A DNA stretch of 47,925 nt from NCBI GenBank assembly GCA_019348355.1, contig JAHWJP010000007.1, positions 1-47,925 of the forward strand, in the 5' to 3' direction. Positions 1 through 47,925 of the stretch are shown here, one piece after another (within the stretch, counting starts at the first letter, position 1; each line of letters starts with the position of its first letter). The notes beneath the pieces were generated by a model that worked only from the letters and a program-made list of their open reading frames with translations, did not search any database and was not told the DNA's origin. Source of the DNA: Actinomycetota bacterium. Its GTDB lineage: Bacteria; Actinomycetota; Actinomycetes; Mycobacteriales; SCTD01. A program made the translations under genes and the position numbers.

Positions 1-39
1 CTGCTCTTCCTCGCCGTGGCGGTCGACCAGCTCGTCTGA
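1..39 (+). CDS. C-terminal end of a membrane protein, possibly heme O synthase (CtaB)
   Basis: Only the last 12 codons are inside the window: a hydrophobic tail ending AVAVDQLV, then TGA at 37-39. The frame is open from base 1. The tail resembles my recollection of the C-terminus of actinobacterial protoheme IX farnesyltransferase (CtaB). The gene order CtaB / heme A synthase / ABC exporter / suf operon is also, as I recall, conserved in Streptomyces. Twelve residues cannot prove the identity, so the name is an inference from context. Confidence 0.45.
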   Translation: MLFLAVAVDQLV

Positions 40-114
40 GGCCGTGCCCCCACCCCCCCCGGCCGCCCGCCCGCACCCACCGTCCCTGGCCGCCCGCCTG
101 CCCCCACCCTCCCC
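40..114. repeat. C-rich degenerate minisatellite next to element B copy 1
   Basis: About two imperfect units of roughly 27 bp, with the core GGCCGCCCGCC then C-runs and CCACC(G/C)TCCC, follow the stop at 39 and run directly into palindromic element B. The same combination (C-rich units plus element B) occurs inverted at 11097-11170. The complementary strand is G-rich with several runs of three or more G, which could form G-quadruplexes. No coding potential is seen. Confidence 0.6.
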
Positions 115-202
115 GGCTGATGATCTTTCTCGCGGTGGCCTGCTGGGGAACACGCCCCGGCGATTCCCCCAGCAAACCAGCGCAGGCGCGAGAGGTGGCC
201 CC
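115..202 (+). repeat. Palindromic element B, copy 1
   Basis: This 88-bp segment is repeated in inverted orientation at 11009-11096 with only two mismatches, and a diverged copy is at 10379-10441. It is an imperfect palindrome: TGCTGGGG pairs with CCCCAGCA around an 18-base loop that contains CGCC-CC-GGCG, and the stem continues outward with GCGgTGG / CCAgCGC and CTCGCG / CGCGAG. It lies between the stop at 39 and yceI. No ORF with protein-like character is present. It could act as a terminator of the upstream gene or be a non-autonomous repeat. Confidence 0.8.
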
Positions 203-257
203 CACACCCGGCCTCCCTGCCGCAGGAGGGCGGTTGCCGGCGGCGTACCGGCATGTG

Positions 258-331
258 GCTAAAATCACGCCGGCCTTCGAAAAGGTCCCCATTCGCAGAC
301 AACGACGGTCGCTACGGCGGCTGGACGGAGG
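258..331 (+). promoter_or_regulatory. Possible -10 element and ribosome binding site of the YceI gene
   Basis: TAAAAT at 260-265 is the only AT-rich hexamer upstream of the YceI gene and fits a -10 box. The best -35 candidate, TTGCCG at 234-239, is 20 bases away, longer than usual, so the promoter assignment is weak. GGAGG at 327-331 lies six bases before the ATG at 338 and is a convincing ribosome binding site. Confidence 0.35.
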
Positions 332-337
332 CTCAGC

Positions 338-886
338 ATGACATCCCACATCCAGGCAGACCAGAGCGCTGGCGACCTGCTCCTGCTCACCGGCCGGTCC
401 GGCATCGGCGCCAAGCTCGGTCACGACCTCACCATGCGCGTGGGTCAGTGGACCGCCGAGGCCTCGACCGACGGCAACGGTGGCGTCGACAGCCTTCGGC
501 TCGTCGCTTCGCTGAACTCGCTCGAGGTCGTCCGTGGAGAGGGTGGGGTGAAGCCGCTCAGCGACAAGGACAAGGCCAAGATCGTCGACAACGCAATGGG
601 GACCATGAAGGTCAAGTCCAACCCTGACCTGGTCTTCGACGCCTCGGGGATCAGCGTTCAGGAGGGTGAGAACACCGTCGCCGGACAGGTCACCCTCAAC
701 GGTGTGACCCAGCCGCAGACGGTGCACATGAGCGTCCAGCGCAGCGGCAACAAGATCAGCGTGCAGGCGAGCTGCGAGCTCACCCAGAGCGACTTCAAGA
801 TCAAGCCGTACAGCGAGATGAGGGTCGGGATGAAGGTCCGCGACATGGTGGAGGTCCGCGCCGACCTGGTGGTGCTCGCCGACTGA
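338..886 (+). CDS. YceI family protein
   Basis: The 182-residue product matches the YceI family, a lipocalin-like beta-barrel that binds polyisoprenoid or other amphiphilic molecules. It has the family's alternating strand pattern, with a central segment like NPDLVFDASGISV and the C-terminal strand VEVRADLVVLAD. There is no signal peptide, so a cytoplasmic location is likely, as in many actinobacterial members. The ATG follows GGAGG by six bases. The gene converges on heme A synthase, with palindromic element A between them. The substrate cannot be predicted. In actinobacteria the family is often found near quinone or heme genes, which suits this context but proves nothing. Confidence 0.88.
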   Translation: MTSHIQADQSAGDLLLLTGRSGIGAKLGHDLTMRVGQWTAEASTDGNGGVDSLRLVASLNSLEVVRGEGGVKPLSDKDKAKIVDNAMGTMKVKSNPDLVFDASGISVQEGENTVAGQVTLNGVTQPQTVHMSVQRSGNKISVQASCELTQSDFKIKPYSEMRVGMKVRDMVEVRADLVVLAD

Positions 887-902
887 CCCCAGTGTCCACC
901 TC

Positions 903-964
903 TCCCTGATCACCTGGCGCCGGCAAGCCCGTGTGGCCAACTCTTCTCGCCAGGTGATCAGGGA
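903..964. repeat. Palindromic element A, copy 1 (bidirectional terminator-like)
   Basis: A perfect 17-bp inverted repeat: TCCCTGATCACCTGGCG at 903-919 and its reverse complement at 948-964, with a 28-base loop. It lies between the convergent YceI and heme A synthase genes. The stop codon of heme A synthase (TGA, complement of 958-960) is inside the right arm. Related copies are at 21763-21831 and 22944-23012. Shared loop bases (a GCCC block) show this is a dispersed element and not just a chance hairpin. No U-run follows, as is usual for actinobacterial hairpin terminators. Confidence 0.85.
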
Positions 965-1923
965 GGGCCGGACGCGGCGGCGCTCGCCACCCGAGCTGGG
1001 ATCGCCGTCTGGTCGTCGGTAGGCACCGTCCTGAGCTGAGCGGCTGGGCCTCGGTCCCGGAGGGCGAGCACCGCCTGGACGGCGGCAATCTGCACGAGGC
1101 ACGCGCCGAGCAGGTGCAGTCCCACCAGCAGGACCGGCAGGTCGGTGACGTACTGCCCGACGCCGAGCGCCCCCTGTGCCAACTCCACGCCGAGCAGCAC
1201 GCCCGTGGCGCGGACCGCGGAAGAGGGTGCGCCGCCCCTGCGCAGGCAGATGTAGAGGGCCACCGTCAGCCCGATCAGCAGCACCACGAGGTTGCCGTGC
1301 AGCCGGCTGACCAGCTCGGGGTCCAGCCCGGTGCGTCCGGCCGCCGGGTCGCCCGAGTGCGGGCCGCTGCCGGTGACGACGGTGCCCGCCACGAGCGTCG
1401 CGGCGACGAGCACCAGCACCCCGACGGCGAGGCGTCGCACCGGCTCGCCGACCAGCGGCCGCGCCGGCAGGTCGCCCTCCCGGGCGCGCCGGTGCAGCCC
1501 GACGGCCAGCGCGATCAGCACCATCGACAGCAGGAAGTGGGCCATCACCGACCAGGGGTTGAGCCCGGTCAGGACGGTGACCCCGCCGAGCAGGGCCTGC
1601 GCCGGAATCCCCACGAAGACCAGACTGGCGAGCAGTCGCATGCCGGGGCGTACCGGGCGCTGTCGCCACACCGCGACCAGGCAGGCCAGCACGACGGCGG
1701 TCAGCGCGAAGGTCAGCAGCCGGTTGCCGAACTCGATGACGCCGTGCACGGCGTACTCCGGGGTGGGGGTGTAAGTCGTGGTCGTGCAGCGCGGCCAGGT
1801 GGGGCAGCCGAGCCCGGAGGCGGTCAGGCGTACGGCGCCGCCGGTGACCACGATCGCGCTGTTGGCGACGATGCTCGCCAGTGCCAGCCGGCGCACGGTG
1901 CGCGGGGTCGGCCGGCGGAGCAT
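958..1923 (-). CDS. ctaA: Heme A synthase (COX15/CtaA family)
   Basis: Heme A synthase oxidises the C8 methyl of heme O to a formyl group, giving heme A for cytochrome aa3 oxidase in the plasma membrane. The 321-residue protein has about eight hydrophobic segments. An external loop carries the cysteine pair C40 and C46 (GCPTWPRC), and the family histidines are visible: H60 in the motif VHGVIEFGNRLL, one in MAHFLL, one in SRLHGN and one in GLHLLGA. Length is normal. The start is ATG at 1923. The last codons (SGPP) and the TGA lie inside palindromic element A. Forty-two bases separate it from the exporter permease that precedes it on the same strand. Confidence 0.93.
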   Translation of the reverse strand: MLRRPTPRTVRRLALASIVANSAIVVTGGAVRLTASGLGCPTWPRCTTTTYTPTPEYAVHGVIEFGNRLLTFALTAVVLACLVAVWRQRPVRPGMRLLASLVFVGIPAQALLGGVTVLTGLNPWSVMAHFLLSMVLIALAVGLHRRAREGDLPARPLVGEPVRRLAVGVLVLVAATLVAGTVVTGSGPHSGDPAAGRTGLDPELVSRLHGNLVVLLIGLTVALYICLRRGGAPSSAVRATGVLLGVELAQGALGVGQYVTDLPVLLVGLHLLGACLVQIAAVQAVLALRDRGPAAQLRTVPTDDQTAIPARVASAAASGPP

Positions 1924-1965
1924 GTCCGAATCCTAGGGCGGTACGGGGTCGCTGGCCCGCCGGCG

Positions 1966-2733
1966 CTACTCCCAGCGAAAGGCCCGGCTGGCCGCGGCGA
2001 GCGACGCCACCGCCCAGCCGGTGAGAGCGACGACCTCCCGCCACGGCGCCTCACCCGCCGACAGCACCTCGCGCAGCCCGGTCGACAGCGCCGCCGTCGG
2101 GAGCAGTGACAACACCGGCTCCGCGCCGCCGAACGCCGACAGCGGGAACAGCACGCCGCCGAGCACGAGCAGGACGAACCAGACCAGGTTGGCGGCCGCC
2201 AGGGTCGTCAGGCCGCGCAGGGTGCCGCCAAGCAGCAGCCCCAGCCCGCTGAAGGCGGCGGTGCCGAGGACCACCAGTGCGGCGACTGCGAGCACCGACC
2301 CGGTCGGCTCCCAGCCGAGCAGCAGCCCGGTCAGGCACAGCAGCGCGACCTGCAGCACCTCGACGGCGAGCACAGCGAGTGTCTTGGCGCTCAGCAGCAC
2401 CGCCCGCGGCAGGGGGGTCGCGCCCAGGCGCTTCAGCACGCCGTACTGCCGTTCGAACCCGACGCCGATCGCCTGGCCGGTGAAGGCCGTCGACATGATC
2501 GCGAGCGCGAGCACACCGGGCACGAAGAAGTCGGCGCGCGGCCCGTCCACGCGAATGAAGGGCACGGTGACCAGCAGGACCAGCAGGCCGAGCGGGATGA
2601 TCAGGCTCAGCAACACCTGCTCGCCGTTGCGCAGGACCAGCTTCAGCTCGGCGGCGGTCTGGGTGGCCAGCATGCGACGCCACGGCGCAGCTCCGGGACG
2701 GGCGGTGAGCGACCCCGGGGGCCAGGCGGTCAT
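1966..2733 (-). CDS. ABC-2 type exporter permease
   Basis: The product of about 255 residues is a membrane permease of the ABC-2 family, with six hydrophobic segments starting at LLSLIIPLGLLVLLV. It contains the family segment in which a cytoplasmic loop reads FERQYGVLKRLGATPLPR. It should form a transporter with the ATPase encoded just upstream. The ATG at 2733 overlaps the ATPase stop by four bases (ATGA), which argues for this start over an in-frame ATG at 2829. The substrate is unknown. In Streptomyces a similar pair lies between ctaA and suf, as I recall, and a drug or heme-related role has not been settled. Confidence 0.88.
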   Translation of the reverse strand: MTAWPPGSLTARPGAAPWRRMLATQTAAELKLVLRNGEQVLLSLIIPLGLLVLLVTVPFIRVDGPRADFFVPGVLALAIMSTAFTGQAIGVGFERQYGVLKRLGATPLPRAVLLSAKTLAVLAVEVLQVALLCLTGLLLGWEPTGSVLAVAALVVLGTAAFSGLGLLLGGTLRGLTTLAAANLVWFVLLVLGGVLFPLSAFGGAEPVLSLLPTAALSTGLREVLSAGEAPWREVVALTGWAVASLAAASRAFRWE

Positions 2734-3647
2734 GAGCGCAACTCCCGGCCGGTCAGGTCGAGGAAGACGTCCTCGAGGCTGCGCGTCTCGACCCGCAGGT
2801 CCCGTGCCAGCGCGCCGCGACCGGCGCACCAGGCGGTCACGCTCGCGAGCAGCTGGGGGTCGACCGCGCCTGTGATGACGTACTGGCCGGGCGGCGACTC
2901 GGTGGCCGTGCAGCCGGCCGGCAGCTCCAGCAGCAGCGCGGCCAGGTCCAGCGCCGGGGGACCGGCGAAGCGCAGCTGCCCGGCAGCTCCGGTCGAGGTG
3001 AGCTCCCGGACGCTGCCGGCCGCGACGACCCGGCCGGCGTCGACGATGACGACGTCGTCGGCGAGCCGTTCGGCCTCCTCCAGCAGGTGGGTGGTCAGCA
3101 CGACGCTGACCCCGTCGCGGCGCAGCGCCTCGATGAGCTCCCAGGTGGCGTGCCTCGCCTGCGGGTCGAGTCCGGCGGTCGGCTCGTCGAGGAAGACCAG
3201 CTCGGGTCGGCCCACCACCGCCAGTGCCAGCGACAGCCGCTGCTGCTGGCCACCGGACAGCCGGCGGTACGCCGTGCCGGCCACCCGGTCGAGGCCGAGC
3301 CGCTCGAGCAGCTCGGCGGGATCGAGGGGGGTGGCGGCGAAGGACGCCACGAGCCGCAGCATCTCGCCCGCGCGCAGGCCCGGGTAGGCGCCGCCGGTCT
3401 GCGGCATCACCCCCACGCGGGCCCGCAGGGAGGGGTCCTTCGGGGGCAGCCCGAGGACCCGGACCTCGCCGCTGTCTGCCGTCCGGAAGCCCTCGCAGAT
3501 CTCCACCGTGGTGGTTTTGCCGGCGCCGTTGGGGCCCAGCAGCGCGAGCACGGTGGCCGTACGGGCGCGAAAGGTCAGGTCGTCGACGACGGCTCGGCCG
3601 GCGTAGCGCTTTTCCAGCCCGGCCACCTGCAGCGCGGGCTCGGTCAC
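2730..3647 (-). CDS. ABC exporter ATP-binding protein
   Basis: A 305-residue ABC ATPase that powers the neighbouring ABC-2 permease. Walker A GPNGAGKTT is at residues 38-46, the Q-loop at MPQTGG, the signature reads LSGGQQQR, and Walker B with the D-loop reads FLDEPTAGLD. A C-terminal extension ending SLEDVFLDLTGRELRS is typical of DrrA/CcmA-type exporters. The GTG at 3647 is chosen because homology begins here (TEPALQVAGLEKRY). The frame stays open upstream but that part is non-homologous. The gene is divergent from sufR. Confidence 0.92.
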   Translation of the reverse strand: MTEPALQVAGLEKRYAGRAVVDDLTFRARTATVLALLGPNGAGKTTTVEICEGFRTADSGEVRVLGLPPKDPSLRARVGVMPQTGGAYPGLRAGEMLRLVASFAATPLDPAELLERLGLDRVAGTAYRRLSGGQQQRLSLALAVVGRPELVFLDEPTAGLDPQARHATWELIEALRRDGVSVVLTTHLLEEAERLADDVVIVDAGRVVAAGSVRELTSTGAAGQLRFAGPPALDLAALLLELPAGCTATESPPGQYVITGAVDPQLLASVTAWCAGRGALARDLRVETRSLEDVFLDLTGRELRS

Positions 3648-3667
3648 GGCGCCAGCGTACGGGCCCC

Positions 3668-3745
3668 CCACCTCGCGCTGATCTTCGTCATCGTGCGGCC
3701 GACACGCCGTTCCGAGCCGCCATACGGCGAAGATCGGCGAGGTGG
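3668..3745. repeat. Long inverted repeat in the sufR / ABC exporter divergent region
   Basis: CCACCTCGCGCTGATCTTCG at 3668-3687 pairs with CGAAGATCGGCGAGGTGG at 3728-3745. This is an 18-bp stem with one two-base bulge and a 40-base loop. It is built like elements A and C, with a GATC core and arms of about 20 bp, but the sequence differs. It lies between two divergently transcribed genes, so a terminator role is unlikely. It could be an operator, an RNA leader or another repeat family. Confidence 0.75.
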
Positions 3746-3780
3746 CAGCGGGCGGACGGGGCGCTCGATTCGACGTGGGA

Positions 3781-3792
3781 ACGTATTTACGT
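3781..3792 (+). promoter_or_regulatory. Palindrome and -10-like box upstream of sufR (possible SufR operator)
   Basis: ACGTATTTACGT is a palindrome with five-base arms (ACGTA / TACGT), 13 bases before the GTG start of sufR. It contains TATTTA at 3784-3789, the only -10-like hexamer in the region. A repressor bound here would cover the promoter of the whole suf operon. SufR proteins autoregulate in cyanobacteria and mycobacteria, but the sites described there differ, so the assignment is an inference. Confidence 0.4.
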
Positions 3793-3804
3793 GACAATGG
3801 CGTT

Positions 3805-4470
3805 GTGAAAAGTGTGACGGAGCAGTTGCCGCAGCCGACGGGCACGCGCGAGCGTGTCCGGGCGCTGCTGCTCGCGCTCGGCCCGTCCACCGCCGCGGTC
3901 CTGTCCGAGCGGCTCGGGGTGAGCCCGGCCGGCGTGCGCAAGCACCTCGACGCGCTGCTCGCGGACGGCACCGTGACGACCCGCGAGCCGCGCACCCGGG
4001 GGCTTCGCGGCCGCGGCCGACCCGCCCGCCTGTACACCCTCACCGAGGCCGGTCACGCCGACGGGCCGGCCGCCTATGACGACCTTGCGGTCAGCGCCCT
4101 GCGCTTCCTCGCCGAAGCCGGCGGCGACGCCGCGGTCGAGCGCTTCGCCGAGCAACGGGTGGCCGAGCTCGAGGACCGCTACGCGGGGCGGCTGCACGAC
4201 ACGCCCGCCGCCGAGCGCCCGGGCGTGCTGGCCGAGGCGCTGTCCGCCGACGGCTACGCCGCGACCACCTCCGAGCAGGGCGCCGGAGTGCAGCTCTGCC
4301 AGCACCACTGCCCTGTCCAGCACGTCGCTGCGGAGTTCCCGCAGCTGTGCGACGCCGAGACGGTTGCGATCAGCCGGCTGCTCGACGTGCACGTCCAACG
4401 ACTCGCGACCATCGCACACGGCGACGGCGTGTGTACGACGTTCATCCCTACCGGGAAGGCAATTCGATGA
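3805..4470 (+). CDS. sufR: Fe-S cluster-sensing transcriptional regulator SufR
   Basis: The 221-residue product has an N-terminal winged helix-turn-helix at about residues 12-85 (recognition region [20 protein letters not shown]). The C-terminal half carries the cluster-ligand motif of SufR, with C165, C169 and C182 in [20 protein letters not shown]. SufR holds an Fe-S cluster and represses the suf operon when clusters are plentiful. GTG at 3805 is preferred over the ATG at 3742, since the added residues are not homologous and the ATG lies inside the inverted repeat. The gene is first in the operon and its TGA overlaps the sufB ATG. Confidence 0.92.
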
Positions 4471-5876
4471 CCACCACCCAGGACCAGCTCGAGGGCCTCG
4501 GCAGCTACAAGTTCGGCTGGTCGGACTCCGACGTGGCCGGCAAGGACGCCAAGCGCGGGCTGTCCGAGGACGTCGTCCGCAACATCAGCGCGCTCAAGAG
4601 TGAGCCCGACTGGATGCTCGATCTGCGGCTCAAGGGGCTGAAGCTCTTCCGCAAGAAGCCGATGCCGACGTGGGGCTCGGACCTGTCCGGCATCGACTTC
4701 GAGAACATCAAGTACTTCGTGCGCTCCTCCGAGAAGCAGGCCACCACCTGGGACGACCTGCCGGCCGACATCAAGAGCACCTACGACAAGCTCGGCATCC
4801 CGGAGGCGGAGAAGCAGCGGCTGGTCGCCGGCGTCGCCGCGCAGTACGAGTCCGAGGTCGTCTACCACTCGATCCGCCAGGACCTCGAGGAGAAGGGCGT
4901 GCTGTTCCTCGACACCGACACCGCGCTGAAGGAGCAGCCCGAGCTGTTCCGCGAGTACTTCGGCTCGGTCATCCCGGTCGGTGACAACAAGTTCGCAGCG
5001 TTGAACACCGCTGTGTGGTCGGGTGGTTCCTTCATCTATGTGCCGCCGGGCGTCGTCGTCGACATCCCGCTGCAGGCCTACTTCCGCATCAACACCGAGA
5101 ACATGGGCCAGTTCGAGCGGACCCTGATCATCGCCGACGAGGGCTCCTCGGTGCACTACGTCGAAGGCTGCACCGCGCCCGTCTACTCGAGCGACTCGCT
5201 GCACTCCGCCGTGGTCGAGATCATCGTGAAGAAGAACGCCCACGTGCGCTACACGACGATCCAGAACTGGTCCAACAACGTCTACAACCTGGTCACCAAG
5301 CGCACCGCCGTGCACGAGGGCGGCCGGATGGAGTGGATCGACGGCAACATCGGCTCCAAGGTGACGATGAAGTACCCCGCCTGCTACCTGCTCGGCGAGC
5401 GCGCCTCCGGCGAGACGCTGTCGGTCGCCTTCGCCGGGGAGGGCCAGCACCAGGACGCCGGCGCCAAGATGGTGCACGCGGCGCCTCGTACGACCTCCAA
5501 CATCGTCTCGAAGTCCGTCGCGCGCGGCGGCGGACGCACGTCCTACCGCGGCCTGGTGCAGGTGCAGGAGGGGGCGACCGGCAGCAAGAGCAACGTCGTC
5601 TGCGACGCCCTGCTGGTCGACACGATCAGCCGCAGCGACACCTACCCCTACGTCGACGTCCGCGAGGACGACGTCTCGCTCGGCCACGAGGCCACGGTGA
5701 GCAAGGTCGGCGACGACCAGCTCTTCTACCTGATGAGCCGCGGCATGACCGAGACCGAGGCGATGGCGATGGTCGTGCGCGGCTTCGTCGAGCCGATCGC
5801 CCGGGAACTGCCGATGGAGTACGCCCTGGAGCTCAACCGGCTCATCGAGCTGCAGATGGAGGGCTCCGTTGGCTAG
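4467..5876 (+). CDS. sufB: Fe-S cluster assembly scaffold SufB
   Basis: SufB is the scaffold subunit of the cytosolic SufBCD complex, on which new Fe-S clusters form. The 469-residue protein is full length. It shows the N-terminal YKFGWSDSD, the beta-helix region with VEGCTAPVY, and the segment [11 protein letters not shown], whose cysteine matches the essential scaffold cysteine of E. coli SufB. The C-terminal helices read [19 protein letters not shown]. The ATG overlaps the sufR stop (ATGA), which fixes the start even though the frame is open upstream. Translational coupling to sufR is likely. No intein is present, unlike in mycobacterial SufB. Confidence 0.97.
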
Positions 5877-7089
5877 CTCCATCGCGGACGCTCTGACCAC
5901 CGAGCGGGCCGCCCTCAAGGACACCGGCGGCGTGATGGACGGCTCCGTCGCGGTCGGTGTGAAGCCGTCGACGCCGCGCAGCCCTGCGGACGTGCGCCCG
6001 GAGCGGGTGCGCAGCCGTGACGTCGACGCCTTCCCGGTGCCGACCGGGCGCGAGGAGGAGTGGCGCTTCACGCCGCTGGACCGGGTCCAGCCGCTGCTGG
6101 ACGGCGCCCCGTCGGACGCGCACCTGACGGTGGACAGCGAGCTGCCTGCCGGGGTGGAGTTGGTCGAGGTGGCCGCCGGCGAGCTCGACGTCCCGCTGCC
6201 GATCGACCGGCTGGCGGCGCTGGCGCTGGCCCGATCCGGATCCGCGCTCGTCGTCCGGGTGCCGAAGGCTCTCGAGCTCGACGCGCCGGTCGTCCTGCGC
6301 CTGTCCGGCGAGGGCACCGGCGAGGTGGTGTGGGGACACGTCGTCCTGGACATCGCCGAGCAGTCCCGCGCCACCGTGGTGCTCGAGCACACCGGCAGCG
6401 CGCGCTACGCGGCATGCGTGTCGGTGCTGGTCGGCGATGGCGCGGCGCTGCAACTCGTCCAGGTCCAGGACTGGGCCGGAGACACCGTGCACGTTGCCCA
6501 CGTCGCCAGCCGACTCGGCCGGGACGCGAAGCTGCTGTCCACCCAGGTCAGCCTCGGTGGCGACCTCGTCCGGATCACCGAGAGCGTCGACTTCGCCGGC
6601 CCCGGCGGCGACGTCGAGCTGCGCGGGGTCTCGTTCGCCGACGGTGGCCAGCACCTCGAGCACCGCCTGCTGGTGGACCACAGCGCACCGCACTGCCGCA
6701 GCCGGGTGACCTACAAGTCGGCGCTGCAGGGCGACCAGGCGCACACCGTCTGGATCGGCGACGTGCTCATCAGGGCCGCCGCCGAGGGCACCGACACCTA
6801 CGAGCTCAACCGCAACCTGCTGCTCACCCCCGAGGCCCGGGCCGACTCGGTGCCCAACCTCGAGATCGAGACCGGCGAGATCGCCGGCGCCGGACACGCA
6901 AGCGCCACCGGGAGGTTCGATGACGAGCAGCTGTTCTATCTCATGGCTCGGGGCATCCCGGCCGACGACGCCCGCCGCATGGTCGTGCGCGGGTTCTTCG
7001 CCGAGGTGATCGAGTCGATCGGCGTGCCGGCCCTCGAGCAGCGCCTGATGGCAACGATCGAGGACGAGCTCGGGCGGGCTTTCGCATGA
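5869..7089 (+). CDS. sufD: Fe-S cluster assembly protein SufD
   Basis: SufD pairs with SufB to form the SufBC2D complex and is needed for iron acquisition during cluster assembly. The 406-residue protein has the SufB/D beta-helix fold region and the C-terminal signature [19 protein letters not shown], parallel to the one in SufB. The start is TTG at 5869, eight bases inside the end of sufB, with GGAGGG at 5858-5863 as ribosome binding site. No better ATG lies near. The stop overlaps the next gene by four bases. Confidence 0.95.
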
Positions 7090-7403
7090 GCGCCCCCGCA
7101 CAGCGCGCCTGTGCGCTGACCGATGTGCCCGAGGAGGGGTCGATCCGGGTCGAGCTGGCCGGCAAGCCGGTGTGCATCGCGCGCTCCGGTGACGAGGTGT
7201 TCGCGATCCTCGACGTCTGCTCACATGCCGACGTCGCGCTGTCCGAGGGGGACGTCGAGGACGGCGCGATCGAGTGCTGGCTGCACGGCTCGCGCTTCGA
7301 CCTGCGCAGCGGGAAGCCGACCGCGTTGCCGGCGATCCGCCCCGTACCCGTATTTCCCGTGACCGTCGAGGGCGACGACGTCCTCGTGCAGATGGAGTCC
7401 TGA
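7086..7403 (+). CDS. Rieske [2Fe-2S] ferredoxin-like protein of the suf operon
   Basis: A 105-residue Rieske domain protein of the biphenyl-dioxygenase ferredoxin type. The cluster ligands are C45 and H47 in DVCSHAD and C64 and H67 in ECWLHGS. It is soluble, with no membrane anchor. Its position between sufD and sufC, with ATGA overlap, is conserved in actinobacterial suf operons as far as I recall, which suggests it passes electrons during cluster assembly or reports cluster status. It has no dioxygenase partner here. It is sometimes annotated as a non-heme iron oxygenase ferredoxin subunit, which is probably not its job. Confidence 0.92.
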   Translation: MSAPAQRACALTDVPEEGSIRVELAGKPVCIARSGDEVFAILDVCSHADVALSEGDVEDGAIECWLHGSRFDLRSGKPTALPAIRPVPVFPVTVEGDDVLVQMES

Positions 7404-7405
7404 CG

Positions 7406-8230
7406 ATGAGTGTTCTCGAGATTCATGACCTGCACGTCTCCATCGAGGCAGACGGCGCCCCCAAGGAGATCCTGACCGGCGTCGACCTCACGATCCGCGC
7501 CGGTGAGACGCACGCCATCATGGGCCCGAACGGCTCGGGCAAGTCGACGCTGGCCTACGCCGTCGCGGGGCACCCGCGCTACACCGTCACCTCCGGCACC
7601 GTCACCCTGGACGGGGCGGACGTGCTCACGATGACCGTCGACGAGCGGGCCCGGGCCGGGCTGTTCCTGGCCATGCAGTACCCCGTCGAGGTCCCCGGCG
7701 TCTCGGTGTCGAACTTCCTGCGCTCCGCCGCGACGGCGATGCGCGCCGAGGCGCCCAAGCTTCGGCTGTGGGTCAAGGAGCAGAAGGCGGCCATGGTCCG
7801 GCTGGAGATGGACCCGGCCTTCGCCGAGCGCAGCGTCAACGAGGGTTTTTCCGGTGGGGAGAAGAAGCGCCACGAGATCCTGCAGCTGGAGCTGCTCCAG
7901 CCCAAGATCGCGATCCTCGACGAGACCGACTCGGGGCTCGACGTGGACGCGCTGCGGGTCGTGTCCGAGGGCGTCAACCGGGTCCGCGAGGGGGGCGAGA
8001 CCGGCGTCGTGCTGATCACGCACTACACCCGGATCCTGAAGTACATCAAGCCTGATGCCGTGCATGTCTTCGTCAAGGGCCGCATCGCAGAGTCCGGTGG
8101 CGCGGAGCTCGCCGACGAGCTCGAGGCGCACGGCTACGCCAAGTACGGCGAGAGCGAGGCCGGTGATGCGGCCGGACGGCCAGCGTTGCCGACCGGCCCG
8201 GTGCTGCCCGGGGTGCTGGCGCCGTCATGA
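7406..8230 (+). CDS. sufC: Fe-S cluster assembly ATPase SufC
   Basis: SufC is the ABC-type ATPase that drives conformational change in SufBCD. The 274-residue product has Walker A GPNGSGKST at residues 40-48, the SufC-type signature FSGGEKKRHE, and Walker B with the characteristic ILDETDSGLD (DETDSGLD where transport ATPases have DEPTSGLD). The ATG at 7406 lies two bases after the Rieske stop, which decides the start. A C-terminal tail of about 25 residues rich in A, G and P extends beyond E. coli SufC. The stop overlaps the sufS start. Confidence 0.96.
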   Translation: MSVLEIHDLHVSIEADGAPKEILTGVDLTIRAGETHAIMGPNGSGKSTLAYAVAGHPRYTVTSGTVTLDGADVLTMTVDERARAGLFLAMQYPVEVPGVSVSNFLRSAATAMRAEAPKLRLWVKEQKAAMVRLEMDPAFAERSVNEGFSGGEKKRHEILQLELLQPKIAILDETDSGLDVDALRVVSEGVNRVREGGETGVVLITHYTRILKYIKPDAVHVFVKGRIAESGGAELADELEAHGYAKYGESEAGDAAGRPALPTGPVLPGVLAPS

Positions 8231-9495
8231 CCGCCGTGCTGCCCGACCTCGCGAACTACGACGTCGACGCAGTCCGCGCGGACTTCCCGATCCTGACGCG
8301 GGAGGTGTTCGGGCGGCCGCTGGTCTACCTCGACAACGCCTCCAGCTCGCAGAAGCCACGCCAGGTGCTCGACGCCGAGCGGTCCTTCGTCGAGCAGCAC
8401 TACAGCAACGTGCACCGCGGTGTGCACACGCTCTCGCAGGAGGCCACCGATGCGTACGAGTCGGCGCGCTCGACCGTCGCGGCCTTCCTCGGCGCGCGGC
8501 ACGAGGAGGTGGTGTTCACCAAGAACGCCACCGAGGCCTACAACCTGGTGGCCCACTCGTTCGGCAACGCTCCGGCCGGCTCGCCGTTCCACCTCGGCCC
8601 GGGCGACGAGGTCTGCGTCACCGAGATGGAGCACCACTCCAACCTGGTGCCGTGGCAGATGCTCTGCGAGCGCACCGGCGCGACGCTGCGCTGGCTGCCG
8701 CTCACCGACGACGGCCGGCTCGACCTGACCGACCTCGACACCCTGGTCAACGAGCGCACCCGGATCCTTGCGTTCGTGCACATCAGCAACATCCTGGGCA
8801 CCGCCAACCCGGTCGACGTGCTGGTCGCGCGGGCCCGCGAGGTCGGCGCCTTCACCCTGCTCGACGGCGCGCAGTCGGCGCCGCACCAGAGCGTCGACGT
8901 CACCGCGCTCGGGGTCGACTTCTTCGCCCTCACCGGTCACAAGATGCTGGCGCCCTCCGGCATCGGCGTGCTCTGGGGGCGCAAGGAGCTGCTCGACGCG
9001 ATGCCGCCGTTCATGGGTGGCGGCTCGATGATCGAGGTCGTGCAGATGTCGGGCTCGACCTACGCGCCGGCGCCCGAGCGCTTCGAGGCCGGCACCCCGA
9101 TGATCAGCCAGGCCGTGGGCCTGGCTGCAGCCTGCGACTACCTGTCGGCGGTCGGGCTGGACCGGATTGCGGCCCACGAGCGGGCGCTGACCGCGCAGCT
9201 GATCGACGGCATCCGCGCTCTGGGGGGGGTCCGGGTGATCGGACCGGACACGATCGAGATGCGCGGCGCCGCAGTGAGCTTCGCGATCGACGACGTGCAC
9301 CCGCACGACGTCGGCCAGTCGCTCGACGAGCTCGGGATCGCGGTGCGGGTCGGCCACCACTGCGCCTTCCCGGTGTGCCGCCGTTACGGGGTGGCCGCAA
9401 CCACCCGGGCGTCGTCCTACCTCTACACGACGGCCGCCGAGATCGACGTGCTGCTCGAGGGGATCGTCACCGTGCAGCGCTTCTGGAGGCGCTGA
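8227..9495 (+). CDS. sufS: Cysteine desulfurase SufS
   Basis: A PLP-dependent enzyme that removes sulfur from L-cysteine as a persulfide for cluster assembly. The 422-residue protein carries the PLP-binding lysine K239 in the motif LTGHKMLAPSGIGVLWG, the histidine pair at EHHSN for cofactor stacking, and the persulfide cysteine C379 in RVGHHCAFP. It is a class II (SufS/CsdA type) desulfurase. The ATG overlaps the sufC stop by four bases. The adjacent SufU is its likely sulfur acceptor. Confidence 0.96.
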   Translation: MTAVLPDLANYDVDAVRADFPILTREVFGRPLVYLDNASSSQKPRQVLDAERSFVEQHYSNVHRGVHTLSQEATDAYESARSTVAAFLGARHEEVVFTKNATEAYNLVAHSFGNAPAGSPFHLGPGDEVCVTEMEHHSNLVPWQMLCERTGATLRWLPLTDDGRLDLTDLDTLVNERTRILAFVHISNILGTANPVDVLVARAREVGAFTLLDGAQSAPHQSVDVTALGVDFFALTGHKMLAPSGIGVLWGRKELLDAMPPFMGGGSMIEVVQMSGSTYAPAPERFEAGTPMISQAVGLAAACDYLSAVGLDRIAAHERALTAQLIDGIRALGGVRVIGPDTIEMRGAAVSFAIDDVHPHDVGQSLDELGIAVRVGHHCAFPVCRRYGVAATTRASSYLYTTAAEIDVLLEGIVTVQRFWRR

Positions 9496-9496
9496 G

Positions 9497-9952
9497 GTGT
9501 CGAACGAGTCGCTCTACCAGGAGATCATCCTCGACCACTACCGCAACCCGCACCACTCCGGGCTGCGCGACCCGTACGACGTCGAGGTGCACCACGTGAA
9601 CCCGACGTGCGGCGACGAGGTGACGCTGCGGGTGCAGGTGGCCGGCGGTGTCGTGCAGGACGTCTCGTACGACGGGCAGGGCTGCTCGATCAGCCAGGCC
9701 AGCACCTCGGTGATGACCGACCTGGTCATCGGCAGGGGCGTCGAGCAGGCGATGCAGACCTCCGAGGCGTTCCTCGCGCTGATGCAAAGCCGCGGGCAGC
9801 TCGAGCCCGATGAGGACGTGCTGGAGGACGGCATCGCTTTCGCGGGGGTGTCGCGCTACCCGGCGCGCGTCAAGTGCGCGCTGCTCGGGTGGATGGCATG
9901 GAAGGACGCGACCGCACAGGCGGTCGCGGCGAGCGCAGGAGGAGCGTCATGA
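9497..9952 (+). CDS. sufU: SufU sulfurtransferase
   Basis: In Gram-positive bacteria SufU is a zinc protein that accepts persulfide sulfur from SufS and passes it to SufBCD. It is not an IscU-type scaffold. The 151-residue product has the ligands C38 and D40 (TCGDE), C63 (GQGCSISQAS) and C127 (RVKCALLGW), and the insertion between the last two that separates SufU from IscU. The start is GTG at 9497, one base after the sufS stop, with GGAGGC at 9485-9490 as ribosome binding site. The stop overlaps the next gene. Confidence 0.94.
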   Translation: MSNESLYQEIILDHYRNPHHSGLRDPYDVEVHHVNPTCGDEVTLRVQVAGGVVQDVSYDGQGCSISQASTSVMTDLVIGRGVEQAMQTSEAFLALMQSRGQLEPDEDVLEDGIAFAGVSRYPARVKCALLGWMAWKDATAQAVAASAGGAS

Positions 9953-10365
9953 ACGAAGCCACCGGCACTGAGACCGACTTGGCCAGCCCGACCATGCGAC
10001 CGCTGCCCAAGGAGCACGTCCATGTGACGCCGACCGCCGGCGACACCCCGCGCCAGCGCCCGAGCGAGGACGACATCACCGAGGCGATGAAGGACGTCGT
10101 CGACCCCGAGCTCGGCATCAACGTCGTTGATCTCGGCCTGCTCTACGGCAACCAGGTGCACGACGACAACACCGTCACCCTGGACATGACGCTGACCTCG
10201 GCGGCCTGCCCCCTGACCGACGTGATCGAGGACCAGACCCGCAACGCGCTCGCGCCGCTGGTGGACGACGTCCGCATCAACTGGGTGTGGATGCCGCCGT
10301 GGGGTCCGGACAAGATCACCGACGACGGCCGGGACCAGCTGCGGGCGCTGGGCTTCAACGTCTAG
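9949..10365 (+). CDS. sufT: MIP18/DUF59 family Fe-S assembly factor (SufT)
   Basis: The 138-residue protein has an N-terminal extension of about 40 residues, then a DUF59 domain with the motif DVVDPELGINVVDLGLLY and the conserved segment TSAACPLTDVI, whose cysteine is expected to be functional. SufT proteins help Fe-S maturation. In Staphylococcus SufT is needed when demand for clusters is high. The ATG at 9949 overlaps the sufU TGA. The in-frame ATG at 9874 lies inside sufU and is rejected. This is the last gene of the operon; a hairpin (element B copy 3) follows 13 bases later. Confidence 0.93.
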   Translation: MNEATGTETDLASPTMRPLPKEHVHVTPTAGDTPRQRPSEDDITEAMKDVVDPELGINVVDLGLLYGNQVHDDNTVTLDMTLTSAACPLTDVIEDQTRNALAPLVDDVRINWVWMPPWGPDKITDDGRDQLRALGFNV

Positions 10366-10378
10366 CCTCGAGCCGGAG

Positions 10379-10441
10379 GCCTTGCGGTGATCTGGTGGGC
10401 GAGGCGCCGGCGTGTCGCGCCCAGCAGGCCGCCGCAAGGGC
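10379..10441. repeat. Palindromic element B, copy 3 (diverged), probable suf operon terminator
   Basis: A hairpin of about 24 bp with a few mismatches begins 13 bases after the sufT stop. CCTTGCGG near 10380 pairs with CCGCAAGG near 10432, and inside it TGGGCG pairs with CGCCCA around a loop with GCGCCGGCGTG. The right half, read on the minus strand (CTTGCGG, then CGGCCTGCTGGG), matches the left arm of element B copies 1 and 2. By position it would terminate the suf operon. Confidence 0.7.
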
Positions 10442-10443
10442 GC

Positions 10444-10934
10444 TCAGGTCCGGGTCCGGGTCCGGGTGAGCCGGTCGGGGATGGTGTCCTGGTCCAGGAG
10501 GTGGGCTCGTCGCAGCACCCGCGCCACGGTCTGCTCGCGCAGACGCCTGACGTCGAACCAGGTGACGCGCTCGGTCCACCACCCATAGAGCTCGGTCCTG
10601 TCGTCGCGCCGCCGGTCCTTGGCGACCATGGCCGCGCCGGAGTGTGCGGCCTTGCCGTCGCTCTCGACCGCCAGCCTCCTCGTGCGGTCGCCCAGGTCGA
10701 AGCGGGCGACGAGCCGACTCCGATCGTCGAACAGCTGGACCTGCGGCTCGAGATCGGGCAGCACGGGAGTGAGCAGCAGCCGCGTCAGGGTCTCCGACGG
10801 ACCCCCGGCCAGACGGTCTGCCATCGGCCGGTCAGGAGCCGGCCTCGTACGGCGTCGGGGCTGAGCAGGGCAAGCGCCTGGCCGCGTGTCCACACGCCAT
10901 GTGTGAGGGGGCCCAGTGAGCTGAGGTCAGCCAT
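10444..10934 (-). pseudogene. Remnant of a DUF559/AbiEi-like endonuclease-domain protein
   Basis: Two pieces of one protein family are found in different frames. The N-terminal piece (10934-10785, 49 codons from ATG) has the small HTH start typical of these proteins (LTHGVWTRGQALALLSPDAV). The C-terminal piece (about 10815-10444) has the nuclease-like end with LFDDRSRLVARFDLGD, LAVESDGKAAH and the final helix. Family members are about 280-320 residues, so roughly 130 central residues are missing, and the join near 10800-10815 also shifts frame. The catalytic-type motif reads VESDGKAAH where VEYDGxxH is usual. The gene ends in a short GTCCGG tandem. Family assignment is from recollection of such proteins. 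Confidence 0.7.
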
Positions 10935-11008
10935 GTACCCGACCGTGCCGCTCCGCGGGCGTTCCCGGAAGCCCCGTTGCCAGATCTGTGGATGACGCCG
11001 GGGTCTGG

Positions 11009-11096
11009 GGGGCCACCTCTCCCGCCTGCGCTGGTTTGCTGGGGGAATCGCCGGGGCGTGTTCCCCAGCAGGCCACCGCAAGAAAGATCATCAGCC
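11009..11096 (-). repeat. Palindromic element B, copy 2
   Basis: The inverted copy of 115-202, with two mismatches in 88 bases, including the same TGCTGGGG / CCCCAGCA stem and CGCCCCGGCG loop. It lies downstream of the metallopeptidase gene (minus strand) and upstream of the decayed DUF559 gene. Such identity between copies 11 kb apart, outside any gene, indicates recent duplication or strong selection on the sequence. Confidence 0.85.
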
Positions 11097-11170
11097 GCGG
11101 AGGGTGGGGTAGGCGGGCGGGGGAGGGTGGGGGCAGGCGGGCCGCCGGGGATGGTGGGGCGGGCGGGTAG
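11097..11170 (+). repeat. G-rich minisatellite next to element B copy 2; G-quadruplex potential
   Basis: G-rich units, the reverse complement of the type seen at 40-114, abut element B. On the plus strand there are many G-runs of three to five separated by one to four bases, including GGGCGGGGGAGGGTGGGGG. This is a strong G-quadruplex pattern. No protein gene is supported here. Together with element B it fills the gap between the decayed gene and the metallopeptidase. Confidence 0.6.
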
Positions 11171-11192
11171 CGCCGTCGCTCTTTGGCGGGGC

Positions 11193-12068
11193 TCAGACGG
11201 TGGGGACGGAGAAGGTGTCGCAGTCGGCCGGGTTGCCGCGCGAAAGGCCGGTGCGGAACCACTTCTGGCGCTGCTCGGCTGAGCCATGGGTCCACGACTC
11301 CGGGTCGACCCGGCCGGCGGACTTCTCCTGGATCCGGTCGTCGCCGACGGCGGAGGCCGCCGACAGCCCCTCGGCAATGTCGGAGTCGTCGAGGGTCAGG
11401 AAGTCGCTCGACACGGCGCTCGCCGCCCACGCGCCGGCGTAGCAGTCCGCCTGCAGCTCGAGCCGCACCGAACCGGACTGCGGCCCTTCACCGTCACCGG
11501 ACCGCTGGAGGTCGGCGCTTCGCCCGGTGAGGTTCTGGATGTGGTGGCCGTACTCGTGGGCGATGACGTACGCCTGGGCGAAGTCACCGCCGGATGCGCC
11601 GTACTGCGTGCGCAGCACCTCGAAGAAGCTCAGGTCGAGGTAGATGCCACGGTCGGCCGGACAGTAGAAGGGTCCGACCGCCGAGGTCGCCGACCCGCAG
11701 CCGGTGGTGGTCGTGTCGCGAAACAGCTGCGTCGTCGCCGGCTCGTAGCCGCGCACCTGGCCGGCCCAGAAGCTCTGCACGCTGTTGACGACCCCGACGA
11801 CCCGGCAGTCCTCGTCCCGGTCGGCGTCAGCGCCGGTCCGGCAGCGCTGCTCGAGATCGGAGGTCGCGACCGGGGGTCCGCCGAGCGAGTCGGAGCCGCC
11901 GCCACCGCCGGTCAGGTCGGCCGGGTTGACGCCGAGCAGCAGCGCGACGATCAGACCGACCAGGCCCAGTCCACCGCCGCCGATGGCGACACCGCGCCCA
12001 CCGCCACGCCGGCCCCGGACATCGCTGACCTGGGAGGTGTCGAGCCGGGCACGGTCGTTGAAGTCCAC
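11193..12068 (-). CDS. Neutral zinc metallopeptidase (YpfJ/KPN_02809 family)
   Basis: A membrane-anchored zinc metallopeptidase of 291 residues. The N-terminus is polar and R/G-rich, followed by one membrane segment (GLVGLIVALLLGV, residues 36-48) and an external domain with the active-site motif HEYGHH at 171-176 and a downstream ELQADCYAG, whose glutamate is the likely third zinc ligand. Four cysteines in C76-C136 may form disulfides outside the cell. Length and layout are normal. The substrate is unknown. The start is ATG at 12068. The upstream gene at 12136 is divergent. Confidence 0.93.
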   Translation of the reverse strand: MDFNDRARLDTSQVSDVRGRRGGGRGVAIGGGGLGLVGLIVALLLGVNPADLTGGGGGSDSLGGPPVATSDLEQRCRTGADADRDEDCRVVGVVNSVQSFWAGQVRGYEPATTQLFRDTTTTGCGSATSAVGPFYCPADRGIYLDLSFFEVLRTQYGASGGDFAQAYVIAHEYGHHIQNLTGRSADLQRSGDGEGPQSGSVRLELQADCYAGAWAASAVSSDFLTLDDSDIAEGLSAASAVGDDRIQEKSAGRVDPESWTHGSAEQRQKWFRTGLSRGNPADCDTFSVPTV

Positions 12069-12135
12069 GGTTCTCCTTGGGAGGGTGCTGTGCGTACCCG
12101 CAGTGTGCCTGCAACGATCGGCTCATGGATGCCGC

Positions 12136-12680
12136 GTGAGGTCCAAGGCCGGCTACTGGATCGGCGGCGGGCTGATGGTTCTCGCCCTCCTCGGTTCGAT
12201 CCTGTACGGGTTCCTGTCCCTGAAGCAGACCGCCCGTACCGTCGAGGCCTTCCAGCGCGTCGACCTGCCGGGCACGGCGACGGTCGAGCTCGAGGCCCGC
12301 AAGTACATCATCTACGCCGAAGGGCCGGGTGCCGCCCAGAGCACCCCTGAGGTCGAGGTCGCGGTGACTGACCTGCGATCGCAGTCCCCGGTGTCGATCC
12401 GGCCCCACCTGACATCCCTGACCTACTCGTTCGGCACGGCCGGCTCCGCGGTGGTGACGGTGACCCCACCGCAGGCCGGCAGCTATGAGATACGCGCCTC
12501 CAGCACCGATGGGGGGCCACCACGCTGGCCCTGGGCGACAGTGTCGCCGGCGGGATCCTTCGCACCATCCTGGGCGCGTTCGCCGTGGGTGGCGTCCTCG
12601 GTGTCAGCGGGCTGATCCTGGTGATCGTCATCGGCGTGCGACACGCGATACGGCATTCGCGACGGCCGCCCGGGGCGTAG
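12136..12680 (+). pseudogene. Two-TM membrane protein gene interrupted by a frameshift in a G-run
   Basis: GTG at 12136 opens a protein with a TM segment (GGGLMVLALLGSILYGF) and a soluble domain of about 90 residues ending GSYEIRASSTDGG. After the run of six G at 12511-12516 the frame continues with non-protein-like sequence and stops at 12615. In the +1-corrected frame (one extra G) it reads GATTLALGDSVAGG, then a second TM segment (GVLGVSGLILVIVIGV) and a basic tail, to TAG at 12678-12680. The corrected product would be about 181 residues, TM-domain-TM. This is either a real phase-variable or inactivating indel or a sequencing error in the homopolymer. I do not recognise the function. Confidence 0.7.
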
Positions 12681-12709
12681 CGCCCGCGCAGCGCGCCGCC
12701 GCCGACGCG

Positions 12710-12760
12710 TACCCTGTCGTTGTGCCCTTGACGACCGACTGAGCCGGCGCGAGCCGCCGC
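12710..12760 (+). promoter_or_regulatory. Possible leaderless mini-ORF and hairpin upstream of the ABC-F gene
   Basis: TACCCT at 12710-12715 fits a -10 box. Seven bases on, GTG at 12722 begins a six-codon ORF (VPLTTD, stop at 12740-12742) that would start at the first base of the transcript. It is followed by a short strong hairpin, CGGC-GCGA-GCCG, before the ABC-F ATG. Leader peptides with attenuators control several ABC-F resistance genes, but nothing here proves such control. Confidence 0.3.
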
Positions 12761-12791
12761 CCGCCCTGTCGTCCCCCGAGGAGCCCTCCGC

Positions 12792-14384
<1,593 letters not shown>

Positions 14385-14416
14385 GTCGCGGGTGCCGACC
14401 ACCACCTGCGCGCGCG

Positions 14417-14475
14417 ACTTCCCCTGCGGGATGGCACGTCTGCGCCCCCTGTCGGTGTCGTTTGGCAGGGGAAGT
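14417..14475. terminator. Hairpin between the convergent ABC-F and iron-importer genes
   Basis: ACTTCCCCTGC at 14417-14427 pairs perfectly with GCAGGGGAAGT at 14465-14475 around a 37-base loop. It lies between the stop of the ABC-F gene (14384) and the end of the importer operon (14511). It probably terminates both. The sequence is unrelated to elements A-C. Confidence 0.6.
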
Positions 14476-14510
14476 GCCGGGGTGGGGCGGGGACCAAGGG
14501 GCGCCCGACC

Positions 14511-15560
14511 TCAGGCCGGGAAGACCACCACCGGACCGCGCACCCCGACGCGTACGCGCGCACCCACCTCCGGCAGCGGGTGCCCGGGCGTGCGGGCCGT
14601 CGCGGTGGTCCCGCCGGGCAGCGACAGGCGCAGCAGCGCGTCGTGGCCGTAGAACTCCCGGGCGGCGACGACGGCGTCCACGCAGGGCAGGTCGGCGGGT
14701 CCGATCTCGAGTTGTTCAGGACGTACGACGACAGCGACCTCACCGCCGGCCGGCGACGACGTCGTGTGGGCGCCGAGCGGCGAGCTCACCGCTCCGGCGG
14801 CGGCCCGCCCGGGCAGCACGATCGTCTCACCGACGAAGGTCGCGACCCCGAGATCGGCTGGGTGGGCGTAGACCGACCACGGGTCGGCGGCTTGCACCAC
14901 CCGGCCGTCCCGCACGACGGCGACGATGTCCGCGACCGACAGCGCCTCCTGCTGGTCGTGGGTGACGAGCACCGCGGAGGCGCCGGCAGCGCACAGCGAG
15001 GCGCGCACCTCGGCGCGCACGGTCGCGCGCAGCCCGGCGTCGAGGGCGCTGAACGGCTCGTCGAGCAGGACGAGCGAGGGGTTCGGCGCAAGGGCCCGCG
15101 CTACCGCGACGCGCTGCTGCTGGCCACCGGACAGCTCGTGTGGCATGCGCGCCCCGAGGCCGGTGAGCCCGACCAGCTCGAGGACCTCCTCCGGGCGCGG
15201 ACCGCGCCGGGACGCGCGCGGCAGGCCGAAGGCGACGTTGTCGTGCACCGACAGATGGGGGAACAGCGCCCCCTCCTGCGGCACGATGCCGACCCGGCGC
15301 CGTTCGGGCGCGACGTGGCGGTCCCTGCCGGTCTCGGAACAACCGGCGACGAGCTGCCCGCCGACCTCGACCGTCCCGGCTTCGAGTCGCTCGAAGCCGG
15401 CGACGACCCGGAGCAGGGTCGTCTTGCCGCAGCCGGACGGGCCGAGCAGGGCGACAAGAGAACCGACCGGCACGTCGAGATCCAGCCCGGTCAGCACCGG
15501 CGCGGCGTAGGACTTGTGCACCCCGCGCACCCGCAGGGCGAGGGCGCTCTGGGCGGTCAC
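14511..15560 (-). CDS. fbpC: Ferric iron ABC transporter ATP-binding protein
   Basis: A 349-residue importer ATPase of the FbpC/PotA group. Walker A is GPSGCGKTT, the Q-loop reads VPQEGALFPHLSV, the signature is LSGGQQQR, and Walker B reads LLDEPFSALD. A C-terminal TOBE-like regulatory domain follows (VVVRPEQLEIG and EFYGHDALLRLSLPGG). The GTG at 15560 overlaps the permease stop (GTGA), so the much longer open frame upstream is a shadow of the permease. It is the third gene of the fbpA-fbpB-fbpC operon. Confidence 0.92.
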   Translation of the reverse strand: MTAQSALALRVRGVHKSYAAPVLTGLDLDVPVGSLVALLGPSGCGKTTLLRVVAGFERLEAGTVEVGGQLVAGCSETGRDRHVAPERRRVGIVPQEGALFPHLSVHDNVAFGLPRASRRGPRPEEVLELVGLTGLGARMPHELSGGQQQRVAVARALAPNPSLVLLDEPFSALDAGLRATVRAEVRASLCAAGASAVLVTHDQQEALSVADIVAVVRDGRVVQAADPWSVYAHPADLGVATFVGETIVLPGRAAAGAVSSPLGAHTTSSPAGGEVAVVVRPEQLEIGPADLPCVDAVVAAREFYGHDALLRLSLPGGTTATARTPGHPLPEVGARVRVGVRGPVVVFPA

Positions 15561-17185
15561 CCGCGCCCTCCCGGGGGCCGGTCGAGGGCGCCGGTGCGGA
15601 CGCCGAGCAGGTAGGTCGGGACGGCGGACAGCAGGACGAGAAGCGCGGCGTACGGCGCTGCGGCGGAGTAGGCGGCGACCCCCGTCTCGGTCCACAGCCT
15701 GGTGGCGAGCGTCTGGGAGCCCAGCGGCTGCAGGAGCAGCGTCGCCGGCAGCTCCTTCATGCAGGTGAGGAAGACGAGCACCGCGCCGGCGGCGATCCCG
15801 GGGGCAGCAAGCGGCAGCGTGACCCGGCGCAGGACGGCGAGCGGCCGCGCGCCGGTGCTGCGCGCGACCTCCTCGAGCCCGGGCGGCGACTGCGCGGCGG
15901 AGGCGTGCACCGCCCCGACGGCGAGCGGCAGGAACAGCACGGCGTAGGCCAGCACCAGCACGGGCGTGCGCTGGTAGAGCGGGAAGGCGTAGCGCACGGA
16001 CAAAAAGACGAGCGCGAAGGCCACGACGATCCCGGGCAGGGCGTGTCCGGCCCACGACGCCCGCTCCAGCAGCCGGGGCAGCCGGCCGCTCCGGCGGGCG
16101 GCCAGCACTCCGACGGGTACGGCGAGCACCGTCGTCGCGAGGGCGCCGAGGGCCGCGAAGGTGAGCGTCGTCAGTGCCGCGCCACCGACGTCCAGGGCCG
16201 GGAAGCCGCCGCGCACGCCCACCGACGTCCAGTAGAGCAGGGCTGCGGCGGGAACCCCCAGCGACAGCGTGGCGACGGCGACAGGCACGATCACCGCCGG
16301 CAGCCGCAAGCGACCCAGCCGGACAGTCGCGCCGACGCGGGCGCCACCACGACCGACCCGGGAGTACGACGCCCGACCGCGGCTGCGCGCCTCCAGCCAG
16401 ACGAGGACCAGCGTCACGGCGACGAGCAGCAGCCCGAGCACGGCTGCCGGCGTCCGGTCGAAGGAGGAGCGGTAGGAGGTGTAGATGACCCGCGTGAAGG
16501 CGTCGAAACGCATGATCGACACCGCGCCGAAGTCGCTCAGCGCGTAGAGCGCCACCAGCAGTCCGCCGGCGGCCAAGGCCGGCCGCAGCTGCGGCAGCGT
16601 CGCCCGGCGGAAGGCCTGCCACGGCGAAAGACCCAGCGAGCGGGCGACCTCCTCCCCGGCCGGGTCCATCCGCCGCAGGGCGGCCGCGACGGGTAGTAGG
16701 ACGTAGGGGTAGGAGCAGGCCGTCAGGACGACAAAGGCGCCGAGAAAGCCGGACAGCCTGGGCAGCAGCGAGATCCAGGCGAAGCCGGCGACGTAGGTGG
16801 GGACGGCCAGCGGCAGGGCCGCGACGACCGCCCAGCCGCGCCGCCAGGGCAGGTCGGACCGGACGGTCAGCCAGGCGAGGGCGACGCCGATCACCAGGCA
16901 GGCGGTCGTGACCGCGCCGGCCAGCAGCAGGCTGCGGATCAGCAGCCGCAGCGTGCGCTCGCGCAGGAGCACGTCCCCGACGACACCGGCCCCCTGCTCG
17001 AAGGCCCGGACGGCGAGGTAGAGCATCGGCAGCAGGGCGATCGCCGCCGTCAGGCAGGCAGGGACGACCAGCAGCAGCGGCGGGCGGCTGCGCCGACCGG
17101 CCCGCACAGCCCGGCGGCCCGGCTCGGCGCTCCCGGCGGGGGGCGCGGATGCCGGGGCCGGTGCGCCGGTCAGCAGCTCGGTCAT
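15557..17185 (-). CDS. fbpB: Ferric iron ABC transporter permease
   Basis: A 542-residue double permease: two fused halves, each with about six membrane segments and an EAA loop (EEVARSLGLSPWQAFRRATLPQL in the first, given here in parts, and EEVARSTGARPLAVLRRVTLPLA in the second). This is the organisation of FbpB/SfuB-type ferric importers. ATG at 17185 lies seven bases after the binding-protein stop. A 45-residue A/P/R-rich cytoplasmic N-terminus precedes the first TM segment. It works with the lipoprotein and ATPase of the same operon. Confidence 0.92.
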   Translation of the reverse strand: MTELLTGAPAPASAPPAGSAEPGRRAVRAGRRSRPPLLLVVPACLTAAIALLPMLYLAVRAFEQGAGVVGDVLLRERTLRLLIRSLLLAGAVTTACLVIGVALAWLTVRSDLPWRRGWAVVAALPLAVPTYVAGFAWISLLPRLSGFLGAFVVLTACSYPYVLLPVAAALRRMDPAGEEVARSLGLSPWQAFRRATLPQLRPALAAGGLLVALYALSDFGAVSIMRFDAFTRVIYTSYRSSFDRTPAAVLGLLLVAVTLVLVWLEARSRGRASYSRVGRGGARVGATVRLGRLRLPAVIVPVAVATLSLGVPAAALLYWTSVGVRGGFPALDVGGAALTTLTFAALGALATTVLAVPVGVLAARRSGRLPRLLERASWAGHALPGIVVAFALVFLSVRYAFPLYQRTPVLVLAYAVLFLPLAVGAVHASAAQSPPGLEEVARSTGARPLAVLRRVTLPLAAPGIAAGAVLVFLTCMKELPATLLLQPLGSQTLATRLWTETGVAAYSAAAPYAALLVLLSAVPTYLLGVRTGALDRPPGGRG

Positions 17186-17192
17186 CGGCGGC

Positions 17193-18245
17193 TCAGGTCA
17201 GCCCGACCTCGTCGAGCAGCGCGAGCGTCTGCGCGAGCGAGTCCAGCTGGGACAGGTCGACCTTCGGGCCCTGCAGTGAGGACAGCGGCGGCAGGTCGGG
17301 CACGTCCGGCTGCACCCCCTCGATCAGCGGGAACTCCTTGGTCACCTCGGCGAAGTAGGTCTGCGCCTGCTCGCCGAGCAGGTAGTCCACGAATGCCTGC
17401 GCGTCCTGGCTCTGCTTGCCGGCCAGCACCGCGACCCCGGTGACGTTGACCAGCGAACCGGGGTCGGCACCCGGGAACAGGTAGTTGCGGGCCGTCAACT
17501 TGTCGAGTCCGCCTGCCTCGGAAGCTTTCTCGTACAGGTAGTAATGGTTCACCAGCCCGAAGGGGATGGCGCCCTCGTTGACGGCGTCGACGATGAGGGC
17601 GTTGCCCTCGTAGGCCTTCGGGTCGTTGTCGCGGAACCCTTCGAGGAAGGCGCGGGTCCGCTCCTCACCGGCGGTGACCCGCATGCCCGTGACGAAGGAC
17701 TGGAACGAGGCGTTCGTCGGGGCGTAGCCGACCTTGCCGTCGTACTGCGGCTCGGTGAGCTCGAACACGCTCTTCGGCAGGTCGGCGGCCGCGACGAGGT
17801 CGGGATTGTAGACCAGCACGCGGGAGCGGCCCGACACCCCGACCCACCGGCCGTCGGCAGAGGAGTACTGCGCCGGCACCGTGGCCAGCGTGTCGGCGGG
17901 CAGCTGCTCGAGCCGGCCCGCGTCCTGCAGCGCGCCGAGCGCGCCGGCGTCCTGGGACAGGAACACCGCCGCGGGGGTGCGGTCCCCCTCCTCGAGCAGC
18001 TGGGCGGCCAGCTCGGCACTGCCGCCGTAGCGGGTGGCGACCTCGATGCCGCTGACCTCGGTGAACATCTCCAGCAGCGGCCCGACCAGGTTCTCGTTGC
18101 GGCCGCTGTAGACGACCAGCTCGCCGGCCTCGGCTGCCGCTGCGAGCTGCTCGGCCGGATCGTCCCCGCCGGAGCCGCATGCGGCGGTGGCGAGCAGCCC
18201 GGTGACGAGCAGGGCGCGCAGGGTGCGGGCGAGCAGGCGTGGCAA
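17193..18245 (-). CDS. fbpA: Ferric iron-binding lipoprotein of the ABC importer
   Basis: An extracellular solute-binding protein of 350 residues with a lipoprotein signal: basic start, hydrophobic stretch and lipobox LLATAAC with C23. The mature part matches FbpA-type ferric-binding proteins (LVVYSGRNENLVGPLLEMF at the start of the fold). A tyrosine pair at NHYYLYEKAS is the expected iron-ligand position. The start is TTG at 18245, with AGGAG about eight bases upstream. The operon is preceded by an IdeR-like box, which supports iron over other oxyanion or cation substrates. Confidence 0.92.
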   Translation of the reverse strand: MPRLLARTLRALLVTGLLATAACGSGGDDPAEQLAAAAEAGELVVYSGRNENLVGPLLEMFTEVSGIEVATRYGGSAELAAQLLEEGDRTPAAVFLSQDAGALGALQDAGRLEQLPADTLATVPAQYSSADGRWVGVSGRSRVLVYNPDLVAAADLPKSVFELTEPQYDGKVGYAPTNASFQSFVTGMRVTAGEERTRAFLEGFRDNDPKAYEGNALIVDAVNEGAIPFGLVNHYYLYEKASEAGGLDKLTARNYLFPGADPGSLVNVTGVAVLAGKQSQDAQAFVDYLLGEQAQTYFAEVTKEFPLIEGVQPDVPDLPPLSSLQGPKVDLSQLDSLAQTLALLDEVGLT

Positions 18246-18276
18246 GGGAGGTCTCCTGGGTCCGTCGGGGCGAAGG

Positions 18277-18295
18277 TTAGGGCAGCCTCACCAAA
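18277..18295 (-). promoter_or_regulatory. DtxR/IdeR-type iron box of the fbpABC operon
   Basis: On the minus strand the site reads TTTGGTGAGGCTGCCCTAA, 15 of 19 matches to the consensus TTAGGTTAGGCTAACCTAA of DtxR/IdeR/DmdR repressors. It lies about 32 bases before the TTG start of the binding protein and overlaps a -10-like TAACCT, so bound repressor would block the promoter. The prediction is repression by ferrous iron. Confidence 0.8.
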
Positions 18296-18403
18296 GGTAC
18301 CCGCCTCGCCTCCTCCGCGCCGATGCACCACGGCCGGCCGGTTGGCAACGATCATGCTGGGCACAGCCAACCCCGACAGGACCGGCGAGGACAGGGGTAC
18401 AAC

Positions 18404-18613
18404 GTGACGGAGCTCAAGAAGGGCAGCCGGGTCACCGGCGAGCATCGCGACACTCTCGCGGCCGACCTCAAGAAGCGGTACGAAGGGGGCGAGAGCATCC
18501 GCCTGCTGGCCGAGTCGACAGGCCGGTCCTACGGCTTCGTGCACCGGATCCTCAACGAGTCCGGTGCGACGCTGCGCGGGCGTGGCGGGGCGACGCGCAA
18601 GAAGCCCTCCTGA
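18404..18613 (+). CDS. Small helix-turn-helix protein
   Basis: A 69-residue basic protein with one helix-turn-helix (RYEGGESIRLLAESTGRSYG then FVHRILNESGATLRGRGG). Homologous small HTH proteins are widespread in actinobacteria, but I know no settled function. GTG at 18404 is chosen because conservation begins at TELKKGSRV; the ATG at 18323 would add 27 non-homologous residues. It is divergent from the iron importer and 37 bases upstream of the acyl-CoA dehydrogenase gene. Confidence 0.82.
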   Translation: MTELKKGSRVTGEHRDTLAADLKKRYEGGESIRLLAESTGRSYGFVHRILNESGATLRGRGGATRKKPS

Positions 18614-18650
18614 CGGGCGCAGCTCCCCCGCCGGTGCGAGGCTGACCGGC

Positions 18651-19805
18651 ATGGACCTGGCCCTCAGCTCCGAGCAGGACGCCGTGCAGAAGGCGGTCCG
18701 GCAGTGGGTCGACGACATCGTGGTGCCTCGCGCTCTGGGCAACGATCGCGCCGAGCGCTTCCCGCAGGAGGCGCTGGACGGGCTTCGCGAGACCGGCTTT
18801 CTCGGCCTGAGCATCGCCGAGCAGTACGGCGGCGGTGGTGGCGACCCGATGTCGTACGTCCTGTTCATCGAGGAGCTCGGGCGGGGCGACGCCAACGTCC
18901 GTTCCATCGTGAGCGTGCACCTCGGCCTGGTCGCCGGCTCGATCGAGCGCTGGGGCACGCCGGAGCAGAAGTCGCGGTGGCTGCCGCCGATGGCGACCGG
19001 ACAGGTGCTCGGCTGTTTCGGGTTGACCGAACCCGACTACGGCTCCAACCCGGCCGACCTGCAGGCCTCGGCCGTGCCGCAGCCGGGCGGCGGCTACCTG
19101 CTCAACGGCACCAAGATCTTCATCACCAACGGGACCATCGCCGGCCTGACGCTGTTCATGGCGCGCACCGGCGGGCCCGGAGCCCGCGGCGTCAGCGCCT
19201 TTCTCGTGCCGAACGACACTCCCGGCTTCGCGGCCCGGCCGATCCACGGCAAGCTCGGCCTGCGCTCGTGCGACACCGCCGAGCTGGTGCTGCGCGACGT
19301 GCGGGTCGGGCCTGAGGCGCTGCTGGGCGGCGAGGAGGGCAACGGCATCCGGGTGGCGCTGACCGCCCTGAACGACGGCCGCATGTCGCTCGCGGCCTCC
19401 TGCACCGGCCTGTCACAGGCGGCGCTCGACACGATGGTGAACTACACCAAACAGCGGCACCAGTTCGGCAAGCCCGTCGCCGGCCACCAGCTCGTGCAGG
19501 CGCTTCTCGCCGACACCGCGGTCGAGCTGGACTGCTCCCGGCTGCTGACCTATCGCGTCGCGGACCTCAAGGCCCGCGGCGAGGACTACTCCCTCGCGGC
19601 GTCCAAAGCCAAGTACTACGCGAGCGAGGCGTCGGTGCGGGCGGCCAACGCCTGCGTGCAGGCGCACGGCGGCTACGGCTACATCGACTCCTACGCCGCC
19701 GGGAAGTACCTTCGGGACGCGAGGGTTACCACGCTGTACGAGGGCACCTCGCAGATCCAGCAGCTCATCATCGGGCGCGCACTCACCGGGATCTCGGCCT
19801 TCTGA
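18651..19805 (+). CDS. Acyl-CoA dehydrogenase
   Basis: A flavoprotein of 384 residues that oxidises an acyl-CoA thioester to the trans-2-enoyl-CoA and passes electrons to ETF. The N-terminal helical domain is followed by the FAD-binding beta domain (CFGLTEPDYGSNP and GTKIFITNG) and the C-terminal domain with the catalytic-base motif YEGTSQIQ (E364). This position of the base is that of short-chain, isovaleryl- and glutaryl-type enzymes. The exact substrate cannot be told. GLTEPDYGSNP (D rather than A before YGS) resembles glutaryl-CoA dehydrogenase-like members. The start is ATG at 18651. Confidence 0.92.
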   Translation: MDLALSSEQDAVQKAVRQWVDDIVVPRALGNDRAERFPQEALDGLRETGFLGLSIAEQYGGGGGDPMSYVLFIEELGRGDANVRSIVSVHLGLVAGSIERWGTPEQKSRWLPPMATGQVLGCFGLTEPDYGSNPADLQASAVPQPGGGYLLNGTKIFITNGTIAGLTLFMARTGGPGARGVSAFLVPNDTPGFAARPIHGKLGLRSCDTAELVLRDVRVGPEALLGGEEGNGIRVALTALNDGRMSLAASCTGLSQAALDTMVNYTKQRHQFGKPVAGHQLVQALLADTAVELDCSRLLTYRVADLKARGEDYSLAASKAKYYASEASVRAANACVQAHGGYGYIDSYAAGKYLRDARVTTLYEGTSQIQQLIIGRALTGISAF

Positions 19806-19837
19806 GCTGATCGAAGCAGGGGAGGGAGCGCCGCCGG

Positions 19838-21772
19838 ATGGAGAGCTACGGCTCGCACTCCATGATGGGCCGGCACTCCATGATGCGGTCGTTCGGCCGC
19901 GACCCGTCGGTGACCGACGTGCAGCTCGCGCCCGGGACGGGTCGCCGCATCGTGCGGTTCGCCGCACCGTACAAGCGTGATCTGTCGGTCTTCCTCGCGC
20001 TGATCGTCCTCGCGGCGTTCGCGGCCGTGCTGAACCCGCTGATCTTCAAAGTCATCATCGACGACGGCATCGGGACGAACCCGCCGGCGACCGGTGACCC
20101 CGGGCTGGTCATCTCGCTGGCGCTGCTCGTCGCCGGGCTCGCACTGTTCGAGGCGGTGCTGAAGCTGTGGCAGAAGTGGTGCTCCGCGCGCATCGGCGAG
20201 GGCCTGATCTACGACATGCGCTCGCAGGTCTACGCCCACATCTCGCGGATGCCGATCGCCTTCTTCACCCGTACGCAGACCGGCGCGCTCATCAGCCGGA
20301 TCAACAACGACGTGATGGGCGCGCAGTCGGCGTTCACCGGCACGCTGTCCGGCGTCGTCAGCAACGTCATCGGGGTGGTGTTGACGCTGATCGCCATGGC
20401 GATCCTGTCGTGGCAGATCACCCTGCTCTCACTCGTGCTGCTACCGGTGTTCATCGTCCCGGCCAAGCTGATCGGCACCAGGCTGCAGGCGCTGACCCGC
20501 GAGAGCTACTCCCTCGACGCCCAGATGACCAACGAGATGACCGAGCGCTTCAACATCTCGGGGGCGCTGCTGGTCAAGCTGTTCGGCCGGCCGTCGGTCG
20601 ATGCGGCCTCCTTCCGGGACAAGGCGGGTCGGGTCCGTGACATCGGGATCACCCGGGCGATGTACGGCGCGGTGTTCTTCGTCTCGCTCACCACCGTCGC
20701 GGCGCTGGCGACCGCGATGGTCTACGGGGTGGGTGGTGTCCTCGCGGCGTCCGGCTCGCTCGGCGTCGGCACTGTGGTGGCGCTCGCGGCGTACCTCACC
20801 CGGCTCTACGGTCCACTGACCGCGCTGTCGAACGTCCGGGTCGACGTGATGACCGCGCTGGTCAGCTTCGAGCGGGTCTTCGAGGTGCTCGACCTCGAGC
20901 CGATGGTCGTCGAACAGACAGAGGCGGTCGAGCTGCCGCGCGGCGCGACCTCGGTGGAGCTCGACGCGGTCTCGTTCGGCTATCCGACGGCCGAGCAGGT
21001 GTCACTCGCCTCGCTCGAGACCGTCGAGGTCCTGGAGTCGACCCCGTCATCACAGGTGCTGCACCAGGTGAGCCTGCGGGTCGAGCCCGGTTCGCTGGTG
21101 GCGCTGGTGGGGCCGTCGGGCGCCGGCAAGACGACGATCGGTCAGCTCGTCACCCGGATGTACGACGTCGACTCCGGTGCCGTGCTGATCGGCGGGCACG
21201 ACGTCCGCACCGTGACCATGCAGTCGCTCCGCGACGCCGTCGGCGTCGTCACCCAGGACGCCCACATGTTCCACGACACGATCCGCGCCAACCTGCACTA
21301 CGCCGATGCGCGCGCCACCGACGAGCGGCTCTGGGAGGTGCTCGAGGCAGCGCAGGTCGCCGGCCTCGTCCGGTCGCTGCCGGACGGTCTGGACACCCTG
21401 GTCGGCGACCGCGGCTACCGGCTGTCCGGTGGCGAGAAGCAGCGCATCGCGATCGCCCGGCTGCTGCTCAAGGCCCCCGGGGTGGTGATCCTCGACGAGG
21501 CGACGGCCCACCTCGACTCGGAGTCCGAGGCCGCGGTGCAGCGGGCGTTGTCGACCGCGCTGGCGGGGCGTACGTCCCTCGTCATCGCGCACCGGCTCTC
21601 GACCGTGCGGGACGCCGACCTCATCGTCGTCCTGCAGGACGGGCGGGTGGTCGAGCGCGGGCGGCACGAGCAGCTGCTCGAGCGGGGTGGGCTCTACGCG
21701 GAGCTCTACCGCACCCAGTTCGAGAGCCAGGCGCAGGTCGCGGCTGTCGCGGCGGCCTCTGGCCCTCCCTGA
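19838..21772 (+). CDS. ABC exporter (fused membrane and ATPase domains)
   Basis: A 644-residue half-transporter: six TM segments in residues 45-330, then an ATPase with Walker A GPSGAGKTT, signature LSGGEKQR, Walker B VILDEATAHLD and H-loop AHRLST. It probably exports a hydrophobic compound or drug as a homodimer; the substrate is unknown. The N-terminus holds a duplicated HSMM(G)R motif, and the ATG at 19838 after GGAG is the first plausible start. An insert of about 20 residues sits between FGYP and the Walker A strand, as I recall from actinobacterial relatives. The last codons (SGPP) and TGA lie inside palindromic element A. Confidence 0.92.
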   Translation: MESYGSHSMMGRHSMMRSFGRDPSVTDVQLAPGTGRRIVRFAAPYKRDLSVFLALIVLAAFAAVLNPLIFKVIIDDGIGTNPPATGDPGLVISLALLVAGLALFEAVLKLWQKWCSARIGEGLIYDMRSQVYAHISRMPIAFFTRTQTGALISRINNDVMGAQSAFTGTLSGVVSNVIGVVLTLIAMAILSWQITLLSLVLLPVFIVPAKLIGTRLQALTRESYSLDAQMTNEMTERFNISGALLVKLFGRPSVDAASFRDKAGRVRDIGITRAMYGAVFFVSLTTVAALATAMVYGVGGVLAASGSLGVGTVVALAAYLTRLYGPLTALSNVRVDVMTALVSFERVFEVLDLEPMVVEQTEAVELPRGATSVELDAVSFGYPTAEQVSLASLETVEVLESTPSSQVLHQVSLRVEPGSLVALVGPSGAGKTTIGQLVTRMYDVDSGAVLIGGHDVRTVTMQSLRDAVGVVTQDAHMFHDTIRANLHYADARATDERLWEVLEAAQVAGLVRSLPDGLDTLVGDRGYRLSGGEKQRIAIARLLLKAPGVVILDEATAHLDSESEAAVQRALSTALAGRTSLVIAHRLSTVRDADLIVVLQDGRVVERGRHEQLLERGGLYAELYRTQFESQAQVAAVAAASGPP

Positions 21773-21831
21773 TCACCTGGCACGATTTTGCCCCTCCAGG
21801 CGGCCATTTCGCGCCAGCTGATCAGGCAGGG
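21763..21831. repeat. Palindromic element A, copy 2
   Basis: CCCTCCCTGATCACCTGGC at 21763-21781 is identical to the arm of the other copies; the right arm at 21811-21831 is its reverse complement with two mismatches. It spans the end of the ABC exporter gene, whose stop codon (TGA at 21770-21772) is inside the left arm, and the convergent SUFU gene ends 26 bases later. A run of nine G (21848-21856) follows just before the SUFU stop. Confidence 0.83.
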
Positions 21832-21856
21832 GTGTCGGGGTGTCGGCGGGGGGGGG

Positions 21857-22906
21857 TCAGCCGACGGACTTGATGACGTTGCCCTGCTGGTCGCGTACGG
21901 CGGTGCGCTCCACCTGGAACAGGACGTCGGGCAGCCCGGGCACTTCGTAGCGCCCGGCGACCGGGCGTAGTGATGCCCCGATGGACTCAGCCTGCTCGGC
22001 AGTGACGGTCAGCGTCCAGCCACTGTCCGATCGGGTGAGGCCGGCACTCGAGCCGGGGAGGAAGGTCAGCATCTTCTCCTTGGTCATGAGGGCGAACGGC
22101 CGGCCGAAGCCGATCCGCAGCGGCAGCACCAGACACAGGCTGTCGACCACGGTCGCCGGCAGGGTCACGAAGGCCGGTCGGCGCGGGAACCGCTTGGCGG
22201 CGCGTACGGTCAACGCGCTGATCTGCAATGCGCCCAGTGAGGAGCCGTCCCGGTTGCGGCCCTCGACGATGGCCGAATCGATGTCGGGATCGGTGAGCAG
22301 TGAGCGGCGGTCCAGGTCGGTGACGAGCAGCGGCAGGTGCCGGGACAGCACCGGTCGCATGGCCTGGGCGTCCCAGGTGCGGATCGCGGCCCGCTCGTCC
22401 TGGGTGACCCCGACGACCTGGAGGAACCGCACGTGCCCGAACGGTCCATAAACGGGGCGCAGCTCGGGCTCCTCGTAGAAGATCACCGCCCGGATCTGCG
22501 TGTCCGAGCCCTCGAGGATCGGGCCGAACAGGTCCATCGAGTGTCCCGGTGCGAGGACGTTGTCGGTCTCGAAGACGTAGCGGGCGAGGTTCTGGAGCAC
22601 GTTGGCCATGAACACCGGGGGCTCGGCCTCGGCGCCTCGGCGTAGGCGAGCCGTCAACTCAAACCCGCGGCCGCTGGCGTGCAGGTTCTCGTTCTGCTTG
22701 GTGTAAAGCTCGGTGAGGCCGTAGGAGACGTAATGCCAGTGGTCCTGGCGGGCGTAGACCGAGATGCCGTCCAGCGGGTCCGGTCCGCCGTCACTCCAGC
22801 GCCGGACGGTCGCCCAGTGACACGCCGGCTCGGTGCCGCCGTAGACGGCGCTGAGCGCGGCGTCGATGGTGTGCCAACCCGGGGCGGTGTCGTCGTCGCT
22901 CGGCAC
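21857..22906 (-). CDS. Suppressor-of-fused (SUFU) domain protein
   Basis: A protein of about 349 residues with a SUFU domain: the opening GWHTIDAALSAVYGG, the segment YGLTELYTK, the core GRGFELTARLRR, and PVFMANVLQNLARYVFETDN are characteristic. SUFU is known as a Hedgehog-pathway regulator in animals; bacterial members are linked to polymorphic toxin immunity in comparative studies, but no toxin gene is present beside this one. The C-terminal part beyond about residue 200 looks unique to bacterial forms. GTG at 22906 is preferred over the ATG at 22957, because that ATG lies inside element A copy 3 and homology starts later. Confidence 0.85.
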   Translation of the reverse strand: MPSDDDTAPGWHTIDAALSAVYGGTEPACHWATVRRWSDGGPDPLDGISVYARQDHWHYVSYGLTELYTKQNENLHASGRGFELTARLRRGAEAEPPVFMANVLQNLARYVFETDNVLAPGHSMDLFGPILEGSDTQIRAVIFYEEPELRPVYGPFGHVRFLQVVGVTQDERAAIRTWDAQAMRPVLSRHLPLLVTDLDRRSLLTDPDIDSAIVEGRNRDGSSLGALQISALTVRAAKRFPRRPAFVTLPATVVDSLCLVLPLRIGFGRPFALMTKEKMLTFLPGSSAGLTRSDSGWTLTVTAEQAESIGASLRPVAGRYEVPGLPDVLFQVERTAVRDQQGNVIKSVG

Positions 22907-22943
22907 GGAACAGATTCTCTCGCACTCGACCCGGCCCCGCGGG

Positions 22944-23012
22944 CCCTCCCTGATCATGTGGCGCTGGAGATGCCCGATACGCAGAGAATTCTCGCCAGAT
23001 GATCAGGGAGGG
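22944..23012. repeat. Palindromic element A, copy 3
   Basis: Arms of 20 bp with one mismatch: CCCTCCCTGATCATGTGGCG at 22944-22963 and the partner at 22993-23012. The loop shares TGGCGC, GG and GCCCG spacing with copy 1. It lies between the small gene ending at 23147 and the SUFU start, both on the minus strand, so here it follows one gene and precedes the next. Confidence 0.85.
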
Positions 23013-23066
23013 AGCGCTAGCGCATCGAACTCCACCGGTGGGTCGAGTCACCGCCACCGCAGTGCT

Positions 23067-23135
23067 GATCCACCGCAGGATCGCCGACGTAGGAGCGATG
23101 CTTCCGCGCTGAGGACGGCGATGCTGCGGTTGATG
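23067..23135. repeat. Palindromic element C, copy 1
   Basis: Left arm GATCCACCGCAGGATCGCC (23067-23085) and right arm GGCGATGCTGCGGTTGATG (23117-23135) form an imperfect stem. The same arms, one base from perfect, occur at 40571-40639, and the intervening sequence is also related (a CGCTGAGG block before the right arm in both). It lies just downstream of the 56-residue gene. Confidence 0.8.
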
Positions 23136-23146
23136 TTCAGGAGGCC

Positions 23147-23317
23147 TCAGCCGGCGCCACCGGGCGAGCCGCCGCCGACCCCGCCGAGCTCCTGGTCGTC
23201 GGTGAAGGCTGCGGGGTCGCTGGTCGCCGGGAGTTCTGCGGCCTCCACATCCTCGGGAGTCACCTCTACGTCGGTGCCGTTCTGGACCCGCGGGACATCG
23301 CGCTGTGGCTCGGACAT
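23147..23317 (-). CDS. Small acidic hypothetical protein (56 residues)
   Basis: ATG at 23317, preceded by GGGGGA five bases upstream, opens a 56-codon frame. The product is acidic and disordered: MSEPQRDVPRVQNG, then a stretch rich in E, D, T and V, ending in a glycine-rich tail. It has the look of a genuine small actinobacterial protein: protein-like codon use, a good ribosome binding site and no overlap with another gene. I do not recognise it. It is divergent from the PhoD-like phosphatase and may share its promoter region (23318-23450). Confidence 0.6.
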   Translation of the reverse strand: MSEPQRDVPRVQNGTDVEVTPEDVEAAELPATSDPAAFTDDQELGGVGGGSPGGAG

Positions 23318-23450
23318 GACGTCCCCCTACCCGGCGACTGCGGACTGCAACGGCGAAGCTTCCGCCAGGCAGACCTCGCCCAGCCGGCGCCCCGTGCGAG
23401 CGGGGTTGCGCAGCCGGGGGACGATGAGCGCAACCCGAAGGAGGCCACGC

Positions 23451-25112
23451 GTGGCGAAGCTCGTGCTCGGTCCGCTGCTACGCCATGTCGACGAGACCTC
23501 TGCGACGGTCTGGGTCGAGACCGACGCCGCCTGCGAGGTGTCGGTGCTCGGCTGCACGACGCGTACCTTCGCGGTTGCCGGCCACCACTACGCGCTGGTC
23601 GTCTGCGGAGGTCTGGAGCCCGGGACCACCACGCCGTACGCCGTGGTGCTCGACGGCGAAACCGCCTATCCAGAGGCAGACTCATCGTTTCCGGCGCCGA
23701 AGGTACGCACCCGGACGGGCGCCGGTGACGAGCCGTTCCGGTTGCTGTTCGGCTCGTGCCGGGTGGCCCGTCCGCACGTGCCGCCGTACACCGACGCCAA
23801 GGGCGACAAGGCGGTCGGCGTCGACGCGCTGCACGCCTACGGGCGGCGGATGCTCACCGCCGAGGAGCCGGAGTGGCCGGACGCGGTGTTGCTGGTGGGC
23901 GACCAGGTCTACGCCGACGAGGTGTCGCCGGAGACGGTGGCCTACATCGAGCGCACCCGCGGGACCGAGAAGCCGCCGAAGGACGGGGTGGCGGACTTCG
24001 AGGAGTACACCGTGCTCTACCGCGAGGCGTGGAGTGACCCGACGATCCGCTGGGTGCTCGCGACGCTGCCCACCGCGATGGTGTTCGACGACCACGACAT
24101 CCACGACGACTGGAACACCTCCGCCGTCTGGCGCCGCCACATGCAGACCCAGTCCTGGTGGGCGGCGCGCATCGAGGGCGGGCTCATGGCGTACTGGCTC
24201 TATCAACACCTGGGCAACCTGTCGCCGAAGGCGCTGGCGGCGGACGAGATGTGGGCGGCGGTGCAGCAGGCCGGCGCCGAGGGCGCCGACTGCGAGCAGT
24301 TGCTGCGCGAGTTCGCCCGCCGGGCCGACGCCGAGGCCGACGGGGGCAAGGGGGTGCGCTGGAGCTACCGGCGCGACTACGGCGATGTGCGGCTGCTGGT
24401 GATGGACTCGCGCGGCGGCCGGGTGCTGGAGAGCGGCGAGCGGTCGATGGTGGATCCGGCCGAGTGGGACTGGATCGTCGAGCAGACCAAGGACTGCGCC
24501 TCGCACCTGCTGCTTGCCTCGTCGCTGCCGGTGTTCCTGCCGCCCGCCATCCACTACCTCGAGGCGTGGAACGAAGCCGTCTGCGACGGTGCGTGGGGCA
24601 AGCGATGGACGGAGTGGGGCGAGAAGATCCGGCAGGGAGCAGATCTCGAGCACTGGGCGGCTTTCCGGCGCAGCTGGGAGCGGCTCGTGCAGCTCGTGTC
24701 GGACGTCGGCGCCGGCAAGCACGGACCGGCGCCCGCCACCATCACCTTCCTCGGCGGGGACGTGCACTTCTCCTACCTCACCGAGGCGCACTTCCCGGCG
24801 GCGGACGGCGTGACGAGCCGGGTCTTCCAGGCGGTCTGCTCACCGGTCCGCAACCCGATCAACGTGCCCATCCAGCTCGGCGACCGCTTCGCCCGTACGC
24901 CGGTCGGGCGGTCGATCGGTCGGCTGGTGGCGCGCAGCGCCGGCGTCCCGGCGCCGAAGGTCTCGTGGGGGATCGACCACGGGCCGCGGTTCGACAACGA
25001 GATCGCGGCGCTCGAGCTGACCGGTCGTCGCGCGCTGTTCCGGCTGGAGAAGGCGCTGCCCGGTGATGCGGCCGAGCCGCTCGAGACGGTCCTCGAACGG
25101 CAGCTGTCATGA
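23451..25112 (+). CDS. PhoD-like alkaline phosphatase family protein
   Basis: A 553-residue metallophosphoesterase of the PhoD family. The N-terminal beta-sandwich domain (residues 1-95) is followed by the catalytic domain with FGSCR, the metal motif LLVGDQVYADEV, MVFDDHDIHDDW and the late FLGGDVHFSYL. There is no twin-arginine or other signal peptide, so unlike B. subtilis PhoD it is probably cytoplasmic, as in many actinobacterial members. GTG at 23451 sits six bases after AAGGAGG, the best ribosome binding site in the region. The frame is open 585 bases upstream but that part crosses element C and the divergent small gene and is not coding. Confidence 0.9.
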   Translation: MAKLVLGPLLRHVDETSATVWVETDAACEVSVLGCTTRTFAVAGHHYALVVCGGLEPGTTTPYAVVLDGETAYPEADSSFPAPKVRTRTGAGDEPFRLLFGSCRVARPHVPPYTDAKGDKAVGVDALHAYGRRMLTAEEPEWPDAVLLVGDQVYADEVSPETVAYIERTRGTEKPPKDGVADFEEYTVLYREAWSDPTIRWVLATLPTAMVFDDHDIHDDWNTSAVWRRHMQTQSWWAARIEGGLMAYWLYQHLGNLSPKALAADEMWAAVQQAGAEGADCEQLLREFARRADAEADGGKGVRWSYRRDYGDVRLLVMDSRGGRVLESGERSMVDPAEWDWIVEQTKDCASHLLLASSLPVFLPPAIHYLEAWNEAVCDGAWGKRWTEWGEKIRQGADLEHWAAFRRSWERLVQLVSDVGAGKHGPAPATITFLGGDVHFSYLTEAHFPAADGVTSRVFQAVCSPVRNPINVPIQLGDRFARTPVGRSIGRLVARSAGVPAPKVSWGIDHGPRFDNEIAALELTGRRALFRLEKALPGDAAEPLETVLERQLS

Positions 25113-25196
25113 CCGGCTGGCCTCCCCGCCCTCTTTGATTCACGCCGGAGTTCGGCGCTTTCGCCGGGTCGAGAACCCTCTGAAGTCCCGCGTTGA

Positions 25197-25679
25197 TCAG
25201 CTGGAGGGGGCCTCGCCGACCTGCTGCTGCAGGTAGAGCTGGTCGCCGAGGGTCTCGATCAGCGACAGCTGCGTCTCCAGATAGCCCACGTGCTCCTCCT
25301 CCGAGCTCAGGATCGACTCGAACAGCAGCCGGGTGACGGTGTCCCCGGCGTCTCGGCAGACATCGATGCCCCGGTGCAGGCTGGCCATCGCCCGGACCTC
25401 GACGTCCAGGTCGGCGCTGAGCTGCTCGCGCACCCGCTCGCCGATCGACAGCGGGTTCAGCCGCTGCAGGTTGGGGTGGCCCTCGAGGAACAGGATGCGG
25501 TGGATGAGCAGGTCGGCATGCTTCATCTCGTCGATCGACTCGGCGTAGGTGTAGTCGGCGAGCTTGGTGAAGCCCCAGTTCCGCTGCATCGCGGCGTGCA
25601 GGTAGTACTGGTTGACCGCCGTGAGCTCGTTGGTCAGGACCTCGTTGAGGACCTCGAGAACCGCCTCGTTGCCATGCAT
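25197..25679 (-). CDS. bfr: Bacterioferritin
   Basis: A 160-residue bacterioferritin, the heme-containing iron-storage protein that assembles as a 24-mer. All ferroxidase ligands are in register: E18, E51, H54, E94, E127 and H130, with Y25 nearby. M52 is the heme-binding methionine. The start is ATG at 25679. It follows the ferredoxin gene by 33 bases, and the operon begins at the IdeR-like box at 26139-26157, so induction by iron excess or repression release by the DtxR/IdeR regulator is expected. Confidence 0.97.
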   Translation of the reverse strand: MHGNEAVLEVLNEVLTNELTAVNQYYLHAAMQRNWGFTKLADYTYAESIDEMKHADLLIHRILFLEGHPNLQRLNPLSIGERVREQLSADLDVEVRAMASLHRGIDVCRDAGDTVTRLLFESILSSEEEHVGYLETQLSLIETLGDQLYLQQQVGEAPSS

Positions 25680-25712
25680 GTTCGTGCTCCTCTGCCGGAT
25701 GGTGTCGGACGT

Positions 25713-25934
25713 TCAGCCTGCGAGCGACTCCTGGTCCGCTGCGGGAAAGTCCAGTTCACCACGTCGGCGCTGCTCCGCTGCCTGCTGGCAGACGCGACGG
25801 AGCGCGGGAAGGCATCCACCGCAGCCGGATCCGGCCTGCGTGGCCCGGACGACGCCGCGCAACCCATCCGCCCCCGCGTCGAGCACCCGGGAGATGCGAC
25901 CGTCGTTCACGCCGTGGCAGTGGCAGATGACCAT
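25713..25934 (-). CDS. Bacterioferritin-associated ferredoxin (Bfd-like)
   Basis: A 73-residue [2Fe-2S] protein with the Bfd pattern C4-x-C6 (ICHCHGVNDGRI) and C-x-x-C about 32 residues later (GCGGCLPAL). Bfd donates electrons to bacterioferritin to release stored iron. The ATG at 25934 begins directly at the conserved motif and follows the upstream gene stop by two bases. The frame is open far upstream but that part overlaps the membrane protein in another frame. The tail of about 20 residues is charged. Confidence 0.9.
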   Translation of the reverse strand: MVICHCHGVNDGRISRVLDAGADGLRGVVRATQAGSGCGGCLPALRRVCQQAAEQRRRGELDFPAADQESLAG

Positions 25935-25936
25935 GC

Positions 25937-26122
25937 TCAGGACCGTCCGGCTGCCGGGGCGGCCGGGCGGACCGGCTGCCCGCCCACCTGCGCGGCGGCA
26001 GAGCCGAGCAGGACGGCCGCGAGCAGCGCGAGCGGCGCCGGCAGCACCGCGAGCGCCGGCACGGCCGCTGCGCCGGCAACGCCGGTGGCGACGAGCGCCC
26101 GGGTCCGGGTGCACCTGCCCAC
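25937..26122 (-). CDS. Small membrane protein at the head of the bfd-bfr operon
   Basis: A 61-residue protein from GTG at 26122, with GGGAGG five bases upstream. Basic start, then one long or two short hydrophobic segments (VAGAAAVPALAVLPAPLALL and following), then a proline-rich tail. It lies between an IdeR-like box and the Bfd gene, two bases from the latter, so it is co-transcribed with iron storage genes. I do not recognise a family. Cysteines are limited to one near the start, so metal binding by Cys is not indicated. Confidence 0.65.
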   Translation of the reverse strand: MGRCTRTRALVATGVAGAAAVPALAVLPAPLALLAAVLLGSAAAQVGGQPVRPAAPAAGRS

Positions 26123-26138
26123 GTGTTCCTCCCAACCG

Positions 26139-26157
26139 TTAGGGCAACCTCACCTCA
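26139..26157 (-). promoter_or_regulatory. DtxR/IdeR-type iron box of the membrane protein-bfd-bfr operon
   Basis: The minus strand reads TGAGGTGAGGTTGCCCTAA, 14 of 19 matches to TTAGGTTAGGCTAACCTAA. It is 16 bases before the GTG of the first gene. The right half GCCCTAA is identical to that of the box before the iron importer. In mycobacteria IdeR activates bfrA, so the sign of regulation here cannot be read from the site alone. Confidence 0.72.
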
Positions 26158-26183
26158 CTTGGCCGTCCAGGTCAAGGCACGTG

Positions 26184-26927
26184 TCACAGGGCGCGCGTCG
26201 AGCCACCGTCGACGGGGACCATCACGCCGGTCATGAACGAGGCGGCCGGGCTCAGCACGAAGGCCGCCACCCGGCCGAACTCCGCCGGCTCCCCGCTGCG
26301 CCGCAGCGGGACGCTCTGCTCGATCCGGGCCCGCACCGCCGGGTCCGGGCCGTCGAGCTCGGCGAGCCGGTCGGTGGCGATGCGTCCGGGCAGCAGCCCG
26401 TTGACCCGCACACCCCGCGGGCCGAGCTCGTCGGCCATCGTCTTGGCGAGCATCGCGAGGCCCGGCCGCAGGCCGTTGCTGGCCGCGAGTCCGCCGACCG
26501 GGGCTTTGACGCTGGTCGACAGCACCAGCACGAGGGAGCCCCCCTCCTCCGGCAGCGCCTCCACCACGGCGCGGCACATCCGCACCGCGCCGAGGAAGAC
26601 GCTGTCGAAGGCGCTCCGCCACTGCTCGTCGGTGAGCCCCAGCGCCGGGCCGGGCGGCGGTCCGCCGACGCTGATCAGCGCGCCGTCGAGCCGGCCGTAA
26701 GCCTCCCGCGCCGCGCCCACCAGCCGTCCCGGTGTCGCCGGGTCGGCCAGATCGGCCGCGACGCCGACGGCACCGAGTCGGTCCGCGGCCGCGCGTACGC
26801 CCTCGGGGTCCCGCGCGGCCAGGACGACTCGCGCCCCCTCCGACACGAGCACGGTCGCCGTGGCGAGCCCGAGCCCGCGCGAGCCGCCGGTGACGACGAA
26901 GACCTTGCCGGCCAGTCCCAGATCCAT
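26184..26927 (-). CDS. SDR-family oxidoreductase without the usual Tyr-x3-Lys motif
   Basis: A 247-residue Rossmann-fold protein with the NAD(P) motif TGGSRGLG at residues 13-20 and the C-terminal GVMVPVDGGSTRAL of the 3-oxoacyl-ACP-reductase-like group. At the usual YxxxK position the sequence is LAASNGLRPGLAMLAKT, so Tyr and Lys are replaced by Ser-Asn and Arg, and the NNAG motif is ISVGG. An SDR subgroup with this LxxSNxxR pattern is known to me, so this is probably a natural variant and not decay. The reaction is unknown. It lies three bases after the zinc dehydrogenase stop and should be co-transcribed. Confidence 0.85.
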   Translation of the reverse strand: MDLGLAGKVFVVTGGSRGLGLATATVLVSEGARVVLAARDPEGVRAAADRLGAVGVAADLADPATPGRLVGAAREAYGRLDGALISVGGPPPGPALGLTDEQWRSAFDSVFLGAVRMCRAVVEALPEEGGSLVLVLSTSVKAPVGGLAASNGLRPGLAMLAKTMADELGPRGVRVNGLLPGRIATDRLAELDGPDPAVRARIEQSVPLRRSGEPAEFGRVAAFVLSPAASFMTGVMVPVDGGSTRAL

Positions 26928-26930
26928 GCT

Positions 26931-28034
26931 TCAGGGAATCACGACGGTACGCGCGCCCGCGCCCTGCTCCATGTCGGCGAACGCCGCGTCGATCCCGTCC
27001 AGGCCGACCGTCCGGGTGATGAGAGCGCCGAGGTCGAGGCGACCCTGCTCGGCGTGGGCCAGGATCTTCGGGATGTCGGTGCGCGGGTCGGTCGAGCCGT
27101 AGACGCAACCGCGGATCGTGCGGGCGAAGTGGAACAGCTCGAGTGCGGTGAAGCTGACCTGCTGGTCCTTGCCGCCGATGCCGACGATGGTCGTACTGCC
27201 GCCGCGGCGGGTCGCCGACCAGCAGGTGCGGATCGTCTCCGCAAGGCCCACGCAGTCGAAGGCATGGTCGGCGCCCCGGCCGCCGGTGAGGGCGCGGACC
27301 TGCCGCGCCAGCTCACCGCCGGCCTCGACGGTCTCGGTGGCGCCCATCGTCCGGGCGAGTTCGAGCTTGGCCGGGGAGCGGTCGACGACGATCACCTGTC
27401 CTGCCTCGGCGAGGCGGGCGCCCTGCACCACGGACAGACCCACACCGCCGAGACCGACGACCAGAACCGACTGACCTGCGGACACTTTCGCCGTGTTGAG
27501 CACCGCTCCGACTCCGGTCATCACCGCGCAACCGACCAGCGCCGCCTGCTCGAGGGGCACCCCGTCCGGGACCGGCAGCACCGCGCGCGCCGACACGACC
27601 GTCTCCTGCGCGAAACCGCCGGTCGACAGTCCTGGATAGACGTCCTGGCCGTCGACCGTCGCGTACGCAGCGGCTGCCGCATCGCTCGAGTGCTCGCACA
27701 GCCACGGCTCGCCCTGCCCGCAGAACCAGCACGCCCCGCAGGGCGGCGCCCAGCACAGGACCACCCGGTCACCGGCCTGGGTCGTGGTCACGCCGTCACC
27801 GACCGAGACGACGGTGCCGGCCGACTCGTGACCGAGCACGACCGGCATCGCCTGGCGCAGGGTGCCCCGCGCCAGGGACAGGTCGCTGTGGCAGACCCCC
27901 GTTGCCGCGATGCGGACCCGCACCTGGCCGGGTTTCGGCTCGGGCAGGTCGAGCTCGGCCAGGCGCAGCTTCTCGCCCGGGGCGGACAGGACAGCGGCGC
28001 GCACCCTGCCTGGCGGAGCCGGCGGCCGGTCCAT
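26931..28034 (-). CDS. Zinc-dependent alcohol dehydrogenase (MDR family)
   Basis: A 367-residue medium-chain dehydrogenase. Catalytic zinc ligands are in TGVCHSD and LGHESAGTV; the structural zinc loop is CGACWFCGQGEPWLCE; the cofactor motif is VVGLGGVGLSVVQGA with D at the end of the next strand (VIVVDRS), indicating NAD. It resembles the class III / NDMA-type group of actinobacterial alcohol dehydrogenases. The substrate is unknown. ATG at 28034 is chosen because the N-terminal AAVLSAPGEKLRL begins shortly after; upstream in-frame sequence is antisense to GH43. It heads a two-gene operon with the SDR. Confidence 0.9.
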   Translation of the reverse strand: MDRPPAPPGRVRAAVLSAPGEKLRLAELDLPEPKPGQVRVRIAATGVCHSDLSLARGTLRQAMPVVLGHESAGTVVSVGDGVTTTQAGDRVVLCWAPPCGACWFCGQGEPWLCEHSSDAAAAAYATVDGQDVYPGLSTGGFAQETVVSARAVLPVPDGVPLEQAALVGCAVMTGVGAVLNTAKVSAGQSVLVVGLGGVGLSVVQGARLAEAGQVIVVDRSPAKLELARTMGATETVEAGGELARQVRALTGGRGADHAFDCVGLAETIRTCWSATRRGGSTTIVGIGGKDQQVSFTALELFHFARTIRGCVYGSTDPRTDIPKILAHAEQGRLDLGALITRTVGLDGIDAAFADMEQGAGARTVVIP

Positions 28035-28087
28035 GCCCCAGCCCACCACAGCGGGTCCGGCAGGGGAAGCAGGGCCACACTGAACCG

Positions 28088-28951
28088 GTGACGGTCGTGT
28101 GGGCGGGAGACTTCCCCGACCCGTACGTCCTTCGTGTCGGCTCGTCCTACCTGGCCTTCGCGACGCAGACACGCGACCTGGACGTGCAGGTCATGACCTC
28201 CCCGGACCTGCGGACCTGGACCCACCTCGGCAACGCGCTGGCCGCCCTACCGGCATGGGCGCAGCCAGGTCACACCTGGTCGCCGGCGGTGCTGGCGCGC
28301 CCGCACGGCTACGTCCTCTACTACGCCACCCGTTTCGCGCGCGAGGGCCGCCAGGCGATCTCGGTCGCCGTGTCGGACCGGCCCGAGGGGCCGTACGTCG
28401 ACCGCTCGGTCGCGCCGCTGGTCTACCAGCGCTCGCGTGGCGGCTCGATCGACCCGGATTCCTTCGTCGACTCCGACGGCCGTGCGTACCTGATCTGGAA
28501 GAGCGATGAGAACGCGATCGAGGGTCGCTCGTCGGTGTGGGTCCGCGAGCTCCGCGCCGACGGACTCGGGTTCGACGGTCGCCCGGTGCGGGTCCTGCGG
28601 CACGCGCTGGTCTGGGAGCGGCCGCTGGTGGAGGCGCCCTGCCTGGTCCGGGTCGGGGATGCGGTCCATCTGCTCTACAGCGCGGGATGGTGGGAGAGCC
28701 CGGGGTACGGGATGGGGCACGCCGTCGCAGCGGGCCCCACCGGGCCGTTCCGCGTCACCACGTCGACCGGCCCGTGGTTGTCGGGCGCGCACGGCCCGGG
28801 TGGGCAGTCGGTGGTCGAGGACGCCTCGGGGCGGCTGCACCTGGCCTACCACGGGTGGCTCGACGGGATCATCGGCTACGCCCGTGGCGGGGTCCGTGCG
28901 CTGCACGTCGATGCGTTGGAGCTCACGACGGGTCTTCCGCGGCTCCGCTGA
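28088..28951 (+). CDS. Glycoside hydrolase family 43-like protein
   Basis: A 287-residue single-domain five-bladed beta-propeller of the GH43 type (arabinofuranosidase, xylosidase or galactanase). Expected catalytic carboxylates: the base in DFPDPYVLRVG (D11), the pKa-modulating Asp in GGSIDPDSFVDSDG, and the acid in LVEAPCLVRVG. There is no signal peptide, so the enzyme is probably cytoplasmic and acts on imported oligosaccharides, or is an inactive relative used otherwise. GTG at 28088 is used since DFPDP must lie near the N-terminus. It is divergent from the alcohol dehydrogenase gene, 53 bases apart. Confidence 0.85.
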   Translation: MTVVWAGDFPDPYVLRVGSSYLAFATQTRDLDVQVMTSPDLRTWTHLGNALAALPAWAQPGHTWSPAVLARPHGYVLYYATRFAREGRQAISVAVSDRPEGPYVDRSVAPLVYQRSRGGSIDPDSFVDSDGRAYLIWKSDENAIEGRSSVWVRELRADGLGFDGRPVRVLRHALVWERPLVEAPCLVRVGDAVHLLYSAGWWESPGYGMGHAVAAGPTGPFRVTTSTGPWLSGAHGPGGQSVVEDASGRLHLAYHGWLDGIIGYARGGVRALHVDALELTTGLPRLR

Positions 28952-29005
28952 GCGTCGAGAGCTCGGCCCGGCTTGCAATCGCCGACTTCGGGTACCCACC
29001 GGCTC

Positions 29006-30157
29006 ATGATGTCTCCTCGCTCGCGACGGAATCTGCTGGTTGCGGCAGCTCGGATCAAGGACGTGGTCGACGAGGGTGTGCTGCGCGCCAAGCGGGCGAC
29101 CGGAGTGCTGCGGCCGCTGCGGGCCCGGCCCTACCAGGGCCACGGCACGGCCTCTCTGGTGCACGTGAAGGGGCGCGTCCGCGAGCAGACCGGAGTCGCC
29201 TCGCCGTTGCCGTCGCACAGACCGGTGCAGAACCTGGTGGCGATGGTGCGCCGGTTCACCGCCACCCCCGTCCCCGGAGCCCGCGTGCTGGTGGAGGTGG
29301 GTGGCACCCAGGTGCAGGTCAGCTCCGATGCCGACGGCTACTTCCGGGCTGCCGTCCACCCGGAGCTGACGTTGGAGCCGGGCTGGCACGACCTGTCCGC
29401 CACCCTGCTGGCAGATGCGACGTCGGGCTGGCCAGCGGGCGAGACACTGTCCAGCCAGGTGCTCGTGCCCGCCCCGGATGCGTCGTTCGGCATCATCAGC
29501 GATCTCGACGACACCGTCATCCGCAGCGAGATCACCAGCCCGGCCAGGGCCCTCGCCACGATGCTGTTCCACAATGCCAGTACGCGCGCGCCGTTCCAAG
29601 GGGTGGCGACGTTCTACAAGGCGCTGCAGGCCGGCCCGTCGGGTGAGCAGAGCAACCCGCTGTTCTACGTGTCCTCCAGCCCGTGGAACCTCTACGACCT
29701 GATCACGGCCTTCCTCGAGGTCCAGGGCATCCCGGTCGGTCCGCTGTTCCTGCGGGCGTGGGGGCTGGATGCGGACGCGCTGCCGGGCGGCGGACACAGC
29801 GGCCACAAGTCCGGGCTCATCCTCGGCCTGCTCGACACCTACCCGACGCTGCCGTTCGTACTGATCGGTGACAGCGGCCAGCTGGACCCGGAGATCTACC
29901 GCGACGTCGTGCTGGCCCGGCCCGGCCGGATCCTTTCCGTCTACATCCGGGACGTCACGACGCCCGAACGCGACGCGGTCGTGGGGGCGGTCGCGCAGGA
30001 GGTCCGCGACCTGGGTGTCGAGTTCGTCCTGGCTCCCGACACAGACGCCGCCGCCCGGCACGCCACTGACCTCGGGCTGGTGGGCGTGGACGCACTCCCC
30101 GACGTGGTGGAGGCCGTCGAAGAGGCCGAGCTGACAGAGGAGATCGTAGGGTCCTGA
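29006..30157 (+). CDS. App1-like phosphatidate phosphatase domain protein (DUF2183)
   Basis: A 383-residue protein of the App1 family, HAD-fold phosphatases named for yeast phosphatidate phosphatase App1. The catalytic motif DLDDTVIRS is at residues 166-174, followed by FYVSSSPWNLYD and LIGDSGQLDPEIY. The N-terminal 155 residues carry a beta-rich domain with PVPGARVLVEVGG, like a carboxypeptidase-regulatory fold. ATG at 29006 (or 29009) is preferred over the one at 28973 by position near GH43. One base separates its stop from the acyl-CoA synthetase ATG. The physiological substrate in bacteria is not established. Confidence 0.88.
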   Translation: MMSPRSRRNLLVAAARIKDVVDEGVLRAKRATGVLRPLRARPYQGHGTASLVHVKGRVREQTGVASPLPSHRPVQNLVAMVRRFTATPVPGARVLVEVGGTQVQVSSDADGYFRAAVHPELTLEPGWHDLSATLLADATSGWPAGETLSSQVLVPAPDASFGIISDLDDTVIRSEITSPARALATMLFHNASTRAPFQGVATFYKALQAGPSGEQSNPLFYVSSSPWNLYDLITAFLEVQGIPVGPLFLRAWGLDADALPGGGHSGHKSGLILGLLDTYPTLPFVLIGDSGQLDPEIYRDVVLARPGRILSVYIRDVTTPERDAVVGAVAQEVRDLGVEFVLAPDTDAAARHATDLGLVGVDALPDVVEAVEEAELTEEIVGS

Positions 30158-30158
30158 G

Positions 30159-31694
30159 ATGAGAGTCCCCCTCGGCACGAGTGACTTCCTGGACCGGGCC
30201 GCGCAGTGCTACCCGCTGCGGCTCGGCGTGGTCGACGAGCCGGGCCCGGCTCAGGACGGCGGCCTGGGCAGCCTGACGTACGGCTCGTTCGCGGAGCGCG
30301 CCCGGGGGCTGGCCGCCGGGCTCGATGTGCTGGAGATCACCCACGGCGAGCGGGTGGCGATCGTCAGCCACAACAGCGCCCGGCTGCTCGAGTCCTTCTT
30401 CGGAGTGACCAGCTGGGGCCGGGTCCTGGTGCCGATCAACTTCCGGCTCAGCCGCGACGAGGTGGCCTACATCGTCGAGCACAGCGGCGCGCGCGTCCTT
30501 CTCGTCGATCCCGAGCTGGACGAGGCGCTCGCGGACGTCATCGCGGAGCACCGCTTCGTGCTCGGCAGGAGCACCGACGAGGCACTGCTGCGGCCGGACG
30601 TCGCGCCGGCCGCGTGGGAAGAACCGGACGAGGACGCGACGGCCACGATCAACTACACCTCCGGCACCACGGCGCGCCCGAAAGGAGTGCAGGGCACGCA
30701 TCGCAACGTCTGGGTCAATGCCGTCACCTTCGCCCTGCACGCCGGGGTCACCGATCGCGACGTCTACCTGCACACGCTGCCGATGTTCCACGCCAACGGC
30801 TGGGGGATGCCGTTCGCGATGACCGGGCTCGGCGTGCCGCAGGTGGTGATCCGCAGGATCGACGGTGCGGAGATCCTGCGTCGCATCCAGGCGTACGGCG
30901 TCACCATCCTGTGTGCCGCACCGGCCGTCGTCGCCGCGGTGCTCGAGGCGGCGCAGACCTGGGACGGGGAGATCCCCGGTCGCGGTACCACCCGGGTGGT
31001 CTGCGCCGGCGCGCCGCCGCCCAGCCGGACGATCGCGCGCATCGAGGCCGAGCTCGGGTGGGAGTTCCTCCAGATCTACGGTCTCACCGAGACGTCCCCG
31101 CTGCTGACGGTGAACCGGCGGCGGGCCGAGGAGGACGACCTTGCGCCGGAGGACGCCGCCCGGCGACTGGCCCGGGCCGGCATGCCGGCGCTCGGCACCC
31201 GCCTCGCCGTCAGCGACGAGGGCGAGGTCCTCGCCCGCGGCAACGTCGTCATGGACGGCTACTGGCGGCAGCCGGAGGCCTCGGCTGAGGCCCTGCAGGA
31301 CGGCTGGTTCCACACCGGTGACGGCGGGGAGCTCGACGACGAGGGCTACCTGTCGATCAGCGACCGGAAGAAGGACGTCATCATCACCGGCGGGGAGAAC
31401 GTCTCTTCCATCGAGGTCGAGGACTGTCTGTTCAGCCACCCGGTTGTCGCCGAGGTCGCGGTCATCGGCGTGCCGAGTGAGAAGTGGGGGGAGACCATCA
31501 AGGCCCTGGTGGTGCTCTCCGGCGAGGCCACCGAGGCCGAGTTGATCGCCCACTGCAAGAGCCGGCTCGCGGGCTACAAGGCGCCGACCTCGGTCGAGGT
31601 GCGCGAGTCGATCCCGCGCACGGCGACCGGCAAGGTGCAGAAGTTCAAGCTCCGCGAGCAGTACTGGCAGGGCACGTCGCCCCAGGTGAACTGA
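30159..31694 (+). CDS. Fatty acyl-CoA synthetase / AMP-binding enzyme
   Basis: An adenylate-forming enzyme of 511 residues that activates a carboxylic acid as acyl-AMP and transfers it to CoA. Motifs: INYTSGTTARPKGV (P-loop), MFHANGWGMPF, IYGLTETSP, GWFHTGDGGELDDEGYL, and the C-terminal lysine motif PRTATGKVQK. It most resembles medium or long-chain FadD/DitJ-like members. The exact chain length is unknown. The ATG at 30159 starts one base after the App1-like gene, so the two are probably co-translated; lipid breakdown followed by fatty acid activation is a reasonable joint role. Confidence 0.93.
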   Translation: MRVPLGTSDFLDRAAQCYPLRLGVVDEPGPAQDGGLGSLTYGSFAERARGLAAGLDVLEITHGERVAIVSHNSARLLESFFGVTSWGRVLVPINFRLSRDEVAYIVEHSGARVLLVDPELDEALADVIAEHRFVLGRSTDEALLRPDVAPAAWEEPDEDATATINYTSGTTARPKGVQGTHRNVWVNAVTFALHAGVTDRDVYLHTLPMFHANGWGMPFAMTGLGVPQVVIRRIDGAEILRRIQAYGVTILCAAPAVVAAVLEAAQTWDGEIPGRGTTRVVCAGAPPPSRTIARIEAELGWEFLQIYGLTETSPLLTVNRRRAEEDDLAPEDAARRLARAGMPALGTRLAVSDEGEVLARGNVVMDGYWRQPEASAEALQDGWFHTGDGGELDDEGYLSISDRKKDVIITGGENVSSIEVEDCLFSHPVVAEVAVIGVPSEKWGETIKALVVLSGEATEAELIAHCKSRLAGYKAPTSVEVRESIPRTATGKVQKFKLREQYWQGTSPQVN

Positions 31695-31733
31695 GGGCGG
31701 CACAGCCGGGACGATCCTGGGGAGAGCCTGGTC

Positions 31734-31961
31734 ATGACAGAACCAGAGGGCGTACGCGGCGGTGACGCCGACCGGATGGATCCCGGCCCGCCCGGCGGCG
31801 TGCCGTCGGCCGGAGCCGACGGCGAGACCGGCGCGCGCGAGGAGTTGCGCAAGGATCTCGGCGAGCGGTCCCCGGACTCGGGCACCGAGGACGGCGACGA
31901 ACTGGAGCAGGCCGCGGTGATCGGCGAGACCGACGACCCGCAGGACGGGTCGGTCTCCTAG
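31734..31961 (+). CDS. Small acidic disordered protein
   Basis: A 75-residue protein with very high D, E, G and P content and no hydrophobic core (ending TDDPQDGSVS). The ATG at 31734 follows GGGGAGAG by six bases. It has no cysteine and no recognisable domain. It is 39 bases after the acyl-CoA synthetase and may be the last gene of that operon. I do not recognise the family. Confidence 0.65.
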   Translation: MTEPEGVRGGDADRMDPGPPGGVPSAGADGETGAREELRKDLGERSPDSGTEDGDELEQAAVIGETDDPQDGSVS

Positions 31962-32111
31962 CTCGTGCTGCGTCCGTCGGTGCCGGTGGCCGGCCGCGGT
32001 GGCGACAGGTATCTACCGGTGCGCCGGGAGACCTGAGCGGGGTGAGCATGCCCGCTGCTGGAGCACCGCGGGTCTACGGTGGTGCTCGAGCAGGCCCGCT
32101 AGGTTTCCCGG

Positions 32112-32633
32112 GTGGACCGGTTGGTGGTGCTGCTGCGTGGCGTCAACGTCGGCAAGCACAACCGCATCTCGATGCCGGCGTTTCGGGGCGTCCTCGAGGC
32201 GGTGGGCTGCACCGAGGTCCGGACCTACCTGCAGAGCGGCAACGCCGTCGTGACGTGGAGCGGGTCTGCCGACCGATTGGCTGCTGCCGTGCGGGCCGAG
32301 CTGACAGCGGCTGCTGGACTCGACGTCCTGGTGATGGTGCGCACCGGCGCGGAGCTGGCGGCCGTGGTCCAGGCAAACCCCTTCGCCGGCGAGGCCTTCG
32401 ATCCGAAGCTGCTGCATGTCGCCTTTCTCACCGGCCCGCCCGACCCCGAGCGGTTCGCCGCGGTGGGCCACGGCGCGCTGTTGCCCGACCGGATGGCGGT
32501 GGGGGACCGGGCGCTCTACCTGCGATACGCCACCGGCTCGCAGAACTCGCCGCTGGCGAAGGTGCGCCTCGGCGTGGAGGCCACGGCCCGCAACTGGACG
32601 ACGGTGACCGCGCTCCGCGACCTCGCCCGGTGA
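32112..32633 (+). CDS. DUF1697 family protein
   Basis: A 173-residue protein matching DUF1697 by the opening LVVLLRGVNVGKHNRISM, the segment YLQSGNAVVTW, and the ending ATARNWTTVTALRDLA. The family is widespread in soil bacteria; no function is established. GTG at 32112 is the first codon consistent with the conserved start. The 150-base gap upstream (31962-32111) contains a GGTA-TC-TACC palindrome at about 32007-32016 and a weak inverted repeat around AGCACC / GGTGCT, but no gene. Confidence 0.9.
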   Translation: MDRLVVLLRGVNVGKHNRISMPAFRGVLEAVGCTEVRTYLQSGNAVVTWSGSADRLAAAVRAELTAAAGLDVLVMVRTGAELAAVVQANPFAGEAFDPKLLHVAFLTGPPDPERFAAVGHGALLPDRMAVGDRALYLRYATGSQNSPLAKVRLGVEATARNWTTVTALRDLAR

Positions 32634-32705
32634 GGCCGTCGTGATCCGGCTCACCCAGGTGCCAGGAGGGCGAGCCGTCGTGCCTTTCGCCTCGTACGCT
32701 GTGGT

Positions 32706-33944
32706 GTGACTTCCGCCCTCACGCTGCTCTCGGCGCGCACCGTGCGCATCGACGATCCAGGGCCACTGCTCGACCTCCTGCCGGAGGAGGGGGCGCTCGC
32801 GTGGGTCACCGGAACCGAGGGCCTCGTGGGCTGGGGCGCGGCTGCACGCGTGACGTTCACCGGCCCGGACCGCTTCGCCGACGCCGGGAGCTGGTGGCGA
32901 AACCTGCTGCACGGCAGTTCGATCACTGACGAGGTCGGGCTCCCGGGGACCGGGCCGCTGGCCTTCGGCTCGTTCGCCTTCGACGGCGCGGCGAGCTCTT
33001 CGGTGCTCGTCGTCCCTGAGGTCGTCGTCGGCCACCGGGACGGGCTGTGGTGGCTGACGACCATCGGGCCGGCGCTGGGTAGGGGCGGTCTGCCGCGCCG
33101 CACTGCTGCCCGCGCACCCGGCACCGTGCGCTTCGCGGACGGCTCGCTCAGCAGCGCCACCTGGAGCCGGGTGGTGGACGACGCCGTCAACCGCATCACC
33201 GCGGGTGAGGTTGCCAAGGTGGTGCTGGCGCTCGACATCGAGGCCCGCACCGACCTGCCGCTCGACGTCCGCTGGCCACTTCGGCGCCTCGCGGCCGGCT
33301 ATCCCGGCTGCCGCACCTTCGTCGTCGAGGGGCTGATCGGTGCGACGCCGGAGATCTACGTGCGGCTCGAGAAGGGCGTCGCCACGAGCCGGGTCCTGGC
33401 TGGGACGATCCGGCGCAGCGGTGACGCCGGCCGCGACGTGGCCGAGGCCGCCTCGCTGGCCCGCTCCAGCAAGGACCTCGAGGAGCACGAGTACGCCGTC
33501 TGCTCGGTTGCCGAGGCGCTCACCCCGCACTGCGGCTCGGTGGAGGTTCCGCCGGAGCCGTTCGTGCTCCACCTGCACAACGTCATGCACCTGGCGACCG
33601 ACGTGACCGGTGTCGTCACCGACGGTTCCACGTCCCTTGGCCTGGTCGCCTCCCTGCATCCGTCCGCGGCCGTGTGCGGCACGCCGACGGAGGCGGCGCT
33701 GGAGCTGATCCGCGAGATCGAGGGCATGGACCGCGGCCGTTACGCCGGACCCGTCGGCTGGATGGACGCGGCCGGCGACGGTGAATGGGGGATCGCCCTG
33801 CGCTGCGCCGAACGGGACCGCGAGGATCCCCGTCGGCTCCGCCTGTTCGCCGGCTGCGGCATCGTGGCCGGGTCGCAGTCCGAGGAGGAGCTGGTCGAGA
33901 GCGCCGCGAAACTCATTCCGATGCGGGACGCCCTGCAGTCCTGA
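32706..33944 (+). CDS. menF: Isochorismate synthase
   Basis: A chorismate-utilising enzyme of 412 residues that converts chorismate to isochorismate, the first step to menaquinone. The C-terminal half carries the anthranilate/isochorismate synthase fold motifs: FVVEGLIGATPEIYVRLE (given in part), VLAGTIRRSGD, SSKDLEEHEY, LHNVMHLATDVTG and LHPSAAVCGTP. The gene is within a men cluster and no siderophore genes are near, which supports MenF over DhbC/EntC, although the protein family is the same. The start is GTG at 32706. The 72 bases upstream show no clear promoter. Confidence 0.92.
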   Translation: MTSALTLLSARTVRIDDPGPLLDLLPEEGALAWVTGTEGLVGWGAAARVTFTGPDRFADAGSWWRNLLHGSSITDEVGLPGTGPLAFGSFAFDGAASSSVLVVPEVVVGHRDGLWWLTTIGPALGRGGLPRRTAARAPGTVRFADGSLSSATWSRVVDDAVNRITAGEVAKVVLALDIEARTDLPLDVRWPLRRLAAGYPGCRTFVVEGLIGATPEIYVRLEKGVATSRVLAGTIRRSGDAGRDVAEAASLARSSKDLEEHEYAVCSVAEALTPHCGSVEVPPEPFVLHLHNVMHLATDVTGVVTDGSTSLGLVASLHPSAAVCGTPTEAALELIREIEGMDRGRYAGPVGWMDAAGDGEWGIALRCAERDREDPRRLRLFAGCGIVAGSQSEEELVESAAKLIPMRDALQS

Positions 33945-33956
33945 CGCGTCCACTCA

Positions 33957-34148
33957 CTCCGCGAGCGCGGTCGTGCCCCCAGTTCATCAGACCCGACTCG
34001 TGCCCGACCGACTCCCCGCCGCCATTCTTCTGGCCGACCGACTGTGACTGCTCGGTGTCGAGTCAGGCCTGCAGCTTCTTGGGCGTCATGTGACCGCCTC
34101 GGAGAAGTCGCGGTACGCCTCGTCCCGGCCGGTGGGCGGGCAGGTCAC
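33957..34148 (-). pseudogene. Decayed DUF3140 gene
   Basis: Downstream of DUF2945, and overlapping its stop, the minus strand encodes pieces of DUF3140: GRDEAYRDFSEAV, then after one missing base MTPKKLQA, a TGA where Trp is expected, LDTEQSQSVGQKNGGGESVG HESG (given with a break), and directly LMNWGHDRARG, the end of the family. So there is a one-base deletion, a nonsense codon and loss of about 40 central residues. DUF3140 and DUF2945 genes are often neighbours as I recall, which supports the call. Confidence 0.72.
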
Positions 34149-34351
34149 TTCTCGTGCAGTGCGTCGGGCTTGTGCACCGCCTCGCCGCCGGACTTCTCGC
34201 TCTTCACGAGGTACTGCGGCTCCTGCTTGCTGGCTTTCACCTTCCGGCCGCCGGCCTCGGTCTCCGTCGTGATCTTCTTCTTCACCGTGCCTTCGGCCTG
34301 CCCGCCGTGGCTGTTCCAGGTGACGTCGTCACCCTTGCGAAACTCGTCCAT
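34145..34351 (-). CDS. DUF2945 (HVA1-like) domain protein
   Basis: A 68-residue basic protein with the DUF2945 pattern: FRKGDDVTWNSHGGQAEGTV, then KKKITTETEAGGRKVKASK and PQYLVKSEKSGGEAVHKPD. The domain is a small Tudor/SH3-like beta barrel, found in bacterial stress-gene clusters and in fungal HVA1 proteins. Its function in bacteria is not known. The ATG at 34351 follows AGAGGAG. The next gene on the strand is the decayed DUF3140. Confidence 0.88.
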   Translation of the reverse strand: MDEFRKGDDVTWNSHGGQAEGTVKKKITTETEAGGRKVKASKQEPQYLVKSEKSGGEAVHKPDALHEK

Positions 34352-34416
34352 GAGTGCTCCTCTCGCCGGTCTGTGCCTCGAGCATCGCCTGCGGGTGCGG
34401 GGTGCGCATCCTGGCG

Positions 34417-36096
34417 CTATCGCCCGAGCGCCTCGTCGACCGCGTGCCGCAGCGCACGGTCCAGGATGACTCCAGACTGCCGGTCGGTGCGGACCTCGAT
34501 GACGCGGATCCCCCCGGCGGGGAGCAGCGCGGCGTGCAGATCTTCCCAGGTCGTCGCGAGGATGTGCAGTGTGCCGGTGGCCGCGCACAGCGCTGCCAGA
34601 TCGACGCCGTGCGGGGTGCCGAACAGCCGCTCGAAGGCATCGGTGTAGGCCTCACCGGCCTGTTCGAGCAGCCCGAAGATGGCGCCGCCGTCGTTGTTGA
34701 CGACGATGATCGTCAGATCCGGCCGCGCCTCGTGCGGCCCGAGGACGAGGCCGTTGGCGTCGTGCAGGAAGGTCAGATCCCCGAGCAGGGCGTACGCGAC
34801 GCCGCCGCCCTCCGCCTGGTGGGCCAGCGCGGCGCCGAGCGCTGTCGACACCGAGCCGTCGATGCCGGCGACGCCCCGGTTGGCGAGCACCCGCGCGGAC
34901 GGTCCAGGACTGGCGACGAACAGGTCGCGCACCGGCTTGGACGACCCGACGAACAGCAGCGACGGCGACGCACCGACGACAGCGGCCGCGACGACCGGCT
35001 CGCTGACGTCCTCCGAGAAGTACAGGACGTCCTGCACCGCGCCGCGAGCGAACATCCCCGCGTTCAGCCAGGAGGTCAGCCAGCCCGCCTCGACACCGCC
35101 CGTCGCGACCGGCACCGCGGGTAGCACGCGGGCGGCCGAGCGGGACGTGTCCGGCCAGCCGCCGAACGCGCAGACGACGTCGCAGGGGGACTCGCTGATC
35201 AGCCGTCCGACCGCGCGGCTCAACGTCGGTCGACCGATGACGAGCACCCGGTCGGGCCGGTGCGCCTCGAGGAACCCCGGGGCGCCGAGGACGAGCTCGG
35301 CGGCATCGACCAGGCAGCTGCCCGTGCGGGCGCCGGCGCTGGGCTCGGCGACGACCGGGAAGCCCCGGACCTGCGCCAGCTCCAGCGCTGCTGTCGCGAC
35401 GTCGCGGGCGCAGTCCCCGAGCACGACGACGGTACGCGGTGGCAGGTCGTCGGACAGCGCGCCGCCCGACGGCGCGGCGGCCCGGGACGTCCACGGGGCG
35501 CCGTCGTCCCGCCCTTCGAGCGACTCGGTCCACGCCGGGTCCTCGTCGGGGACCAGCGGTTCACGCAGACCGACGTTGAGGTGGACCGGACCCGGTCTCG
35601 TGCCGGCGTCCCCGGTCGCGGCGGCCAGCACCCGGCAGGTCAGCGACCGCCAGTAGGCGTTGTCTCCGGCGCGCTCGGTCGGCGTACCGACCTCGGCGAA
35701 CAGCCGAACCGCGTCGCCGTACAGCTTCACCTGGTCGACGCTCTGGTTGGCGCCGGTCCCGCGCAGCTCGGGCGGCCGGTCGGCGGTGAGCACCACCAGT
35801 GGGACGGCCGCGTAGGACGCCTCGAGGACGGCGGGGTGCAGGTTGGCGGTCGCGGTGCCGGACGTGGTGACGAGGGCCACCGGCCGGCCGGAGGCCTTGG
35901 CGAGGCCGAGGGCGAGAAAGGCCGCGGACCGCTCGTCGATGCGCACGTGCAGGCGCAGCAGCCCCTCGGCGTCGGCGCGGTGCAGGGCAAAGGCGAGCGG
36001 TGCGGATCGCGACCCCGGGGACAGCACCGCCTCACGCAGGCCCCCGCGGACCAGTTCGTCGACGAGCACGCGGGCGAGGGCGGTCGAGGGGTTCAC
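34417..36096 (-). CDS. menD: 2-succinyl-5-enolpyruvyl-6-hydroxy-3-cyclohexene-1-carboxylate synthase
   Basis: MenD is a thiamine-diphosphate enzyme that joins isochorismate and 2-oxoglutarate to SEPHCHC. The 559-residue protein is full length: N-terminal VLSPGSRSAPLAFAL, the ThDP glutamate region RIDERSAAFLALGLAK, TTSGTATANLHPAVLEAS, LTADRPPELRGTGANQ, and the Mg/ThDP motif LGDLTFLHDANGL with NNDGGAIF. The GTG at 36096 overlaps the menC stop (GTGA). An open frame continues to 38403 but the extension is antisense to menB and menE. Confidence 0.96.
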   Translation of the reverse strand: MNPSTALARVLVDELVRGGLREAVLSPGSRSAPLAFALHRADAEGLLRLHVRIDERSAAFLALGLAKASGRPVALVTTSGTATANLHPAVLEASYAAVPLVVLTADRPPELRGTGANQSVDQVKLYGDAVRLFAEVGTPTERAGDNAYWRSLTCRVLAAATGDAGTRPGPVHLNVGLREPLVPDEDPAWTESLEGRDDGAPWTSRAAAPSGGALSDDLPPRTVVVLGDCARDVATAALELAQVRGFPVVAEPSAGARTGSCLVDAAELVLGAPGFLEAHRPDRVLVIGRPTLSRAVGRLISESPCDVVCAFGGWPDTSRSAARVLPAVPVATGGVEAGWLTSWLNAGMFARGAVQDVLYFSEDVSEPVVAAAVVGASPSLLFVGSSKPVRDLFVASPGPSARVLANRGVAGIDGSVSTALGAALAHQAEGGGVAYALLGDLTFLHDANGLVLGPHEARPDLTIIVVNNDGGAIFGLLEQAGEAYTDAFERLFGTPHGVDLAALCAATGTLHILATTWEDLHAALLPAGGIRVIEVRTDRQSGVILDRALRHAVDEALGR

Positions 36097-37103
36097 GGGG
36101 GGAAGTCTGTCGTAGCGGCCGCGGTGAGCACTGCGTGGCAGCGTCGCAGCCGCTCGAGCCACCAGCGGCGCCGCCCCGCGTTCGCGGTCGCGGCGGCGAG
36201 CAGTTCTGGGTCGGGGATGACCGACCCGACCTCGATGGCGCCGGCCACGGGGAGCAGTGGGGCGCGCACGACGTCGGCGCCGAGCAGGCTCGCTGTTCCC
36301 AGCCCACAGGCATAGGGCAGATCGGGAAGTGCTGCGGCCATGGCGATCCCGGCGCGGATGCCGATCGAGGTGTCGAGCGCACTCGACACGACCACCGGCA
36401 GGCCACAGGTCGCGGCGATCGACAGCGCCGGAGCGACGCCGCCCAGCGGAGCCACCTTGACGACCAGGATGTCGGCGGCGCCGGCGAGCGCCACCCGCGC
36501 CGGGTCGTCGGCCTTGCGCACGCTCTCGTCCGCGGCGATCAGTATCGGGACGCCTGCGCGGGCGAGCCCGGCCCGGACAGCCGCGAGCTCCGCGACGGTC
36601 GCGCACGGCTGCTCGGCGTACTCCAGGTCGTACGGCGCGAGGGACTGCAAGGCGTTCAGCGCCTGCTCCACCGACCAGGCCCCGTTGGCATCCACCCGCA
36701 CCCGGCCCCGGCGCCCGAGAACCGAGCGCACCTCGGCGACCCGGGCGAGATCGTCGAACAGCGTCTGCCCGGCCTGCGCGACCTTGACCTTCGCCGTCGT
36801 GCAGCCGGGGAAGCGGGCCAGCACGTCGGCCACCTCGCGCGCCGACACCGCCGGTACCGTCGCGTTCACGGGGACAGCCGCGCGCCGCGCCGCCGGCCAC
36901 CCGGTGAAGGCGGCCTCGATCGCCGCGGACAGCCACCGGGTGGCCTCGGTGTCGTCGTACTCCAGGAAGGGTGCGAACTCCCCCCAGCCGACCGGCCCCC
37001 GCAGCAGCAGGGCCTCGCGGGTGCGTACCCCGCGAAAGGGCACCCGCATCGGCAGTGACACCACGTGGACGTCGTCGACCAGCGCGTCCCAGTCCGGCAC
37101 CAC
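36093..37103 (-). CDS. menC: o-Succinylbenzoate synthase
   Basis: MenC, an enolase-superfamily enzyme of about 336 residues, dehydrates SHCHC to o-succinylbenzoate. Catalytic and metal residues are visible: the lysine in TAKVKVAQ, D in RVDANGAW, E in LEYAEQPC, D in IAADES, and the second lysine in LVVKVAPLGG. The start is GTG at 37103 or the adjacent GTG at 37100, nine bases after GGAGG; the ATG at 37226 would run into menB. It is divergent from menB with 43 bases between, and overlaps menD, so the two are co-translated. Confidence 0.94.
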   Translation of the reverse strand: MVPDWDALVDDVHVVSLPMRVPFRGVRTREALLLRGPVGWGEFAPFLEYDDTEATRWLSAAIEAAFTGWPAARRAAVPVNATVPAVSAREVADVLARFPGCTTAKVKVAQAGQTLFDDLARVAEVRSVLGRRGRVRVDANGAWSVEQALNALQSLAPYDLEYAEQPCATVAELAAVRAGLARAGVPILIAADESVRKADDPARVALAGAADILVVKVAPLGGVAPALSIAATCGLPVVVSSALDTSIGIRAGIAMAAALPDLPYACGLGTASLLGADVVRAPLLPVAGAIEVGSVIPDPELLAAATANAGRRRWWLERLRRCHAVLTAAATTDFPP

Positions 37104-37146
37104 GGGCTGCCCTCCTCGGTCCGGTCGGCCTCGATAGGGTCGGAGG

Positions 37147-38070
37147 ATGGCACGCCGCGAGGTCTCCGAGCTGTTCGACGCCTCGCAGTGGCAGCGGGTG
37201 GACGGCTTCGACTTCCACGACATCACCTACCACCGCAACACGGCCGCCGGCCGCGACGGCGGTGTCGTCCGTGTCGCGTTCGACCGGCCGGAGGTCCGCA
37301 ACGCCTTCCGTCCGCAGACCGTCGACGAGCTGTACCGGGCGCTCGACCATGCCCGGATGACGTCCGACGTCGGCTGTGTGCTGCTCACCGGCAACGGACC
37401 TTCGGAGAAGGACGGCGGCTGGGCGTTCTGCTCCGGCGGCGACCAGCGGATCCGCGGCCGGGACGGATATCGCTACGCCGCAGGGGAAGGCGCCGAGACG
37501 ATCGATCCGGCCCGCGCCGGGCGGCTGCACATCCTCGAGGTGCAGCGCCTCATCCGGATGATGCCGAAGGTGGTTCTCTGTGCGGTTCCGGGCTGGGCGG
37601 CAGGCGGCGGGCACAGCCTGCACGTCGTGTGCGACCTCACTCTTGCGAGCGCCGAGCACGCCCGGTTCAAGCAGACCGACGCCGACGTCGGCAGCTTCGA
37701 CGGCGGATACGGATCGGCCTACCTCGCCCGCCAGGTCGGCCAGAAGCTCGCCCGCGAGATCTTCTTCCTCGGTCGGGAGTACTCCGCCGTCGACGCCCAC
37801 CGGATGGGCATGGTCAACGAGGTGGTGCCGCACGCGCAGCTCGAGGCGACGGCGCTTGACTGGGCTCGGATGATCGTCGGCAAGAGCCCCACCGCGCAGC
37901 GGATGCTCAAGTTCGCCTTCAACGCCGTGGACGACGGGATGGTCGGCCAGCAGGTCTTCGCCGGTGAGGCGACCCGGCTCGCCTACCTGACCGACGAGGC
38001 GGTCGAGGGGCGCGATGCGTTCCTCGAGAAGCGGAACCCGGATTGGTCCGGCTATCCCTATGCCTTTTGA
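37147..38070 (+). CDS. menB: 1,4-Dihydroxy-2-naphthoyl-CoA synthase
   Basis: MenB, a crotonase-fold enzyme, cyclises o-succinylbenzoyl-CoA to DHNA-CoA. The 307-residue protein has the MenB signs FDRPEVRNAFRPQTVDEL, AFCSGGDQRIRG, PGWAAGGGHSLHVVCDLTLA, the active-site segment DVGSFDGGYGSAYLARQVG, and the C-terminal NPDWSGYPYAF. The actinobacterial N-terminal extension is present. The start is ATG at 37147. The stop region is part of a 16-bp tandem repeat (38061-38106). Confidence 0.96.
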   Translation: MARREVSELFDASQWQRVDGFDFHDITYHRNTAAGRDGGVVRVAFDRPEVRNAFRPQTVDELYRALDHARMTSDVGCVLLTGNGPSEKDGGWAFCSGGDQRIRGRDGYRYAAGEGAETIDPARAGRLHILEVQRLIRMMPKVVLCAVPGWAAGGGHSLHVVCDLTLASAEHARFKQTDADVGSFDGGYGSAYLARQVGQKLAREIFFLGREYSAVDAHRMGMVNEVVPHAQLEATALDWARMIVGKSPTAQRMLKFAFNAVDDGMVGQQVFAGEATRLAYLTDEAVEGRDAFLEKRNPDWSGYPYAF

Positions 38071-38106
38071 CCCCTGTGCCTTCTGACCAGCGGGCCTTCT
38101 GACGTG
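38061..38106 (+). repeat. 16-bp tandem repeat with three copies of a GCCTTyTGA stop block
   Basis: The block GCCTTTTGA ending menB is followed by two further copies of GCCTTCTGA at a period of 16 bases, the last just before the menE GTG. Each copy repeats the last codons and stop of menB (AF-stop). It looks like a local duplication of the menB end. Confidence 0.6.
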
Positions 38107-39234
38107 CTGCTGGCCGTGCCCGCCACCGCCGGGGCTCTGTTGCCTGCTCTGGCCGCCGCCTTGGCCGGGCTCGGTCCGGCGGTGCTGCCGTTGCCACCCG
38201 ATCCAGGCCGCGTGCTTGCGGCGTGCCGGCCGGACGAGCCGGTGGAGCACGGCGATGTCGCCGTGGTCGTTCCGACGTCGGGCTCGACCGGTGAGCCCAA
38301 GGGCGTACTGCTGACTGCTGGAAATCTGCGGGCTTCGGCGGAGGCGACCGAACGCAGGCTCGGTGGTCCGGGGCAGTGGCTCCTGGCGATCCCGCCGACC
38401 CACATCGGCGGGATCCAGGTGCTGGTGCGGTCGCTGCTCGCCGACACCGAGCCGGTGCTGCTGCCGGAAGGCCCTTTTCGCGCCAGCACGTTCACCGCGC
38501 GGACCGCGCGGCTGACCGGGACGCGGCGCTACGTCTCGCTGGTGCCGACCCAGCTGTTACGCCTGCTGTCAGCCGGCGCCTCCGATGCACTCGCGGAGTA
38601 CGACGCGGTGCTGCTGGGTGGTGCGACCGCTCCGGCGCCGTTGCTCGAGGCGGCGAGAAGGGCTCGCGTGTCGGTGGTGACGACCTACGGCAGCTCGGAG
38701 ACCAGCGGTGGCTGCGTCTACGACGGGATGCCGCTGGACGGGGTCGAGGTCTCGGTCGTGGCCGGTCGCGTCCAGGTGGCCGGGCCGGTCGTCTCGCCGG
38801 GCTACCGCCTGCGTCCCGACCTCACGGCGCAGGGCTTCCACCACGGAGCCTTCCTCACCAACGACCTTGGGCGGCTGGCCGACGACGGGCGGCTGCAGGT
38901 GCTCGGCCGTGCCGACGACGTCATCATCACCGGTGGCGAGAAGGTGGCGCCGACGGCGGTGGAGGCACGGCTTGCCGAACATCCGGCTGTCGCCGAGGTC
39001 GCCGTCGTGGGTGTGCCGGACGCCGAGTGGGGGCAGCGGGTGGTGGCGTTCGCTGTCCTTTCTGCTCCGCTGAGCCTCGAGCAGGCTCGCGAACACGTCG
39101 TTCGCCACCTGCCCCGCGCCTTCGCGCCGCGCGAGCTGAGGGTGGTCACCTGCCTGCCCTTGCTCGCGTCGGGCAAGATCGACCGTGCCGCCCTGCACCC
39201 GAGGGCCGGCTCGAGCGCGAAGGAGGGGACATGA
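38104..39234 (+). CDS. menE: o-Succinylbenzoate-CoA ligase
   Basis: MenE activates o-succinylbenzoate to its CoA ester. The 376-residue product is a short adenylate-forming enzyme, as in other actinobacterial MenE: P-loop VPTSGSTGEPKGVLL, IPPTHIGGIQVLV, TYGSSETSGGCVYDG, LTNDLGRL, RADDVIITGGEKVAPTAVE, and the C-terminal lysine motif LLASGKIDRAAL. The substrate segments and the position between menB and menA decide the name. The start is GTG at 38104. Its stop overlaps the menA ATG. Confidence 0.94.
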   Translation: MLLAVPATAGALLPALAAALAGLGPAVLPLPPDPGRVLAACRPDEPVEHGDVAVVVPTSGSTGEPKGVLLTAGNLRASAEATERRLGGPGQWLLAIPPTHIGGIQVLVRSLLADTEPVLLPEGPFRASTFTARTARLTGTRRYVSLVPTQLLRLLSAGASDALAEYDAVLLGGATAPAPLLEAARRARVSVVTTYGSSETSGGCVYDGMPLDGVEVSVVAGRVQVAGPVVSPGYRLRPDLTAQGFHHGAFLTNDLGRLADDGRLQVLGRADDVIITGGEKVAPTAVEARLAEHPAVAEVAVVGVPDAEWGQRVVAFAVLSAPLSLEQAREHVVRHLPRAFAPRELRVVTCLPLLASGKIDRAALHPRAGSSAKEGT

Positions 39235-40100
39235 CGACCGCCGCGCAGTGGCTCGAAGGCGCGCGCCCGCGTACCCTGCCGGCCGCCTTCGCCCCCGTCC
39301 TCGTCGGCACCGGCGCCGCCGCGCAGGTGGACAGCGTCCGCCCTGGCCGGGCAGTGCTCGCCCTGATCGTCGCTCTCGCCCTGCAGGTCGGCGTCAACTA
39401 CGCGAACGACTACAGCGACGGCATCCGTGGCACCGACGACGAGCGGGTCGGACCGCTCCGACTGGTCGGTGGCGGGCACGCCTCGGCGTCCGCGGTGCTG
39501 CGTGCGGCGTTGCTGGCCCTCGGCATCGCCGCGCTCGTGGGACTTGTGCTCGCAGCCCTGACGTCCTGGTGGGTGCTGCTGGTCGGCGTCGCTGCCCTGG
39601 CCGCAGCCTGGGGTTACACCGGTGGTGACAAGCCCTATGGCTACCGTGGTCTCGGCGAGATCTCGGTGTTCGTCTTCTTCGGCCTGGTCGCCGTGCTCGG
39701 CACCACCTTCGTCCAGGCCGAGCGGCTGACCTGGCCCGCCTTCGGTGGCGGAATCGCTTGCGGGGCACTGGCCTGCGCCATCCTCGTGACCAACAACCTG
39801 CGGGACATCCCGACCGACACCCTCGCGGGGAAGCGGACGTTGGCGGTCGTGTTGGGAGAGCGTCGCAGCCGCCTGCTGTACCCGTCCCTGATCGGGGCCG
39901 CCCTGCTCGTCCCGCTCGCCCTCGCCCCGGCCGTCCCGACGGCGCTTCTTGCGCTGCTCGCCGCGCCGCTCGCCATCGAGCCGGTCGCAAAGGTGCGTAA
40001 CGGCGTCGCCGGACGCGACCTCGTCGCCGTACTCGCTGCGACCGGCATGCTGCAGCTCGCCTACGGCGGGCTGCTCGCGCTCGGCCTGGCGCTGGGCTGA
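39231..40100 (+). CDS. menA: 1,4-Dihydroxy-2-naphthoate polyprenyltransferase
   Basis: MenA is a UbiA-family membrane enzyme that prenylates DHNA to demethylmenaquinone. The 289-residue protein has eight to nine TM segments and both Asp-rich motifs: NYANDYSDGIRGTD and NNLRDIPTDTLAGKRTLAV. The ATG at 39231, preceded by AAGGAGGGG, overlaps the menE stop by four bases. It is the last men gene here; demethylmenaquinone methyltransferase and MenH are not in the window. Confidence 0.96.
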   Translation: MTTAAQWLEGARPRTLPAAFAPVLVGTGAAAQVDSVRPGRAVLALIVALALQVGVNYANDYSDGIRGTDDERVGPLRLVGGGHASASAVLRAALLALGIAALVGLVLAALTSWWVLLVGVAALAAAWGYTGGDKPYGYRGLGEISVFVFFGLVAVLGTTFVQAERLTWPAFGGGIACGALACAILVTNNLRDIPTDTLAGKRTLAVVLGERRSRLLYPSLIGAALLVPLALAPAVPTALLALLAAPLAIEPVAKVRNGVAGRDLVAVLAATGMLQLAYGGLLALGLALG

Positions 40101-40114
40101 GGGGAAGAGTCGGA

Positions 40115-40504
40115 ATGATCGAGCGCAATGTCCTTGGCGGTGAGCTGCAGCTGTGCGGCGAGGATCCGATGACCGGCTTCTACCGTGACGGCTGCTGCTC
40201 GACCGGACGTGAGGACATCGGCAGTCACACCATCTGCGCTGTGGTGACGGCGCGGTTCCTCGCCCACCAGAAGTCGGTCGGCAACGACCTGTCGACACCG
40301 CGGCCGGAGCATGGCTTCTCTGGGCTACGGCCGGGTGACCGCTGGTGTGTCGTCGCGGTGCGGTGGCGGCAGGCGTACGAGGACGGCGCCGCCTCCCCCG
40401 TCGTGCTCGCCTGCACGCACGAGCGTGCTCTGGACGTGGTCCCGCTCGACTGGCTGGAGGAGCACGCGGTGGATGTGCCGGACGACCCGGGACGGCTCGC
40501 CTAG
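40115..40504 (+). CDS. DUF2237 family protein
   Basis: A 129-residue protein of DUF2237: LGGELQLCGEDPMTGFYRDGCC, DIGSHTICAVVTARFL, GNDLSTPRPEHGFSGLRPGD and WLEEHAVD are typical. Conserved cysteines are in LCGEDP and GCC. Function is not established. ATG at 40115 is 14 bases after menA. Tandem repeats and element C follow at its 3' end. Confidence 0.92.
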   Translation: MIERNVLGGELQLCGEDPMTGFYRDGCCSTGREDIGSHTICAVVTARFLAHQKSVGNDLSTPRPEHGFSGLRPGDRWCVVAVRWRQAYEDGAASPVVLACTHERALDVVPLDWLEEHAVDVPDDPGRLA

Positions 40505-40515
40505 GGGAAGCGAAG

Positions 40516-40585
40516 CGGCTTCGCCCTCCTGTGAAGATCATCCGCAGGACCGGCTTCACCCTCCTGTGAAGATCATCCGCAGGAT
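40516..40585 (+). repeat. 35-bp direct tandem repeat
   Basis: The unit beginning CGGCTTC(G/A)CCCTCCTGTG and ending GATCATCCGCAGGA occurs at 40516-40550 and again at 40551-40585, with one mismatch at the start. The second copy supplies the left arm of element C copy 2, so the arm has been duplicated. No gene lies here. Confidence 0.8.
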
Positions 40586-40639
40586 CGCCGTCCTAGGTGG
40601 GACCGCGCGTCGCTGAGGGCGGCGATGCTGCGGATGATC
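40571..40639. repeat. Palindromic element C, copy 2
   Basis: GATCATCCGCAGGATCGCC at 40571-40589 pairs with GGCGATGCTGCGGATGATC at 40621-40639 with one mismatch. It lies between the convergent DUF2237 and GH3 genes. The stop codon of the GH3 gene (TGA, complement of 40638-40640) is at the tip of the right arm. The other copy is at 23067-23135. Confidence 0.83.
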
Positions 40640-41888
40640 AACGGGGGCTCGGAGTCGGGGTGGCGGTGGCCCGCGGGGTGGCGGTGGCCCGCGGGGTGGC
40701 GGTGGCCCGCGGGGAGGGAGTGCTGGCCGCAGCTGGAGCCGACGTCAGCTTCGGCAGCGACACGGGCACGCAGGACATGGCCATCGGGTCGCCACCCGCA
40801 AGGGCCGTCACCCGGGCCGAGGCTTCGTTCAACCGGTCCTCGGGCAGCCGTCCGGACCGGACTGCCTCGACGAGGGCGTTGGTCATGCGCTTCGCCTGAT
40901 TCCCGTCGGTCGTCAGGACCGCGTCGGAGCCCGCCCCCACGGCCTGCACTGCCGACTCAGGGAAGTCCCAGCGTGGATAGATGGCGCCCATGCCGACACT
41001 GTCGGTGATCGCCACCCCGGAGAACCCCATCTTCCGCAGCAGCGCGTAGGCCTGAGGATTCATCGACGCGGGCAGGCCCACACCCAGGGCGCTGTAGGAG
41101 AGGTGGTTGAGCATGATGACGGGCGCGCCCGCATCGATGGCCCGTTGGAAGGGCATCAGGTCGGTGCTCTCGAGCTCTTCGACCGTCGCGTCCACCACGT
41201 CGGTCACCGCGTGGGTGTCCCTGGTCGATCTGCCCTGGCCCGGGAAGTGCTTGACCGTCGGTGTGACGCCGCCGTCGAGCAGTCCGGCCGAGAAGGCCAG
41301 GCCGTACTCCGCGGCACGCTCGGGATCGACGCTGAACGAGCGGTCGCCGATGATCCCTCCGGAGGGGCCGTCGTCCAGATCGAGCACCGGGGCCAGATTG
41401 AGCGTGATGCCTGTGTCGGCCAGCTGCGACCCGATGTCGGCGGCGAAGGCGCGGACCTGCGCGGAGGTCCGCTGCCGCGCGAGGCGCCGAGGGGAGGGTC
41501 CGGCGCCGACGATCTCCCGGGTCACGGCAACCCGTCCGGACTCCTCGTCGGTCGAGACCAGCAGCGGCCGATCTGCCCGCGCCCGCAGGCCGCTGACCAA
41601 GGCGGTGAGCTGCGCCTCGGACCTGACGTTGGGCTCGGAGATGAACAGGCCGCCGACCCCGAGATCGACGACGAACTGGCCGAGGACGTCGCTGGCTCTG
41701 GTCACATGTGGCAGGCCGACGATCAGGACCGACGCCGCTCGGCGCTCCAGCGGGGCGGGCTGGCAGGACGGCGTCGGTGCGGCGGCGGTGGCCGGGGAGG
41801 CCGGCGGGGTGGTCGAGCTGCAGGCCGCGAGCAGGGCCGCGCCTGCGGCGAGTCCGGCGCCCGTACGGCGGAATCGGTCGGCGGGCAC
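40638..41888 (-). CDS. Glycoside hydrolase family 3 lipoprotein (beta-N-acetylhexosaminidase-like)
   Basis: A 416-residue lipoprotein, lipobox ALLAAC with C23 and a threonine/proline-rich linker. The GH3 catalytic domain shows LVSTDEESGRV, LNLAPVLDLDD, the NagZ-type loop VKHFPGQGRSTRDTHAV with the Asp-His pair, and the nucleophile Asp in AITDSVGMGAI. The loop has Q where H is common (KHFPGHG). It probably removes N-acetylglucosamine from peptidoglycan fragments at the cell surface. The last 45 residues are low-complexity, with PRATAT three times, encoded by an 18-bp tandem at 40659-40712. The start is ATG at 41888. Confidence 0.92.
   Translation of the reverse strand: MPADRFRRTGAGLAAGAALLAACSSTTPPASPATAAAPTPSCQPAPLERRAASVLIVGLPHVTRASDVLGQFVVDLGVGGLFISEPNVRSEAQLTALVSGLRARADRPLLVSTDEESGRVAVTREIVGAGPSPRRLARQRTSAQVRAFAADIGSQLADTGITLNLAPVLDLDDGPSGGIIGDRSFSVDPERAAEYGLAFSAGLLDGGVTPTVKHFPGQGRSTRDTHAVTDVVDATVEELESTDLMPFQRAIDAGAPVIMLNHLSYSALGVGLPASMNPQAYALLRKMGFSGVAITDSVGMGAIYPRWDFPESAVQAVGAGSDAVLTTDGNQAKRMTNALVEAVRSGRLPEDRLNEASARVTALAGGDPMAMSCVPVSLPKLTSAPAAASTPSPRATATPRATATPRATATPTPSPR
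40659..40712 (-). repeat. 18-bp tandem repeat within the GH3 gene
   Basis: Three near-perfect copies of an 18-base unit (plus strand GGGGTGGCGGTGGCCCGC) encode three PRATAT hexapeptides at the C-terminus of the GH3 lipoprotein. Because the unit is a multiple of three, changes in copy number keep the frame; the repeat may vary between strains. Confidence 0.85.
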
Positions 41889-41897
41889 CGCGTCACC

Positions 41898-43238
41898 CTA
41901 GGGCGCCGAAGCCGCTCTGGCAGCGCGGGCGCGAGTGGTGCTGTCGGCGAGCAGTTGGGCAGCCTCCGCGTCCCCCCGATGGGGGGCCACGGTCCCCGGC
42001 AGCCGACGACCGGCCGTGTCCACGTGCAGGCTGGTGAGGCCGAGACGTCGCTGCAGAGGTCCCTGGGTGAGGCGCAGGCTCTGCACCTTGGCGAGCGGAA
42101 CGACCTCGGTGGTCGTGGTGAGCACGCCGTGTGTCGACACCAGATGGGCCGCGTCGAGGCCGATCGCGAGCCGGCGGTGCGACAGTGGCGCGCGCCAGCG
42201 GGCCGCTCGGGGTGGTCGATCGCCGACGGGCGGTGGTACGCCGCCGAGGACGCGGGCGACCAGGCGATGGGCGAACTCCCGGGGCGCCACCGGCAGCAGT
42301 GCCCCGGTCGAGGCCTGCTCCTCACCGCCACCTGTGCTGTAACCCGCGACGTCGACCTCGACGCGCGCCCAGCCGAAGGGGCGCCACAGCAGGGGCTCGG
42401 TGATGCGTACGGTCTGCACCCGCCCGGCCGGGATGGTCGAGCTGCGCGTCTCGAGCAGGCCGTGCCGCAGGCGTAGGCCGTCGCCGGACTCGGCGACCGT
42501 GAAGCCGTACTCCGTGAGCATCCGGCGGACGGCGAACGACCCGACACCGATCAGCAGGGGCACGGCGCCGAGCAGTACCCCACCGACGAGGGTCAGGTCG
42601 ACCACCGCCGCGATGACCAGGACCACGACCAGCCCGACGCCCACGACCAGCGGCGCCCCCAGCAGGGTCGACCAGATCAACGGACCCAACGGCACGACGA
42701 CGAGCACCTGCTCCTGCTCCAGCTCGGCCGGCGCGGAGCTGTCCCCTGCTGACCGGCCTGCGGCGAGGTCGAGCAGTCGGACCCGCAGCTGGTGTGCCTC
42801 CTGCTCGCCCAGGTAGGACAGCGGAGCCTCGGCGCCGCCGCTGCCGCCGACCACTTCGAGGCGCAGCTCGGCCAGCCCGAGGAAGCGCGCGAACAGCGGG
42901 CGTACGACGTCGACCGACTGTAGGCGCGCGAGCGGCACCCGCCGGCTGCGTTTGGTCAGCACGCCGCTCTCGACCTGCAGCTCGGTGTCGGTCAGCCGGT
43001 AGCGCATCGCCCGCCACAGCAGCCAGCCGACAGAGAGCGCCAGCGGGACACCGACGCCGAGCGCGGCGAGGAAGACCTCGAGCGAGGCGTCGCGCAGCCC
43101 CCGCTGACCCACGATCGCCAGGGCCACGAGCAGGAAGCGCCCGCCGCGCAGCAGCGGCGTGAGCGGATGCAGGCGCACCCAGGCGTCGGTCTCCGGGATT
43201 GACGCCGCCTCCGGGACGGACGCCTCCGGGACGGTCAC
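41898..43238 (-). CDS. Bacterial PH-domain membrane protein (YdbT-like)
   Basis: A 446-residue membrane protein with about four TM segments and three bPH2-type domains: RYRLTDTELQVESGVLTKRS with LQSVDVVRP, EYGFTVAESGDGLRLRHGLL with VQTVRITEPLL, and a C-terminal HLVSTHGVLTTTTEVVPLAK (given in part) with VQSLRLTQGPLQRRLGL. These are the marks of YdbT/DUF304 proteins, whose function is poorly known (YdbST confers resistance to a bacteriocin in Bacillus). The N-terminus has a short duplicated SVPEA/SIPE motif. GTG at 43238 overlaps the stop of the upstream gene. Confidence 0.9.
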   Translation of the reverse strand: MTVPEASVPEAASIPETDAWVRLHPLTPLLRGGRFLLVALAIVGQRGLRDASLEVFLAALGVGVPLALSVGWLLWRAMRYRLTDTELQVESGVLTKRSRRVPLARLQSVDVVRPLFARFLGLAELRLEVVGGSGGAEAPLSYLGEQEAHQLRVRLLDLAAGRSAGDSSAPAELEQEQVLVVVPLGPLIWSTLLGAPLVVGVGLVVVLVIAAVVDLTLVGGVLLGAVPLLIGVGSFAVRRMLTEYGFTVAESGDGLRLRHGLLETRSSTIPAGRVQTVRITEPLLWRPFGWARVEVDVAGYSTGGGEEQASTGALLPVAPREFAHRLVARVLGGVPPPVGDRPPRAARWRAPLSHRRLAIGLDAAHLVSTHGVLTTTTEVVPLAKVQSLRLTQGPLQRRLGLTSLHVDTAGRRLPGTVAPHRGDAEAAQLLADSTTRARAARAASAP

Positions 43239-43720
43239 ACCCCCGCCTGGCGGGCCTCACCCAGAGCGGCCAGGCGATCTCGCAGGCGAGCCGCCTCGGT
43301 CGCGAGAAGCCCGGGCACCGAGGCGTCGGTGGCCGCCGCGGCGGTGTGCAGTGTCACCGTGGCGAGCCCGAGCCGGCGCTGCAGCGGTCCGGCGGTGACA
43401 TCGACGAACTGCATCCGGCCGTACGGCACCACCGAGGTGCGCCGCAGAAGTACCCCCCGCCGGACGAGCAGGTCGTCCTCGCGCTCGAGGTAGCCCCACG
43501 CGGCCCAGCGCCGAGTCACCGCGCCCAGCATCAGCCAGGTGAGGACGGCGACGGCCGCTACGGCAGCCAGCCCGGCGACCGGGCCGGACAGCACACCGAG
43601 CACGACGGCCCCGAGAATCCCGGGCAGGGTGAGCAGGGCAACGGTGAGCTGGCGGCGAAGGCGCAGCAGGGCGCGGTCCGGACGGCGCCAGGCGACCTCG
43701 GCCTCGGGCTGTTCGGTCAC
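43235..43720 (-). CDS. Bacterial PH-domain membrane protein (YdbS-like)
   Basis: A 161-residue protein with two TM segments (LLTLPGILGAVVLGVLSG and AVAVLTWLMLGAV) and one bPH2 domain: EREDDLLVRRGVLLRRTSVV and MQFVDVTAGPLQRRLGLATV. This is the layout of YdbS, which pairs with YdbT, the next gene. GTG at 43720 is used as homology begins at about there; the open frame to 44242 is antisense to the next gene. The two PH genes overlap by four bases and form an operon, divergent from the gene at 43775. Confidence 0.9.
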   Translation of the reverse strand: MTEQPEAEVAWRRPDRALLRLRRQLTVALLTLPGILGAVVLGVLSGPVAGLAAVAAVAVLTWLMLGAVTRRWAAWGYLEREDDLLVRRGVLLRRTSVVPYGRMQFVDVTAGPLQRRLGLATVTLHTAAAATDASVPGLLATEAARLRDRLAALGEARQAGV

Positions 43721-43774
43721 GGTCCCAGCGTAGGTGTGGCAGGCGGAACGGCGGTGCCGGGCGATACTGGGTGC

Positions 43775-44176
43775 GTGCAGACGGAGGCAGAGCAGCAGCC
43801 GTGGTGGCGGGACGCCCGCCGGCGCAACCGTGCCGCGCTGGTCACCTTCGCTGTGCTCGCGCTCGGCGGGATCCTGTTCCCGGCGTTCAGCAACTACCTG
43901 TTCGCCGGCGACCGACGGGTCCTGGTCGTGACCCTGGAGCAGGACGCTGGTCAGACCAAGCGCGAGGGTCTCAAGGCGACGTGCGGCACGTTGCCCGGCA
44001 TCTCCGTGGTCGCGGACAAGGGCAATTCTGATCCACGCATCCAGGGCAGGTTCCCGGTCCGTTTCGACATCGCCGGCACCACGACCCAGCAGGAAGCGGC
44101 GCTGCTGCTGTGCTTGAACCAGAACCGGGAGCGGTTCGGGGTGCTGGGCTACCTGCCCGAGAACGACGGAAACTGA
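43775..44176 (+). CDS. Hypothetical membrane protein with one TM segment
   Basis: A 133-residue protein with a short basic N-terminus, one TM segment (ALVTFAVLALGGILFPAF) and an external domain of about 95 residues with two cysteines (KATCGTLPG and LLLCLNQNRE) that could form a disulfide. The C-terminus is FGVLGYLPENDGN. The GTG at 43775 is chosen; other starts upstream lie in antisense of the PH-domain gene. A conserved actinobacterial protein in appearance, but I do not recognise a family. Confidence 0.75.
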   Translation: MQTEAEQQPWWRDARRRNRAALVTFAVLALGGILFPAFSNYLFAGDRRVLVVTLEQDAGQTKREGLKATCGTLPGISVVADKGNSDPRIQGRFPVRFDIAGTTTQQEAALLLCLNQNRERFGVLGYLPENDGN

Positions 44177-44280
44177 CCCGAAGCCTTCGCACCAGCCTCC
44201 CGAGGCGTCGCTCGGTTCAGGTTGGGTACTGCGCGGGATCACACATGGTCACGGGTAGTGCCGACGGTGGGAGCAGGCGC

Positions 44281-47200
44281 GTGGGACTGAGGAAGGCCTT
44301 CCTCGGCTGGCCGGTAATCCAGCAGGTCACCGGCGACGACCCGCTGGGGCGCGGCTCGGCCGCGCAGTCCGCCCGCAGCGCGAGTCTGCGGCCGCGCACC
44401 GCCACGGCCGATCGCGTGGTGCAGAGCATCTGCCCGTACTGCGCCGTCGGCTGTGGCCAGAAGGTGTTCGTGAAGGACGACAAGGTGGTGCAGATCGAGG
44501 GAGACCCCGACTCCCCGGTCTCCCGGGGACGCCTGTGCCCGAAGGGCAGCGCGAGCGAGCAGTTCGTCAACGGCCCGCGGCGGGTCACGACCGTCCGCTA
44601 CCGGCGTCCGCACGGCACCGCGTGGGAGGACCTCCCACTCGAACGCGCCATGGACATGATCGTCGACCGGATGCTCGACACCCGCGAGCGCACCTGGCAG
44701 GAGCGCGACGACAAGGGCCGCCGGGTGAACCGCACCCTGGGTTTCGCCTCCCTCGGCGGGGCGACGCTCGACAACGAGGAGAACTACCTCATCAAGAAGC
44801 TGTTCACGGCGCTGGGCGCGATCCAGGTCGAGAACCAGGCGCGGATATGACACAGCGCCACCGTCCCCAGTCTGGGGGCCTCGTTCGGACGCGGCGGAGC
44901 CACGTCCTTCCTGCAGGACCTGGCCAACTCCGACTGCATCGTCATCCAGGGCTCGAACATGGCCGAGTGCCACCCGGTGGGCTTCCAGTGGGTGATGGAG
45001 GCCAAGCAGCGCGGCGCCAAGGTCATCCACATCGACCCGCGCTTCACCCGCACCTCGGCGGTCGCTGACCAGCACGTCCCTATCCGGGTCGGTTCCGACA
45101 TCGCCTTCCTCGGCGGCGTCGTCAACTACATCCTGACCAACGAGAAGGACTTCCGGGAGTACGTCGTCGCCTACACCAACGCGGCCACCCTCCTGCGCGA
45201 GGACTTCGTCGACACCGAGGACGCGGGCGGGCTGTTCTCCGGCTACGACGAGGCCAGCGCGTCCTACGACGGCGAGTCGTGGGGCTACGCAGGACACCAG
45301 CAGGAAGCCGGCGCCAGCGGAGACGACGAGGAGCTCGCGGCCGAACGCAACAGCGGACACGAGCTCGGCGGTCGTGGTGCGACCCTCGGGCACTCGAGGG
45401 TCGAACGCGACGAGACGCTGCAGCACCCGCGCTGCGTCTACCAGGTGCTCAAACGCCATTACGCCCGCTACACCCCCGAGATGGTCGAGCAGGTCTGCGG
45501 GATCCCGCCCGAGCAGTTCCTCGCCGTCTGCGAGGCGGTCACCGCCAACAGCGGCCGCGAGCGCACCACCTGCTGGGTCTACTCGGTCGGCTGGACGCAC
45601 CACTCGACCGGCGTGCAGTACATCCGCGGCTCGGCGATCATCCAGCTGCTGCTGGGGAACATGGGCCGGCCGGGCGGCGGCATCCTGGCGCTGCGCGGGC
45701 ACGCGAGCATCCAGGGCTCGACCGACATCCCGACGCTGTTCAACCTGCTGCCCGGCTACCTGCCGATGCCGGTGGCGGGGGAGCACGACACCCTCGCGGA
45801 CTACGTCGCGACCATCGGCAGCGCTGGCATGAAGGGCTTCTGGACAAAGGCTGACGCCTACACCGTCAGCTTGCTCAAGGCGTGGTACGGCGAGGCCGCC
45901 TCGCCCGAGAACGACTTCTGCTTCGATCGGCTCCCGAAGCTGACCGGCGACCACGGGACGTACCAGACCGTGCTGGACCAGATCGACGGCAAGGGTGAGG
46001 GCTATTTCCTCGTCGGCCAGAACCCGGCCGTGGGTTCTGCGCAGGCCAAGCTGCAGCGGCAGGGGCTGGCCAGTCTGAAATGGCTTGTCGTCCGGGACGT
46101 CAACCTCATCGAGTCGGCGACCTTCTGGAAGGACGGCCCGGAGATCGCCACCGCTGAGATGGTGACCGAGGACATCGGCACCGAGGTGTTCTTCCTGCCG
46201 GCGGCCACCCATGTCGAGAAGGCCGGCTCCTTCACCCAGACCCAGCGGATGGTCCAGTGGCGCCACAAGGCGGTGGAACCGCCGGGGGACGCCCACAGCG
46301 AGCTCGACTTCTTCTTCCATCTTGGTCGCCTGCTGCGCGAGCGGCTCGCCGGGTCGACCGATCCCAAGGACCGGGCGCTGCTCGACCTCACCTGGGACTA
46401 CCCCGTGGATTCCCGCGGCGAGCCCGACCCGGTGTCGGTGCTGGCCGAGATCAATGGCTCCTTCCTGACCGGCGACCGGGCCGGAGAGCCGCTGCCCGGC
46501 TTCACGTCGATGCAGGCCGACGGCTCGACCTCGGGCGGCTGCTGGATCTACACCGGCATCTACGCCGGCGGCGTCAACCAGGCGGCCCGTCGCAGGCCTG
46601 GACGGGAGCAGAACTGGGTGGCGAGCGAGTGGGGGTGGGCGTGGCCGATGGACCGGCGCACGCTCTACAACCGCGCGTCCGCAGACCCCGAAGGCCGGCC
46701 GTGGAGCGAGCGGAAGGCCTACGTCTGGTGGGACGAGGGCGAGCAGAGGTGGACCGGCCACGACGTGCCCGACTTCGAGGTGACCAAGCCGCCGTCCTAC
46801 CGACCGCCGGAGGGCGCCAGCGGTCCGCAGGGGCTGGCCGGTGACGACCCGTTCATCATGCAGGCAGATGGAAAGGGCTGGCTGTACGCGCCTTCCGGCC
46901 TGCTCGACGGGCCGATGCCGGCGCATTACGAGCCGCATGAGTCGCCCGTACGCAACCCGCTCTACCACCAGCAGGGCAACCCGACCCGCCAGGTCTACCG
47001 GCGCAAGGACAACCTGTCGAACCCCTCGGCGGGCGAGCCGGGAGTCGAGGTGTTCCCCTACGTCTTCACGACCTACCGACTCACCGAGCACCACACCGCC
47101 GGCGGCATGAGCCGGTGGGTGCCCTACCTCGCCGAGCTGCAGCCGGAGATGTTCTGCGAGGTCTCACCGGAGCTGGCCGGCGAGCGCGGGCTCGAGCATC

Positions 47201-47550
47201 TGTCGTACGCCACGATCGTCACCGCACGCACGGCGATCGAGGCGCGGGTGCTCGTCACCGAGCGGATGACGCCGCTTCACGTCGACGGGCACGTCATCCA
47301 CCAGGTCGGCCTGCCCTATCACTGGGGTGTCGGCAACGAGGCGCTCGTGAGCGGTGACTCGGCCAACGACCTGCTCGGTCTCGCACTCGATCCGAACGTG
47401 CACATCCAGGAGAGCAAGGTCGGCAGCTGCGACATCCAGCCAGGTCGGCGCCCGACCGGCCCGGCGTTGCTGCGCTACGTCGAGGAATACCGCAGCCGGG
47501 CCGGGATCACCGTCGACACCGGCAACACCCAGCGCACGGAGGGCCGATGA
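44281..47550 (+). CDS. Formate dehydrogenase alpha subunit, selenocysteine-containing
   Basis: A molybdopterin enzyme of about 1,089 residues related to FdnG/FdoG that oxidises formate to CO2. N-terminal [4Fe-4S] motif ICPYCAVGCGQKV, GRLCPKGSA, then the Mo-ligand position encoded by in-frame TGA (44848-44850, residue 190): the context ARI-U-HSATVPSLGASFGRGG matches the selenocysteine site of FdnG (ARVUHGPTVA..). Downstream HPVGFQWVMEAK and the rest of the family follow in the same frame to 47550. GTG at 44281 (VGLRKAFLGWPVIQQVTG) is preferred; ATG at 44245 is an alternative. Without recoding, the gene would appear as two ORFs. Selenocysteine machinery (selABCD) must be elsewhere. Confidence 0.93.
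44851..44885 (+). promoter_or_regulatory. Candidate bacterial SECIS element
   Basis: Just after the UGA the mRNA can fold GUCCCCA (44863-44869) with UGGGGGC (44873-44879), leaving a three-base loop GUC. The loop starts 20 bases after the UGA and contains the GU expected of SelB-binding loops. A U-G wobble sits near the base. Placement agrees with known bacterial SECIS elements of formate dehydrogenases. Confidence 0.6.
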
Positions 47551-47925
47551 CCAACAGCCTGTACGGGCCGCTCGACCCGGCGCCCGACGCTGGCTGGACC
47601 GATGGTCAGCCGCGCAAGGGGTTCTTCACCGACACCTCCATCTGCATCGGCTGCAAGGCCTGCGAGGTGGCGTGCAAGGAGTGGAACGCCGTGCCGGAGG
47701 AGGGCCTGCTCATGCTCGGCAGCTCCTACGACAACAGCGGGTCGCTGGGTGCGAGCACCTGGCGGCAGGTGAAGTTCATCGAGCAGCCGGTCACCGCCGA
47801 CGCACCGGTCGATCTCGGGATGCCCACGGCGACACTGCCGGGACTTTCCGACGGCGGCCAGCGCACCGAGTTCCGCTGGTTGATGGAGTCCGACGTCTGC
47901 AAGCACTGCACCCACGCCGCGTGCC
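47547..47925 (+). CDS. Formate dehydrogenase Fe-S (beta) subunit, 5' part
   Basis: The first 126 codons of a 4Fe-4S dicluster electron-transfer subunit (FdnH/HybA type) are present; it runs off the window. The first ferredoxin motif reads ICIGCKACEVACKEWN, and the second begins at SDVCKHCTHAAC at the edge. It receives electrons from the alpha subunit. The ATG overlaps the alpha-subunit stop by four bases. An insertion of about 45 residues between the two motifs matches my memory of actinobacterial members. Confidence 0.93.
   Translation, partial: MTNSLYGPLDPAPDAGWTDGQPRKGFFTDTSICIGCKACEVACKEWNAVPEEGLLMLGSSYDNSGSLGASTWRQVKFIEQPVTADAPVDLGMPTATLPGLSDGGQRTEFRWLMESDVCKHCTHAAC

Follow-up and report, generated by a model that had tools for sequence, protein, structure and literature searches.

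Results

The stretch of DNA analyzed here (the window) is an entire 47,925-bp contig, C131, of the host, a metagenome-assembled genome (MAG) of 2.97 Mb that is 88% complete. Three imperfect palindromes in the window, designated copies a, b, and c of family A, have CTCCCTGATCANNTGGCG arms and related loops in common (Table 1). The neighboring genes that were scanned encode YceI, CtaA, an ABC exporter, a SUFU protein, and a PhoD-like phosphatase, in agreement with the initial annotation, made from the letters of the window alone, that no transposase is near. The three-copy palindromic element described in that annotation is real. A search of the window for CTCCCTGATCACCTGGC with up to 3 mismatches returns six sites, which are exactly the six arms of copies a–c, whereas dinucleotide shuffles of the window give a chance expectation of 0.28 sites. 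The 20-mer originally given for the arms, CCCTCCCTGATCACCTGGCG, is exact in the left arm of copy b only; copies a and c carry close variants. Strong palindromes (score of at least 13, loop of at most 60) number 7 in the window versus 0.375 per shuffle, and shuffled sequence thus yields almost none rather than an equal frequency. RNA folding of the three copies gives energies of -48.5 to -50.9 kcal/mol, with z values of -4.2 to -7.0, which correspond to very stable hairpins.

Table 1. Palindromic elements and embedded stop codons in the window (E values are against covariance model R1 or, for copies b and c, the model)
Feature	Position	Strand	Anatomy	Setting	E value
Family A, copy a	902..965	.	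Arms 902-919 and 948-965, 18 bp, perfect; loop 28 nt	Gap between convergent yceI (+) and ctaA (-)	5.8e-19
TGA, right arm of copy a	958..960	-	Stop codon of ctaA; C-terminus ...AAASGPP*
Family A, copy b	21763..21831	.	23-bp arms, 3 mismatches	Convergent gap, ABC exporter (+) and SUFU gene (-)	1.2e-19
TGA, left arm of copy b	21770..21772	+	Stop codon of ABC exporter; GGC CCT CCC TGA = GPP*
Family A, copy c	22944..23012	.	20-bp arms, 1 mismatch	Divergent gap, upstream of SUFU gene	5.2e-22
Family B	40571..40639	.	GATCATCCGCAGGATCGCC arms; related class
Family B, decayed copy	23068..23134	.		55 bp from copy c
Family C	125..189	.	Palindrome
Family C	10380..10440	.	Loop with GGCGTGTC/GACACGCC
Family C	11024..11086	.	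Palindrome
Family G	14414..14477	.	CACTTCCCCTGC arms	Convergent gap
Family H	3674..3740	.	GATCTTCGCC arms, GACACGCC loop
Family I	25134..25201	.	TTGATCAACGCCG-type arms	Convergent gap

Family A was counted genome-wide by exact arm search and with a covariance model trained on nine copies. Rather than only the three copies first noticed, the host has 10 full copies, of which the tenth (contig C239) is decayed, and single arms are found at C120 and C145. The sister species G007 (99% complete), which is very probably the MAG "Frankiales bacterium RYN_177", has nine diverged copies with CCCTCCCTGATCGTGTGGCG / CGCCACACGATCAGGGACGG arms. Within the genus, family A is confined to these two genomes. 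The other 22 genomes of the taxonomic family give zero or one weak match (three with one each, E 2e-4 to 7e-4). A scan of 84,980 species genomes recovers five stretches in RYN_177 and no multi-copy genome beyond the host and its sister; 15 single matches scattered among unrelated organisms were put down to chance. Two-mismatch arm matches outside hairpins were left uncounted because a reversed control pattern also gave 3. At the level of sequence, these counts establish the dispersal of the family.

The distance from arm to arm is also nearly constant, at ~65 bp (65-70 bp) in nearly all host and G007 copies, and the loop sequences vary. In the host, mean pairwise identity is 0.88 for the arms and 0.375 for the loops, the latter compared with 0.265 (sd 0.014) after shuffling; in G007, the values are 0.91 and 0.438 (shuffled 0.291, sd 0.013). 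For the family overall, identity spans 0.88-0.92 in the arms and 0.38-0.44 in the loops. Because the loops are more alike than shuffles and the arms are ~90% alike, the loops are of common descent but have drifted, and the arms have been held. The relatedness of the loops claimed in the initial annotation is therefore upheld. Covariation is weak, with compensatory base changes in the stems only marginally above control. Seven of the 20 stem pairs are invariant, and mispairs are frequent in the variable columns of the core, where five of nine host copies have a G.G mismatch. Conserved arms with a mispairing core are explained as well, or better, by recognition of the arm sequence as by selection acting on pairing alone.

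Orthologous sites in relatives were compared for the presence or absence of elements. At the copy b site, seven relatives are without the palindrome, and the ABC exporter there closes on its own stop codon. The host exporter instead reads into copy b and terminates inside the element. In G007, a copy lies directly 3' of a permease stop codon and upstream of the ctaA start; this site is empty in the host, G001, G002, G006, and G008, and in G005 it holds an unrelated hairpin containing TGATCA. The host also has a copy in the rplO-secY gap that G008 and G002 lack, and G005 has a different palindrome there. All four genomes compared retain the motif GGCTGTTACAGTCG before secY. The three copies missing from the corresponding sites of relatives look to have been gained by insertion; because the comparisons are between species, we infer gain over repeated loss by parsimony. 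The different palindromes that G005 has (L264, L130) at two sites with a family A copy in the host or G007, rplO-secY and upstream of ctaA, suggest that elements have settled in the same gaps more than once.

The SUFU-domain gene (window 21857-22906) has the ABC exporter on one side and the PhoD-like gene on the other. At this junction, it is present in G008 and was not seen in G001, G003, G004, G006, or G007. Since family A pairs flank this gene in the window and an AbiEi-like gene in G007, integron-like cassettes were considered and rejected. The flanking looks incidental because the SUFU gene of G008 is not accompanied by elements, and because a homologue of the small gene located between two family C elements occurs in G007, in which no family C copy was found. 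The AbiEi-like gene of G007 (L091:5135-6154), situated between two family A elements, is unmatched at the host and G008 junction.

The 652 kb of host sequence examined contain at least ten families (A-J) of palindromes 59-100 bp long, family A among them, a multiplicity that escaped the initial annotation, which described a single family. Each was counted on those 652 kb at E < 1e-4 and has 3 to 10 copies. Five others (B, C, G, H, and I) are also represented in the window. Relatives carry families as well: G001 has its own GATCATGCAGTTGTTG-arm family, members of E and H occur in G008, and B-like matches are found in G005. Two sequence features recur across families, although their enrichments are descriptive, as the families were collected by similarity and their copies are non-independent: TGATC is present in 39 of 52 elements and eight of ten families (106 occurrences versus 7.5 expected, 14-fold), and the octamer GACACGCC is present in 12 elements of families A, C, H, and J versus 0.18 expected. 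Twelve of the 18 intergenic occurrences of GACACGCC in the sample lie inside such elements, and its frequency in the palindrome loops of these four families, whose arms differ, is ~65x that of the rest of the sampled genome. Its positions include 10409 and 3701 of the window, L156:1261, L164:10174, L172:15504, L188:2295, and L099:1997. That a loop motif is common to families with different arms is notable.

The placement of elements relative to gene ends, raised as a check in the initial annotation, was examined for the 52 palindromes of all ten families in the same 652 kb, 46 of which have both neighbors called. Because gene calls are home-made codon-score predictions, some distances to stop codons are approximate. 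A gene 3' end lies within 50 bp of 32 of the 46 elements, compared with 8.6 (sd 2.7) for random intergenic placement, a number matched in none of 2000 random placement trials. Convergent gaps hold 15 of the 46 versus 5.6 expected (p = 0.0005). The exceptions in divergent gaps are copy c, the copy at C225, and one G007 copy. Elements also donate stop codons, as seen for ctaA (copy a), the ABC exporter (copy b), a gene on C239, and one G007 gene. The 3' preference of the class can reflect function, insertion preference, or tolerance, and the data separate none of these.

Discussion

Our preferred reading, held with moderate confidence, is that family A is a lineage-specific, non-coding palindrome of 65-70 bp that spreads by copying and settles mainly just downstream of genes. 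An enzyme acting in trans would copy the element, recognizing either the arm sequence (CTGATCA..TGGCG) or the folded hairpin. Once inserted, the long hairpin may end or stabilize transcripts that reach it from either side or from both. TGATCA, in which each strand contains TGA, would close reading frames that enter the element. Insertions beside gene 3' ends would be tolerated or favored, giving rise to the observed distribution. Mobility is supported by the dispersal of the copies, the common descent of their loops, and their presence or absence at orthologous sites, and a role at gene ends is supported by the strong excess of elements within 50 bp of 3' ends. The low copy number of family A for a selfish repeat counts against this reading, as do the negative search for PF01797 in nine genus genomes, the lack of a target-site duplication signal, the missing U-tract, the copies in divergent gaps, and compensatory changes that barely exceed control. 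The proposal of the initial annotation, a REP- or MITE-like family or else a terminator module, thus survives as a mixture, in which a strict REP fails and a strict MITE is not established. Judged from sequence, the family is a genuine lineage-restricted one whose palindromes may work like REPs and possibly as tail-less bidirectional terminators.

Most dispersed palindromes known in bacteria are REPs, and in Gram-negatives many of these are tied to a Y1 transposase. The likeness of family A to REPs is considerable, in that both are small, non-coding, imperfect palindromes that are dispersed, mostly intergenic, restricted to a species or genus, often near gene ends, and represented by several families per genome. 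REPs have stems of 5-13 bp, loops of 2-20 nt, and an unpaired GTAG or CGTC tag (PMC3733652), whereas the stems (18-23 bp) and loops (23-29 nt) of family A lie beyond these ranges. No GTAG or CGTC tag is conserved outside the stem in 19 aligned copies and their flanks, as judged by eye; there are ~10 copies; and a search for the Y1/RAYT transposase (PF01797) finds it in none of nine genus genomes, with 5 of 14 control genomes positive. By the features tested, family A is REP-like in behavior and is not a member of the GTAG/CGTC superfamilies.

The palindromes could also be ordinary factor-independent terminators without a U-tail, their arms alike by selection or occasional local copying and the DNA not mobile. 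High-GC bacterial terminators often lack a U-tract, and U-tract-less hairpin terminators are under discussion for mycobacteria and have been proposed for other high-GC actinobacteria. Such tail-less actinobacterial terminators are, like family A, long GC-rich hairpins just past stop codons and often between convergent genes. The hairpin strength and the enrichment at 3' ends and in convergent gaps favor this explanation. A canonical intrinsic terminator pairs its hairpin with a U-tract; a consensus scan finds no terminator at copy a, and no T-run flanks the 18 copies inspected. Rfam 15 gives no match in the window at gathering score and none up to E = 1 for positions 21400-23400. Several observations make the explanation rather unlikely, although it is the strongest of the alternatives. 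The loops are related by descent beyond chance, and the arms are conserved as sequence rather than through covariation, whereas a terminator needs no common sequence. Copies sit in divergent gaps, where a terminator is not expected. Finally, the arms and loops at different loci have a common ancestry, and elements are absent from the orthologous sites of sister species. The paired uptake sequences of Neisseria (DUS) and Haemophilus (USS) act as terminators and offer a related precedent, being conserved short sequences in inverted pairs at gene ends; they are very numerous and occur singly or paired, whereas family A comprises ~10 hairpins per genome.

MITEs and the RU, ERIC, BOX, and RUP elements resemble family A in being non-coding, inverted-repeat, and dispersed, and in being present or absent at orthologous sites, which for family A is observed between species. 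If family A were made of MITEs, its members would be shortened remnants of a DDE-type insertion sequence with the arms as terminal inverted repeats. The ends are inverted repeats, the body is short and non-coding, and the elements are dispersed and inserted at sites that are empty in relatives, all of which fit this origin. The elements are, however, shorter (~65 bp), and 65 bp with arms of 18-23 bp leaves almost no body. The target-site duplication signal is absent: direct repeats at the borders of 18 copies measure 3.50 compared with 3.475 for shuffled partners, with element borders uncertain by a few bases. In the incomplete host genome, no copy was seen in which family A arms enclose a transposase, none is obvious on inspection beside the solo arms at C120 and C145, and we know of no parental insertion sequence. 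A MITE origin is therefore improbable. A further proposal, that the palindromes are binding sites of a chromosome-organizing or regulatory protein with CTGATCANNTGGCG arms as paired sites, would suit the conservation of arm sequence without clear covariation, the mismatch-prone dinucleotide in the stem, and the 14-fold enrichment of TGATC in eight of ten families, but is very improbable given that family A has 10 copies only, that arms differ greatly between families, and that a spacing requirement leaves the related loops unexplained.

If family A is indeed a mobile palindrome that settles downstream of genes, genomes without a Y1 transposase can build a REP-like landscape, here in an uncultured actinobacterial genus with many species-specific families and turnover at 3' ends. 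With such genomes, one could examine whether high-GC bacteria draw terminators from selfish hairpins. More speculatively, the genus might carry a modular superfamily of mobile palindromes that exchange loops between arm families, are copied without a RAYT, and act as movable stop signals in both directions, a stop signal here comprising both a translation stop and a transcript end.

Local duplications accompany some of the palindromes. At C244, three left arms and two right arms were considered as a nested insertion, which was not used as proof of mobility because the 30-bp period in both arm series fits slippage or tandem duplication equally well. At the family B element at 40571, the left arm and flank are tandemly duplicated (~40 bp, window 40522-40595), resembling the arrays of arms with a 30-bp period at G000:C244:212-366; the duplication may have arisen by slippage at hairpins. 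An 18-bp tandem repeat (CGGGGTGGCGGTGGCCCG) at positions 40656-40722 of the window adjoins the same family B element.

Follow-up and report, generated by a model that had tools for sequence, protein, structure and literature searches.

The DNA analysed here, a window of 47,925 nt that is the whole of contig C131 in a draft genome of 2.97 Mb (259 contigs, 88% complete), encodes what we take, with a probability of roughly 0.96, to be the alpha subunit of a Mo- or W-dependent respiratory formate dehydrogenase (FDH), in which selenocysteine, inserted at UGA 44848, is the ligand of the metal. That this codon of an FdnG-type enzyme is very probably read as selenocysteine is supported by the protein family, the site of the codon, a SECIS-like hairpin and the selenocysteine machinery of the genome. 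The features of the locus are as follows:

44281..47550, + strand: formate dehydrogenase alpha subunit (FdnG type), UGA very probably read as selenocysteine (start GTG 44281 or ATG 44245); NF041513, TIGR01553, PDB 1h0h/1kqf, one in-frame TGA
44413..44571, + strand: Molybdop_Fe4S4 domain with CPYCAVGC motif (residues 51-58); PF04879, 71 bits, residues 45-97
44848..44850, + strand: TGA, probable selenocysteine codon (U190 in the frame from 44281), then the His of the U-H pair; X of 1h0h_A/1kqf_A, recurrence in homologous loci
44863..44879, + strand: SECIS-like hairpin, stem 44863-44868 with 44874-44879, loop AGUCU 44869-44873; pair counts, covariation, fold, bSECIS constraints
47062..47415, + strand: Molydop_binding (molybdopterin dinucleotide binding) domain; PF01568, 37.7 bits, residues 928-1045
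47547..47925, + strand: start of the iron-sulphur (beta, FdxH-like) subunit gene, cut by the contig end; TIGR01582 FDH-beta

A single reading frame with one internal stop

Across 44110-47549 the frame holds a single stop, TGA 44848-44850, and it terminates with TGA 47548-47550. Third-position GC is 0.925 upstream of the internal TGA, 0.923 downstream and 0.917 in the 36 codons from the TGA to the next ATG (GC content of the window, 71.6%); since these values are alike before, after and between, we judge the frame to be coding throughout. No lesion-like feature besides TGA 44848-44850 was found in the FDH frame. The first-pass annotation had described one FdnG-like protein split by this TGA alone, and the single stop, with both halves in the same frame, bears this out. 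It had also anticipated that gene calling would give a short first ORF and a second from 44959; mechanical ORF calling does yield 44110-44850 and 44959-47550, and automatic annotation would likewise split this UGA-selenocysteine FDH in two. Of its proposed span, 44281-47550, the terminal stop confirms the end, and there is doubt about the start, for which the frame offers both GTG 44281 and ATG 44245 in a stretch that varies among relatives. The beta subunit gene overlaps the FDH stop (ATGA), and its first 126 aa have TIGR01582 FDH-beta as their best NCBIfam match, at 49.4 bits against a whole-protein cut-off of 334.7, a low score that is expected because the contig end truncates the gene.

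Protein family and probable selenocysteine site

Read through the UGA, the protein matches NCBIfam NF041513 (formate_DH_Act) with 1951 bits (cut-off 1400) over positions 3-1067 of the 1067 in the profile, the two halves matching in order, so that the homology claimed for both sides of the TGA extends over nearly the whole profile in one frame. It also matches TIGR01553 (949.8 bits; cut-off 814.2), and Pfam recognizes Fe4S4, molybdopterin and dinucleotide-binding domains. The best matches among solved structures are 1h0h_A and 1kqf_A: the TGA residue, aligned as U, falls on the X of QARIXHSATV and QARVXHGPTV, respectively, which we take to be selenocysteine, in agreement with the earlier placing of the UGA at the Mo-ligand residue. 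Here, the context is ARI-U-HSAT, with the His after the UGA at the metal-ligand position. The motif given for the FdhA family (TIGR01553) in Table 1 of a 2026 review, UHxP (PMC13188914), is absent, the sequence reading UHSA; we consider UHxP to be a descriptive rather than a defining motif, and UHSA does not exclude membership of FdhA, because 1h0h_A likewise reads XHSA and the TIGR01553 cut-off is passed.

Readthrough, metal ligation, activity and electron transfer are predicted from sequence. A ribosome at UGA 44848 would encounter the hairpin 18 nt downstream; SelB, charged with Sec-tRNA (anticodon UCA), would bind this hairpin and insert selenocysteine; and translation would continue to 47550, the beta subunit gene following directly after. 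The selenocysteine would then act as the metal (Mo or W) ligand of a respiratory FDH.

This genome carries part of a further enzyme of the kind (L232:5-1651; G000:C180), the C-terminal half of a second NF041513 FDH whose Sec site lies beyond the contig end; it is followed by beta and probable membrane subunit genes.

Recurrence of the stop codon in relatives

We examined 110 homologous loci, comprising 30 fetched out of a larger number of places above cut-off and, from a second scan with at least 597 matching stretches, the best 80, some genomes probably being present in both sets; one locus (L144) was unreadable by the pattern, leaving 109. A stop occupies the Sec codon in 108 of these 109, same-genus genomes included (102 TGA and 6 TAG), and the remaining locus has TGC. 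Organisms among the matches listed include Mycobacterium, Arthrobacter, Micromonospora, Nocardioides and Modestobacter. Three of the six TAG loci are from Modestobacter, and the other three are from relatives whose tRNA-Sec has a CTA anticodon, a combination that fits the published recoding of UAG to selenocysteine in FDH of the Geodermatophilaceae (PMC5330540).

Cys versions of the enzyme are found within the order in G030 (TGC) and G028 (Cys; L230, G028:C223), neither being from the same family. The former is without selA and tRNA-Sec, and the latter retains both, presumably for another selenoprotein. Two loci carry an additional stop: in L229 (G006:C295), a UGA FDH, a TAG shortly precedes the Sec codon and the conserved His after that codon is replaced by Leu, suggesting decay or an assembly error, and in the FDH of Micromonospora andamanensis (L174:919) another stop is in frame eight codons before the Sec codon.

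The SECIS-like hairpin

The hairpin lies 18 nt after the UGA and has a 6 bp stem and a 5-nt loop with G as its second base; the minimum free energy (MFE) for the 40 nt of 44848-44887 is -11.8 kcal/mol. These values fall within all of the bSECIS constraints listed in section 5 of the same review (PMC13188914), namely, a loop of 3-9 nt, a stem of 4-16 bp, G in the first two loop positions, a spacing of 16-37 nt and an MFE of -7.5 kcal/mol or lower. Conservation was assessed on 55 distinct 40-nt sequences from the 108 loci with a stop. With the 6-bp stem and 5-nt loop, 99.7% of the 330 cells are paired, and one stem pair has changed on both sides in 22 cells; neither the covariation score nor the percentage paired was reached by any of 500 shuffles, whereas the counts of double-change pairs and of pair types are unremarkable (reached by 257 and 81 of the 500, respectively). 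These statistics ignore relatedness, as do those for co-occurrence below, Fisher values included. The co-varying pair links the third base of a Val codon to that of a Gly codon and is paired in 55 of 55 sequences (shuffled mean, 40.7), and the T of the loop, at another third codon position, is unchanged in all 108 stop-bearing loci.

The folding energy is ordinary for the composition, with z-scores of -0.19 for 40 nt (matched or bettered by 85 of 200 shuffles) and +0.96 for 54 nt, and the Cys homologue of G030, in which the stem pairs are broken, folds better (z -3.77), into another hairpin. Energy was therefore dropped as evidence for a SECIS element, for which we rely instead on the site, the pairing and the covariation. 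A covariance model made of these 40 nt has a single site in this genome, 44848-44887, and matches in 40 of 61 genomes, namely, all 39 that have an in-frame-stop FDH plus a weak match in G053 (E 0.005), with no site in either Cys-FDH genome (G030 and G028); as many of these sites went into building the model, this is a measure of specificity and not of independence. The element adds a record of covariation at synonymous sites in an actinobacterial SECIS and leaves the understanding of selenoproteins unchanged.

Selenocysteine machinery in the genome

Contig C60 ends in the tRNA-Sec gene (selC; C60:7376-7461), whose anticodon is UCA (read as TCA); truncated by the contig end, the gene scores 50-55 bits, above the gathering score, where complete ones in relatives score 64-81. 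It is one of 12 matches to the tRNA-Sec model in this genome; of the eight inspected, seven overlap ordinary tRNAs according to ARAGORN and were rejected (L002-L008: Cys, Ser, Gly, Ser, Trp, Ser and Gly, respectively). An uninterrupted selB occupies C224:2305-3312 (252.7 bits; cut-off 242.25), at the end of its contig and open to its ATG a few bases from that end. A selD-type gene on C156, read through a UGA of its own, scores 365.9 bits against a cut-off of 125 and has no other stop. The profile search of this 88% complete draft gave no match to selA at E 0.001 or better. The first-pass annotation had held that the genome must encode SelA, SelB, SelD and tRNA-Sec: the presence of selC, selB and the selD-type gene excludes the absence of all sel genes that it had named as contrary evidence, and SelA is the part of its expectation that was not found.

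The likely whereabouts of selA are indicated by G008, a genome of the same genus in about 10 contigs, in which flavin reductase is followed by selC, by further genes that include a transporter, and then by selA, selB, alcohol dehydrogenase and metallo-hydrolase (the names of the non-sel genes are our assignments from their sequences). Here, C60 ends after flavin reductase and selC, and C224 begins with selB and alcohol dehydrogenase. As both contig ends fall where G008 carries selA, the gene most simply sits in the unassembled gap between them, as judged from this synteny.

Co-occurrence across 61 genomes

For the co-occurrence counts, selB and selA were accepted only above curated cut-offs, by which selB misses G055, G044 and G012. 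Ten tRNA-Sec matches of 48.5-51.5 bits were left out as probable tRNA-Ser, one of which was read (L226, anticodon TGA); the 49.8-bit match of the present genome was retained, given that the contig end truncates it and that it is identical to the one of G008 at 84 of 87 bases (counted by eye). An in-frame-stop FDH of this family is present in 39 of the 61 genomes (37 above cut-off and two truncated), of which 36 have tRNA-Sec, 34 selA and 31 selB above cut-off; at least one of the three occurs in 38, the exception being G016. With relatedness ignored, tRNA-Sec is thus found in 36 of 39 genomes with a stop-bearing FDH versus 8 of the 22 others. Among 34 relatives with tabulated positions for both, the FDH and tRNA-Sec genes are within 18 kb on one contig in 18, far apart on one contig in 2 and on different contigs in 14.

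G016 has two UGA FDHs and a Cys selD (L028 and L231 in G016:C52, and G016:C75); although this genome is 98% complete, the searches gave no selA, no tRNA-Sec and no selB above cut-off. Besides G028, seven genomes have tRNA-Sec and selA without an in-frame-stop FDH of this family (G005, G011, G012, G013, G033, G052 and G054); some of these are incomplete, and others probably have different selenoproteins.

Alternative explanations

The existence of Cys versions in the order, together with the draft state of the assembly, gives some footing to the idea that the TGA arose by sequencing error, or by recent nonsense mutation, from the TGC or TGT of a Cys-type FDH. Such an accident would hardly recur at the same codon in nearly every readable locus, those of the same genus among them; moreover, the hairpin is intact here and has its stem pairs broken in the Cys copy of G030, and the genome has both tRNA-Sec and selB. 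The first-pass annotation had itself named Cys in close relatives, combined with other lesions in this copy, as evidence against selenocysteine; the Cys versions in the order, those of G030 and G028, are both from outside the family, and no second lesion is seen in this copy. We consider error or mutation to be very improbable.

The missing selA match raises a different prospect, that of a real UGA gene whose decoding has been lost, leaving a selenoprotein gene in decay. Against this, selB and selC both lie at contig ends, and G008 has selA between the same neighbours; no interruption is seen in selB, and the only stop within the selD-type gene is its one UGA. The chance of such a loss seems equally slight, and we retain the reading of UGA 44848 as selenocysteine in a functional gene.

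Comparison with known systems

The nearest published parallel is fdnG of Corynebacterium aurimucosum, which, in a 2010 report (PMC2830990), has an internal UGA and is clustered with fdxH and selABCD. The present locus shares with it the in-frame UGA, the adjoining beta gene and the presence of Sec machinery in the genome, but its sel genes are on other contigs of a broken assembly. As in E. coli FdnG (PDB 1kqf) and the 1h0h FDH, Sec is followed by His at the metal site, and Fe4S4 and molybdopterin domains are present; in contrast to these enzymes, there is no clear twin-arginine signal, and residues 339-373 are unaligned to either structure. The UAG-decoding FDH of the Geodermatophilaceae (PMC5330540) belongs to the same FDH family and has the hairpin, whereas UGA and a UCA anticodon are used here.

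FdhA is given as the most widely distributed bacterial selenoprotein family in PMC13188914, and 103 FdhA selenoproteins had been counted by 2006 (PMC1794560). The FDH is one more case of an already known type of selenoprotein gene: the earlier proposal that it was a notable UGA-Sec enzyme was correct as a reading, but its claim to notability is weakly supported, such genes having been published before and being frequent in the order.

A UGA-containing selD-type gene beside selenoneine genes

The selD-type gene is the sole part of the system that may merit a separate look. The relevant features, on contig C156 of this genome (G000), are:

L021:7354-8460 (G000:C156), - strand: selD-type gene with its own in-frame TGA; profile match read through the UGA
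L021:8234-10747 (G000:C156), + strand: senA and senB; senA 474.6 bits (cut-off 420), senB 369 bits (cut-off 300)

The senA/senB pair adjoins the selD-type gene and is divergent from it, an arrangement repeated in G002. The TGA stands at the position of a Cys in the canonical SelD of relatives (SHGAG-U-ACKL versus GGGCACKI), and the hairpin-like GGCGCAGGUCCUGCGCC lies downstream (pairing judged by eye). Among 45 genomes with a SelD match, a TGA within SelD is confined to this genome and G002. In the former the UGA gene is the only SelD detected, and in the latter (97% complete) only the UGA SelD was found, with none between its FDH and selC, where G008 carries a Cys one. Matches to senA at other SelD loci were dismissed as artefacts, because the first part of the query is antisense to selD; true senA and senB occur only at L248 (this genome) and L244 (G002).

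As senA and senB adjoin it, the selD-type gene may serve selenoneine synthesis (as SenC), selenocysteine synthesis, or both. No UGA-containing SenC is described in the titles and abstract openings found, and the term UGA is absent from the available part of the SenC paper PMC11929427.

In a search of 296 genomes of the phylum, the nearest relatives of the selD-type gene lie outside its class, are up to 73% identical and mostly have the TGA; identity to the four same-order genomes with a match among those 296 is 51-53%. It is conceivable, at somewhat worse than even odds, that part of the genus has acquired a UGA selenophosphate synthetase beside senA/senB, which provides selenophosphate for selenoproteins, and perhaps for selenoneine, in place of the Cys SelD encoded in the sel cluster. 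The selenocysteine pathway would then depend on its own product.
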